From: a virus
Length of the DNA: 35,445 nt
Reading direction: 5' to 3' (one strand)
IMG/VR virus record: IMGVR_UViG_3300042464_000268
Span: 1-35,445 of that record
Made by a program: the position numbers and the translations under genes. Positions 1 through 35,445 of this stretch are shown in pieces. Under the pieces are notes generated by a model. That model made no database searches. It was given only the letters and a program-made list of their open reading frames with translations, and had not been told where the DNA came from. Numbering within the stretch: the first letter of the stretch is position 1; each line of letters starts with the position of its first letter.

Positions 1-103
1 TGGCACCGCCGCCGTCTGCTCCAACCGTTAACGTACCAGTCAGCGTCCCGCCGGACAGCGGCAAATAGCTCGACAGCGCGGAGCTTGTGATGTAGCCGCT
101 CGG
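1..103. repeat. Fibre module copy matching 34822-34924
   Basis: The first 103 bases are identical to 34822-34924, and positions 81-103 also match 35319-35341. They record a junction that skips 417 bp (139 codons) of the fibre gene. Confidence 0.9.
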
Positions 104-718
104 GTTCGTGCTGTTGTACGGCGTGTACCCGAGCGCGGTCGTGACGTTGCCCGAGGTAATTTCGCCGCGGATCGTCGCGGAGCTCTTGTTCTCGACGTTG
201 CCGAGGCCGACGTCGCTCGAGGTGAGCGTGACGGCGCCCGTGCGACCGGCGACGGAGGTGACCGCGTCGGAGAAGGACATGACCCCCGTCGAGCTGTTGT
301 AGCTCAACGAACCCGAGGCGGAGATCGAGGCACGAGCTCGAGCCTGGGTGAAGTACAGATTCGTCGACCCTTCCGCGAGCGAGTCGGTCGAGCCCGGCGA
401 GGCGCTGATCTCGATGTAGGTCGAGCCAGTCCATCGGTAGGTTTTATTCGTGTCGATCGTGACGTAGATCTTGCCCGTCTCGCCCGTACCAGGGAGCGAC
501 GCAAAGTTCGCGACCTCGACAACATCGTCCACATAGGACGGAAGCTGCGCGGACGGAACCTTCCCGGCCGAATCGAGCGAGGCGTAGCCGTTGGCGACGC
601 CCTTGTTCGATGCGACCTCCTTCTGGCCGAGCTCGGTATTGAGCCCGGTGAAGTTTGCGTCGACTTCCTGGTGAGTAAGGGCGGCGCCCTTACCCGCGCG
701 AGTCGTAATCGTTGCCAC
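1..718 (-). CDS. Tail fibre protein, N-terminal part (runs off the left edge; continues at the right edge)
   Basis: This is the virion attachment and early shaft part of the host-recognition fibre. The reading frame is open from a GTG at 718 to base 1. It starts MATITTRAGKGAALTHQEVD, a common opening for phage fibres ('...ALTHxEVDxNF'), with GAGGA 10 nt upstream as ribosome site, 6 nt after the previous stop. A 'GKIYVTIDTNKTYRW' strand follows, then 'GVMSFSDAVTSVAGRTGAVTL' as in many fibres, then the module SGYITSSALSSYLPLSGGTL. Joining position 81 to 35318 keeps the frame and gives a 1,017-residue protein ending at 32903. The left 80 bases instead lead into 'TLTVGADGGGA', the sequence found at 34822, so this edge represents a shorter fibre form. 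No other start is as good. Identity as fibre is certain; the receptor is unknown. Confidence 0.9.
   Translation of the reverse strand, partial: MATITTRAGKGAALTHQEVDANFTGLNTELGQKEVASNKGVANGYASLDSAGKVPSAQLPSYVDDVVEVANFASLPGTGETGKIYVTIDTNKTYRWTGSTYIEISASPGSTDSLAEGSTNLYFTQARARASISASGSLSYNSSTGVMSFSDAVTSVAGRTGAVTLTSSDVGLGNVENKSSATIRGEITSGNVTTALGYTPYNSTNPSGYITSSALSSYLPLSGGTLTGTLTVGADGGGA
81..207. repeat. Contig-end overlap, left copy
   Basis: These 127 bases equal the last 127 of the window (35319-35445). The match stops at position 80 (G here, C at 35318) and at the window end. It closes the circle in frame within the tail fibre gene. Confidence 0.95.
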
Positions 719-724
719 GTTCGA

Positions 725-1156
725 TTATTCCTCGGAGATCGTCAGGGTGCTCGAGGCGAATTCCGGGATGATCAGGTTTGACACGGCGAGCGATGCGGTG
801 AGCTCGCCCTTGTACAGGATCTTCCCTGCGCCGCTCGATCCGGTGCCGACCGCGAAATGGGAGATCGTGTTCGAGCCCCCGGTGCATTGCGGGAAGGTGA
901 TCGCGGCGGCGTTCGTGACGGAGTTGTTCGTCACGGTCCATCCGCCCGAGGTGCGCGCGACGGCGACGCGAGCGTAGCCGGTGTAGCTTGCCTCGCTCGC
1001 CGTCTGCGATCCCGACTCGCCAGGATCGGCGGTGTGAAGCGAGACGTAGAGGTTCGTGTTCGGCGAGCTTGCCGCGTTGTCTGCCAGGTTGGCGATCGCC
1101 GTACCCTGGAAGAACAGTTTCATCAGGTCATTCTCGAATGTGTTGCCCTTTGACAT
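725..1156 (-). CDS. Small virion-associated protein next to the tail fibre
   Basis: A 143-residue protein opening MSKGNTFENDLMKLFFQGTA and continuing 'NLYVSLHTADPGESGSQ'. I recognise this as a widespread family of small phage proteins encoded beside tail fibre or structural genes, sometimes named tail fibre protein; its exact role is not established. The middle is rich in Ser, Thr and Gly with alternating hydrophobic residues, which suggests a beta-sandwich. There is no signal peptide or membrane segment. The gene lies 11 nt after the transferase stop and 6 nt before the fibre GTG, so it is co-translated with the fibre. A structural or fibre-accessory role follows from this context and from family resemblance. 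Confident as a gene, moderate for function. Confidence 0.75.
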   Translation of the reverse strand: MSKGNTFENDLMKLFFQGTAIANLADNAASSPNTNLYVSLHTADPGESGSQTASEASYTGYARVAVARTSGGWTVTNNSVTNAAAITFPQCTGGSNTISHFAVGTGSSGAGKILYKGELTASLAVSNLIIPEFASSTLTISEE

Positions 1157-1167
1157 TTTTCAATCTC

Positions 1168-1785
1168 CTAGACTGTCCAGTTGACATCCCGCGGGCGCGG
1201 GACACCGTGAAAACAAACGACGCGCTCTTCGCCAGGCCACCGAGCGCCAAACTTTCGCGAGACGATCTGTCTCGGGAATAACTCCTGGAGGCGCTCCGGC
1301 TCGAAGCCGACCGTCTCCGAGATCCATGCCTGATCGCCCCATCGGGTCGGCTCCAGGTAATCCGTCACGCGCTCCTCGCTGAATTCGAGCGCAATGTGTG
1401 AAAAGTCGCCGCACCAGGCCATCACGCCCGACGCGCATCTCGACGGCCGACCAAAGTCGGAGAGCATCGAGAATTCATGCGGGTAGCCCGCGATGTCGTC
1501 GACCGACCCGACGATCACCGTGTCGAGGTCGAAGTACAGCGTCGGCCCGGTAAACCACTCGAAGAGCTCGAGCTTTGACCACCACCCCGACCAGGACCGC
1601 AGGATCGGCACCCGGTCGCACGGAACGTCGACGTCCGAAAGACACACGAATCGGTGCGGGATCGAGAGGTGCGCGGTGACGCCCTGGTGAAGGCGCTCGA
1701 CGTAGTCGATCCCGTAGTCCCCGCCGGAGCGGAGAACACAGGCGACCGTCAGATCACCGCGCGCAGTTCTACTCTCGGATAACAC
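1168..1785 (-). CDS. GT8-like glycosyltransferase
   Basis: Probably transfers a sugar from a nucleotide-sugar donor, with a GT-A fold. Visible motifs are the opening strand 'LTVACVLRSGGDYG', then 'WWSKLELFE', the DxD metal/nucleotide site in 'TLYFDLDTVIVG', 'WGDQAWISE', and a C-terminal 'VVCFHGVPRPRDV'. This pattern (DxD after a hydrophobic strand, late F-H-G-x-P) is typical of small bacterial and phage proteins related to glycosyltransferase family 8. There is no clear ATG: the frame is open upstream over the previous gene, and I use GTG 1785, which overlaps that gene by 37 nt; a CTG at 1752 also fits. It sits between capsid and fibre genes with a second transferase-like gene, so a virion protein or the host surface is the likely acceptor. 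The acceptor itself is an inference. Confidence 0.7.
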   Translation of the reverse strand: MLSESRTARGDLTVACVLRSGGDYGIDYVERLHQGVTAHLSIPHRFVCLSDVDVPCDRVPILRSWSGWWSKLELFEWFTGPTLYFDLDTVIVGSVDDIAGYPHEFSMLSDFGRPSRCASGVMAWCGDFSHIALEFSEERVTDYLEPTRWGDQAWISETVGFEPERLQELFPRQIVSRKFGARWPGEERVVCFHGVPRPRDVNWTV

Positions 1786-2396
1786 TCGAGCGCCGTGTCG
1801 CGCGTTGCGTTCAAGATCTCGAGGTCCGGATGTCGCTGCGAGGCCTCGTTGAAGGCCGACGCGAACATCTGATAAGGCGACGCCTTGTTCAGCGCGCCCG
1901 GATGATCCCCGAACCAATGTCTCTTCGCCCCCATCTTCATATCGAAGCCGAGCAGCACGATCGGCGAGCAGCTCGCCAGGACGGCAAGGTTCACCGCCTG
2001 GAAGCCCGAGTTGTCGCCGCGATGTATTCGACCAGGCTCGAGCGAGAAGCCCTGCCGATCGACGCTCTCGATGTAATGCAGGCGCCACCGTCTAGCGGCT
2101 CCGGCGTCCTGCGTTACTCGTAAACCGTTGAAGCTCGCCGCGCCCTGGTGGAGATCCCACCATTCGGGGTCCGCGGCATAGAGCACGTCGGCCCAGGGTG
2201 CGAGCTTGTAGTTGTCGTTGACGACGATGACCGCCGCGCGATTGCGGCAGTAGTCGACGTCGTCTGCGGTAAGACTAGGCCCGCTCGCGACGACGACGCA
2301 GGGACGGCCCCGCAGTCTCGCGAAAGGGTTCCGGCGCACCGCCGAGCGCCTGGTGTTCTTGCGGACCGGGCGCTCCGTCTCGAGCTGCCCATCCAT
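1749..2396 (-). CDS. DUF115/Maf-like or GT42-like transferase
   Basis: A 215-residue soluble protein. An Arg-rich N-terminus leads into 'CVVVASGPSLTADDVDY', a GxGPSL-type nucleotide-binding loop, then 'VIVVNDNYKLAPWADVLYA', 'HRGDNSGFQAVNLAVL' and 'PIVLLGFDMK'. This order (GPS loop, an N/D-rich acceptor region, GxxAVxLA helix, GFD) resembles the DUF115/MptE-like family, which includes the flagellin-modifying Maf proteins, and GT42 sialyltransferases. I cannot decide between them by eye. The ATG at 2396 lies inside the preceding small gene (122 nt overlap); no later start would keep the GPS loop. It directly precedes the GT8-like gene, so the two probably act in sequence on one acceptor. Donor and acceptor are unknown. 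Confidence 0.65.
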   Translation of the reverse strand: MDGQLETERPVRKNTRRSAVRRNPFARLRGRPCVVVASGPSLTADDVDYCRNRAAVIVVNDNYKLAPWADVLYAADPEWWDLHQGAASFNGLRVTQDAGAARRWRLHYIESVDRQGFSLEPGRIHRGDNSGFQAVNLAVLASCSPIVLLGFDMKMGAKRHWFGDHPGALNKASPYQMFASAFNEASQRHPDLEILNATRDTALECYPRVELRAVI

Positions 2397-2511
2397 TGAT
2401 GACCGCCACCTCGGCGAGCTCGCCCTCGAGCTCGTCGCCGACGTTGAACGATCGGACCTGGTGCGCCCCGTCGGGGACACCGCGGAAGGGAATCTTGCAG
2501 ATTGCTTTCAT
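2275..2511 (-). CDS. Small protein downstream of the capsid gene, function unknown
   Basis: A 78-residue frame opening MKAICKIPFRGVPDG, followed by 'FNVGDELEGELAEVAVINGWA'. The 'xVGDxxEG...A' pattern with a short beta N-terminus resembles small phage proteins often encoded after capsid or connector genes, but I cannot name the family. The last 35 or so residues are Arg/Pro/Gly-rich and overlap the N-terminus of the next gene, so this tail may be passive. It lies 57 nt after the capsid stop, just beyond a GNRA-capped hairpin, and its ATG lacks an obvious ribosome site. Moderately sure it is translated. Confidence 0.5.
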   Translation of the reverse strand: MKAICKIPFRGVPDGAHQVRSFNVGDELEGELAEVAVINGWAARDGAPGPQEHQALGGAPEPFRETAGPSLRRRRERA

Positions 2512-2522
2512 TGAAAGATACG

Positions 2523-2546
2523 GAGCGGGAGGTTGCCCTCCCGCCC
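2523..2546 (-). other. GNRA-loop hairpin after the capsid gene
   Basis: On the minus strand GCGGGAGG-GCAA-CCTCCCGC forms a perfect 8-bp stem (2525-2544) closed by a GNRA tetraloop, 25 nt after the capsid stop. No T-run follows, so it is not a standard intrinsic terminator. It may stabilise the capsid mRNA 3' end or dampen read-through into the transferase genes; this role is inferred. Confidence 0.5.
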
Positions 2547-2568
2547 CGCTCTCCTGTCGTCAGTCAGA

Positions 2569-3807
2569 TCAAGTCGTCGCGCACTTGATGACCTTGACCG
2601 CCTGGTTGTCGGCGAGCTTGCCGCCGACGCGCTTGCGGAAGATCCACTTCACCTGTCCCGGAGTCGTCACTTCGTCGAGCGTCACACGGAGGCCGACGAG
2701 GTCGACGATCGTGTAGGCCGCGCGGAAGTCACCGAAGGCGATCGGGAAGGCGTTCGCGCCGATGTCCGCCATGTCCTCGTTCTCGACCACAGCGTAGCCG
2801 AGGAGGCTTGACGGCATCCCGGCGGCGATGCCCGGTTGCCAGAGGTAGTTCGCTTCCGAGTCCTTGAACTTGCGAACGACCGCCAGGGTCGCCTTGTTCA
2901 TCATCCAGCGAGCATTCGCGCGGTAGCCCGCCTTCAGCTTGTGGACGAGGTCGACGAGCTTGTCAGCCGGGTAGGCCACAGGCGAGGTCAGCGACAGCGC
3001 CGGGAAGCCAGCCGCAGCGCCGGTCGCGACGTACTGCACCGAGCCGAACGCCAGGGAGGCGTCGTCCGAGGTGCTCTTCGTCGCGGCCATGATGCCGGTC
3101 GGCTTGTTGGTGCCGTTGCCCGTCGTGAAGGCGACGCCTTCGGCGGCGGCGAAAGCTACCGACACCGAGTTCGTCAGCCAGCCCTGGACATCGAAGAAGA
3201 TGTCGTTGAGCGACTCTTCCGAGGCCTTCGGGTAGGCGTAGAGCGTGCCGAACGTCGGAGCCACTTCGCCGAGGCTCGGCGTGTTGCTCTCCGAGCGCGT
3301 GCCGTTCTCACCCGCCCAGGCGGTGCCGGTGCCGAGCACGTCGACCAGGATCTTGTAGTCCGGGCTCGACGCGGTCACCACGTTCGCCACCTGACGCATC
3401 GGCGAGATGTTGGTGAGCTGCGTGATGATCGAGCGAGACAGCTCCTCGGGGACAGCGTAGCCGCCCGCCGCCGAGCCGCCGCTGCCGGTCGTGTAGACGG
3501 CCTTGCGCTCGGCATCCTGGAGAGCCGCGATCGACTTCTGGTCGCGCGGGTTGCGGATGTAGTTCACGAAGGCTGACTTGTGCTCGTCGTCCTTCTTGCC
3601 CTCGCCAGCGCCCGCGACCGTGATGCGGCCGAGCTTGACGTTCACTTCCTCGAGCGACTTCTGAACCTTGGCGAACTCTGCGTCGGCCTTGGCCTCGAAC
3701 TCGCGGCGCTCGCTATCCGAACGCTTCTCGAACACCTCACGAGCGGAGCGCTCGTCGGTGACCACCTTGGCGAGCGCATCGACGGCGCCCTTGACTTCAA
3801 TAGACAT
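2569..3807 (-). CDS. Major capsid protein, HK97 fold
   Basis: A 412-residue HK97-type capsid protein. Residues 1 to about 65 are charged and helical ('VFEKRSDSERREFEAKADA'), like the delta/scaffold domain removed during maturation. The body has standard markers: 'GGYAVPEELSRSIITQL' near the N-arm, 'SPMRQVANVV' (spine helix region), 'YAYPKASEESLNDIFFDVQ' and 'TGNGTNKPTGIMAA', and a C-terminal P-domain 'FGDFRAAYTIVDLVGLRVT'. It follows portal and prohead protease in canonical order, and that protease supplies the cleavage. ATG 3807 has an upstream AGGAAA. The downstream neighbours are not connectors but transferase and fibre genes, which is unusual. Confidence 0.95.
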   Translation of the reverse strand: MSIEVKGAVDALAKVVTDERSAREVFEKRSDSERREFEAKADAEFAKVQKSLEEVNVKLGRITVAGAGEGKKDDEHKSAFVNYIRNPRDQKSIAALQDAERKAVYTTGSGGSAAGGYAVPEELSRSIITQLTNISPMRQVANVVTASSPDYKILVDVLGTGTAWAGENGTRSESNTPSLGEVAPTFGTLYAYPKASEESLNDIFFDVQGWLTNSVSVAFAAAEGVAFTTGNGTNKPTGIMAATKSTSDDASLAFGSVQYVATGAAAGFPALSLTSPVAYPADKLVDLVHKLKAGYRANARWMMNKATLAVVRKFKDSEANYLWQPGIAAGMPSSLLGYAVVENEDMADIGANAFPIAFGDFRAAYTIVDLVGLRVTLDEVTTPGQVKWIFRKRVGGKLADNQAVKVIKCATT

Positions 3808-3846
3808 TTGATTTTCCTCGATTAAAAAATGATTGAATGGTTTTGC

Positions 3847-4503
3847 TCACTTTGATGTGAGCTCCTCGACCGTTCGCTTGATGTGATCGGCGAGGTCGTT
3901 TTCTGCTGTGTCTTCGGTCTCTGCGTCACGCAGATCCGAGTCACCAAAGCCATGCGCGGTTATTTGCTTGGCCTCTTTGCGAGAGAATCCGGCGTCACGC
4001 AGGAACCTCTCGAAATCTTTCGGGGAGCTGATGTCGCCCGCCTTGACGCCCGTAATCCGGGCCTCGGAATTTGCCGGGAATGTCACCGGAGAAACTTCCC
4101 AGAGCTGAACATCGGTCAGGATTCGCGAGTCCTGCTCGCGGTCGACCTGGTATGACCGAGTCGTGTATCCGATCGAGAGCCCGGTCAGAGCGCCGAGCTT
4201 GATCAGCTCGCGCGCCTCGTTGCCGCGCTGCGTATCGGCGAGCTTGCCCTTCACGAAGAGCCCGCGATCGTCCTCGCGCATTTCGGTCCAGACACCGATC
4301 GGCTCGTCGGGGTTGTGCTGCCAGAGCATCGCTGGCATCCGGCCGGAGGCCTTCGCCTCCTCGAGCGACTTCGCGAACGCGCCAGGCGCGACGATGTCGC
4401 TGTAGCTGTCGAGGTTGCCGAAGACGGAGCCGTAGCCCTCGATCACTCCGGAGTCATCGACCGCCTTGATCTCGGCGGCGACGTTAAATCGTTTAGTTTC
4501 CAT
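3847..4503 (-). CDS. Prohead (capsid maturation) protease, S78 family
   Basis: A 218-residue serine protease of the HK97 gp4/S78 type, which trims the scaffold domain of the capsid protein in the procapsid. Landmarks are 'IEGYGSVFGNLDSYSDIV' near the N-terminus, the catalytic His in 'MLWQHNPDEPIG' (H63) and the catalytic Ser in 'GALTGLSIGY' (S110). 'LWEVSPVTFPANSEARI' follows, a hallmark of the family. The C-terminal quarter is Asp/Glu/Arg-rich and may be self-cleaved. The gene lies between portal and capsid, 9 nt from the portal stop and 39 nt before the capsid ATG. Confidence 0.95.
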   Translation of the reverse strand: METKRFNVAAEIKAVDDSGVIEGYGSVFGNLDSYSDIVAPGAFAKSLEEAKASGRMPAMLWQHNPDEPIGVWTEMREDDRGLFVKGKLADTQRGNEARELIKLGALTGLSIGYTTRSYQVDREQDSRILTDVQLWEVSPVTFPANSEARITGVKAGDISSPKDFERFLRDAGFSRKEAKQITAHGFGDSDLRDAETEDTAENDLADHIKRTVEELTSK

Positions 4504-4512
4504 TGCGTGTCC

Positions 4513-5736
4513 TCATGCCGCGCCGGTCGGCGCGACGTCTGAATTCGGCGGCATTCCTGCCGCGGTCATGTTGAGCGGTTGCAGATACACGTCCCCCGCG
4601 TCGATCGGATTGAGATCCTCGAGTCGGCGGACGTCGTTGACCGAGAGCCATCCCCAATTCCGACCGACCGCGTAAGAGTCGTATCGCGACTTCAAATCGC
4701 CGCGGAGGAGCGCTTCGGGTGAGAGCTTCGAGAAGTAGGTGTTCGGCGCCGTGATCAAATCGCGCGAGATCGACTGCTCCCATCGCGTCATCCAGGGACC
4801 AATGCAATGCCCGAGGAAGTCGAGCGACTGGTGCTCGATGTTCGAGAACGTCGCGCGCGAGAGATCGCCGATCAGGTGCGGCGGAACACGGAACAGGCCC
4901 GCAATCTCCGACCGTTGAAACTCACGGGTCTGGAGGAACTGCGAGTCGTCGTTCGAGAGCGAGAGCCGCTCGATCGACATCCCCTCCTCGAGGAGCGCGG
5001 TCCGGCGAGCGTTTCCGCTTCCGGCGTAGGCCGAGTTCCAGGTGTCCTTCAGTCGCCCCGCAGCCTCGGCAGAAAGCTTCTGCGGATGCTTCAAGACGAC
5101 GCCAGGCGTAGCGTCGTTCCGGTAGAAACGGCCCGCGTACTCCTGGGTCGCGTAGGCGACGCCGATCGAGTCGCGCCCGGATTCAATCACGCCGACAGGC
5201 TGCACTCCGTCGCTCGTTCGATATCGGAGCGTATACACCTCGTCGGCGCGCAGGGTAATGCGATCGCCTTGTTCACGGGTAAGCTCGTAGACGAGCTGCA
5301 TATCCGGGAGCTGCTTGATAGAAATGCGATCCGGGTGAATCGGAATCAGCTCGTCTACGATGTTTGAGGCGCGCGAGCGCCAGTTGATATACGCGAACCC
5401 GGCCCCGCGGAGGAGCGCGTGTTCGGTCAACATTTCGCGGAACTCCTGCGAGGTCTGCCAGGAGTTCGGTCGATCGTGCAAAAGGATCTGAAGGGGATGC
5501 TCGGGAGCGCGCTCGCGACCGCCATCGGTGCGGCGCCGGTACATATTCAACGGCATTGAGCCGATCGTCTCGGCGATCACGCGAACGCAAGCGTAGACCG
5601 CAGCGACTCGCATCGCGGTTTTTTCGTTGACGTGAACACCCGAGGCGGAATTGGTGCCCTCGAGGCGCATGATCAAACGGTCGAGCGCGGTCTGCCCTAC
5701 GCTCTTACGTCGCATGATTCGATCTATAAAGGACAC
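4513..5736 (-). CDS. Portal protein, HK97 family
   Basis: A 407-residue portal, forming the dodecameric DNA channel at one head vertex that docks the terminase and connector. Family landmarks are 'AVYACVRVIAETIGSMPLNMY' (residues about 47-67), 'HPLQILLHDRPN', 'LLRGAGFAYINW', 'LIPIHPDRISI', and 'FRVPPHLIGDLSRATFSNIE' in the C-terminal half. Length is close to HK97-type portals. It starts 11 nt after the large terminase stop and is followed 10 nt later by the protease, the standard packaging/head order. C-terminal residues are Pro/Ala-rich and variable. Confidence 0.95.
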   Translation of the reverse strand: MSFIDRIMRRKSVGQTALDRLIMRLEGTNSASGVHVNEKTAMRVAAVYACVRVIAETIGSMPLNMYRRRTDGGRERAPEHPLQILLHDRPNSWQTSQEFREMLTEHALLRGAGFAYINWRSRASNIVDELIPIHPDRISIKQLPDMQLVYELTREQGDRITLRADEVYTLRYRTSDGVQPVGVIESGRDSIGVAYATQEYAGRFYRNDATPGVVLKHPQKLSAEAAGRLKDTWNSAYAGSGNARRTALLEEGMSIERLSLSNDDSQFLQTREFQRSEIAGLFRVPPHLIGDLSRATFSNIEHQSLDFLGHCIGPWMTRWEQSISRDLITAPNTYFSKLSPEALLRGDLKSRYDSYAVGRNWGWLSVNDVRRLEDLNPIDAGDVYLQPLNMTAAGMPPNSDVAPTGAA

Positions 5737-5746
5737 AGAAACCTCG

Positions 5747-7432
5747 TTAAATGGTCAAGATGCCGCGCTCTTCGTAGACACTCGGTCCGTCGAGCTTCGG
5801 TGCGGCCTTCGCGCAGGCGCCGATCGCCATCGCGAGCGCGACCATGCCGTCGATGCGGCCGGTCGCTTTTGCTTTGTCCAGTTTTCTATTTCCGGCGGCG
5901 TCCCGAGTTGCGACCGCGTTAGCAGCGCACCAGGTCAGGACCGGATGCCCGCCGTGATGGATACGTTCCGCCATCAGCTCGCCCTCGAGCGCGTCGAGCG
6001 CCGGAGCCATGTCGCGGTAGCCTTGGCCGAACTCCACCAGGGGGAGCTCGCGACCGAGCCGCGACAGCTCGGTTTTGAACACATCCATCCGCCACCGATC
6101 GAAAGCGATCGCGGCGACATCCCAATCGTCGCAAAGCTGACAGAGCTGCTCGGCGACGACTGCGTAGTCGACCGACGCGCCCGGCGTCGCGACCAAGTGT
6201 CCGCGATCTCTCCAGACGTCATACGGAGCCCGGTCCCTCGAGGCCCGGTCCGTCAGTCCCAGGCTTGGCGCAAAGAAGGTCGGCCGGATGTGCCAGGCGC
6301 CCGAGGTGTCTCGAGCGACAGCAACCATCGCCGTTAGATCGTTCCGCGCCGAAAGGTCGAGCCCGATATAGACCGGGTTCTCGTAGAACGCGGCCTCAAC
6401 AGGATCGGCACCGTTCCGTAGCCAGATCGCTCGAGGCACGAACGGCGAGGTCTGGTCGACTCGTTGGTTCAACACCAGGTTCCGGTAGCTGCTCTCGCGC
6501 GACGGCATTCGCTTCGCCGCTGCGGCCTGCTCCCGAACCTCCGTCGGGTTTAGGAAGTCGCCGAAGGCGGGATTTGCCGCCCTCATCGCTTCGTCGGAGA
6601 ACGGGTCCATCGACTCGTCCGCCGAGAACATGAAAAGTTTCGTCTTCGGATCGGCGCCGGTTTTCGCGTCGTCGATCAGTACCGACAGAAGGTCCGCGTC
6701 GGTCGGCGCCTGCGTCGAGATCACAATCGAGAGCGGCTCCGCCTGGGCGCCGCTCGCGGTCTCGAGCGCCTCGTAGAGTTCGCTCCGCGGCCCCTTCACC
6801 TGGCCGAGCTCGTCGTGAACCGTGAAGACCGGAGAGAGACCGTAGGCGGTCGAGGCCTCCGCCGAGAGCGCCCGGTACAGAGTCCCGAGTTCCTGGCAGT
6901 AGAGCTGCTTCGCTGTGTCTCTAACCGCGACGACCGCGTTCAGATCCGGAGACATCCGGACAATCTTCGCGGCGAGCGCGAAGAGGATTGCCGCCTGGTC
7001 TCGACTCTGCGCTGCCGAGAAGAGCTGCGAGTTCGCTCGAGCTTCCGGTCCGCAGAGTTGCAGGAGTAGCAGGAACGCCGAGAGCGACGTCTTGCCATTC
7101 TTGCGTCCGAACGTGACGATCGCTCGTCGCGTCGGGGAGTCGTAGATTCCGCGAATAATCGACCGTTGCCATTCGCGCAGCTTGACCGGCTGACCGACCA
7201 GGGCGCCTTCCGGTACCCGACAGGTCGCCTCGATCCAGGCGATGTTCCGGTCGCCCCTGGTTAGGTTCCGAACTCCCAGGGTTTCTTCGGAGCCGCGCGA
7301 TCGCTTGCGGTTGCTGCCGCGCGGGCGCCGTACCGGCTCTGCTGCGTCAGTCGCATTTTCGTCGCCAGGCTTGCGAGTTGTCCGCCGATCTTCGTCTGGA
7401 GGTTGATCAGGCGGTCGTAGTCGTCGAGGCAT
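5747..7432 (-). CDS. Terminase large subunit (start uncertain)
   Basis: Packaging motor and nuclease. The ATPase domain has a Walker A-like 'TFGRKNGKT' and Walker B/acidic 'VFTVHDELGQ', then motif III-like 'SIVISTQAPT'. The RNase H-like nuclease domain has 'VYIGLDLSARNDLTAM', 'AIAFDRWRMDVF' and 'GRIDGMVALAMAIGA'. The family body begins around 'NLTRGDRNIAWIE', but the only canonical start upstream is ATG 7432, which overlaps the small terminase by 172 nt; the extra 50 or so residues read like shadow sequence. A CTG at 7279, just before the small terminase stop and after GAAGAA, would give a typical N-terminus. Function is certain; the start is not. Confidence 0.9.
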   Translation of the reverse strand: MPRRLRPPDQPPDEDRRTTRKPGDENATDAAEPVRRPRGSNRKRSRGSEETLGVRNLTRGDRNIAWIEATCRVPEGALVGQPVKLREWQRSIIRGIYDSPTRRAIVTFGRKNGKTSLSAFLLLLQLCGPEARANSQLFSAAQSRDQAAILFALAAKIVRMSPDLNAVVAVRDTAKQLYCQELGTLYRALSAEASTAYGLSPVFTVHDELGQVKGPRSELYEALETASGAQAEPLSIVISTQAPTDADLLSVLIDDAKTGADPKTKLFMFSADESMDPFSDEAMRAANPAFGDFLNPTEVREQAAAAKRMPSRESSYRNLVLNQRVDQTSPFVPRAIWLRNGADPVEAAFYENPVYIGLDLSARNDLTAMVAVARDTSGAWHIRPTFFAPSLGLTDRASRDRAPYDVWRDRGHLVATPGASVDYAVVAEQLCQLCDDWDVAAIAFDRWRMDVFKTELSRLGRELPLVEFGQGYRDMAPALDALEGELMAERIHHGGHPVLTWCAANAVATRDAAGNRKLDKAKATGRIDGMVALAMAIGACAKAAPKLDGPSVYEERGILTI

Positions 7433-7671
7433 TCCGGGCCTACCTCGCGCAGCTTGCGCGAGACGCGCCGGGATTCCGCGGCCATCGTGCAGTAGTGCTC
7501 GAGGAGCGGAAGGTTGTCGGGACCGAACCAGTCCGCAGGCTTCGAGGCGACAATCTCGCGCCAGATCGCGCTCTCGTCGTCTCCCAGGCGATCAGGAGGT
7601 GCGACCCTCTCATGGGGTGCGACCCGTACCACCGAGAGCCCCTCGGCGCTCTTCCGGCCTCGCTGTAGCAT
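7261..7671 (-). CDS. Terminase small subunit, P27 family
   Basis: A 136-residue DNA-recognition subunit of the packaging enzyme. Residues 'DDESAIWREIVASKPADWFG' and 'LLEHYCTMAAESRRVSRKL' form the helical core. 'DDYDRLINLQTKIGGQLASL' followed by 'TKMRLTQQSRYGARAA' is the C-terminal pattern of P27-type small terminases. ATG 7671 follows AAGGA at a reasonable distance. It immediately precedes the large subunit and follows an HNH nuclease, the arrangement typical of cos-packaging HK97-like phages. Confidence 0.9.
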   Translation of the reverse strand: MLQRGRKSAEGLSVVRVAPHERVAPPDRLGDDESAIWREIVASKPADWFGPDNLPLLEHYCTMAAESRRVSRKLREVGPECLDDYDRLINLQTKIGGQLASLATKMRLTQQSRYGARAAATASDRAAPKKPWEFGT

Positions 7672-7756
7672 TTCAGGAATCCTTGCCGATTAGCACGAAA
7701 CAGGCACGCGCTCGGTGTCCGAGCCTCGAGCCGTAGAGATTCGACCCTCCCCTCCC
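7672..7756. other. HNH-terminase gap, candidate cos region
   Basis: The 85 bases between the HNH nuclease and the small terminase are one of the few gaps in this tightly packed strand. They hold a perfect short dyad GCTCGG-TGT-CCGAGC at 7710-7724 and a C-rich tract at 7744-7756. In cos phages with this gene order the cohesive-end site often lies next to the small terminase gene. I see no decisive cos motif, so this is only a candidate. Confidence 0.2.
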
Positions 7757-8110
7757 TCACCGCTGAAAATTCCAGGGGTGGGAGGGGTCGAGGGGGGCGC
7801 CCGAGGTGTCGCATCCCCGCAGGGTTCCGGTCTGCTCGAGCTCGGCCTTCGCGCCGTTGTGACACGGCTCGCAGAGCGGTTGCCAGTTGGTCGCCGCCCA
7901 GAAAAGCGTTTCGTCGCCGCGATGAGGGGTGACGTGATCGACGACCGATGCCGCCGTCACCCTGCCGAGCTGCTCGCAGAATACGCAGAGCGGGTGCGCT
8001 GCCAGGTATGCCCGGCGCGCCTCTCGCCACTTGCGACCGTACAAACGATCGCGCTGCTCTTCCCTTGACCACAGTCCAGGTTTCGATAGTTTCGTCATGC
8101 AAATGTACAC
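7757..8110 (-). CDS. HNH endonuclease
   Basis: A 117-residue HNH nuclease with a zinc-finger-like scaffold. 'CVFCEQLGRVTAASVVDHVTP' supplies the first CxxC pair and the D-H of the active site, and 'WAATNWQPLCEPCHNGAK' gives the Asn, the second CxxC pair and the final His. In HK97-like phages such a protein beside the terminase is required for cos cleavage and packaging, so that role is likely here. Translation may start at GTG 8110, two bases after the previous stop, or at ATG 8098 (MTKLSKPGLW). It ends with 'PWNFQR', frequent in this group. Confidence 0.9.
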   Translation of the reverse strand: MYICMTKLSKPGLWSREEQRDRLYGRKWREARRAYLAAHPLCVFCEQLGRVTAASVVDHVTPHRGDETLFWAATNWQPLCEPCHNGAKAELEQTGTLRGCDTSGAPLDPSHPWNFQR

Positions 8111-8111
8111 A

Positions 8112-8561
8112 TCAAGCGTTTTTCGCTGACCAAGCGTCCGCGACGGAAAGCGCGCCGTACATTGCCGTCCGGAAGCGACGCAGGAGCGTCTGGTATTGAG
8201 CCGGGCTCATCCGCAGGCGCCGAGCTCGTACTTCGTTAGGTTCGTCCCTCGGCGTGAGGTAGGTGACCTCGACGAGCTGCGCCCAGGTCCGCCGGTCACG
8301 GCAGAGATTGGTCACGCATCGCTCCACCACCTCCACGCCATTCGGCCAGTTTTCATCCGGCGCGTACCCGCCCGGCGAATTGATCCCGAGCACGATCTCG
8401 CGCAGGAGCTTCGTGCTGATTGACTCGCGCGGGTAGCCAAGCGCGCCGAGTCGATCTCGAGCGAACCTCGCCCATTGATACATTCGCCAATCGACGAACG
8501 CGGTCACGTCGGTCGCGTTTCTGGGTTTTCTCTCGTAGGCGTCGGCAGTCGCGGTGCTCAC
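8112..8561 (-). CDS. Putative late-gene regulator (antiterminator/ArpU-like)
   Basis: A 149-residue basic, mainly helical protein: 'FVDWRMYQWARFARDRLGALGYP', then a Cys pair region 'VVERCVTNLCRDRRTWAQ', then 'RRLRMSPAQYQTLLRRFRTAMY', which looks like a sigma region 4-type helix-turn-helix. This shape, and the position between the replication/recombination genes and the packaging genes, match phage late regulators such as Q- or ArpU-like proteins. Assignment to one family is not possible by eye. GTG 8561 overlaps the RusA stop as GTGA. A late antiterminator would also explain how the two strong terminators at 28.0 kb are passed. Confidence 0.45.
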   Translation of the reverse strand: MSTATADAYERKPRNATDVTAFVDWRMYQWARFARDRLGALGYPRESISTKLLREIVLGINSPGGYAPDENWPNGVEVVERCVTNLCRDRRTWAQLVEVTYLTPRDEPNEVRARRLRMSPAQYQTLLRRFRTAMYGALSVADAWSAKNA

Positions 8562-8956
8562 GGTTCAGATCCCCTGCGTGTCGTGAAGTTAGTCTCCGAG
8601 GTGTACGGTCGGATGACGACCTGGACCTTCCCGCCTGGGAAGACCGGACCGCGCACTACGCGCAGATCGTCGATGTTGCTGTCGTCCTCGATCACACCGG
8701 CCGCAACGACCGCATCGAGGAGCGCCTTCTGTAGGTTGTCGAGATCACGCCTACGTCGATCCGGCGGATGCGCCAGGAGCTCGACCTTCAGCAGTCCACC
8801 GATCCCCTCGACCGGAACCTCCTGCTCGCCGATCGCCTCGATCGCCGCCTTGCGATACGCGCGGCCTCGAGCGCCGATCACCATCCGGCCTCGAAAGTTC
8901 CGCCAGTAATGGTTCACCGACGGAGGCCAGGGAAGTGTGAACTCCAGATGGATCAC
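8558..8956 (-). CDS. rusA: RusA-family Holliday junction resolvase
   Basis: A 132-residue endonuclease that resolves four-way junctions left by recombination or replication before packaging. The N-terminus 'IHLEFTLPWPPSVNHYWR' is the RusA signature. The acidic metal-binding cluster lies in 'HPPDRRRRDLDNLQKALLDA' and 'VIEDDSNIDDLRVVRG', with the conserved D-x-DN and D-D spacing. I choose GTG 8956 because it gives the family N-terminus and overlaps the upstream stop as GTGA; the longer frame to 9061 is an alternate-frame extension. It pairs functionally with the exonuclease/RecT genes on the other strand. Confidence 0.9.
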   Translation of the reverse strand: MIHLEFTLPWPPSVNHYWRNFRGRMVIGARGRAYRKAAIEAIGEQEVPVEGIGGLLKVELLAHPPDRRRRDLDNLQKALLDAVVAAGVIEDDSNIDDLRVVRGPVFPGGKVQVVIRPYTSETNFTTRRGSEP

Positions 8957-9003
8957 TTCGGAATCTGACCGAACAGGCCCGGCCACGACGTCGCCGTGCT
9001 CAA
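8953..9003 (-). CDS. 16-residue coupling mini-ORF (tentative)
   Basis: A 17-codon frame (TTG start, LSTATSWPGLFGQIPK) fits exactly between two genes. Its TTG overlaps the upstream stop (TTGA) and its stop overlaps the RusA GTG (GTGA). The peptide shows no motif. It may serve only to carry ribosomes from the 43-residue membrane protein gene to rusA. Seen in sequence; translation is inferred. Confidence 0.3.
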   Translation of the reverse strand: MSTATSWPGLFGQIPK

Positions 9004-9131
9004 GTGAAGACCCGGTAGACCGACATCGCGGCGGCTGCGAACGCGCCGATCCCGATGCCAAGCAGTGCGCCAGTGACTACCATGATTAGCGACACTTGCG
9101 CGATCGAAACAATCAGTTCCCAGGCTTTCAT
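9000..9131 (-). CDS. 43-residue single-span membrane protein
   Basis: A short gene of 43 residues starting MKAWELIVSIAQVSLIMVV. Nearly the whole chain (residues 5-36) is hydrophobic, with 'GALLGIGIGAFAAAAM' as the core, and a Tyr-Arg end. That predicts one membrane helix without a cleavage site. ATG 9131 overlaps the upstream stop as ATGA, so it is translationally coupled within the early operon. It might be a superinfection or toxicity-type inner-membrane peptide, but nothing specific supports a function. Confidence 0.6.
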   Translation of the reverse strand: MKAWELIVSIAQVSLIMVVTGALLGIGIGAFAAAAMSVYRVFT

Positions 9132-9403
9132 CGCTGCACCTCGTTAGTCTCGAATGCGGTGAGCGCGACGTGACCTTCCGCGATGAGAACATTCGCCAGG
9201 TCGCGCGCGGTCTGCTCGGCGCGCTCGCGCCTGTAGGTGCGCCAGTTCCACCACCACCGCAATTTCCCGACGGGGAGATACTGGACGTCCCATCCGTTGT
9301 TCACGCGGCTCACGCGGTCGAGCTGCTGCACGACGCGCACCCGAGCGATCGGGATGACGACGGTCTTGATCGCGGAGAACGGCCTCAAGCGGTCCTGCGT
9401 CAT
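9128..9403 (-). CDS. Hypothetical early protein, 91 residues
   Basis: I do not recognise this protein. It has a basic N-terminus with alternating hydrophobic residues ('IKTVVIPIARVRVVQQLDRV'), a Trp/Arg cluster 'LRWWWNWRTYRRERAEQTA', and a short helical end. It looks soluble and probably binds nucleic acid or protein through the aromatic-basic patch, which is only a guess from composition. It starts 8 nt after the SSB-like gene and overlaps the following membrane peptide gene by ATGA. Short proteins with such WxW-RxxRER segments occur in phage early regions. Confidence 0.6.
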   Translation of the reverse strand: MTQDRLRPFSAIKTVVIPIARVRVVQQLDRVSRVNNGWDVQYLPVGKLRWWWNWRTYRRERAEQTARDLANVLIAEGHVALTAFETNEVQR

Positions 9404-9410
9404 AAGCCGT

Positions 9411-9692
9411 TCAGAACGGGATGTCGTCGTTGAAGTCGTCAGCCGGGACGGAAGCCGGTGCCGGTGCCGGTGCCGCAGCGCGCTGCTGATCCTTCGGTTT
9501 CACCGAGAGCGAGAAGAACTTCTCGCCTGCGAGCTTCGAGCTTTCCTTGCCGGTCTTCAGCCATCCGGAGAGCCAGTATTCGACGCCCTCGATGTTGATC
9601 GAGCCCGAGTAGTCGGGGTGCGTGTCCTTCTCCTTGCGCTTGTTTTTCGCGAGCAGGCCGCTGTTGGTGTTGTCGTACTGGGGCATTGTCAA
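9411..9692 (-). CDS. Small SSB-like / DUF736-like protein with SSB-type acidic tip
   Basis: A 93-residue protein with a single small beta domain: 'YDNTNSGLLAKNKRKEKDTHP', 'YSGSINIEGVEYWLSGWLKTG', 'GEKFFSLSVKPKDQ'. This is a known phage family related to small OB-like or DUF736-type proteins. A Pro/Ala linker of about 15 residues leads to 'DDFNDDIPF', which closely imitates the conserved acidic tip of bacterial SSB (usually DDDIPF). That tip recruits repair and replication proteins. It sits in the replication gene cluster, overlapping its upstream neighbour by ATGA. An SSB-like or SSB-mimic role is well supported by the tail and less so by the fold. Confidence 0.65.
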   Translation of the reverse strand: MTMPQYDNTNSGLLAKNKRKEKDTHPDYSGSINIEGVEYWLSGWLKTGKESSKLAGEKFFSLSVKPKDQQRAAAPAPAPASVPADDFNDDIPF

Positions 9693-9925
9693 TCCTCTTT
9701 CGGTTGTAACGGGATGCGGTATACGCGCTCGAAGAGCGCCTTCCAGGTTTCTGCGGGTTGTCCGGCGCGCTTGCCTGCGATCGAGAGCACCCGCTGTTGA
9801 GCGACTATCGCCGCTCGGATCTTTTCGCGCCGCTGCTCTGCTGTCGTGACGCCCGCATCCCAGTCGAGCGGGAGCCCGAGGCGTTGCGCCATCCAGGCCT
9901 CGTTCATCGCGTCGGCGATCCTCAC
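9689..9925 (-). CDS. Hypothetical early protein, 78 residues
   Basis: Unrecognised. It is short and mostly helical: 'MRIADAMNEAWMAQRLGLP', then 'TTAEQRREKIRAAIVAQQRV', then 'AETWKALFERVYRIPLQP'. There are no Cys pairs, membrane segment or enzyme motif. It overlaps its neighbours on both sides by 4 nt (the loader-like gene upstream, the SSB-like gene downstream), which makes it a genuine member of the replication operon. It could be an accessory to the loader, by position only. Confidence 0.6.
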   Translation of the reverse strand: MRIADAMNEAWMAQRLGLPLDWDAGVTTAEQRREKIRAAIVAQQRVLSIAGKRAGQPAETWKALFERVYRIPLQPKED

Positions 9926-10416
9926 TTGCCGATGCCCCCGATCAATCCGCGGACCGGGTTGTCGTGCGCGAGCTGCGGGAGTTCCTGGCGCGTCTCGGCG
10001 ACGTCGGCGAGTTGGTCGTAGTGCGAGGCGAATCGCTTCTCAGTGAACGGGAGCGCGTCGACGCTCGACCAGGCGATCACCTTCCATCCGCCGAGCGCCT
10101 GGACGGTGCGCTCGACCTCCGGGATCGCAGGCCCGGTGTGATACGAGCCCGAGCGAACGTGCTGTAGCGCGATCGCCCAGGCCTCGCCCGGCGTCATGCG
10201 CTGCGCGCGCCTCAGCTGTTGGAAGTGCCAGGGGTTCGGGAAATACTCCTCGTGAAGCATCAGGTACTGCGCCGCGGCGCGAAACTCCTCGATCGACCAG
10301 GCGCTCATCGCCGAGTACCAAAGCTCGAGCGCTTCGGCCGTGAGTTTTCCGCCGGGTTTGATCTCGGCGAGCGAGACCAGGATGCGCGCCATTTCAGCGC
10401 GATCACCCGGCTGCAT
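9922..10416 (-). CDS. Putative replication accessory / helicase-loader-like protein
   Basis: A 164-residue protein opening 'QPGDRAEMARILVSLAEIKPG', then 'LELWYSAMSAWSIEEFRAAAQ' and 'YFPNPWHFQQLRRAQRMTPG'. It ends with 'LPFTEKRFASHYDQLADVAE'. This helical pattern is seen in phage proteins encoded immediately after DUF1376-type replication initiators, in the place where lambda P or DnaC-like loaders sit. No Walker motif is visible, so it is not an AAA+ loader. It overlaps the initiator gene by 14 nt. A loader-like function is inferred from gene order. Confidence 0.5.
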   Translation of the reverse strand: MQPGDRAEMARILVSLAEIKPGGKLTAEALELWYSAMSAWSIEEFRAAAQYLMLHEEYFPNPWHFQQLRRAQRMTPGEAWAIALQHVRSGSYHTGPAIPEVERTVQALGGWKVIAWSSVDALPFTEKRFASHYDQLADVAETRQELPQLAHDNPVRGLIGGIGK

Positions 10417-11233
10417 TGGCCTTCTCGAGCCACGCCTGGGCGGCGGCGACGTTGCTGTCCTGGGTCTTTTGCGCCTTCGACGGCGGGATCGGCCAGGGCT
10501 GCGACCAGGGACGATCGCGATCGCCGAAGAACCTCGCCGGGTTGAGGACCATGCGGTTAGTCGCCTGGACGTGTCCGGCGTATCGCTCGACGCCTGCGCG
10601 GATGTCCTCCCAGGTCGCGCCCTGCTCGAGGTGCCTGCGGATGTGGTGCTCTGCGCTGATCCAGTCCGTGCGGCCCGCGTGTGGCGGGTAGATCGCCTTC
10701 AGCGCCTCAAATTCCCGGCGCTCGTCGCCTTCCGCGCGCGCGAGTTTGGCTACCTCGAGCGAAGAGATTACGCATGAGGTATCAGTTAGGGTTGGAGATA
10801 TAGTCTGGAGTCTGGAGTCTGGAGTCTGGATAGGTGAGGCGTTCGTTAGACGATTCGTCGCACGACTCGTGCTACGGTTCGTGCTGCTGTCGTCCCCGGC
10901 TCGTGCCGCCTTTCGTCTGGCCTCTCGTTCCTCGGCGATGCGCCGGTTCGTGTCACGCTGCTCGTCTGCCTTCGCGATCTCGAGGAGCGCCCTCGCGTTC
11001 GTCCACCCCTCCCCCTCGAGCTGCCAGAACTCCCCGAGGACGCGCTTGACCGCATCGCGGTCGGCCTTCGAGACCGCCCCGACGATCCGGCAGAGCTGCG
11101 TCATGTCGGTCGGCAGAGGCCTCTCGGTCGCGTAGTGGTGATCGAGGAGCGATCGGTACGCCCCGCGCTCGGTGAGCGACAGGTGCCCCGTGTCGCGTTG
11201 GAAGTCGCCGATGTAATGCTTGTAGAAGTTCAC
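10403..11233 (-). CDS. DUF1376 replication protein (initiator-like) with internal iteron-like repeats
   Basis: A 276-residue protein. Residues 1 to about 85 match the DUF1376 domain of phage replication proteins ('NFYKHYIGDFQRDTGHLS', 'GAYRSLLDHHYATERPLP', 'RVLGEFWQLEGEGWTN'). A charged linker (about residues 86-145) contains a four-residue repeat 'TNRS/TSRA/TNRL' and then 'IQTPDSRLQTIS'. The C-terminal part ('EFEALKAIYPPHAGRTDW', 'RYAGHVQATNRMVLNPARFF') is typical of initiators that load helicase. GTG 11233 overlaps the Cro-like stop (GTGA) after GGGGGAGG. The linker DNA carries direct repeats, suggesting the origin lies inside the gene, as in lambda O. Confidence 0.75.
   Translation of the reverse strand: MNFYKHYIGDFQRDTGHLSLTERGAYRSLLDHHYATERPLPTDMTQLCRIVGAVSKADRDAVKRVLGEFWQLEGEGWTNARALLEIAKADEQRDTNRRIAEEREARRKAARAGDDSSTNRSTSRATNRLTNASPIQTPDSRLQTISPTLTDTSCVISSLEVAKLARAEGDERREFEALKAIYPPHAGRTDWISAEHHIRRHLEQGATWEDIRAGVERYAGHVQATNRMVLNPARFFGDRDRPWSQPWPIPPSKAQKTQDSNVAAAQAWLEKANAAG
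10802..10829. repeat. Four tandem copies of a 7-bp unit (AGTCTGG)
   Basis: Four perfect head-to-tail copies of AGTCTGG lie in the linker-coding part of the replication gene. Because 7 is not a multiple of 3, gain or loss of one copy would shift the frame of the C-terminal half. They lie directly next to the 12-bp iteron-like array and may be part of the origin. Both readings are inferences. Confidence 0.7.
10838..10885. repeat. Iteron-like array, four 12-bp units; candidate replication origin
   Basis: Four consecutive 12-bp units read GGCGTTCGTTAG, ACGATTCGTCGC, ACGACTCGTGCT and ACGGTTCGTGCT on the plus strand. Each has a core xCGNyTCGT; three have the partial dyad ACGA-N-TCGT or a near match. 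They sit inside the replication initiator gene, as the lambda origin iterons do, and are translated as a four-residue repeat. Origin function is inferred from position and structure. Confidence 0.5.
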
Positions 11234-11487
11234 GCCGCCTCCCCCGCTGGGTTGGTACGTCGTCTCCCCCTGGAGTCGCGGATCACGCTCCAGTCGACGT
11301 CCGGCCGCAGCTCCTCGACCGTGACGATCCCGTTGCTCTCCCGCTCGATGTTGATTGCGAGGGATTCCGCCGCCTGTTTGTAGCCGTAGCTGACGTTCCG
11401 CAGATGACCGCCCGTCGTGCCGCAGCGCTCTGCGAAACGGTCGCGCTGACGGAGGGACATGGTTTGAAGGAACTCTTTCAGTGTCAT
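11230..11487 (-). CDS. Cro/YdaS-like DNA-binding protein
   Basis: An 85-residue protein: 'MTLKEFLQTMSLRQRDRFAE', then 'RCGTTGGHLRNVSYGYKQAA' and 'INIERESNGIVTVEELRPDV'. This is the YdaS-type helix-turn-helix that stands in for Cro in many Pseudomonadota prophages. It is the first minus-strand gene, divergent from the repressor, so it is expected to bind the shared operators and promote lytic growth. I choose ATG 11487 over the ATG at 11532 because the longer version adds an aromatic-rich non-family segment that covers the promoter. The predicted transcript starts only about 3 nt upstream, so translation may be leaderless. Its GTGA overlap couples it to the replication gene. Confidence 0.8.
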   Translation of the reverse strand: MTLKEFLQTMSLRQRDRFAERCGTTGGHLRNVSYGYKQAAESLAINIERESNGIVTVEELRPDVDWSVIRDSRGRRRTNPAGEAA

Positions 11488-11496
11488 ATCGCGGAG

Positions 11497-11524
11497 ATAG
11501 TACCAAAATGGAGCATATGTGCAA
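11497..11524 (-). promoter_or_regulatory. Left promoter (to Cro-like gene and minus-strand operon)
   Basis: On the minus strand TTGCAC (-35, 11519-11524), 16 nt, then TACTAT (-10, 11497-11502). The -10 begins with the last two bases of a half-conserved operator dyad (TCCATTTTGGTA, 11501-11512), the same geometry as at the right promoter. The predicted start at about 11490 is almost at the ATG (11487). Seen by inspection only. Confidence 0.6.
11501..11512. promoter_or_regulatory. Degenerate operator in the left promoter
   Basis: TACCAAAATGGA keeps one perfect half-site (TACC) and part of the other of the TACC-N4-GGTA dyad. It overlaps the -10 and spacer of the left promoter. It could be a weaker repressor or Cro-like site. 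Confidence 0.4.
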
Positions 11525-11536
11525 TACCACACGGTA
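11525..11536. promoter_or_regulatory. Left operator, TACC-N4-GGTA
   Basis: TACCACACGGTA is a perfect dyad immediately upstream of the left promoter -35 and about 50 bp before the repressor start. Its flanks (TGCAAT before, ATTCA after) are shared with the site at 12269-12280, supporting a common binding protein, most likely the repressor. Confidence 0.6.
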
Positions 11537-11537
11537 A

Positions 11538-11566
11538 TTCACCATTAGGTGCATTTTTGCTATTCA
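11538..11566 (+). promoter_or_regulatory. Candidate repressor promoter
   Basis: TTCACC (11538-11543), 17 nt, TATTCA (11561-11566) preceded by TG in extended -10 position. The start would be near 11573, leaving a leader of about 12 nt before GTG 11586 without a clear ribosome site. A weak match; listed because some promoter must lie here. Confidence 0.3.
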
Positions 11567-11585
11567 ATCTGTCACACTGTCAGTC

Positions 11586-12245
11586 GTGGACACTCAAGAC
11601 ATCAGGCGCGAGCGACTGCGGCGGCTTATCGAGGATGAGTACGGCGGCAATGTGTCTCGTTTTGCACAGCTCATCCAAAAGTCCCAAAGTCAGCTCTCGA
11701 GCACCCTCCTCGGCCGCAAAGGGTTCGGCGAGCGCCTTGCGCGTCAGATCGAGGCTGCGGTAGGCCTTTCAGCCGGTTGGTTAGATCGCCCACTCGATAG
11801 CGGGCCTAGCGAGGCGGATGCTCCCGATGGTTTTGTTGCTGTACGTCGCGTACGGATGAAGCTGTCGGCCGGGGTGATTGGTTGGGCGGTCGAATGCCAC
11901 GCGGACGACGCGCCGCCCTTGTTCTTCCGGCGTGAATGGTTCGAGAAGCGCGGATTCCGACCTGATCAGCTCGTCGCGCTGAAGGTCCAGGGCGCTTCGA
12001 TGGAGCCCGGTCTTTATGACGGCGACACGATCGTCGTGAATCGCGCCGATACCCAGTTAGCCGACGGCGAAGTGTGCGCCGTGAATTACGAAGGCGAGTT
12101 GGTGATCAAGCGTCTCCGACGCGACGCCGGGGAATGGTTCCTGGCATCCGATAACCCAGACAAGCGCCGCTACGGCGACAAGCGCTGCGGCGACGGCGTC
12201 GAGATTATTGGTCGCGTCGTCTACAAGAATTCCGAACAGATCTAG
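11586..12245 (+). CDS. CI-like repressor with S24 self-cleavage domain
   Basis: A 219-residue lysogeny repressor. The N-terminal HTH is 'YGGNVSRFAQLIQKSQSQLS' with 'GKGFGERLARQIE'-like helices (residues about 18-60). A linker contains Ala95-Gly96, the expected RecA-stimulated cleavage site, inside 'MKLSAGVIGW'. The C-terminal S24 domain has the nucleophile Ser138 in 'KVQGASMEPGLYDGD' and the general base Lys175 in 'YEGELVIKRL'. DNA damage should therefore induce the prophage. GTG 11586 is the only sensible start. The gene lies between two operator regions, with the early genes diverging to the left and a second repressible operon to the right. Confidence 0.95.
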   Translation: MDTQDIRRERLRRLIEDEYGGNVSRFAQLIQKSQSQLSSTLLGRKGFGERLARQIEAAVGLSAGWLDRPLDSGPSEADAPDGFVAVRRVRMKLSAGVIGWAVECHADDAPPLFFRREWFEKRGFRPDQLVALKVQGASMEPGLYDGDTIVVNRADTQLADGEVCAVNYEGELVIKRLRRDAGEWFLASDNPDKRRYGDKRCGDGVEIIGRVVYKNSEQI

Positions 12246-12268
12246 TCCGGGCAGGCGCCCGCTGCAAT

Positions 12269-12280
12269 AACCTTTTGGTA
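12269..12280. promoter_or_regulatory. Right operator 2, AACC-N4-GGTA
   Basis: AACCTTTTGGTA differs from the dyad by one base. Flanks TGCAATA and TTTCA match those of the left operator at 11525-11536. It lies 23 bp beyond the repressor stop and upstream of the right promoter. Confidence 0.5.
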
Positions 12281-12298
12281 TTTCAGTACCTCCGGCTG

Positions 12299-12327
12299 TT
12301 GACTTAATTAGTACCTGTCGGTAATAC
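12299..12327 (+). promoter_or_regulatory. Right promoter (recombination/integration operon)
   Basis: TTGACT (12299-12304), exactly 17 nt, TAATAC (12322-12327): a near-consensus sigma-70 promoter on the plus strand. A perfect operator dyad occupies the spacer and the first two -10 bases, so a bound repressor should block it. The first gene starts 45 nt downstream after GGGAGG. Confidence 0.75.
12312..12323. promoter_or_regulatory. Right operator 1, TACC-N4-GGTA
   Basis: TACCTGTCGGTA is a perfect dyad inside the right promoter, overlapping its -10. Same half-sites as the left operator at 11525-11536. Confidence 0.6.
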
Positions 12328-12371
12328 TCCTTCCGAAGCCGCATCCCGCGGCGAGTCATTCGGGAGGTTTC

Positions 12372-12572
12372 ATGGACACCGCAATAGACGGAATTCTGCT
12401 CGTTTCGGCGGTTTTTACCGCTTTCGGCGTACTTGCCATTCTTGCCGCGGTCTTCGAGTACGTCCTCGATCTGATCGCGCTCCGCCGACGTAATCGCCGC
12501 AGCCGCGAGCGTCTGCCAGATCCCAATCCCCGCACGGTTGTCCGTCGTGCCGGATGGAACGTCCCGCTGTGA
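12372..12572 (+). CDS. Small membrane protein, first gene of the right operon
   Basis: A 66-residue protein with a strong ribosome site (GGGAGG, 4 nt before ATG). Residues about 5-36 ('GILLVSAVFTAFGVLAILAA' and 'FEYVLDLIAL') form one long membrane helix; the rest is Arg-rich ('RRRNRRSRERLP') and should stay in the cytoplasm. No family is recognised. As the first product of a repressor-controlled operon it may act early at the inner membrane, for example in exclusion or stress signalling, but this is only a guess from topology. It overlaps the next gene by 19 nt. Confidence 0.6.
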   Translation: MDTAIDGILLVSAVFTAFGVLAILAAVFEYVLDLIALRRRNRRSRERLPDPNPRTVVRRAGWNVPL

Positions 12573-12793
12573 CCATCGAAAAAGTCGACCCTCGAGATCA
12601 TCGCGCATGGTTCGAGTTTGCCCGAGCTATCGAGCGCGACAGCCTTCCCGATCGCATCGTCCTCGAGCTCGATCGCGACATCACGATCGGCGAGCTGCTC
12701 CAGGCGCTCACGCCTGCCGGGTTCGTAATCTCGAACGCCCGCTCCGGGATTCTTCTCATCCACCGAAAGCCCGCTATGCAGGAGGCCGCATGA
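12554..12793 (+). CDS. Hypothetical protein, 79 residues
   Basis: A small acidic soluble protein: 'VTIEKVDPRDHRAWFEFARA', then 'LPDRIVLELDRDITIGELLQ' and 'AGFVISNARSGILLIHRKPA'. The alternating strand and helix pattern suggests a compact alpha/beta domain. There are no metal-binding or catalytic motifs. ATG 12554 overlaps the upstream gene, and its stop overlaps the exonuclease ATG (ATGATG), so it is translationally coupled to the recombination pair. It may assist the exonuclease/annealase, by position only. Confidence 0.6.
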   Translation: MERPAVTIEKVDPRDHRAWFEFARAIERDSLPDRIVLELDRDITIGELLQALTPAGFVISNARSGILLIHRKPAMQEAA

Positions 12794-13401
12794 TGGAACA
12801 GCGATCCGCTGAATGGTTCGCCGCGCGTCTTGGATGCGCGACCGCGTCGAAGTTTCGCGCCGTGATCTCGAAGCTGAAGTCCGGCAAGCCCGCCCAGGCT
12901 CGCATCGACTACGCGATCGAGCTCGTGACCGAGCGCTTGAGCGGTCAGCCGACTCCGCACTTCACGACGGCCGGGATGCAATGGGGAATCGACCAGGAGC
13001 CCGGCGCGCGCATCGAGTACGAATTCAAGCGAAGCGTCGAGGTGCTCGAGACCGGGTTCATGCGTCACCCGTCGCTGATGACCGGCGCCTCGCCCGACGG
13101 TTTCGTCGGCGACGAAGGCCTGATCGAGATTAAGTGTCCCTCAAGCACTACCCACATCGAGACCTGGTTGTACGGGATGCCCGGCGACCACATCGCCCAG
13201 GTGCAAGGTCAGCTCTGGATCACCGGCCGCGCCTATTGCGACTTCGTGTCGTTCGATCCGCGGATGCCGAAAGAGCTCGCGCTCTACGTTCAGCGCGTCG
13301 AGCGCGACGACATCTTTATCGCGAACCTCGACTCGGAGGTTCGACAGTTTCTCGCCGAGGTCGACGACCTCGAGCGTCAATTAAGGGAGAAAGCAGCATG
13401 A
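12790..13401 (+). CDS. YqaJ-family (lambda Exo-like) 5'-3' exonuclease
   Basis: A 203-residue nuclease that resects double-stranded DNA to give single strands for the annealase encoded next. Family landmarks are 'QRSAEWFAARLGCATASKF' at the start, 'MQWGIDQEPGARIEYE', 'MTGASPDGFVGDEGLIEIKCP' with the catalytic D and E-x-K of the PD-(D/E)xK fold, and 'HIAQVQGQLWITGRAYCDFV' with the Gln helix. I choose ATG 12790, which overlaps the upstream stop and gives the family N-terminus; the frame extends further back only as a shadow. Its stop overlaps the RecT start by ATGA. Confidence 0.95.
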   Translation: MMEQRSAEWFAARLGCATASKFRAVISKLKSGKPAQARIDYAIELVTERLSGQPTPHFTTAGMQWGIDQEPGARIEYEFKRSVEVLETGFMRHPSLMTGASPDGFVGDEGLIEIKCPSSTTHIETWLYGMPGDHIAQVQGQLWITGRAYCDFVSFDPRMPKELALYVQRVERDDIFIANLDSEVRQFLAEVDDLERQLREKAA

Positions 13402-14111
13402 GTACAGCGATCCAAGCCGTCAGCGTGACGGACATCGAGAAGATGGCGACCGCGATTGCGAAGTCCGGCCTCTTTGGAATGCGGACGCCCGACCAGGCGA
13501 TGAGTTTGATGCTGATTGCCCAGGCGGAAGGTCTGCACCCGGCGATCGCCGCGCGCGACTACCACATCATCCAGGGACGGCCCTCGCTGAAGAGCGACGC
13601 CCTGCTCGCTCGTTTTCAAGCGAACTGCGGGAAGATCGAATGGACCGAGTACACCGACCAGGCGGTCGCCGCGAAGGTGTCGCACCCGGCCGGAGGCGTC
13701 GTCGAGATCCGATGGACGTTCCAGATGGCCGAACGCGCCGGGCTCACGAAGAACCCGACCTGGCGTCAGTACCCGCGGCAGATGCTCCGCGCGCGAGTGA
13801 TCTCCGAAGGCGTCCGCGCCGTGTTCCCAGGGGTCGCGGTTGGCGTCTACACCTCCGAAGAGATCCAGGACATGACGATTGCGAGCTCGAGCGCGACGGT
13901 CGTCGCTGCGGAGCCGCAGCTCGCCGATCCCGTCGCCCTGGTTCGGGAGGCGCCGGATCTCGAGGCGCTGAAGACGCGGTTCCGCGATTCGGTCGTGCTC
14001 GCCAGGAAGTCGAAGGATCGCGAACAGGAGGCCGCGCTGAATGCCGCGAAGGATGCCAGGAAGGCGGAGCTCGAGGCGATTGTCGTTGAGCCCGAGGAGG
14101 TTGCAGCATGA
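13398..14111 (+). CDS. recT: RecT-family single-strand annealing protein
   Basis: A 237-residue annealase that coats the strands made by the exonuclease and pairs them with homologous DNA. Landmarks are 'RTPDQAMSLMLIAQAEGLHP', 'ARDYHIIQGRPSLKSDALLA', 'FQMAERAGLTKNPTWRQYPR' and 'LRARVISEGVRAVFPGVAVG'. The last sequence is the RecT motif that includes the conserved Arg residues. The C-terminal 60 or so residues are charged and low in complexity ('KSKDREQEAALNAAKDARKA'). ATG 13398 overlaps the exonuclease stop, and the next gene again overlaps by ATGA. The pair could drive recombination between repeats in the phage, such as those in the fibre gene. Confidence 0.9.
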   Translation: MSTAIQAVSVTDIEKMATAIAKSGLFGMRTPDQAMSLMLIAQAEGLHPAIAARDYHIIQGRPSLKSDALLARFQANCGKIEWTEYTDQAVAAKVSHPAGGVVEIRWTFQMAERAGLTKNPTWRQYPRQMLRARVISEGVRAVFPGVAVGVYTSEEIQDMTIASSSATVVAAEPQLADPVALVREAPDLEALKTRFRDSVVLARKSKDREQEAALNAAKDARKAELEAIVVEPEEVAA

Positions 14112-14293
14112 GCACCGAAGCTCTCGAGAACCTGGTGAAGGTGGCCGACGTTGCGAGCTCTCGGCAGCTCGTCTCGGACGTCGTTCGCGCCGCTTATGCG
14201 CTCGGCAAGTTCGACGCGGTCATCGAGCAGACGCTCGCCGAGGTCAATGCGCGCCGCCGCGAGCTTGATCGTGGTCGGGAGGTGCTCTCGTGA
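14108..14293 (+). CDS. Small helical protein of the recombination operon
   Basis: A 61-residue, fully helical and amphipathic protein: 'STEALENLVKVADVASSRQL', then 'VRAAYALGKFDAVIEQTLAE' and 'RRRELDRGREVLS'. No known motif is visible. It overlaps RecT upstream and the HTH protein downstream by 4 nt each, so it is a real member of the operon. It could be a small regulator or RecT accessory. The evidence is purely positional. Confidence 0.55.
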   Translation: MSTEALENLVKVADVASSRQLVSDVVRAAYALGKFDAVIEQTLAEVNARRRELDRGREVLS

Positions 14294-14520
14294 GCCGCTC
14301 CCAGACTGATCAGATCCGCTCCGCTTTGCTGTCTGGCCTCGAGCTGACACCGCTCGACGCGCTCGAGAGGTTCGGATGTTTCCGCCTCGCCGCTCGAGTA
14401 GCGGATCTTCGCGCCGAAGGCCTCGACATCGAGACCGTCACCGAGACCAGGAACGGGAAAAAGTTCGCGCGCTATCGCGTCGCGCAGCCGGTCCTGCCGG
14501 GCTTCGAGCTCGCAATGTAA
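14290..14520 (+). CDS. Phage helix-turn-helix protein (HTH_39-like)
   Basis: A 76-residue protein with a winged-helix look: 'SQTDQIRSALLSGLELTPLD', 'ALERFGCFRLAARVADLRAE', 'GLDIETVTETRNGKKFARYR'. The TPLxALxxFGxxRLAARxxDLR pattern is that of the small phage HTH family often encoded beside recombination genes. It probably binds DNA and may regulate the operon or act with the integrase, for example as a directionality factor. The latter is speculative but testable, because the integrase gene lies three genes downstream. GTG 14290 overlaps the upstream stop (GTGA). Confidence 0.75.
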   Translation: MSRSQTDQIRSALLSGLELTPLDALERFGCFRLAARVADLRAEGLDIETVTETRNGKKFARYRVAQPVLPGFELAM

Positions 14521-14529
14521 TCATCGACG

Positions 14530-14820
14530 ATGCGCGCGTTCCTCCCTACGGAGCCCGGCCCCGTCGCGCAAGCCGGAACCTATATGTCAGTATTTTATTC
14601 AGCGATGTGCGACCTCGAGATCGTCGGTCACGTTTCAGCCATCCCAGACGCGAGCGAGCTCTCCCAGGCGCTTGCTGCTCGAGTGAAGCTCCTTGTCGAG
14701 GAGCGCGACGAGTTGAAGAGGACCGCCGGAGAGCTACAGAAAAAGCTGCTTTCGTTACAGCTCGGGATCGCCGAGGACAAGCTCGACGCCTATGTCGAGA
14801 TCGTCGAGAAGGCCGCATGA
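14530..14820 (+). CDS. Coiled-coil hypothetical protein
   Basis: A 96-residue protein. Residues 1-50 are mixed ('AQAGTYMSVFYSAMCDLEIV'), and residues about 50-85 form a probable coiled coil ('AARVKLLVEERDELKRTAGE', 'LQKKLLSLQLGI'). No catalytic motif or membrane span is present. It starts 10 nt after the HTH gene and overlaps the next short gene by ATGA. Such short coiled-coil proteins are common in phage early operons and usually lack assigned function. Confidence 0.5.
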   Translation: MRAFLPTEPGPVAQAGTYMSVFYSAMCDLEIVGHVSAIPDASELSQALAARVKLLVEERDELKRTAGELQKKLLSLQLGIAEDKLDAYVEIVEKAA

Positions 14821-14939
14821 ATCCAGCGCTCCGAGAGCTTGTTGAGCTGCTCGCCCGAGCCGCCTACCAGGCGCTCCGGGACGCGCCGCCGCCCTCCCAG
14901 GACGCCGAGAAGTTGATAGAGCACCGCCCCGCAGCATAA
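14817..14939 (+). CDS. 40-residue hypothetical protein before the integrase
   Basis: A short frame starting 'MNPALRELVELLARAAYQAL', with one amphipathic helix, then a Pro-rich turn and 'DAEKLIEHRPAA'. ATG 14817 overlaps the upstream stop (ATGA). Its stop codon TAA forms part of the inverted repeat at 14934-14952 that covers the integrase ribosome site, so ribosomes ending here would open that hairpin. Its main role may be to couple integrase translation to the operon. Confidence 0.5.
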   Translation: MNPALRELVELLARAAYQALRDAPPPSQDAEKLIEHRPAA

Positions 14940-14952
14940 GGTGACGTTATGC
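14934..14952 (+). promoter_or_regulatory. Inverted repeat over the integrase ribosome site and start
   Basis: GCATAA-GGTGACG-TTATGC is a perfect 6-bp dyad with a 7-nt loop. The loop holds the integrase ribosome site (AAGGTG) and the 3' arm contains its ATG. As RNA it could hide the start until a ribosome terminating at the upstream TAA unfolds it. As DNA it could also be a binding or crossover site. Seen directly; role inferred. Confidence 0.45.
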
Positions 14953-16544
14953 GCGCCATCATTTACGCCCGATATTCGACCGAGCACCAGACGGAATCAA
15001 CGATCGTCGATCAGCTTCGGCGGTGCCGCGACTACGCGAAAAATCACGAGCTAAAGGTCGTCGCGGAATACACCGACGAGGGGATCTCCGGCGCTGCGAT
15101 CGGGAACAGGCCCGGTGTCCAGAGGGCGCTCGCCGAGCTCAAGTCAGGTGACCTCCTCCTGGTCGTCGACACGACCCGGCTGTCAAGATCGCAGGATCTT
15201 GCGCCGTTGCTGACCAGGTTGCGTCACCGAGGTATCCGCGTCGTCGGCGTCCTGGACGGGTTCGACTCGGACAGCCGGACGGCTCGGATGCAGGCGGGTC
15301 TCTCTGGAATTATGAGCGAGGAGTTCCGCGCGCAGATTGCATCGCGGACGCATTCTGCGCTCGATATGAGGGCTCGCCTGGGAAAGGCGACCGGCGGGAA
15401 GTGTTACGGATACTCGAAGGCGGGAGAGATCATCGAAATGGAGGCCGCGATTGTGCGCGAGGTGTTTGAGCGCGCAGCTCGAGGCGAGTCGATGAAGGCG
15501 ATCGTCGTCGACTTGAATCGACGCGGAGTGCCGTCGCCCGGCTCGACCTGGGAGCGAAAGACTCGCCGGTCGGACGGGTTGTGGCTTGTGTCCGGCGTTC
15601 ACTCGATGCTTGCGAACGATCGCTATATCGGCCGGGTCGTGTGGAATCGCTCGATTTGGAGGCGAGATCCGGACAGCGGAAAGCGTCAGCGCGTTGAGCG
15701 TCCGGAGTCGGAATGGATCGTCACGGATGGCCCTGCGATCGTCGAGCTCGAGGCCTGGGAGAAGGTGCGCGCCCTGGCACAGCCGAGAAAGTTTCACGGC
15801 GGGACGAGGGGCCGCGGCCCGAAGTACGTCCTCTCCGGGATTCTGGTCTGCGGGGAATGCGGCGGGAAGCTTGTTGCGACCGGCGCGAACGGCAGTCGGT
15901 ACTATTGCGGAACGCGGCACCAGGGAGGCGACGCGGCCTGCTCGAACTCGGTCGGCGCGAGGCGGGACGTAGCGGAGGAGAAGCTGCTCGAGCCGATCTC
16001 GTCACAGCTCCTCTCGAATGAGGCGGTCGAGTTGGCCGTCCAGATGATCCGGCAATGGCGACGAGATGAGCGCACCGAGTCGACGCGCCCGGCGGAGCTC
16101 GAGGAGCTCGATCGCCGGATTGCCCGGCTCGAGGCCCAGGTCGCCCAGGGTGCGCTCGACCGGGAAGACATTGCGCCCTCGGTCGCCGCGCTCATTGAGC
16201 GTCGTCGGTCGCTCCTGGCGAGCTCCTGGCGGAAGGCGGGCGCCAGGTCGAACATCGACCAGGGAGCCGCGGAGGACGCCTATCGGAAGGCGGTCGCCAA
16301 TATGCGGGAGGCTTTACAGGGACCGGCGGGTCGAGCTCGAGCGGCCGTTCACGCGCTTCTGGGGGACGTCATTTGTCGCCCGGAGGGGTCCATTCTTGTT
16401 GCTGAATTGCAACTAAACACCTCGCCGCTGCTGTCTGCGGCGGGTGTTTCACTGAATGGTAGCGGGGGCCCGCTCCCGATTTATGAAATAGTACCACTTG
16501 TGAAAGGCGGACCGGCGCTATTTGCGAATAGGCTCGCTGCCTAG
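14949..16544 (+). CDS. int: Large serine integrase
   Basis: A 531-residue large serine recombinase that should integrate and excise the phage circle between short att sites. The catalytic resolvase domain (1-150) has 'IYARYSTEHQ' with Ser10 as nucleophile and 'DTTRLSRSQD'. The recombinase domain (about 155-270) follows. The zinc-ribbon domain has Cys301/Cys304 ('LVCGECGGK') and Cys320/Cys331 ('YYCGTRH...CSN'). A coiled coil ('ELDRRIARLEAQVAQGALDR') lies near residues 383-425. Large serine integrases are less common than tyrosine ones in phages of Gram-negatives. The last 30 residues are atypical. The 3' end overlaps the convergent Rz1 gene by 27 nt. An accessory factor is expected for excision. 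Confidence 0.95.
   Translation: MRAIIYARYSTEHQTESTIVDQLRRCRDYAKNHELKVVAEYTDEGISGAAIGNRPGVQRALAELKSGDLLLVVDTTRLSRSQDLAPLLTRLRHRGIRVVGVLDGFDSDSRTARMQAGLSGIMSEEFRAQIASRTHSALDMRARLGKATGGKCYGYSKAGEIIEMEAAIVREVFERAARGESMKAIVVDLNRRGVPSPGSTWERKTRRSDGLWLVSGVHSMLANDRYIGRVVWNRSIWRRDPDSGKRQRVERPESEWIVTDGPAIVELEAWEKVRALAQPRKFHGGTRGRGPKYVLSGILVCGECGGKLVATGANGSRYYCGTRHQGGDAACSNSVGARRDVAEEKLLEPISSQLLSNEAVELAVQMIRQWRRDERTESTRPAELEELDRRIARLEAQVAQGALDREDIAPSVAALIERRRSLLASSWRKAGARSNIDQGAAEDAYRKAVANMREALQGPAGRARAAVHALLGDVICRPEGSILVAELQLNTSPLLSAAGVSLNGSGGPLPIYEIVPLVKGGPALFANRLAA
16416..16448. terminator. Strong hairpin in the integrase 3' end, candidate two-way terminator
   Basis: AACACC-T-CGCCGC pairs with GCGGCGGGTGTT over 12 bp with one bulged T and an 8-nt loop. 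It lies where the plus-strand operon meets the minus-strand lysis genes. T-runs after it are short on both strands (TTT), so termination is only possible. A second dyad, AGCGGG-GG-CCCGCT, follows at 16461-16474. Confidence 0.3.
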
Positions 16545-16793
16545 CCTACAGCTCGCCAGGGAGCGCACAGAGCGGAGCTTGAGGTTCGCCTCCCCGAGGC
16601 ACTCGGTCGCGTCTATGTACGCTCTGGCGAGGTCTCCGTTCGTTTTAAGCGATCGCTCCGGGACGATACATTCCGCGGTCAGGAAGTCAGGGATCGGAGG
16701 ACAGGTTTCGACGATCACCGAGCGACTGGCGCACCCCGTCAGGAATAGGAGCGAGAGCCCAATCGCGGCTCGCCGGGTCGGTTGTCGTGGCAT
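16518..16793 (-). CDS. Outer-membrane spanin, Rz1-like lipoprotein
   Basis: A 91-residue lipoprotein. The signal 'RRAAIGLSLLFLTGC' carries a lipobox (LTGC) with the acylated Cys at about residue 21, followed by a short periplasmic chain with Cys and Pro ('VETCPPIPDFLTAECIVPE'). It starts inside the Rz gene in another frame (107 nt overlap), the classic nested Rz/Rz1 arrangement. With its partner it fuses inner and outer membranes in the last step of lysis. It is the last gene on the minus strand and overlaps the convergent integrase by 27 nt. Confidence 0.85.
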   Translation of the reverse strand: MPRQPTRRAAIGLSLLFLTGCASRSVIVETCPPIPDFLTAECIVPERSLKTNGDLARAYIDATECLGEANLKLRSVRSLASCRLGSEPIRK

Positions 16794-17052
16794 TGGCTAG
16801 ATCCTCTCGTTTGCGGTTGGCCTGGCGCCGAGCTGCTGTCAGGTCGCGCTCGAGGCCTGTCAGGACGAGCTGCTGTTCGGCGAGCGCCTCGGCGAATCGT
16901 TCGCCCGCCTCCGCCGTTGTCGCCTCCCACCGGACCCGCTCGGCCTCGACACCGTTCCCATAGGCCCATCTGTAGGAGCCGACCAGGAGCGCCAGGATCG
17001 CCAGGACGGCGACCAGGTGCGGGAGGTATCGCAGGAGCCAGGGAGGGATCAT
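16687..17052 (-). CDS. Inner-membrane spanin, Rz-like
   Basis: A 121-residue protein with an N-terminal membrane anchor ('LVAVLAILALLVGSYRWAYG', residues about 12-31) and a long periplasmic coiled coil ('VRWEATTAEAGERFAEALAE', then 'LTGLERDLTAARRQANRKRE'). This is the i-spanin layout. It overlaps the DUF3310 stop by ATGA, and the Rz1 gene is nested in its 3' third. Together these two proteins show that the host has an outer membrane. Confidence 0.85.
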   Translation of the reverse strand: MIPPWLLRYLPHLVAVLAILALLVGSYRWAYGNGVEAERVRWEATTAEAGERFAEALAEQQLVLTGLERDLTAARRQANRKREDLANATTTDPASRDWALAPIPDGVRQSLGDRRNLSSDP

Positions 17053-17264
17053 TCGCGCGGGTCTCGGCCGGTGAGCCAGGTGATGTACCAGATCGCCTTC
17101 CCGGCCTCCTGCTCCGGCGCGTCCTTCTTGCCGAGGCGCCAGAGGTAGGCCATCGCGGAGCCCTTAACGTAGCCCCGGAACTCCTCCGGCGTCAGAGCTG
17201 CGCGCAGCGCGTCGATGCACTCGATGTCGCCCTGGTAGTGGCTCGGATTAATCGCGTCCTTCAT
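17049..17264 (-). CDS. DUF3310 protein
   Basis: A 71-residue protein with the DUF3310 pattern: 'INPSHYQGDIECIDALRAAL' at the start, 'EFRGYVKGSAMAYLWRLGKK' in the middle and 'DAPEQEAGKAIWYITWLTGR' at the end. The family is common in phages and sometimes labelled nucleotide kinase-like, without proof. I choose ATG 17264 because it overlaps the phosphoesterase stop (ATGA) and has GAGGG upstream; ATG 17288 is also possible. Its usual neighbours are DNA metabolism genes, so its place inside a lysis cassette is unusual. Confidence 0.85.
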   Translation of the reverse strand: MKDAINPSHYQGDIECIDALRAALTPEEFRGYVKGSAMAYLWRLGKKDAPEQEAGKAIWYITWLTGRDPRE

Positions 17265-18457
17265 GCGGCCCTCGATATGCTGATCCATTCGGTCTTTGAC
17301 GCGGTCGTGCCGCGCTGAACGTAGACCGGCATCCGGAACGTGATTCCGTGCTGCGGGTGCGTGATCCAGAGCGCCTGTTGAGCGGGCTCATAGTCGAAGT
17401 TGCCTGCGTCGGCATACTCGTCGTATCCCTTGAGCGAGCCGTTCACAATGAAGCGATTCATGTGAATGTATTGATGCCAATGGCCGAGGAGCATCACGTC
17501 GAAGCTCTTGTCGGTCTGGACGTTGCGCGCGCGCTTCTTTTTGTCGCCGCGCGAGATCGGACCGAGCGCACCGATCATGCCGTCGCCGCCGCGGAACTGG
17601 TCGCCGTGCGTAAGGAGATACCGCGTCCCGAAGATCTTGTAGTAGGCGTCGGGCCCTTCCGGAATCAGGAACGTCACGCGGCGATCGGCCTCGAAGACCT
17701 TCGCGAGCATCTGATACAAAAGCCAGTCGAAGTTCGTGTGGTTGCGCCGCTTCGCTCGAGGCTTGCGGCTCGTGCGGCCGTGGTTGCCGGTGACGCAGGG
17801 AACGAACACCGCGCCGAACTCGTCCGCCAGGGTGCGAACGCACCAGGACAAAACACCGACGAGCTCGATCAGCGCGGGCATCGTCGGCATTTCGTTCGTT
17901 TCGGATAGCTCCTCGTGAATGTCGCCGGAGAGCATATCGCCGCCCAGGATCAAGACACACCCCGGATACTTGCCGCCCTGGATGTGCTTCCGCAGGAGCT
18001 CGATCGCGACCGTGATAAAGGTGCGCGCTCGATCCTTGGCGATCTCGACGTTGTACTCGTTCACGCCTCCGATCTCGGCCGGTCGGACGACCTCGCCGAA
18101 GTGCCAGTCGCTCGCGAACAGCGTCGGGACGCCTGCGAAGTCGGAGACCGCCCTTGAGGGTTTGGTCATCCAGGACGGAGGGTCGACCGAGGCGCGCGAG
18201 AGCTTAAAGATCTCGTCGCGAACGACCGCGTCATTCAGCATCTTGCCCTCGAGCTCCTTTATGTGAGCTCGAGCTGCGCGAAGCTGCTCGTCGACGGTTT
18301 GCGGACGTTGCTCCGCTCCCTCGATGCGGTCGACGTGCAGACGAATCGTCCCGGCGTTGACACCGAGCGCGAGGGCCGTCTGTCGCAAGTTGCGACCGTG
18401 TTTAATCCAAGCTGCGTGAACAGCCGCCGAGTCTAGGTTTTTTTTTGCAGTTGTCAT
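17261..18457 (-). CDS. HTH-calcineurin-like metallophosphoesterase
   Basis: A 398-residue fusion. Residues 1-45 contain a helix-turn-helix ('GRNLRQTALALGVNAGTIRL'), followed by a coiled linker. Residues about 108-395 are a calcineurin-type phosphoesterase with all metal-binding blocks visible: 'LFASDWHFGE' (D117, H119), 'LILGGDMLSGD' (D174), 'VTGNHGR' (N225, H226), 'LLTHGDQF' (H284) and 'LLGHWHQ' (H326, H328). It could cleave a phosphodiester or nucleotide, and the HTH implies DNA contact. Substrate is unknown. It overlaps the zincin gene by ATGA and has nine A residues soon after the start. It splits the lysis cassette; its role there is unclear. Confidence 0.85.
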   Translation of the reverse strand: MTTAKKNLDSAAVHAAWIKHGRNLRQTALALGVNAGTIRLHVDRIEGAEQRPQTVDEQLRAARAHIKELEGKMLNDAVVRDEIFKLSRASVDPPSWMTKPSRAVSDFAGVPTLFASDWHFGEVVRPAEIGGVNEYNVEIAKDRARTFITVAIELLRKHIQGGKYPGCVLILGGDMLSGDIHEELSETNEMPTMPALIELVGVLSWCVRTLADEFGAVFVPCVTGNHGRTSRKPRAKRRNHTNFDWLLYQMLAKVFEADRRVTFLIPEGPDAYYKIFGTRYLLTHGDQFRGGDGMIGALGPISRGDKKKRARNVQTDKSFDVMLLGHWHQYIHMNRFIVNGSLKGYDEYADAGNFDYEPAQQALWITHPQHGITFRMPVYVQRGTTASKTEWISISRAA

Positions 18458-18750
18458 TCTGTTTTAAACGTCACAAGCGCCTGCATTAGGAGCGCACCGA
18501 GGTTGTCAACAAACACCTCGTCGTGCGACAGCTCGTGATTCATCATGTCTAGGAGTGCGTGACAGAGCTCGTGACAGAAGGTTGCCTGGAGCTGTGTCTC
18601 GATCGGATCTGCAATAAGGTCGATGCGAAGCTTGTCGGGCATCCACATTCCGACGACGTTTTTTCCGTGGCGCCACTTCGAGCGCGGGATGACGCGGACC
18701 TTGATAGTGTGTGCAAGGAGTTGAAACTCTTTCGGGATGCCGCTTGACAC
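18454..18750 (-). CDS. Small zincin-type metalloprotease-like protein
   Basis: A 98-residue protein with a zinc protease core: 'QATFCHELCHALLDMM' gives HExxH (H60, E61, H64), and a downstream 'SHDEVFVDNLGALL' can provide the third ligand (E78). The N-terminal half is a short beta domain ('AHTIKVRVIPRSKW', 'LRIDLIADPI'). This minimal zincin form resembles phage and ImmA/IrrE-like peptidases. It is translated from GTG 18750, four bases after the holin-like stop, and its stop overlaps the phosphoesterase ATG. Target unknown; repressor, host factor or wall-associated proteins are possible. Confidence 0.75.
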   Translation of the reverse strand: MSSGIPKEFQLLAHTIKVRVIPRSKWRHGKNVVGMWMPDKLRIDLIADPIETQLQATFCHELCHALLDMMNHELSHDEVFVDNLGALLMQALVTFKTE

Positions 18751-18754
18751 CGGA

Positions 18755-18982
18755 TCACCGATGCGGGAGCGGGCTCGTCGTGATTGCTCGCAGCGCGAGA
18801 TTCACAATCGAGCCGAGAAGCAGAATCCCTGCGGCGACTTCCGAGCCGAATAGCGTTGTCAGATGAGCGCCGGAGAGCTCGAGGCCACCCAGGACAGCGA
18901 GCAGGACGTTGATCCATACCGTCCGCGAGCGCAGAGCGCCTCGCAGCCAATTACGCAACGAGATCGGTAACTCTTCCGTCAT
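18755..18982 (-). CDS. Holin-like membrane protein
   Basis: A 75-residue protein with two hydrophobic segments (residues about 22-40 'TVWINVLLAVLGGLELSG', and 46-66 'GSEVAAGILLLGSIVNLALR') joined by a short loop. A basic start and the Arg/His-containing end are consistent with a class II-like holin. It overlaps the amidase gene by 32 nt and is followed by accessory genes and then spanins, so the position fits the role of timing and releasing the lysin. Sequence family not named with certainty. Confidence 0.6.
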   Translation of the reverse strand: MTEELPISLRNWLRGALRSRTVWINVLLAVLGGLELSGAHLTTLFGSEVAAGILLLGSIVNLALRAITTSPLPHR

Positions 18983-19493
18983 GTGCGGTTCTCCGTAGTA
19001 GGTTGGCGAGCGCCGCGCAACAGCTCGAGCGCTTCGCTCGGATGTCCGCGGCGTGATAGATGAACTCCGGCTCGAGGATCAGCGACGTGCAGCGCGTCGC
19101 CTTGAGGAAGTAGAGCGGCCCCTTCGACTTGTCGGCCTGGTAGAAGCCAGGCTTCACCCCTCGATCAGGGGCGAAAAACTGCGCGAGAATTGCCTGAATC
19201 GGCCGCGCGGCCAGTAGCCCGGTCGTGCTGCCTGGCGAATAAAGCGACTCGCTGCCCTGCCCGCGGTTGCCGGGTCCGGCGTTGAAGTGAATCTCAAGCG
19301 CAAGATCCGAGAGGCTCGCTTGAGCATTGATCCAACGGACCTTCGCGCCGAGCTCGCCGGTCGGGACGACCCTTGCCCCCGGTATTAGCCGCGCGAGCTC
19401 CGTCACCCAGGCCTGCGCCTCGGTATGCTCGACAAAGCCCTGCCAGGCCGCGCCAGGCGCGCGCGGGTAATGTCCGGCCGATAGGAAAAGCAT
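18951..19493 (-). CDS. Endolysin: N-acetylmuramoyl-L-alanine amidase (Amidase_3)
   Basis: A 180-residue zinc amidase that cuts the bond between muramic acid and the stem peptide. Zinc ligands and base are visible: H8 in 'LFLSAGHYPRAPGA', E22 in 'FVEHTEAQ', H69 in 'LALEIHFNAG', and the catalytic Glu in 'LILEPEFIYH' (E141 or E143). There is no signal peptide or cell-wall-binding domain, so it needs the holin for access. ATG 19493 shares its A with the stop of the upstream coiled-coil gene (TGATG). Single-domain lysins of this size are typical for Gram-negative hosts. Confidence 0.9.
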   Translation of the reverse strand: MLFLSAGHYPRAPGAAWQGFVEHTEAQAWVTELARLIPGARVVPTGELGAKVRWINAQASLSDLALEIHFNAGPGNRGQGSESLYSPGSTTGLLAARPIQAILAQFFAPDRGVKPGFYQADKSKGPLYFLKATRCTSLILEPEFIYHAADIRAKRSSCCAALANLLRRTAHDGRVTDLVA

Positions 19494-19753
19494 CAGCGAC
19501 GAACGAGAGCTCGATCGAGCTTGTCCTCGATCGACTTGAGACGCTCCGTCTGGTTGGCTAGCTGCGACTCGATGACCGCGATGCGCCGATCGGCCTCCGG
19601 TTGGATTTTTATCTGCTCGACGCTATCGAGGCGCTTTGTCATGTTTTCGAGGCGCTCGGTCATCTGCCCGCCCCAATAGACGAGCGCGATTACAAGGGAA
19701 ATATCGACCAGGAGCGAACCCGGCGGGACCTTGAGCTTTGTTGCATCGAACAT
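19493..19753 (-). CDS. Membrane-anchored coiled-coil protein before the lysin
   Basis: An 86-residue protein: a short N-terminus, a membrane helix ('PPGSLLVDISLVIALVYWGG', residues about 10-30), then a heptad-rich coiled coil ('LENMTKRLDSVEQ', 'AVIESQLANQTERLKSIEDK'). Such proteins often precede phage lysis genes and have been likened to XhlA-type or holin-accessory proteins; the topology fits but the family is not clear. I choose ATG 19753, which follows GAGGA at good distance just after the tail tip stop, rather than ATG 19768, which would overlap that gene. Confidence 0.6.
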   Translation of the reverse strand: MFDATKLKVPPGSLLVDISLVIALVYWGGQMTERLENMTKRLDSVEQIKIQPEADRRIAVIESQLANQTERLKSIEDKLDRALVRR

Positions 19754-19757
19754 CGAC

Positions 19758-22700
19758 TTATTCCTCAATACTCACGATTGCGACCCTCTGGCTGTTGTTG
19801 CCAGTTCCAAATTGAGTTGAGCGCGCGGTGATCGCGGCGCGATAGGTGCGATCGGCGAGGCTTGCGTCGGCGTCGGTATAGGTCGCGGAGCCGCTCATCG
19901 CCTGCGTCCAGAAGCGGGCATAGGTGCCGCCCGGATACGGTTCGCTGTCGGTCTCGTAGGACCAGGTCCCGGTAACGTTGAGCGTCGCGACTTCGGTCTC
20001 CGAGCCGCTGCCGATCTTTCGGTAGAGCTTGACCGTCGCGGAGATTGAGCCGCTCGCGCTTCCGGTCGAGGAGCCCTGGAACTGCGTCCAGTTGCCGTTA
20101 TAGGCATAGGAAACCGTGACGACCTTCGAGTCGCCGTTCGTGCCGAAGGGTCCGACGGTGATCTGCGCGGATGCCGAGAGATCGCTCGTCTCGCCGCGGT
20201 TCGTGAGCGTTCCCGCCGAGAGCGTTCCGCCGAAATAGGCGGAGCCGTCGGTCTTGAGGTAGTAGGTCGCGTTCGCTTCTGTGCAGCTCGCGAGGCTTGC
20301 GAAATAGGGCCCGTACCATTCGATGAACTGGCTCGAGCTGCCGAAAGGAGCCCCGGTCACTTTCATAAACGAGCCGGTCGTCGTGATCGTGCGCCCGTTC
20401 GTGACGTCGACTCGGAAGCTGTCGGCGGCGTTTCGGATCGTGCCTGCGGTGAGCGTGCCAATGCTCGCGGTGATGCTCGAGAGATCGGTGACGGAGATCT
20501 TCGCGGCCGTAACCGAGCCCGCAGAGATCTTGTCGGCCGTGACGGCATTGGCGGCGATGTTGGTCGCGGTGATCGCGTTCGCGGCGATCTTGTCGCCCGT
20601 GATCGTCGAGGCGGTTATCTTTTCCGCGGTCACCGCTCCGGCGGCGAGCTTGGCCGTTTCGACCGCGCCCGCAGAGATCTTTGCGGCGGTAATCGCATTA
20701 GCGGCGATCTCGTTCGCGGTGACCGCATCCGCCGCAATTTTTCCGGCAACAACAGCCCCGGCTGCGATTTCCGACGCGGTGATAGCTCCGGCGGCAATGT
20801 TGCCCGCGGTAATGGTGTCCGCAGCGATCTGGCTTGCGGTAACGGCTCCGGCCGCAATTTTCGCCGTGCTGATCGCGCCGTCGGTGATCTGCGTTCCGAC
20901 GATCTGCCCGGTGACCTTCGCGGCCGAGATGGCGGCGAGCTGCGCGTCGGTGAGCTGCCCTGATACTTTAGCTGCGGCGACCGCCTGGATCTGCGCGTCG
21001 GTAAGCTGTCCGGTAACCTTGGCCGCTGCAAGTGCGGAGAGTTGTGCGTCGGCGAGCTGCCCGGAGATGTCGACCGCAGGGACCGCCGTCGTCCAAGCGG
21101 AGCCGGTGTAGCGGTAGAGCTTCGAGTCCGTCGTCAGGAATACCATCCGCCCGGCGAATAGGTTCGTCGAGGGGAGCGAGCTGACGATTTCGTAGCCGAT
21201 CTTGTTTTTCGAGACGGAAAAGGTCGCGGTGTAGGTGACACCGTTGTAGACCGCCGACAGCGTGAGAGTGCCGACGTCGACCGAGAGCGCGGTGATGCGG
21301 TAGTAGCCCTTCGCCTCGCCGGATACCGGCGAGTTTGTCGCCGTGTTGATCGTGCCGGTGACGCCTGCGCCCGCGCTCGCAGAAAGCGTTGCCGAGGCGG
21401 TGACATCGGTCGCCCCCTGGTAGACCTTCAGCGTACCGTCAGCGCCCGAGAAGTCGGGCACCGTGCCGTCGGCGAAAGCGTTCACCTGGAACGAGCTCTT
21501 CGAGAGCTGAATGTTTACCGCGTCGACACCGTTGTTCCCGTTCGTGCCGTTCGTGCCGTTCGTGCCGTTAGTCCCGTTCGAGCCCGCGTTGCCCTGGCGC
21601 GCCTTCGTGACAGAGAACACCTTGTCGATCGAGTAGCTCCCGGCGTAAGTCGCGCGAAAGGCGACCGAGCCGGTGTCGGCGGACATTGCGGTAACCGAGT
21701 AAGCGCCGCTCGAGGCGTTGATCGAGGCGGTGACGTTTGTCTGCCCCAGGATCGAGAACGCGCAGGAGCTCGTGACGTCGGTCGTGCCGACGAAGACCTT
21801 GAAGTCGCCGACTGCGGTCGCGAATGAGCTGACAGTCCCGGCGGAGTCTGCCGGTACGGTGACCGCTTCGTTCGTGAGGTAACCGATCAGGGTCGGCGGT
21901 TTAGCAGCGACGGACACCGAGCTCGTCGTCGTTGCGGGATACCAGTCCGAGCGGACGCGCGCGCGGCGAGTCCTGATCCAGTAGTAGCGCGCGGAGGTGT
22001 CGTTCGTGACGTGCTGAAAGTCGGACGCGCGGCCGTCGAAGATCTTCGTCGAGGTGCCGCGATCGTTTACGGTCGAGGCGAAAAGCTCGATCGAGTCGTA
22101 GGACGCGGGATCGTTCGGGAGCGTCCAGGCGATAAGCGCGAAGCCATCCTGGGCGCTTGCGGTGAGCGAGCTGATCGCGGGAGGCTTGCTGTCCTGGTCG
22201 GCGGTTGCGGTCTCCGGTGCCGGAACGTACTGCATACGCAGAGCCGAGCCTGCAAGTGATCGACTGGAGATAACAGCCGGATCGGAATAGCCCGCCCATG
22301 GGTCTTCGTTATCGCTGTAGCGATGAAATTCTTTCGTATTGTCGAGAAAGGTTTCAGCCGGAGGTGTAGGCACCTCGCCGGTAGTGGCTACGAATCGGTT
22401 TGTCAGGTCCGGCGGCGAGACGTTTGATCCGTCGAGCAGCAACAGGAATGCTCCTGGCCCCCCTGCCCCGCCGGTGCCGGGAAAGTAGCTGTTATCGCCG
22501 AACTTGCGGACCGTCGTGACGATCGAGCTGTTGCCGGAGAGGTTGATCGAAGCCGAGGCGCCAACCGAGAAGCCGCGGGAGACGGTGATCAGTCCTGCGC
22601 CGCCGTTTGCACCCGAGCCGCCGCTTGCGCGGAAGAATGAGCCGCCGCTCGAGGTGATCTTGCCGCCAGGCGCTCCGCCGGTGCCGCGCAGATCTGTCGG

Positions 22701-24737
22701 GAGCCCCTTCAGCAAATTCCCGTCGACGGCGAGCTCGAGGTACGGAAAGCTCGCGTGTTTGCTTTGGGTGACGGGAACGGAAACAGTGATGAGCCGCGCG
22801 TTGCCCTCGGTAAAATCCGAGCCGCCTGCAATGCCGTCCCACCCGCGCGAATTGCCGACGAATCCGGGATTTCCGGCCTGGACCGTGAGGTTGGCGGTGT
22901 CGACAACACCCGGAAGCCCAGTGCCGACGCCATTGATCGCGCCGTTGATCGTCAAGTAGCCCTTCACGCGGAGCTGCACGTTGCCACTAATGTTTAACGT
23001 GCAACCTTGCGGGATTGTGAGGTCGCCGTTGTGATACCAGATCGAGCCCGAGGCGGTGATGTCGCTGCCGCCTGCGAGCGCATAGGTGCCGGTTGCCATG
23101 ACGCCCGCGGTAATCGTTGCGACGCTTGAGAGCGCCGTTCCGGTTGCGGTGTAGAAGGCGTCCGGGAGCGCGGTCGTCGCCGTCGTCGGCGAGAGCGCGG
23201 AGGCCGCGGACGTCGAGCCGAAGAGCTCGAGCTGCACCTGGCCGGTGCGGTGATTGACGGAAAGATTCTGGATCTCGAACGCGCGGTCGATGCTCGAGCC
23301 GGTCCCGGCAAAGTCGCGGACGCTTGCATACTTGACGCGGACGACATCGCCGATTTCAAGCTTGTTTAGCGAATGGACAACGGTGACAGACATCCGCTCC
23401 GGCGGCGAGGAGTAGCGATCGCGCAAGGAGTCGACGATCTGATAGATCAGCGAGTCGGTCGCGCGCCCACCGTATAGCCCCTTGAATTTAAGATCGAGCG
23501 GATCTGCGCGTCCGTGGATGGCGACAGACGTCGCGTCGATGAGCGAGGTCGTGCGGGAGTAGTCAGAGCCGGTCCAGTTCCAGGAGATGCGGAAGACGTT
23601 GTGGACGTCCTCCATGTCGTGCGTGAGTTCGCCGATCTGTATCGAGTTTGATTCGTCGAGGGTTGCGACGGTTGCCGAGTCGGAAAGAACGCGCGAGGCT
23701 CGCTTGAGTCCCAGAGCGCCGTCGGCGTACACCGGCATGAACACGCCGAGGAGGCGACAGATCTCCTCTTCTAGAAACTTCTTGCCGTCGGTTTTCTTTA
23801 GCCCCTCAAATCGAACGACGACACCACCGTTCGCACCGTCCCACATATCCGAGCCGATGCCGGTGAAGTCCGCCAGGCGGACAAGCGTCGAGCTGATCCC
23901 GAGGCTCCAAGTCGACGGGAGCGAGGCGGAGTCGCCGTAGAGCGTGCCGGTCAGGATGGCATACGCGAGCTTGACGGCCGGGAGCTCGAGGTAGACGTGC
24001 TCCGTCACCTTCTCGCGACGCGCGGCCGGTGTTGCGGCGTCGACGTCGTACTTGCTCGCGATCGTTCCCAGGACGCCACGAGTGCATCCAGTGAAGGTCG
24101 TCGAGGTCTTGGAGGTGTAGCGTATTACCTCGTCTCGGATCTTGATGTAGCCGACGGTCGAGTTTGCTGCGTCCGAGTAGCTCGAGCCGTGATAGACGGT
24201 CAAGAAGCCCGTCGTCGATGTCACATAGACGGTTGTGTCCGTTGCGCTTAAAGACTGCGCGAGGGTCGTTTCTGCGAGGTCGAAGATGTCCTGTTTTGCA
24301 AAGCGCTGAACATCCGCGCAGGAGATCGAATAGCGCCCGCGGTCGTAGATCGCCTGCGTGACCTGTTGCGTCCCGACCATGACGAAGTCGTTAAAGGATA
24401 GCCCGGCGTAGCCGAGGTAGAACCTGACCTGGCGCTTACGGAGGCCGACGTCATCGTTCAGCCGCTCGCGGATCTCGGTCGTAAAGTCTGCGCCGACGTC
24501 GACGACGGAGAACGACGCGGAGCCGATCTCGCTTCGACCCTCGATCGGGTTCAATCGCTGCGAGACGATTGACGGCTCCTGGAGCGATCCTTGCAGGACG
24601 GTCCCCGGCACGTCGGCGATGCCGCTGTGCGAGGTGATGTAGATCGAATCGACCGGGTACTCGATCTTGACTACAAACCGCGGCTCCTTGACCGAGGAGG
24701 TATTCAGTACGTCGAAGACTGCGCCGTCGGTACGCAT
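19758..24737 (-). CDS. Tail tip / host-specificity protein (1,659 residues, mosaic)
   Basis: The largest protein and the central tail-tip component, likely baseplate hub plus receptor-binding extension. Residues 1 to about 520 form the conserved hub-like part ('DFTTEIRERLNDDVGLRKRQ', 'GKKFLEEEICRLLGVFMPVY', 'VHSLNKLEIGDVVRVKY'). After about 560 comes a Gly-rich, beta-rich region ('GTGGAPGGKITSSGGSFF', 'GGAGGPGAF'), then fibronectin-like ('KPPAISSLTASAQDGFALIA') and BIg2-like domains. Then come a collagen-like (GTN)n stretch, 17-residue 'GQLTDAQLAAISAAKVT' repeats, about thirteen 10-residue 'AAGAVTAxKI' repeats and a C-terminal beta domain ending at IEE. The start shares one base with the upstream stop (TGATG). 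Confidence 0.85.
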   Translation of the reverse strand: MRTDGAVFDVLNTSSVKEPRFVVKIEYPVDSIYITSHSGIADVPGTVLQGSLQEPSIVSQRLNPIEGRSEIGSASFSVVDVGADFTTEIRERLNDDVGLRKRQVRFYLGYAGLSFNDFVMVGTQQVTQAIYDRGRYSISCADVQRFAKQDIFDLAETTLAQSLSATDTTVYVTSTTGFLTVYHGSSYSDAANSTVGYIKIRDEVIRYTSKTSTTFTGCTRGVLGTIASKYDVDAATPAARREKVTEHVYLELPAVKLAYAILTGTLYGDSASLPSTWSLGISSTLVRLADFTGIGSDMWDGANGGVVVRFEGLKKTDGKKFLEEEICRLLGVFMPVYADGALGLKRASRVLSDSATVATLDESNSIQIGELTHDMEDVHNVFRISWNWTGSDYSRTTSLIDATSVAIHGRADPLDLKFKGLYGGRATDSLIYQIVDSLRDRYSSPPERMSVTVVHSLNKLEIGDVVRVKYASVRDFAGTGSSIDRAFEIQNLSVNHRTGQVQLELFGSTSAASALSPTTATTALPDAFYTATGTALSSVATITAGVMATGTYALAGGSDITASGSIWYHNGDLTIPQGCTLNISGNVQLRVKGYLTINGAINGVGTGLPGVVDTANLTVQAGNPGFVGNSRGWDGIAGGSDFTEGNARLITVSVPVTQSKHASFPYLELAVDGNLLKGLPTDLRGTGGAPGGKITSSGGSFFRASGGSGANGGAGLITVSRGFSVGASASINLSGNSSIVTTVRKFGDNSYFPGTGGAGGPGAFLLLLDGSNVSPPDLTNRFVATTGEVPTPPAETFLDNTKEFHRYSDNEDPWAGYSDPAVISSRSLAGSALRMQYVPAPETATADQDSKPPAISSLTASAQDGFALIAWTLPNDPASYDSIELFASTVNDRGTSTKIFDGRASDFQHVTNDTSARYYWIRTRRARVRSDWYPATTTSSVSVAAKPPTLIGYLTNEAVTVPADSAGTVSSFATAVGDFKVFVGTTDVTSSCAFSILGQTNVTASINASSGAYSVTAMSADTGSVAFRATYAGSYSIDKVFSVTKARQGNAGSNGTNGTNGTNGTNGNNGVDAVNIQLSKSSFQVNAFADGTVPDFSGADGTLKVYQGATDVTASATLSASAGAGVTGTINTATNSPVSGEAKGYYRITALSVDVGTLTLSAVYNGVTYTATFSVSKNKIGYEIVSSLPSTNLFAGRMVFLTTDSKLYRYTGSAWTTAVPAVDISGQLADAQLSALAAAKVTGQLTDAQIQAVAAAKVSGQLTDAQLAAISAAKVTGQIVGTQITDGAISTAKIAAGAVTASQIAADTITAGNIAAGAITASEIAAGAVVAGKIAADAVTANEIAANAITAAKISAGAVETAKLAAGAVTAEKITASTITGDKIAANAITATNIAANAVTADKISAGSVTAAKISVTDLSSITASIGTLTAGTIRNAADSFRVDVTNGRTITTTGSFMKVTGAPFGSSSQFIEWYGPYFASLASCTEANATYYLKTDGSAYFGGTLSAGTLTNRGETSDLSASAQITVGPFGTNGDSKVVTVSYAYNGNWTQFQGSSTGSASGSISATVKLYRKIGSGSETEVATLNVTGTWSYETDSEPYPGGTYARFWTQAMSGSATYTDADASLADRTYRAAITARSTQFGTGNNSQRVAIVSIEE
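20491..20880 (-). repeat. Thirteen or so 30-bp units (10-residue repeat) in the tail tip gene
   Basis: The encoded repeat is A-(A/G)-x-(V/I)-T-A-x-x-I-(A/S), for example AAGAVTAEKI. It is expected to form a trimeric beta or helical shaft. Copies are diverged at DNA level, so they are old. Confidence 0.8.
20884..21066 (-). repeat. 51-bp units (17-residue repeat) in the tail tip gene
   Basis: Three full copies plus a partial of G-Q-L-x-D-A-Q-(L/I)-x-A-(hydrophobic)-x-A-A-K-V-(T/S), just before the 10-residue repeats in the protein. Probably a shaft segment. Confidence 0.7.
21528..21595 (-). repeat. Collagen-like Gly-x-y run in the tail tip gene
   Basis: Encodes about seven Gly-x-y triplets, mostly GTN, from 9-bp near-identical units. 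Phage collagen-like runs form trimeric stalks and can vary in length by slippage. Confidence 0.8.
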
Positions 24738-25159
24738 CAGGCCTCCTCGAGGTCAAACGTGACGCGCATCGCGTCCTCGCTCGGCGAGCTGCCGGTACCG
24801 TCCAGGCGGTCGAGGGTGTAGGTCGGCTGCACCCGGCGAGCGGAATAGGTCGTCCCCAGGGCGGAAACGGTGCCATACGGGGAGAACGTGAAGCTCTCCT
24901 GGGCCTCGCATGAGTGCAGAAACTCGAGGAGCGCGGAGAGCTCGCTCGAGCTCTTGACCAGGGCAGACACCGACCAGGTCGTCTTCCCGAAAAAGTACAG
25001 CGTCTCGGTCTTGTCCGAGAGCGTTCGCTGTATTTCGGAGCCAACCTTACGGCCGATCGTGAGCCCCGCCTCGACGACGCGAAGGTCGAGCGAATACTGC
25101 GAGCCGGACGTATGCCCGGCGATAACTGAACGCTTTGCGATGTAGACGACTGCGGTCAT
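24737..25159 (-). CDS. Distal tail / minor tail protein
   Basis: A 140-residue beta-rich protein: 'VVYIAKRSVIAGHTSGSQYS', 'TLYFFGKTTWSVSALVKSSS', 'LLEFLHSCEAQESFTFSPYG', ending 'SPSEDAMRVTFDLEEA'. Its size and position between the tape measure and the tail tip protein match small minor tail proteins of lambda M/L or distal-tail type, which form the first ring under the tube. No direct motif proves this. ATG 25159 overlaps the tape measure stop, and its own stop shares a base with the tail tip start. Confidence 0.65.
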   Translation of the reverse strand: MTAVVYIAKRSVIAGHTSGSQYSLDLRVVEAGLTIGRKVGSEIQRTLSDKTETLYFFGKTTWSVSALVKSSSELSALLEFLHSCEAQESFTFSPYGTVSALGTTYSARRVQPTYTLDRLDGTGSSPSEDAMRVTFDLEEA

Positions 25160-26949
25160 GGCCCCCCCGAGATCAGTCCGGCCTGTCTGCTGTTGCCGTT
25201 AATGAATACAACGTCTCGACCGTTGATCGCCTCCGAGAGTTGACCGATCAGCCAGTCGGCCGTCTCGCGGCTCGAGAAGACGCTGCCCTGGATGACCACC
25301 TGGGCGATCTTTGCCTGCGGCTCCTGCGCCTGCTGCGCGTTGCCTGCGGGAACGGCTCGACTTGCAGCGCTTGTCGTGCCGCCCGAGAGACCGCTTTGAG
25401 TCACGCTTCCGGAGCCGCCGGGGTTCGTTGATTTAATCTTCGCGATCTGAATAGCGCCTGCGACGGCTACCTTTGCGGCGGCGGCGAGGTTGGCAGGGAA
25501 CGGAAGCTTCAGCGCCTCGGTCACGCCCTGCGCCGTATTGATGATTGCGTTCGCGATAGCAAAGCCCTGCTGAACCTTGAAGAACTTCGTGCCTGCGCCG
25601 CCGAGGGCGGAGAACATCTCGCCCGCCAGGTCGATGATCGAGGAGTTCTTGATCGCCTCAAAGTCGAGCTGTTGTAGGCCGAACGCGCTCTGGATTTCAG
25701 ATTGCAAATACTGAAAATCGGTCGCGACCTGGATGCGTTGCGCCGTTGCGTTCGCGTCAATACCGGCGAGGATGGTCGCGTGATTCATTGACAGGAGTTC
25801 GAGGTTTGAGAAGTGCAGCGCGGTCAGGTCGTACTCGCGCTTGAAGTTCTTCTCACGGTCGGCCTGATCGCGCGCGCGGATCTCGGCCGGGGTAAGCTCA
25901 CGCTTGCCTTTCTTGCCGCTACCGGCGCTGCCCGCCAGGTCTGGGATCTGCGGCTCCGGAATGCTGATCGGAATGTCGACCATCCCGGAATCAAGCTGCG
26001 CCTTCATCTTTAGAAGATCAATTTCTCGGCCTACGTTCGCGATCGCCTGCTCGAGCGCGCGCGGCCCCATGATCAGCTTTCCGTTTTCAACGTAGCCGAG
26101 GTTCAGAAAGAACGGGATCGAGTTGCGCGACTCGCGAAGAATTTCGAGCTTGCGCTCGAGCCGCTCGAGCTCCCCTCCTCCGCCGACCAGGATGCGGAGC
26201 GAGCTGATCCAGGAGTTCGTCGCCTCAAGTAGCGGGCCAAGAACGACCGAGGCGAGCGCTGCGAGCTCGATTGCGGTGTTTTTCCCGGCAGTCTTGAGGA
26301 CGTCGAGCTGATCGCCCAAGGTGTCAACCTTGGCGATTGCCTCGGCGGAGACTGGACCGCCGATTGAGGAGAGCTGCGCGTTGATCTCTTCGCTGTTCGT
26401 TCCGATTGCGACAAGGGTCGGCACGAGCTCGGCGCCCGACTTCCCGAAGAGGTCCATCGCCGCGGTAGTACGAGCGGCCGGATCTTCTATCGAGGCAATG
26501 GCGACAGCGACCGCCTCGAACTGTTTGTCCGGCGAGAGCGCGAGGATTTGACTTGCGGACAGGCCGAGTCGATCGAGCGCCTCGGTTGCTTCTTTGGAGC
26601 CCTCGCCTGCGGTGATAAGCGCCTTTTGCATACGGCCGACGGCGCCGGAAACATTCTCGAGCGAACCGCCCGAGAGCCCGGCGGCGAACTGGAGCCGCTG
26701 TAGCGCGTCGATTGAGATGCCGGTTTTGACTGCGGTATCGTTCAGAGCGCCCGCGACCTGAATCGCTTGATTAATGATCGCCGTGAATGAAATGCCCGCC
26801 GCAATGCCTCCGAGGAGCTTGAAGTTGCTCGTGAGCCCGGAGAGGACGCTGTCCGTCCCTTTGACATCTTTCTTGACGCGCTCGAGCTCCGAGCGCATCT
26901 GCGCGGAGTCCGCCGCCATTTTGACGACTAGGGTGCCTATGTCAGCCAT
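25156..26949 (-). CDS. Tape measure protein
   Basis: A 597-residue protein that sets tail length and is ejected with DNA. The N-terminus 'ADIGTLVVKMAADSAQMRSE' and 'LERVKKDVKG', then 'LLGGIAAGISFTAIINQAIQ', are typical. The middle has 'MDLFGKSGAELVPTL', a motif of phage tape measures, and the C-terminal half has hydrophobic helices ('NLAAAAKVAVAGAIQIAKIK'). At about 1.5 Å per residue the tail would be near 90 nm, an estimate from the general rule. It overlaps both neighbours by 4-8 nt. Confidence 0.9.
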   Translation of the reverse strand: MADIGTLVVKMAADSAQMRSELERVKKDVKGTDSVLSGLTSNFKLLGGIAAGISFTAIINQAIQVAGALNDTAVKTGISIDALQRLQFAAGLSGGSLENVSGAVGRMQKALITAGEGSKEATEALDRLGLSASQILALSPDKQFEAVAVAIASIEDPAARTTAAMDLFGKSGAELVPTLVAIGTNSEEINAQLSSIGGPVSAEAIAKVDTLGDQLDVLKTAGKNTAIELAALASVVLGPLLEATNSWISSLRILVGGGGELERLERKLEILRESRNSIPFFLNLGYVENGKLIMGPRALEQAIANVGREIDLLKMKAQLDSGMVDIPISIPEPQIPDLAGSAGSGKKGKRELTPAEIRARDQADREKNFKREYDLTALHFSNLELLSMNHATILAGIDANATAQRIQVATDFQYLQSEIQSAFGLQQLDFEAIKNSSIIDLAGEMFSALGGAGTKFFKVQQGFAIANAIINTAQGVTEALKLPFPANLAAAAKVAVAGAIQIAKIKSTNPGGSGSVTQSGLSGGTTSAASRAVPAGNAQQAQEPQAKIAQVVIQGSVFSSRETADWLIGQLSEAINGRDVVFINGNSRQAGLISGGP

Positions 26950-27238
26950 GCTTCACCATTGATTGCAGAATCGCTCGCTGCTCGGCGACCGATTGCGACG
27001 TGGAAGTCGTGTCTTTCTTCGGGATAAAGTCGTCCGGGCTCCAGGCCTTGCCGCCCTTCTTCGGCCCTGCGGCGTTTGCCGTCGTGGAAGCGAGCATTCC
27101 CATGCGCCACATCTCGACGTCGTAGCCGAAAGGCTCGAGCCCGTAGAACGCGATCCAGTAGGTAAACTCCTCGGAGCTCATGCGCTCTTGGAGCTCCCCT
27201 ACCGTCGCGCCTAATTGCGCCGCGAGGCGGAACCACAT
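26942..27238 (-). CDS. Tail assembly chaperone, frameshift extension (GT-type C-terminal part)
   Basis: The frame from ATG 27238 encodes 'WFRLAAQLGATVGELQERMS' and 'FTYWIAFYGLEPFGYDVEMW', a pattern found in GpT-like extensions. It is probably translated mostly as a fusion: ribosomes reading the chaperone gene slip back one base on the A8 tract (27262-27269) and continue in this frame through 'IAGEPELQMW' without a stop. The fused protein (27600-26942) would hold the tape measure during tube assembly while the short form is in excess. The 3' end overlaps the tape measure start. Confidence 0.8.
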   Translation of the reverse strand: MWFRLAAQLGATVGELQERMSSEEFTYWIAFYGLEPFGYDVEMWRMGMLASTTANAAGPKKGGKAWSPDDFIPKKDTTSTSQSVAEQRAILQSMVKHG

Positions 27239-27258
27239 CTGTAGCTCCGGCTCGCCCG

Positions 27259-27600
27259 CTATTTTTTTTCCGCGTCTCCGACCGCGTTATCGGTGAGGAG
27301 CGACGCCTCGAGGATTGCCTTCGACAGTTGCGAGAGGACCGCGCCGTCGAGCTTCGCGACCTCGAGCGGATCGTCGAAAAGACGGACGCCTTCCGCATCG
27401 CAGAGACCGAGCGAAACGACCTTGTAATCGGCAAGCGGTTCGCCCCCTTTCGAGGCCTCCGCTGCCCATTGCTGCAAGGTCACGCGCTCCCCGCCCGAGA
27501 GCCCGCGGATGTAGAGCTTGACGCCCTGCACCTCGAGCTCCCGGACGGAGGCCTTCGAGAACGCGCTGCTGATCGTTGCCTTGAGCAGCTCGCGACTCAT
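27259..27600 (-). CDS. Tail assembly chaperone (G-type, short form)
   Basis: A 113-residue protein: 'VRELEVQGVKLYIRGLSGGE' and 'VVSLGLCDAEGVRLFDDPLE', then 'LSKAILEASLLTDNAVGD'. This is the pattern of phage tail chaperones encoded right after the tail tube gene. It ends with GAA-AAA-AAA-TAG, a slippery A8 directly at the stop, for -1 frameshifting into the downstream frame. ATG 27600 adjoins the tail tube stop. Needed for assembly and absent from mature virions in lambda. Confidence 0.85.
   Translation of the reverse strand: MSRELLKATISSAFSKASVRELEVQGVKLYIRGLSGGERVTLQQWAAEASKGGEPLADYKVVSLGLCDAEGVRLFDDPLEVAKLDGAVLSQLSKAILEASLLTDNAVGDAEKK
27262..27269 (-). promoter_or_regulatory. Programmed -1 frameshift site (A8)
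   Basis: Minus-strand GGAAAAAAAATAG: the zero frame reads GAA AAA AAA TAG; a -1 slip reads AAA AAA ATA GCG and enters the open downstream frame. Placement between tail tube and tape measure genes is the canonical place for this event. Confidence 0.85.
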
Positions 27601-28022
27601 TACGGAGTCACCGTCGGGAGCGCGGTGATCTCGATCGTCACGTTGGCGACGACCTCGGCACCTTCAGCCGTCAAAGCGTCGATCTCGAACTTCGTCACGA
27701 GGCCGGGGAACTGCACCTGGTAGGCGCCCCCATCCGACAGCACGATCTGATAGTTGCCCGCCGTGCCTGCGAGAAGCTTCGTCCGCCACGCTTCGTGAGG
27801 AGCGAGGCCGCCGTCGAAGAGCAGCTTCAGCTCGACGTTCATCGGGTCGTGCGAGCCGATGAGGCGCGTCGGGTAGCTCGAGTCCATCGTGTAGACGTCG
27901 ACGGTCTTGCGGTTGTACCCGCTCCACTTGATTTCCTGCACCTGTGCAAGGGTCGTGAACACCTCCGGGGAGGCGGCGTTGCCGACCTTAAACAGCGAGC
28001 CGGTCGAAATGCTTGCAGCCAT
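27600..28022 (-). CDS. Tail tube (major tail) protein
   Basis: A 140-residue protein: 'AASISTGSLFKVGNAASPEV', 'FTTLAQVQEIKWSGYNRKTV', 'DSSYPTRLIGSHDPMNVELK', 'YQVQFPGLVTKFEIDALTAE', ending 'ANVTIEITALPTVTP'. This is a phage major tail protein that stacks in hexamer rings. I choose ATG 28022, preceded by GGAG, because the longer frame to 28100 would translate across two terminator hairpins. The gene is thus immediately downstream of those terminators and starts a new segment of the tail operon. Confidence 0.9.
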   Translation of the reverse strand: MAASISTGSLFKVGNAASPEVFTTLAQVQEIKWSGYNRKTVDVYTMDSSYPTRLIGSHDPMNVELKLLFDGGLAPHEAWRTKLLAGTAGNYQIVLSDGGAYQVQFPGLVTKFEIDALTAEGAEVVANVTIEITALPTVTP

Positions 28023-28034
28023 TTTTGATACTCC

Positions 28035-28059
28035 AAAAAAAAGACCGCTCGAAGCGGTC
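28035..28059 (-). terminator. Intrinsic terminator 2, directly before the tail tube gene
   Basis: Minus strand GACCGCT-TCG-AGCGGTC followed by eight T. The T-run ends only a few bases before the tail tube ribosome site. Confidence 0.85.
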
Positions 28060-28066
28060 GTTGTTG

Positions 28067-28092
28067 AAAAAAAAAGGCGCCCGAAGGCGCCT
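28067..28092 (-). terminator. Intrinsic terminator 1, after the tail completion gene
   Basis: Minus strand AGGCGCC-TTCG-GGCGCCT followed by a run of T (with the last stem base, nine). The stem is closed by a UUCG tetraloop. In tandem with the second terminator 8 nt downstream. Confidence 0.85.
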
Positions 28093-28115
28093 AGAGACAT
28101 GAATTAACTAACCAA

Positions 28116-28502
28116 TCATCTGAAAACAAACTCAAAGTCTTGCTGAACGATTCGCATCGTTCGATCACCCATTGCGTCCGCTTGCTCCTGCTGCTGCGAG
28201 AGCCTGGACATCAGGATCGTCACTCCGCTCTGCGTTCCCGACCATCCGTCGAGACCGACGCGGATCGCCTCGACGACCGGCGAGACCTGGGCCATCGTCT
28301 CGCCGACGGTCTCGATGCGAAGCACCGCCCGGAAGAGGAGCGGGTTGTTTCCCAGGGTGCGAGCTATTCCCTGTCCGCTAGTGCGACTCACGGCGATCGC
28401 CGGAAGCGTCGGCTCCTGGACGATGATCTCGCGGTAGACGCGAGCCCCTGCGCCGGTGTTGAGCGCTGCGATCTTCGCGATGATTGCGTTCTCGATACTC
28501 AC
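28116..28502 (-). CDS. Tail terminator / completion protein (DUF3168-like)
   Basis: A 128-residue protein: 'IENAIIAKIAALNTGAGARV', 'YREIIVQEPTLPAIAVSRTS', 'GQGIARTLGNNPLLFRAVLR', 'AQVSPVVEAIRVGLDGWSG', ending 'MRIVQQDFEFVFR'. Length, the Pro-Ala-I-V segment and the final beta strand fit DUF3168-type tail terminators that cap the tube at the neck. GTG 28502 overlaps the gp10-like stop (GTGA). It is the last gene before the tandem terminators. Confidence 0.8.
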   Translation of the reverse strand: MSIENAIIAKIAALNTGAGARVYREIIVQEPTLPAIAVSRTSGQGIARTLGNNPLLFRAVLRIETVGETMAQVSPVVEAIRVGLDGWSGTQSGVTILMSRLSQQQEQADAMGDRTMRIVQQDFEFVFR

Positions 28503-29020
28503 GGGTCGACAAGCCCCTCTGTTTCCGCTGCGCGGGCGCGCAGTCTCTTTTCGATGCGGGTGATTCCCTGGCGCAAGATGCGCTGAAACTCCGGGAGAAT
28601 GCCGCTGCGGGTTGCGTCCCAGGCGGGACCGAACCAGGGTTTCCCGTTGACTCGGCGCCCGCTCGGGCCGCGGACGCGATGACCGAACTCGACAAGATGC
28701 CCGTAGAAAATCCCGCGACGCTTGCGGCCGTAGTAGACGTTTTGCAGCGCGACAGCGCGCCGATCCTTCTTCTTCGGCCCGACCTGGACGGCGACTGTTT
28801 CGCCGCCCTTCGGTCGCACCGTCACAATCCGCACCGACTCGGCGAGAGCTCCGGATCGAGAGAAGCTCTCCGCGTTTGCGGTCGCCTGGCGCTCGAGCTT
28901 GATCAGCGAGCGACGGGTTGCGCGAGTAAGCAGCCGTTTTGCTGCCAGAGCATCAAGCTCGAGAAGTCGCGCCTCGAGCTCCTTCAGTCCCTCGACTTTG
29001 ACGTCGGTGACGATCGGCAC
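28499..29020 (-). CDS. HK97 gp10-like neck/tail component
   Basis: A 173-residue protein starting 'PIVTDVKVEGLKELEARLLE', then 'LLTRATRRSLIKLERQATAN', 'YGRKRRGIFYGHLVEFGHRV' and 'RILRQGITRIEKRLRARAAE'. The GHLVEFG motif and the helix-beta-helix plan are those of the HK97 gp10 family found in the neck. It directly follows the head-tail joining gene with shared stop/start bases and overlaps the tail completion gene by 4 nt, in standard order. Confidence 0.9.
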   Translation of the reverse strand: MPIVTDVKVEGLKELEARLLELDALAAKRLLTRATRRSLIKLERQATANAESFSRSGALAESVRIVTVRPKGGETVAVQVGPKKKDRRAVALQNVYYGRKRRGIFYGHLVEFGHRVRGPSGRRVNGKPWFGPAWDATRSGILPEFQRILRQGITRIEKRLRARAAETEGLVDP

Positions 29021-29346
29021 TAGACGAACCTCTCGACGCAGAGAAGCTGAAGCTCGCGGTTACGTTCGTCGCGGTTGATCACCGACTGGATGTCGAAATA
29101 GCGCGAGCCGAACTTGACGCGATCCTTCGGCGTCAGCGTGACGCCCGAAATCGGACGGATCACGATGCGCGTCGACACCTCGCTCTGCATCTGCGCCGCG
29201 GCGAAATACTCGCGGCCGTTGAGCGGCTCGACGGACGCCCAGACCGTACCGAGAGCCGCCCAGGTCGGCGTCTGGTCTCCGTACTGGTCGATCGCGTCGG
29301 TCGCCCGTTGGACGGTGACACGATGTCGAAGACGCCCCGCCTGCAT
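29020..29346 (-). CDS. Head-tail joining (head closure) protein
   Basis: A 108-residue protein: 'QAGRLRHRVTVQRATDAIDQ', 'TWAALGTVWASVEPLNGREY', 'VSTRIVIRPISGVTLTPKDR', 'GSRYFDIQSVINRDERNREL'. This is the typical phage head-tail joining family (SPP1 gp16/HK97 gp7-like) that stoppers DNA after packaging. It shares boundary bases with both neighbours. Confidence 0.92.
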   Translation of the reverse strand: MQAGRLRHRVTVQRATDAIDQYGDQTPTWAALGTVWASVEPLNGREYFAAAQMQSEVSTRIVIRPISGVTLTPKDRVKFGSRYFDIQSVINRDERNRELQLLCVERFV

Positions 29347-29921
29347 CAGAACACCTTGAAGGGCGACAGGAGCGCGGTGAATCCGAGCGGAAACTCGCTG
29401 ACGACCGTTCCGGTAAGCGTTGCCTCGCGGTTTTCGTAGAGGTGCGCGGTCATCAGTTTGATCGCCGCCTTGATGGCGGGCGGGACATCGCTCGGCGTAC
29501 CGTAGCCCGCGACGTAGCGGATACGGACGTCGTTGATGTGCCCGCGCGAGCTCGGCCAGGTCTGGTTATAGGCCTGAAAGATCATGCCAGGCTGCGCGAA
29601 CGGTCCCGAGTCGTTGACTACCTGGTAGCTGTTTGCCGAGAGCGTCTGCGTGTTGCCTGCGATGTCGATGTAGGTGATCGAGGTGACGCTTGCGAGCGGC
29701 CCCTTCGGGAGCTCGAAGTAGAGCGGGAACTGATCGACCCGCAGCTCCCAGGTCGTGCTGACGAACGAGCGCCCGGTGTAGGCCTCGGCGTACTCGCGCG
29801 AGGCCTTCGTGAGCGCGAAAAGCATCTCGTCGTCCTGGTTGCCGTCAATGCGGCAATGCGAGCGCGCCTCTTCGACCGTTACCGGCTCGCCCGTCGGAGC
29901 CGTGATCAGGGTGTGGTTCAT
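29346..29921 (-). CDS. Head-tail connector, gp6/phiE125 gp8-like
   Basis: A 191-residue adaptor: 'EPVTVEEARSHCRIDGNQDD', 'MLFALTKASREYAEAYTGRS', 'FVSTTWELRVDQFPLYFELP', 'VRIRYVAGYGTPSDVPPAIK', 'AAIKLMTAHLYENREA'. These are the landmarks of the HK97 gp6/phiE125 gp8 connector family that binds beneath the portal. Length is near the family norm. In most relatives it comes right after the capsid gene; here about 8-9 kb of fibre and transferase genes intervene. Confidence 0.92.
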   Translation of the reverse strand: MNHTLITAPTGEPVTVEEARSHCRIDGNQDDEMLFALTKASREYAEAYTGRSFVSTTWELRVDQFPLYFELPKGPLASVTSITYIDIAGNTQTLSANSYQVVNDSGPFAQPGMIFQAYNQTWPSSRGHINDVRIRYVAGYGTPSDVPPAIKAAIKLMTAHLYENREATLTGTVVSEFPLGFTALLSPFKVF

Positions 29922-30193
29922 AGCTGTCGCACCTGTACCAGGACCGAGCGGTCCTCGATGCGTCCGCCCGGCGTCGTGACGCGATTCGTGATGAGGTAGT
30001 CAGCTCCGGCCGCTCCGCCGGAGAGGAAGGCGCGCGTCACGTTCGACGTCACGCCTTCGGAGACAATCGTCAGAGCGGCGGGAACTTCCCAGGCGGACGT
30101 CGTGACCGTGTCCCCGTTTAGCCAGGGATTCCAGTCGACCTCGAAGTCGATCGTCGAGTTTGGATCTTTTGTGAATGCCGCGATGATCGTCAT
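29918..30193 (-). CDS. Small beta-rich virion-associated protein
   Basis: A 91-residue protein: 'AFTKDPNSTIDFEVDWNPWL', 'GDTVTTSAWEVPAALTIVSE', 'TRAFLSGGAAGADYLITNRV', 'TTPGGRIEDRSVLVQVRQL'. This 'KDPxxxxDFxVDWxxWL' family is frequently found between capsid and connector genes in HK97-type phages and is probably a small Ig-like virion protein. It overlaps the repeat protein and the connector gene by 4 nt each. Precise role unknown. Confidence 0.75.
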   Translation of the reverse strand: MTIIAAFTKDPNSTIDFEVDWNPWLNGDTVTTSAWEVPAALTIVSEGVTSNVTRAFLSGGAAGADYLITNRVTTPGGRIEDRSVLVQVRQL

Positions 30194-31731
30194 GCAGCGA
30201 TTCTCCTGTTATTGCGTGAGACCTTGATCGTGCGGCCTTCCGCTTCGACCTCGATCGAACTGTCAGCGCCGACCTTGAGCGTCGAGCGCTGCGGAATAAT
30301 TTCGCGGCGATCCTGGAACGGAACCTTCAGCTCTCGAGAGTCCGGCGTGAAGGTGCGATTCCGTATCCTTCCGGATACAGTTGCGTCGCCTTCGGCGCTG
30401 CCGTCGACGGCGCCGTAGCCGACCGCCTGGCCCTCGAGCTCGGCGGTGCCGTAGACCAGGCCCAGGATCGGACCGCGACCGTAGAGCGTGACGATCGAGC
30501 TCGCCTCGCCCGCCGCGTCGCCGACCTGGCGACCGTAGGCCAGGATCGAGGCGGTTGCGCTCGAGGTGCCGGTCTCGTTGCCGTCAACAATTCCGCGACC
30601 GTAGGCCGGGACATCCTCGACGGTGCTCTCGCCCGAGATCGCGCCCTGGATAACCGAGCGACCGTCGATCGCGCCTGCGACCGTGGCGTCGCCTGCGATC
30701 GAGCCGGAGCCCATCGCGAAGGCGCGCGCCTCGGCGCTGACCGTCGCCTCTCCTGCGATCGAGCCGTCCGTCCGGCCGAATGCCAGGATGACCGCGCTCG
30801 AGCTCGAGGAGCCGATCGCCGCGCCAGGTGCGGAGATCTTCCGCTGCCCTTCGCCCGTGACCGTCGCCAGGCCTTCGGCGGAGCCGGAGCCCTGGGCGGT
30901 TGCCAGGATGCCGCCGGACACCGAGCTCGAGGAGCTCGAGGTCGCGCTGACCTGGGCGGTCGCATAGATGCCCGCGCTCGCCTCCGCAGAGCCCGCAGAG
31001 GCGGCGTCCGGCCGACCATAGGCGAGGACATCCCCCGCGATCGTGCTCGCCCCCTGCGCCTCCCCGTTCGCCGGGAAGATGCCCTGGATCGCGCCGTCGA
31101 CCGTTGAGCTGCCGGTCGTTTCGCCGCGGCTCGAGAACCTGGCGGTCCCGGAGCCGGTGACCGTCGCCGAGCCCTCGGCCTGGCCGGTTGCCTGGCCGGT
31201 TGCGAGCGCATCGCCCGAGACCGACGAGCTCCCGGAGCTCGAGGCGTCGAGTCCGGTGCGCGCCTGGACATCGGCCGCGGCCGTAGCCGTCCCCGCAGCA
31301 GCGCCCTCGCCTTCGATACGCCCGGAGCCGTCGGCGGTTGCCGTCGAGCTCGAGCTCGAGGAGGCGGAGATCGGCCCCGACGCAATGACCGCGCCCGCGA
31401 CCGTTGCAGATCCCGAGGAGATGCCGCTCGCCGCGCCCGCCGCAATGATCGAGCCAGAGACCGCCCCGGTCCCGGCTGCGGAGCCGGTCGCCGAGGCGAT
31501 GGCTCGAGAGGTTGCCGACGTCGTCGACGAACCCGCGGAGCTTGCAATCGGACGGCCGATCGCGTCGATGTCACTTGTGACCGTTGCCGAGCCAACACTC
31601 GCGCCAGGCGAGGAGATCTTCGGAACGAGCGCGCCGGTGACGGTCGCTGACCCTGCGGCGGTGCCGTACAGCGTATCGCCGACGGCATAGCCGAAAAGCC
31701 AGTAGTCGCTCTGGACGTATAGGCCGCTCAT
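30190..31731 (-). CDS. Repeat-built virion surface protein, about 22 twenty-residue repeats
   Basis: A 513-residue protein in three parts. Residues 1-26 are aromatic ('SGLYVQSDYWLFGYAVGD') and may bind the virion. Residues 27 to about 465 are tandem repeats of almost exactly 20 residues, consensus G-S-A-T-V-x-G-x-(I/V)-x-A-x-G-R-x-x-x-S-x-A, one having a single inserted residue. The C-terminus (466-513) has 'ELKVPFQDRREIIPQRSTLK' and 'VEAEGRTIKVSRNN', similar to short phage proteins rich in xxExR motifs. The regular period suggests a beta-solenoid. Ser, Thr, Ala and Gly dominate; Cys is absent. It overlaps the next gene by ATGA and lies within the fibre/transferase block. A head or neck fibre is my inference. 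Confidence 0.7.
   Translation of the reverse strand: MSGLYVQSDYWLFGYAVGDTLYGTAAGSATVTGALVPKISSPGASVGSATVTSDIDAIGRPIASSAGSSTTSATSRAIASATGSAAGTGAVSGSIIAAGAASGISSGSATVAGAVIASGPISASSSSSSTATADGSGRIEGEGAAAGTATAAADVQARTGLDASSSGSSSVSGDALATGQATGQAEGSATVTGSGTARFSSRGETTGSSTVDGAIQGIFPANGEAQGASTIAGDVLAYGRPDAASAGSAEASAGIYATAQVSATSSSSSSVSGGILATAQGSGSAEGLATVTGEGQRKISAPGAAIGSSSSSAVILAFGRTDGSIAGEATVSAEARAFAMGSGSIAGDATVAGAIDGRSVIQGAISGESTVEDVPAYGRGIVDGNETGTSSATASILAYGRQVGDAAGEASSIVTLYGRGPILGLVYGTAELEGQAVGYGAVDGSAEGDATVSGRIRNRTFTPDSRELKVPFQDRREIIPQRSTLKVGADSSIEVEAEGRTIKVSRNNRRIAA
30337..31653 (-). repeat. About 22 tandem 60-bp units encoding 20-residue repeats
   Basis: At protein level each unit begins with G/S-x-(A/S)-(T/S) and most have A-x-G-R or similar near the middle. 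DNA copies are diverged, although short 8-12 bp words such as gcctgcgatcgagcc recur. Confidence 0.85.
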
Positions 31732-31774
31732 CTAACCTCCGAGCCGGTCTCGAAGTCGGACGCGGCCTGATTCA

Positions 31775-31942
31775 TCACGGAGCCGGATCAGCTCCTTCTG
31801 TCTTCTGTGCGAGCTGCGGTTGCGCCTGGCGTTGCAGCTTGTCGATGAGTCCGGCGACGACCTCGAAGGGTTGCTTCGCGAGCGATGCCAGGACGACGTT
31901 CGCCTCTTCGGCGGTGAGTTCAAACTTCAAGACGTTGTTCAC
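31775..31942 (-). CDS. Small structural-region protein, 55 residues
   Basis: A short protein starting 'MNNVLKFELTAEEANVVLAS', followed by 'LAKQPFEVVAGLIDKLQRQA' and a Glu/Pro end. The LKFxLTxEEANVVLxSLxxxPF pattern is recurrent in small phage proteins encoded among tail and fibre genes, of unknown role. I choose GTG 31942 because GGAG lies 5 nt upstream; ATG 31963 would place the site inside the gene. It lies 43 nt before the large repeat protein. Confidence 0.6.
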   Translation of the reverse strand: MNNVLKFELTAEEANVVLASLAKQPFEVVAGLIDKLQRQAQPQLAQKTEGADPAP

Positions 31943-31964
31943 GTTGTCTCCTACTGCTTCCAAA

Positions 31965-32528
31965 CTACGGTGCGCTGTCTACTGAAAATTCGATGGTCGC
32001 CGTGTCGAGTACCGCCCCGCTCGAGGCGAGGCGGATTTCGATCGCTAGGTTCCGCGTCTGGTAGTCATTGGTCGCGGATAACGTCCACTCGCGAGTCGTC
32101 GCAAGGTTGAGCCACGAACCCGTCGTCCCGCCCACCGTTCCGCCGGAGCCCGACCAGGTCGCATACACATCGAACAGCGACGCGGCCCCGCTCGTCAGCC
32201 ACTCGCCGCTGATCGAGACAAGAGTCCCGCCGACGTTCGTGCGGGACGCTGCGCCGGTACTGGCGAGCCGATATGTGGCAGTCGCCGTGCCGCCGATGCC
32301 TGCCTTCGAGTTGTTTATCGCCGACTGGTTGCTAATCGCGACGCTCGCGTTCGCCTTACCGTAAAAGCTCGAGAGCGAGATCGCGCCGCTCGCGACGCCC
32401 GCCAGGGTCCGCAGCGCCGCATCGTTAAGACTCGAGGTCGCGGTCGCCGAAAGTCCGAGCTCGAGGTTAATCGAGCGATCTGTCGTCGACCCGCCGATCG
32501 AGATCTCGCCGGAGGAGACGAGAGGCAT
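31965..32528 (-). CDS. Fibre-region virion protein, 187 residues
   Basis: A beta-rich protein starting 'PLVSSGEISIGGSTTDRSIN', then 'LELGLSATATSSLND', 'AGVASGAISLSSFYGKANAS', then 'ISGEWLTSGAASLFDVYATW', and an end 'NLAIEIRLASSGAVLDTATI'. The N-terminal 80 residues form a widespread phage motif (SSGxISIGG...ISLSSFYGK) seen in small structural proteins near tail fibres; the C-terminus looks like an Ig or carbohydrate-type beta-sandwich. Start overlaps the upstream stop (TAATG). Possibly a virion decoration or receptor-facing protein; not proven. Confidence 0.65.
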   Translation of the reverse strand: MPLVSSGEISIGGSTTDRSINLELGLSATATSSLNDAALRTLAGVASGAISLSSFYGKANASVAISNQSAINNSKAGIGGTATATYRLASTGAASRTNVGGTLVSISGEWLTSGAASLFDVYATWSGSGGTVGGTTGSWLNLATTREWTLSATNDYQTRNLAIEIRLASSGAVLDTATIEFSVDSAP

Positions 32529-32890
32529 TAGGCCGCGGCGTCAGCCGGTGCTGCCGGAGCTTCGGGAGCCGGAGCCCAGGGGAGAGGCTTCTGCTCGAGC
32601 GCCGCCTTCTCGACTTCCTTCGCGACGACGTAGGCGATGTGCGCCTGGTACGGCGCGAGCTGATCTTCCTGCGCCCACACCCAGGCCTCGACCTCCTCCG
32701 CGGTAAGCTGCGAGAAGTCGACGAAATTCTCGGGAGCCGGATCGCCGACATTGACCGAGATCGGAAGCTCGAAGCTGCACCCGGTATCGGTGCCCTTGAG
32801 GTTGCAGTCGACCTCCTTCACGACATTCTGGAGCTCGCCCAGGTTATGCACCCGGACCGCGTTGATCGTCAGCGTGTATTCGATAGCCAT
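32528..32890 (-). CDS. Fibre-adjacent protein (DUF7936-like)
   Basis: A 120-residue protein opening 'AIEYTLTINAVRVHNLGELQ', then 'VVKEVDCNLKGTDTGCSFEL', 'ENFVDFSQLTAEEVEAWVWA', ending in Ala/Pro-rich sequence after 'KPLPWAP'. The beta N-terminus, 'DFSQLTxExVxAWV' and 'PLPW' match a family of small proteins that follow tail fibre genes in many phages and may assist fibre assembly. It begins 12 nt after the fibre stop. Confidence 0.7.
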   Translation of the reverse strand: MAIEYTLTINAVRVHNLGELQNVVKEVDCNLKGTDTGCSFELPISVNVGDPAPENFVDFSQLTAEEVEAWVWAQEDQLAPYQAHIAYVVAKEVEKAALEQKPLPWAPAPEAPAAPADAAA

Positions 32891-32902
32891 CTGATAATTC
32901 TC

Positions 32903-35445
32903 CTAGTGAACCCGAGCGCGCAGCTCGGCGACTTCTTGTTTCAATGCGACAAGCTCCTTCGCGAGCGCGACCGCCGACACCATCGCGGCGTTACCGTAAG
33001 CGACCGAGAGGTCGCCGTTGTCGGCCTCGATTACCGCCTCGGGTAGGACATCGCGGAGCGACTGCGCCGAGACGCCCGCCTGGGTGATCTCGACGTCGGT
33101 GCGGTCGTATATCCCGCTCTTCACGTTCGCAAGATTGACGAGGAAGCCATCGTCTAGCTTTCGCCAGTTGGCCTTTACTCGTTCGTCCGAGTAGGCGGTG
33201 ACGTTGCCTGCGGCGATCACGTTGCCTGCGCCGTTTACTCGGAAAGCGACCGAGTTGCCGTTCGTGTTAAGAACGCGGAAGCCCCGCGTATCGTCGCCTG
33301 TTCCGTAGAACTGAACCTGCATCCAATACTGCGAGCCGCCGTCGTAAGAACAGCCATATGCCCAGTTAGAGTCCGAGGCAAATCGTATGAAAGACGGCGT
33401 GTTGTATGCGGGCCCGCTGATGTTGCCGGTCATATTCCCGCCAGAAAGCGGAAGAGCGTAGCTCCCAAAGTTTGCGCTTGACAGCATAGTGAGCCAGTTG
33501 CCCCAGCTGCCGGCATATCCCTGCCTGAAATACAGGGTACCGTTGCCTGATGTGCCGTAACTCCCCTGTGCTTGCCACATGGTGTCGATACCGCCGACAT
33601 GGAGAACAGGAGCGTAAGCGATCGCAGCACCGGCTCCACTTTCAGTCCGGTAAACAGCAGTGTTGGCTCTATCTACGTTTACCGAGCCTGACCCGAGACC
33701 AAGCAGGTTTATTGCTGACGCCGAGCCAGAACTACCAGTGACACTGATTGACCAAGTACCGCTCGCGCCGCTTCCGGTGAGCGAGGGCGCATAGCTCGTG
33801 TAGTTCTGATTAGTCAGCACTCTGTTCCACGTTTGCCAGCTTGCACCGTTCCAACCACCACGGAACGCGAGATCGTTTCCGGCGTGGCTTACATAGAACT
33901 GCGCTTGACCGGGGCTAGCGTTGAAACTCAACGTTGTGCCGTATGGATATGCGTAAGCGGTCGGCTTGTTTGGGCTGCTTTCTATATAGCCGGAAACTAT
34001 GTTCGAGCTGAAGTTGCCGTAGGTGTTGAAGTCAAAGTTATCAACGTTGCCACGGTTTCTTACGGTGTAGGCACTCATTGACTCTGCGACTGCTGCCGGA
34101 GTTGTCCTGACGAGCTGGTTTGTCGTCGGAAACATCGACACCAATACCGTCGGCGTCGTTGAGGATAAGCCAGAACTTAAAACAATCTCGCGCGCCGCGA
34201 TGTCGCCGTTTCCATCTCTGTAGGCAATAGTGTTCGCAGTCGCCGCCGTCGTCGGATTGTTGTATCCGCTGATAGAACCCGAGGTTCCGGTGACGTTAAT
34301 TCCCCACGTCCCACTAGCGCCGCTGCCGGTAAGTGAGGGCGCGTAGCTAGTGTAGTTTTCCGTTGAAAGGAAAACGTAGGGCCCACGGAACGTGCCGCCT
34401 TCGAGCCGCGAATACTGCGGCGGGCTCCAGAACGGCATGATGAGCGTCTGGTTGTAATAGGTCGCGCCGTCGCCATGGTTATTTATTAAATAACTTGCCC
34501 ACCCCGATTGCCCGGCGAAGGTTCCAGACTCTTGTCGCCATGTAAATGTTCCGTTGCCATACCCGCTGCTGTTTACGGTTGTTGTCGCTCCAGCAGTGCC
34601 GGTGACGTTAATACTCCACGTTCCGCTCGCGCCGCTGCCGGTGAGCGAGGGGGAGTAGGAGGTGTAGTTACCGGCGTGGAGAGCAAGATTGCTTCCAATA
34701 AAAAACGATCCAGAAGTAACCTTCGCGCTGCCGCTGGAGTCTTGAAGGTTCCATACGTTTGATCCGCCGCGCCAAACGGTAAGCACATCCTGCCAGCCGT
34801 TTACAGCTCGCTGCACAAAATTGGCACCGCCGCCGTCTGCTCCAACCGTTAACGTACCAGTCAGCGTCCCGCCGGACAGCGGCAAATAGCTCGACAGCGC
34901 GGAGCTTGTGATGTAGCCGCTCGGATTTGTCGCGTTGTAAGGCGTATAGCCGAGAGCGCCTGTCACCTGGCCGCTTGTGATGCTGCTAACGGTCGCAGCA
35001 TTTCCGGTGATGTTGATCCCCCAGGTACCAGACGCGCCCGTGCCAGTCAGCGTCGGCGAGTACGAAGTGTAGTTACCGCCATGAATTACAGCATCGCCGT
35101 TCCAATAGAGGATGCCGTTCGTACGCATCTCAAGGAACTTGCCGACGTTTCCGCTGATGTGGAACGCGATGCCGGTGGCGGTATTGTCGTAAGACTCCGT
35201 CCACAACGCTGCCGTCGTATAGTTTCCAGCGGTTTGGCTTTTGCGGAATTGCCCGGTTGGCGAAACCAACACACCAGTCAGCGTCCCGCCGCTCAACGGC
35301 AGATAGCTCGACAGCGCCGAGCTTGTGATGTAGCCGCTCGGGTTCGTGCTGTTGTACGGCGTGTACCCGAGCGCGGTCGTGACGTTGCCCGAGGTAATTT
35401 CGCCGCGGATCGTCGCGGAGCTCTTGTTCTCGACGTTGCCGAGGC
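32903..35445 (-). CDS. Tail fibre protein, main part with S74 chaperone (continues from left edge)
   Basis: The frame is open from the right edge to 32903. It continues the 718-start gene: the edge reads 'GLGNVENKSSATIRGE', identical to the left part. Four copies of 'NYTSY(S/A)PxLTGxGASGTW' spaced by variable domains, and repeated 'SGYITSSALSSYLPLSGGTL', form the shaft. A receptor-binding area follows. The last 110 residues are an intramolecular chaperone of the endosialidase type (peptidase S74): 'VTAYSDERVKANWRKL', with the Ser-Asp pair of the cleavage site, then 'AGVSAQSLRDVLPEAV' and 'AMVSAVALAKELVALKQEVA'. The chaperone trims itself after trimerisation. Base composition in 33.3-34.8 kb is visibly more A+T-rich than neighbours, suggesting exchange. 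Confidence 0.92.
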   Translation of the reverse strand, partial: LGNVENKSSATIRGEITSGNVTTALGYTPYNSTNPSGYITSSALSSYLPLSGGTLTGVLVSPTGQFRKSQTAGNYTTAALWTESYDNTATGIAFHISGNVGKFLEMRTNGILYWNGDAVIHGGNYTSYSPTLTGTGASGTWGINITGNAATVSSITSGQVTGALGYTPYNATNPSGYITSSALSSYLPLSGGTLTGTLTVGADGGGANFVQRAVNGWQDVLTVWRGGSNVWNLQDSSGSAKVTSGSFFIGSNLALHAGNYTSYSPSLTGSGASGTWSINVTGTAGATTTVNSSGYGNGTFTWRQESGTFAGQSGWASYLINNHGDGATYYNQTLIMPFWSPPQYSRLEGGTFRGPYVFLSTENYTSYAPSLTGSGASGTWGINVTGTSGSISGYNNPTTAATANTIAYRDGNGDIAAREIVLSSGLSSTTPTVLVSMFPTTNQLVRTTPAAVAESMSAYTVRNRGNVDNFDFNTYGNFSSNIVSGYIESSPNKPTAYAYPYGTTLSFNASPGQAQFYVSHAGNDLAFRGGWNGASWQTWNRVLTNQNYTSYAPSLTGSGASGTWSISVTGSSGSASAINLLGLGSGSVNVDRANTAVYRTESGAGAAIAYAPVLHVGGIDTMWQAQGSYGTSGNGTLYFRQGYAGSWGNWLTMLSSANFGSYALPLSGGNMTGNISGPAYNTPSFIRFASDSNWAYGCSYDGGSQYWMQVQFYGTGDDTRGFRVLNTNGNSVAFRVNGAGNVIAAGNVTAYSDERVKANWRKLDDGFLVNLANVKSGIYDRTDVEITQAGVSAQSLRDVLPEAVIEADNGDLSVAYGNAAMVSAVALAKELVALKQEVAELRARVH
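34822..34924. repeat. Internal fibre module copy
   Basis: The copy inside the fibre gene, identical to positions 1-103, encoding 'SALSSYLPLSGGTLTGTLTV'. The related module at about 35265-35341 is similar but not identical. Confidence 0.9.
35319..35445. repeat. Contig-end overlap, right copy
   Basis: Identical to 81-207; see that entry. A fixed-length overlap at a branch is typical of assembly from short words, so this is probably a circle and not a physical terminal repeat. Confidence 0.95.

Follow-up and report, generated by a model that had tools for sequence, protein, structure and literature searches.

The window, the whole 35,445-nt stretch of viral DNA held in IMG/VR record IMGVR_UViG_3300042464_000268, contains two in-frame paths through a likely tail fibre gene. 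The long path closes the record into a circle; the short path, which runs through an 80-base stub at the contig start, lacks 417 bp of the gene. Independently confirmed in two other metagenomes, the long form is the genuine and predominant form of the phage. On balance, we attribute the short adjacency to a deletion variant of this phage that is present as a minority, a reading that we hold with somewhat more confidence than doubt.

Structure of the contig ends

Exact matching revealed that bases 81–207 equal 35319–35445 (127 nt) and that bases 1–103 equal 34822–34924 (103 nt), in both cases base for base and with no extension on either side. Matches of this length exclude chance. Both identities, with exactly these limits, had been claimed in the first-pass annotation, as had the meeting of two paths in the 23 bases 81–103, which was borne out by exact matching. 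This meeting tract (minus strand; coding strand CCGAGCGGCTACATCACAAGCTC, encoding PSGYITSS) is common to both paths and is found again at 34902–34924 and 35319–35341. The 80-base stub (positions 1–80), identical to 34822–34901, belongs to the short-fibre path only.

In the recipe described in the JGI data paper, reads are corrected with bbcms and then assembled with metaSPAdes at k 33, 55, 77, 99 and 127 (PMC11584781). The CheckV authors reported that circular metagenome contigs carry terminal repeats of k-mer length that are caused by assembly (PMC8116208). The overlap has the same length, 127 bases, as the largest k in the JGI recipe; the record therefore most probably represents a circle of 35,238 bp (81–35318) preceded by the 80-base stub. 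We infer from this that the window was assembled with the JGI recipe; assembler, k and read length are thus deduced rather than taken from the record. Among 25 related contigs whose ends were compared, G010 displayed a clean 127-nt terminal repeat, and no second stub with an offset end overlap was present. The overlap of the window resembles the repeats described for CheckV in that it is exact, 127 nt long and of the kind that arises when a circle is broken in a k=127 graph. Unlike them, it does not start at base 1 of the contig but at base 81, behind the stub. A repeat search at the very contig ends would therefore miss it, so that 80 bases suffice to hide a complete circular genome from such a search. 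Since a stub can have this effect, offset overlaps merit checking when viral genomes are closed.

Ten related contigs (L028, L029, L031, L033, L035, L036, L038, L039, L040 and L047) start at one and the same base, corresponding to window position 7704. This position lies 272 nt upstream of the start of the terminase large subunit gene and shortly before the small subunit ORF, and it is adjoined by an HNH endonuclease gene (7757–8110). It resembles a physically fixed, cos-type end of the genome, which the circular window would traverse.

Long and short forms of the fibre gene

On the minus strand, the fibre gene runs from its start at position 718 through the join 81/35318 to its end at 32903. 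Its N-terminal part (81–718, minus strand) encodes a conserved N-terminus of about 206 residues followed by a linker, and its C-terminal part (32903–35318, minus strand) continues the frame across the join. Read through the join, the long form is an open frame of 1017 amino acids; read through the stub, the short form is an open frame of 878 amino acids. The short path is exactly 417 nt or 139 codons shorter and introduces no stop, which agrees with the loss of 139 codons in frame that had been proposed at first pass.

The block present in the long and absent from the short form (34902–35318, minus strand) consists of one linker copy and a module of 117 residues. It is flanked by two copies of the linker SGYITSSALSSYLPLSGGTLTG, as expected from the proposed loss of a module between two repeat copies. 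Copy 1 (35273–35338, minus strand) covers residues 207–228 of the long form and copy 2 (34856–34921, minus strand) residues 346–367, so that the copies, starting at residues 207 and 346, enclose a block of 139 residues. At the DNA level the linkers are part of a direct repeat of 122 nt that is 82% identical, with its copies 417 nt apart. Three identical runs of at least 8 nt occur within it, of 19, 15 and 23 nt; it is the 23-nt run that contains the join. A further family of fibre repeats, 88 nt long, has members at 33727, 34279, 34591 and 34996. As the linkers are in codon register, any exchange between them automatically keeps the frame and removes a multiple of three nucleotides. We considered the kept frame as a sign of selection and rejected this idea: frame retention is automatic and thus provides no independent evidence for selection or for a living variant.

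The long-form join was crossed in a single alignment by two records from other metagenomes, 3300044622_000267 (L002/L006) and 3300034104_001025 (L007). Neither L002 nor L007 differed from the window at the join; in both the N- and C-terminal parts of the gene are contiguous, and both carry the two linkers. Over 13.9 kb, L002 displayed 57 differences, and over 11.3 kb, L007 displayed 8; none of these lies in the fibre gene. Single differences at 30937 and 23604 are outside the gene, and all others map to 839–2058, upstream of it.

The distribution of these differences is uneven. All eight differences of L007 fall at 839–1000, in a Gp80-like gene, and 55 of the 57 differences of L002 at 1195–2058, in a glycosyltransferase-like gene, while the fibre is identical in each case. 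One reading of these clusters would be local replacement beside the fibre gene.

Identity of the fibre and neighbouring genes

The gene product is likely to be a tail fibre, putatively attached to the tail. A Peptidase_S74 or endosialidase-type intramolecular chaperone domain (33032–33190, minus strand; PF13884, E 1.7e-6, above the cut-off) sits at the C-terminus, and the N-terminus matches PHROGs annotated as minor tail protein but also one for head decoration. The fibre gene is adjoined by a gene for a Gp80-like protein (Podophage GP4 fiber I protein; 725–1156, minus strand; PF23140, E 1.2e-21; PDB 8jou chain a, E 9.8e-8), and a Gp77-like fiber-tail adaptor is encoded at 29918–30193 (minus strand; PF23148, E 1.4e-25; PDB 8jou chain D, E 2.2e-6). 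A sequence search of the PDB with the fibre returned nothing useful, and a structure model of its N-terminus was discarded at a mean pLDDT of 32.

The genes resembling gp80 and gp77 of the GP4 podophage occur here in a phage that has a tape measure gene and a tail tube gene. Two overlapping genes at 1168–2480, beside the major capsid protein gene, resemble, by PHROG match, a glycosyltransferase and an alpha-2,3-sialyltransferase family. A repetitive ORF of 513 residues rich in Ser, Ala and Gly (30190–31731) had no match to a Pfam or PHROGs family.

Module borders in related fibres

Comparison with ten related fibres displayed a kept N-terminus, with 88–97% identity over the aligned stretch, and a different remainder. 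The complete genes among the related fibres are open frames of 995 to 1380 residues. The conserved N-terminus of about 206 residues ends at the linker, where different modules follow in the ten relatives; DNA identity is about 80–100% up to the linker and drops to background level within or just before it. L033 is identical in protein sequence to the window fibre through the linker and then continues with an unrelated module, and L010 and L041 behave likewise, with small linker changes before another module. Four fibres (L029, L030, L036 and L039) diverge from the window fibre at PSGYI(T), and three (L031, L008 and L086) a few codons ahead of it. In L031 and L039 the linker and one common following module recur deeper in the fibre. 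Module exchange at the linker is therefore normal in this lineage. The position of the short join at the lineage's own module border makes a deletion plausible and is no proof that the stub represents one.

The fibre DNA matched phage records only once, over 79 bases at 77%, and alignment of the fibre N-terminus against bacterial genomes yielded no relative. Relatives of the terminase share at most 61% identity, one of them on a Nitrosospira multiformis contig, and are too distant to name a host. Six related contigs (L029, L034, L035, L037, L041 and L043) break off within the fibre gene, possibly because of variation or repeats in that region.

Support for the short junction

A (k+1)-mer was regarded as junction-specific if bases 80 and 104 both lay within it. 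For k=127, this definition gives 104 junction-specific 128-mers with starts from −23 to 80, of which the stub holds 80. The first-pass annotation had named an assembly error at a repeat as the alternative to a second phage form. Such a collapse is disfavoured: given the JGI recipe, the shared tract of 23 nt is shorter than the smallest k of 33, and repeat merging in the graph cannot create the join. With repeat merging ruled out under this recipe, the short junction must have been carried by reads. Tiling of the 80 stub-specific starts takes at least four reads if these are 150 nt long, and the two reads of one fragment are insufficient; smaller-k contigs, which SPAdes also takes as input, lower the needed number somewhat. 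In simulations assuming reads of 150–151 nt, no merging and no input from smaller-k contigs, a stub of at least 60 positions with an incomplete junction was likeliest where the short form had about 10–20x coverage and seldom arose above 40x.

That the junction is incomplete on one side suggests low abundance, and the short form is probably a minor component. Equal abundance of the two forms was considered and rejected on the same ground. The earlier proposal that the sample held both a long- and a short-fibre phage therefore holds in so far as two in-frame paths exist. Their equal standing was not borne out: the long form is found in two other metagenomes, and the short form was seen as a partial stub and in no other IMG/VR contig. 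A 48-mer across the short junction had no exact match in an IMG/VR search from which the window's own or near records were possibly omitted. Whether the stub is a tip or a bypass edge at the start of a path, the short join would be a minor adjacency borne by reads.

Origin of the short junction

The events leading to the deletion variant that we favour may be pictured as follows. Assembly in a de Bruijn graph with k=127 would have circularised the genome of a temperate phage and left the usual k-mer overlap as its last 127 bases; the first 80 bases would stem, as a stub or bypass edge, from another adjacency supported by reads. In the DNA behind this adjacency, the fibre gene would have lost 417 bp between two copies of the imperfect linker repeat after strands had paired there, at the 23-nt identical tract, during replication or annealing of the RecE/RecT type. 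One module would thereby be lost and the frame kept, the linkers being in register. Annealing at the linkers and replication slippage would yield the same observed product, which does not separate them. That one of the two gave rise to the variant, that the variant is rare and that the reads came from real phage DNA are the parts of this account that we infer.

Genes that could serve such annealing are present, in agreement with the phage RecT system claimed at first pass. PHROG matches identified a RecE-like exonuclease (12538–13401, plus strand; PHROG 149, E 3.1e-44; PHROG 434, E 3e-15; homology from about residue 78) and a RecT-like single-strand annealing protein (13134–14111, plus strand; PHROG 561, E 4.3e-25; homology from about residue 98), together spanning about 12.5–14.1 kb. 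A large serine integrase is encoded at 14949–16544. The RecT-like protein may plausibly be involved in the module loss.

Two facts count against a deletion variant: the short junction was seen in no other IMG/VR contig, in a search possibly lacking the window's own sample, and 24 of its 104 junction 128-mers are missing. Moreover, SPAdes usually clips short tips of this sort, and a 122-nt repeat falls well short of the 800-bp substrates on which RecET was assayed. A chimera formed before fragmentation would also give an identical picture. Such a library chimera, arising between the linkers by template switching in amplification or by whole-genome amplification prior to fragmentation and having no phage carrier, is the most serious competitor, although we consider it rather unlikely. 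Template switching, too, would favour the site of the join, which is the longest stretch of identity within the repeat; the short junction is confined to one record, and only the long form is present in the other two records of this phage. Against this, tiling of the stub takes four or more distinct reads if reads are 150 nt long and unmerged, and duplicates of one chimeric fragment supply at most two distinct read starts. The coincidence of the join with a module boundary of the lineage speaks for a deletion, though it is equally expected of a repeat-borne chimera.

It appears improbable that the assembler created the junction in the absence of reads, whether by simplifying the graph, closing a gap or extending a path at the repeat. 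The contig does start at the join, a place where the handling of paths and tips comes into play, and the stub ends 24 bases short of rejoining the long path. But the linker copies, sharing at most 23 identical nt, would never be merged in a graph whose smallest k, by the JGI recipe, is 33, and the stub matches both sides with zero mismatches. That the stub derives from another phage in the sample, closely related and with a fibre naturally devoid of the module, is very improbable: relatives L033, L010 and L041 do have one linker directly followed by another module, but their post-linker modules differ from the second module of the window phage, and the stub and the sequence after it are identical to the window phage on both sides of the join.

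A broader version of the deletion reading would make the linker at residues 198–228 a standing hotspot, at which modules are lost or swapped in frame frequently enough to be caught within one sample. We regard this as doubtful; if it were true, the phage would keep a mixed population of fibre lengths. At present, the short fibre is one single, ordinary-looking event.

Comparison with known systems

In phage lambda, the RecET system of the Rac prophage recombined 800-bp repeats of 78% identity at about the rate seen for Red, and was far better than RecA on diverged repeats (PMC3945230). The window shares with this relaxed, RecET/Rad52-like recombination the RecE/RecT-like genes and a putative exchange between diverged repeats. 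In contrast to the 800-bp inverted repeats, which were tested experimentally (PMC3945230), the repeat of the window is direct and much shorter (122 nt), and its mechanism is deduced.

Gain and loss of phage fibre domains in association with repeats is already published. In the Xanthomonas oryzae phages OP1, Xp10 and Xop411, fibre domains were gained and lost, short direct repeats at the domain borders were proposed as the cause, and the changes were linked to host range (PMC2248197). As would be the case in the window, the copy number of fibre domains changes in frame between close phages, with direct repeats at the borders. The changes in the Xanthomonas phages were seen among isolates and tied to host range, whereas the window would offer a single loss on a metagenome contig, known from sequence alone. 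Host-range duplications in the tail fibre adhesin of T4 (Tetart et al. 1996, as cited in PMC2248197) are, as far as that citation describes them, likewise intragenic and repeat-associated changes in a fibre gene. By the same account, they differ in being small domain duplications selected in the laboratory, whereas the window would have lost a module of 139 residues unselected. By analogy, the window case would work like OP1/Xp10/Xop411 and T4, its membership hinging on the short form being real. If it is, module loss would be in progress at the very linker that marks the module borders between relatives, and one site would unite a population process with a long-term mosaic pattern.

Follow-up and report, generated by a model that had tools for sequence, protein, structure and literature searches.

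A putative two-step glycosylation cassette beside the capsid gene of a temperate phage and its relatives

Glycosylation of phage particles has been reported from mycobacteriophages: the capsid of phage Che8 is described as glycosylated (PMC11256854) and Mycobacterium phages as bearing glycans at the C-termini of capsid and tail tube (PMC12619734). The Che8 genes gp108-gp110 encode three adjacent glycosyltransferases (GTs), one of them fused to an O-methyltransferase. Phage P1 carries a cluster with the order pmgN-pmgO-pmgP-ppp-pmgQ, of which pmgO, pmgP, ppp and pmgQ were non-essential in a genome-wide CRISPRi screen (PMC10695390); pmgO and pmgQ belong to the two families analysed here, which we call GT1 and GT2, respectively (as distinct from the established "GT2-family" of enzymes mentioned below), and pmgP encodes a DUF115-like protein. 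Both families are already catalogued. What appears to be new is their linkage to the capsid gene, the nesting of GT2 in GT1-bearing lineages, the surrounding tailoring genes and the tie to phages P1 and D3; we found no description of a capsid-linked GT1/GT2 cassette in the literature searched, although one may exist.

The locus studied lies in a 35,445-bp virus record (the window, i.e. the whole stretch of DNA analysed). The phage is temperate, encoding a serine recombinase and an S24-type repressor, and its late structural operon is on the minus strand. The original prediction was of a virion glycosylation system made up of two transferases and a repeat protein, rich in Ser and Thr, with this repeat fibre or the capsid as the possible acceptor. 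On balance we favour the reading that GT1 and GT2, as part of the late head operon, act in two steps to glycosylate the virion, and that the head, not the repeat protein, is the likeliest carrier of the sugar chain.

Gene layout and predicted enzymes

The minus-strand order is TerL, portal, protease, capsid protein (MCP), a 78-aa ORF, GT1, GT2, a gp80-type fibre protein and a long fibre, followed by small proteins, the 513-aa repeat protein and a gp6-like connector (Table 1). Both transferase ORFs were confirmed and, as originally predicted, are situated between capsid and fibre genes, i.e. between MCP and the gp80-type gene, which directly follows GT2, GT1 or the small gene, varying by relative. 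The 3' end of GT1 is overlapped by GT2, whose likely start codon falls just before the end of GT1 and at the same place as in aligned close relatives. The small ORF overlaps the 5' end of GT1 by ~120 nt, and many IMG/VR loci, as well as D3 with its orf6.5, repeat this layout upstream of GT1. The window ends share a repeat (1-208 and 35286-35445) inside the large fibre gene, which probably means either a circular contig or one that broke at fibre repeats; across its ends, the repeat protein is ~5 kb from the transferases. Its original placing in the same block as these is fair, since relatives such as L200 and L006 have the whole order MCP-GT1-GT2-gp80-fibre-repeat protein-connector complete on one contig. 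In this phage group the interval from MCP to connector houses the fibre block (29918-32890 and 725-1156), which is missing there in loci L025, L027 and L028.

Table 1. Features of the window discussed in the text
Feature	Position	Strand	Remarks
GT1, predicted sialyltransferase/Maf/DUF115-fold protein, 215 aa	1749-2396	-	ATG at 2396, stop at 1749
GT2, predicted GT8-like glycosyltransferase, 205 aa	1168-1785	-	likely GTG start at 1785, stop at 1168
Small head-operon protein, 78 aa	2275-2511	-	overlaps GT1 start in another frame
MCP, HK97 type	2569-3807	-	PF05065 E 5.5e-79
gp80-type fibre protein, first gene of fibre block	725-1156	-	PF23140 E 1.2e-21
Long fibre, split by contig ends	2-718 and 32903-35445	-	
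513-aa repeat protein	30190-31731	-	period 20 residues; without a match in Pfam or PHROG
Head-tail connector, gp6-like; downstream end of MCP-connector interval	29346-29921	-	PF05135 E 4.7e-12

Profile and model comparisons indicate that GT1 is a protein of the sialyltransferase/Maf/DUF115 fold. It matches phrog_4603, labelled alpha-2,3-sialyltransferase, over profile positions 1-173 of 178 (E 8e-47), and the best PDB sequences for its family profile are Campylobacter GT42 sialyltransferases, including CstII, at a marginal E of 0.06. Its AlphaFold (AF2) model (pLDDT 94.9) gave human ST8SiaIII as the top Foldseek match (E 5e-4, TM 0.44), a likeness at the level of fold. Its motifs are ASGPSL, DNSGFQ, LLGFDM, HWFGDHP and NAT. 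Residues G39, S41, G150 and N196 are invariant across 74 homologues, with G131 (73/74), H160 (72/74) and D152 (71/74) nearly so. GT1 resembles CstII and the flagellin Maf/DUF115 transferases in its GPSL loop, its SG...GxD core and its best PDB profile matches, but differs in the marginal sequence similarity and in being a stand-alone phage protein of ~200 residues. A different reading, in which GT1 is nucleotide/pterin pyrophosphokinase-like (MptE/TPK branch) rather than a sugar transferase and has some other use in virion assembly, draws on PF01973 (DUF115/MptE-like), which is the sole Pfam match and is found in 61 of the 74 homologues at E <= 0.01 (the window protein scores 25.4 bits, under the gathering cut-off of 34.6), and on thiamin pyrophosphokinase at Foldseek rank 13 (TM 0.41). 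We consider this very unlikely, given that the top fold matches and the best PDB profile sequences are sialyltransferases, the latter of GT42, and that GT1 is accompanied by a GT8-like enzyme, other GTs and methyltransferases.

GT2 matches phrog_1962 (glycosyltransferase) over positions 1-215 of 230 (E 8e-39). Its family profile finds a galactosyltransferase (2e-4) and glycogenin (~6e-3), and its AF2 model (pLDDT 93.7, the first eight residues at low confidence) matches glycogenin in Foldseek at E 6.5e-9. The predicted GT-A fold, together with a DxD and a C-terminal HGxxxP metal/donor motif, is consistent with the GT8 family, although GT2 itself has no Pfam match and only two of 68 homologues match PF01501 (Pfam GT8) at E <= 0.01. 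The motifs are intact: the DxD foreseen in the original prediction is present as YFDLD (residues 86-88), with D86 and D88 invariant in 68/68 homologues, GDQ occupies 150-152 and FHGxPRP 192-198 (H193 in 61/68, P198 in 66/68). Fold, DxD, GDQ and HGxxxP are shared with the GT8 members glycogenin and Skp1 galactosyltransferase; unlike these, GT2 is small (~200 aa) and below Pfam GT8 detection. The first assignments, DUF115/GT42-like and GT8-like, are supported by profile and fold searches.

GT1 and GT2 are conserved in tens of IMG/VR contigs with low dN/dS (0.16-0.21 and 0.11-0.29, respectively, versus 0.31-0.40 for the repeat protein), indicating that they are functional genes rather than chance ORFs and are under purifying selection. 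Neither protein has an obvious membrane segment (maximum 19-residue hydropathy 1.71 and 0.89).

Linkage to the capsid gene and to tailoring genes

GT1 occurs in 73 records of a public phage collection (E 1e-5) and GT2 in 31, the carriers including P1, P7, D3 and relatives, Caulobacter and Brevundimonas giant phages, Citrobacter phiNP and Tetraselmis virus S20; among the matches listed, all those with a named bacterial host are from Gram-negatives. Scans of IMG/VR gave at least 586 matches to GT1 and at least 562 to GT2. The homologue in Klebsiella phage Eowyn is annotated "structural protein", a label for which we found no supporting proteomics. In L027 (5596-6209) the GT2 homologue is broken into two frames, by a frameshift or an assembly error, and in L055 an HNH/AP2 endonuclease gene (7233-8384) lies within the GT1 cluster, where a second GT1 homologue is in pieces.

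GT1 and GT2 behave as a capsid-linked cassette. Fifty records were picked by GT1 similarity, 46 of which have an HK97-type MCP (PF05065), and in all 46 GT1 is downstream of MCP on the same strand; the distance between the two has a median of 308 nt and does not exceed 1 kb in 39 records. Because the records were chosen in this way, shared ancestry contributes to this figure. GT2 is not MCP-linked in general, a recognisable MCP being present in 9 of 48 GT2-fetched records, and the genes of P1 (pmgO/pmgQ), phiNP and CcrPW lie away from MCP, with both families together in P1 and phiNP. GT1 was found in 36 of 74 loci fetched by GT2 alone and GT2 in 18 of 53 fetched by GT1 alone; where both are present they share a strand (54/54), usually with GT1 upstream (48/54). 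The genes behave as accessory ones, with clean presence or absence among close relatives.

A second sample was assembled blind to the transferases, and comprises 117 distinct MCP loci with >=1.5 kb downstream, fetched as MCP relatives. GT1 is present in 21 of these and GT2 in 11, all of the latter with GT1 (11/11, against 0/96 among GT1-free loci). On the MCP tree of this sample GT1 requires two changes, so that capsid linkage there is partly shared ancestry, and GT2 requires five; GT2 has therefore been gained or lost inside GT1-bearing lineages. Confinement of GT2 to GT1-bearing loci is as expected if GT2 acts on the product of GT1, and the nesting suggests that GT2 needs that product.

Across 45 loci the GT1/GT2 clusters supplied 124 proteins for scanning (GT-bearing clusters only), and the commonest matches besides connectors and head proteins were to methyltransferases (Methyltransf_23 in 14, FkbM in seven), with GT2-family glycosyltransferases (five), sulfotransferases (three) and GT-D (two) also present. 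A methyltransferase gene is likewise found near GT1 in D3, PAJU2, S20 and CcrPW.

These surroundings bear on two further targets. LPS and LOS are commonly built by GT8-type and GT42-type enzymes, and the phage is temperate, so that GT1 and GT2 might modify the host surface (LPS or capsule) in serotype conversion or superinfection exclusion. We regard this as improbable: the genes are within a late head operon, expected to be silent in the lysogen, they lie beside the capsid gene in dozens of phages, and they come without a membrane segment and without a flippase or bactoprenol transferase neighbour. Hypermodification of phage DNA has a precedent in DNA-modifying phage glycosyltransferases (Pyle et al. 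2024, as cited in PMC12619734). Against it stand the head-operon position and the FkbM-type methyltransferase and sulfotransferase neighbours, and no base-hydroxylating, hydroxymethylase or TET-like gene was recognised among the window proteins scanned, a set that took in part of the small ORFs; such a role seems extremely unlikely. Decoration of the particle fits better than modification of either DNA or LPS, because the enzymes are soluble, the operon is a late head operon, the genes are dispensable in P1, their presence is patchy and their neighbours are of the kinds listed above.

Candidate acceptors

One of the acceptors first proposed, the 513-aa repeat protein, shows autocorrelation peaks at 20/40/60 in a Gly/Ala/Ser sequence and, on this periodicity, is probably a beta-solenoid fibre. 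That the enzymes glycosylate this protein or the tail fibres would agree with the gene order, fibre and repeat genes coming straight after the transferases both here and in close relatives, and with the 22-28% Ser+Thr of these proteins. It would also agree with the occurrence of PF08759 (GT-D) in two proteins of related clusters, this fold being known from the glycosylation of serine-rich adhesins. The repeat protein was described as full of Ser and Thr, and at 25% Ser+Thr it is; the richness is not distinctive, since 28% is reached by both the N-part of the fibre and the 187-aa protein, and 25% by gp80. Nor does its 16% Ser approach the extreme content of serine-rich-repeat adhesins, and the 20-residue-period, solenoid-like sequence is not that of an SX adhesin.

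The distribution of the genes argues more directly against this acceptor. Contig G099 (32.7 kb) has an MCP 70% identical to that of the window, a gp80 gene 311 nt after it and a repeat protein 36% identical, and neither GT1 nor GT2 is matched at any point along it; conversely, in L025, L027 and L028 the order is MCP-GT1-GT2-connector, the fibre block and repeat protein being absent from that interval. In further loci (L010, L014, L017, L018, L021 and L022) GT2 is absent while GT1 and a 77-88% identical repeat protein are present. The repeat family was found in this phage group alone (22 loci), with none in INPHARED, whereas the GTs occur in very different phages. The repeat protein assorts independently of GT1 and GT2, and dissociation in both directions rules it out as their obligate partner; a Ser-rich acceptor obligately linked to its transferases, as in serine-rich-repeat adhesin glycosylation, was not found at this locus. 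The three-gene system of the original prediction thus does not hold up against these variants, and we consider glycosylation of the repeat protein or fibres unlikely. The broader idea of virion glycosylation is retained, with support for general decoration from profiles, folds, head-gene linkage and tailoring neighbours: glycosylation of the particle is likely, and the repeat protein an unlikely target.

The most constant companions of GT1 are MCP and the small overlapping protein, neither of which gave a convincing residue signature tracking it. The 78-aa protein is a possible alternative acceptor. Proteins from this ORF have basic tails with motifs such as APENK or SSxxAPASxxKT; they are also found in L217-L219, which are without GT1, and the tail motif was rejected as a GT1-dependent acceptor because relatives lacking GT1 have it too. 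As a marker of the acceptor, C-terminal Ser/Thr of MCP seemed encouraging in a GT-biased set of 48 proteins but failed in the blind sample (15/21 with GT1 versus 66/96 without). A C-terminal Cys (KCA[TA][TS]) in that sample occurs in 15/21 GT1-positive and 1/96 GT1-negative loci; we do not take this as evidence, because the tree holds only two independent pairs. The end of MCP (2569-2600) reads KCATT in relatives with GT1 and GT2, KIAAA in those with GT1 only and KIAA in GT-free members of the same clade.

Proposed mechanism and relation to known systems

In the mechanism we propose, GT1 would, during late gene expression, place a first sugar on a side chain of a head protein, with MCP or the adjacent small protein as the favoured acceptor, and GT2 would then add a hexose from a UDP-sugar to the product. 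The donors would be supplied by the host, as no nucleotide-sugar gene was recognised in the phage; no sialic-acid synthesis gene was recognised among the window proteins scanned. Observed are the intact predicted folds, purifying selection, the head-operon position, the nesting of GT2 and the tailoring neighbours in relatives, and from these we infer the reaction, order, donor and acceptor.

A more far-reaching and doubtful extension would be a widespread, unrecognised capsid-glycosylation island in Gram-negative phages, including P1 and D3, in which GT1 would use a CMP-activated sugar from the host to prime a head protein, the GT8-type enzyme would extend it and the methyl- and sulfotransferases of relatives would tailor it. 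The primer could be Kdo, since CMP-Kdo is the only CMP-activated sugar known to be common to essentially all Gram-negatives. Support for this extension is indirect, coming from the Gram-negative hosts named among the listed matches to GT1 and GT2 and from laboratory E. coli K-12, which is not known to make CMP-sialic acid. If particle glycosylation is correct, it would be common in Gram-negative phages and carried out by enzymes unrelated to those of mycobacteriophages, with a bearing on how phages are recognised by antibodies, how stable they are in the environment and how they adhere to surfaces.

Close named counterparts are found in P1 and P7, where pmgO (phrog_4603) and pmgQ (phrog_1962), and hdmB-hdmD, respectively, represent the same two families in one cluster at ~33% identity. 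The P1 cluster differs in being away from the capsid gene and in having pmgP and the phosphatase gene ppp in between. PmgP (phrog_2111; 4004-4630 in L050, i.e. phage P1) is a distant relative of the GT1 family, with weak matches to PF01973 and phrog_4603, so that in P1 the GT8-like PmgQ is accompanied by a pair of DUF115-like proteins. Few phages are used as widely as P1, and its pmgO, pmgP and pmgQ, so far labelled only "putative morphogenetic" genes, are now tied to a capsid-linked transferase cassette of many environmental phages.

In Pseudomonas phage D3, orf7 resembles the GT1 of the window in lying in the head operon directly after MCP and orf6.5, and PAJU2 gp10 in lying in the head operon, there after head closure; both phages have a methyltransferase a few genes on from the GT1 homologue, but their annotation of this region, unlike the window, shows no homologue of GT2. 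Homology to the Che8 transferases was considered and rejected, the GT1 and GT2 profiles scoring < 1 bit on gp108-110, and the Che8 enzymes are of the GT2, GT2-like and GT25 families, and their genes lie outside the head operon, at the far end of the genome. By analogy, nevertheless, Che8 is probably the working analogue: like the window and its relatives it has a few GTs side by side, together with an O-methyltransferase domain, and the sugar-building and tailoring gene set described here appears similar to that of Che8, assembled from different enzymes.
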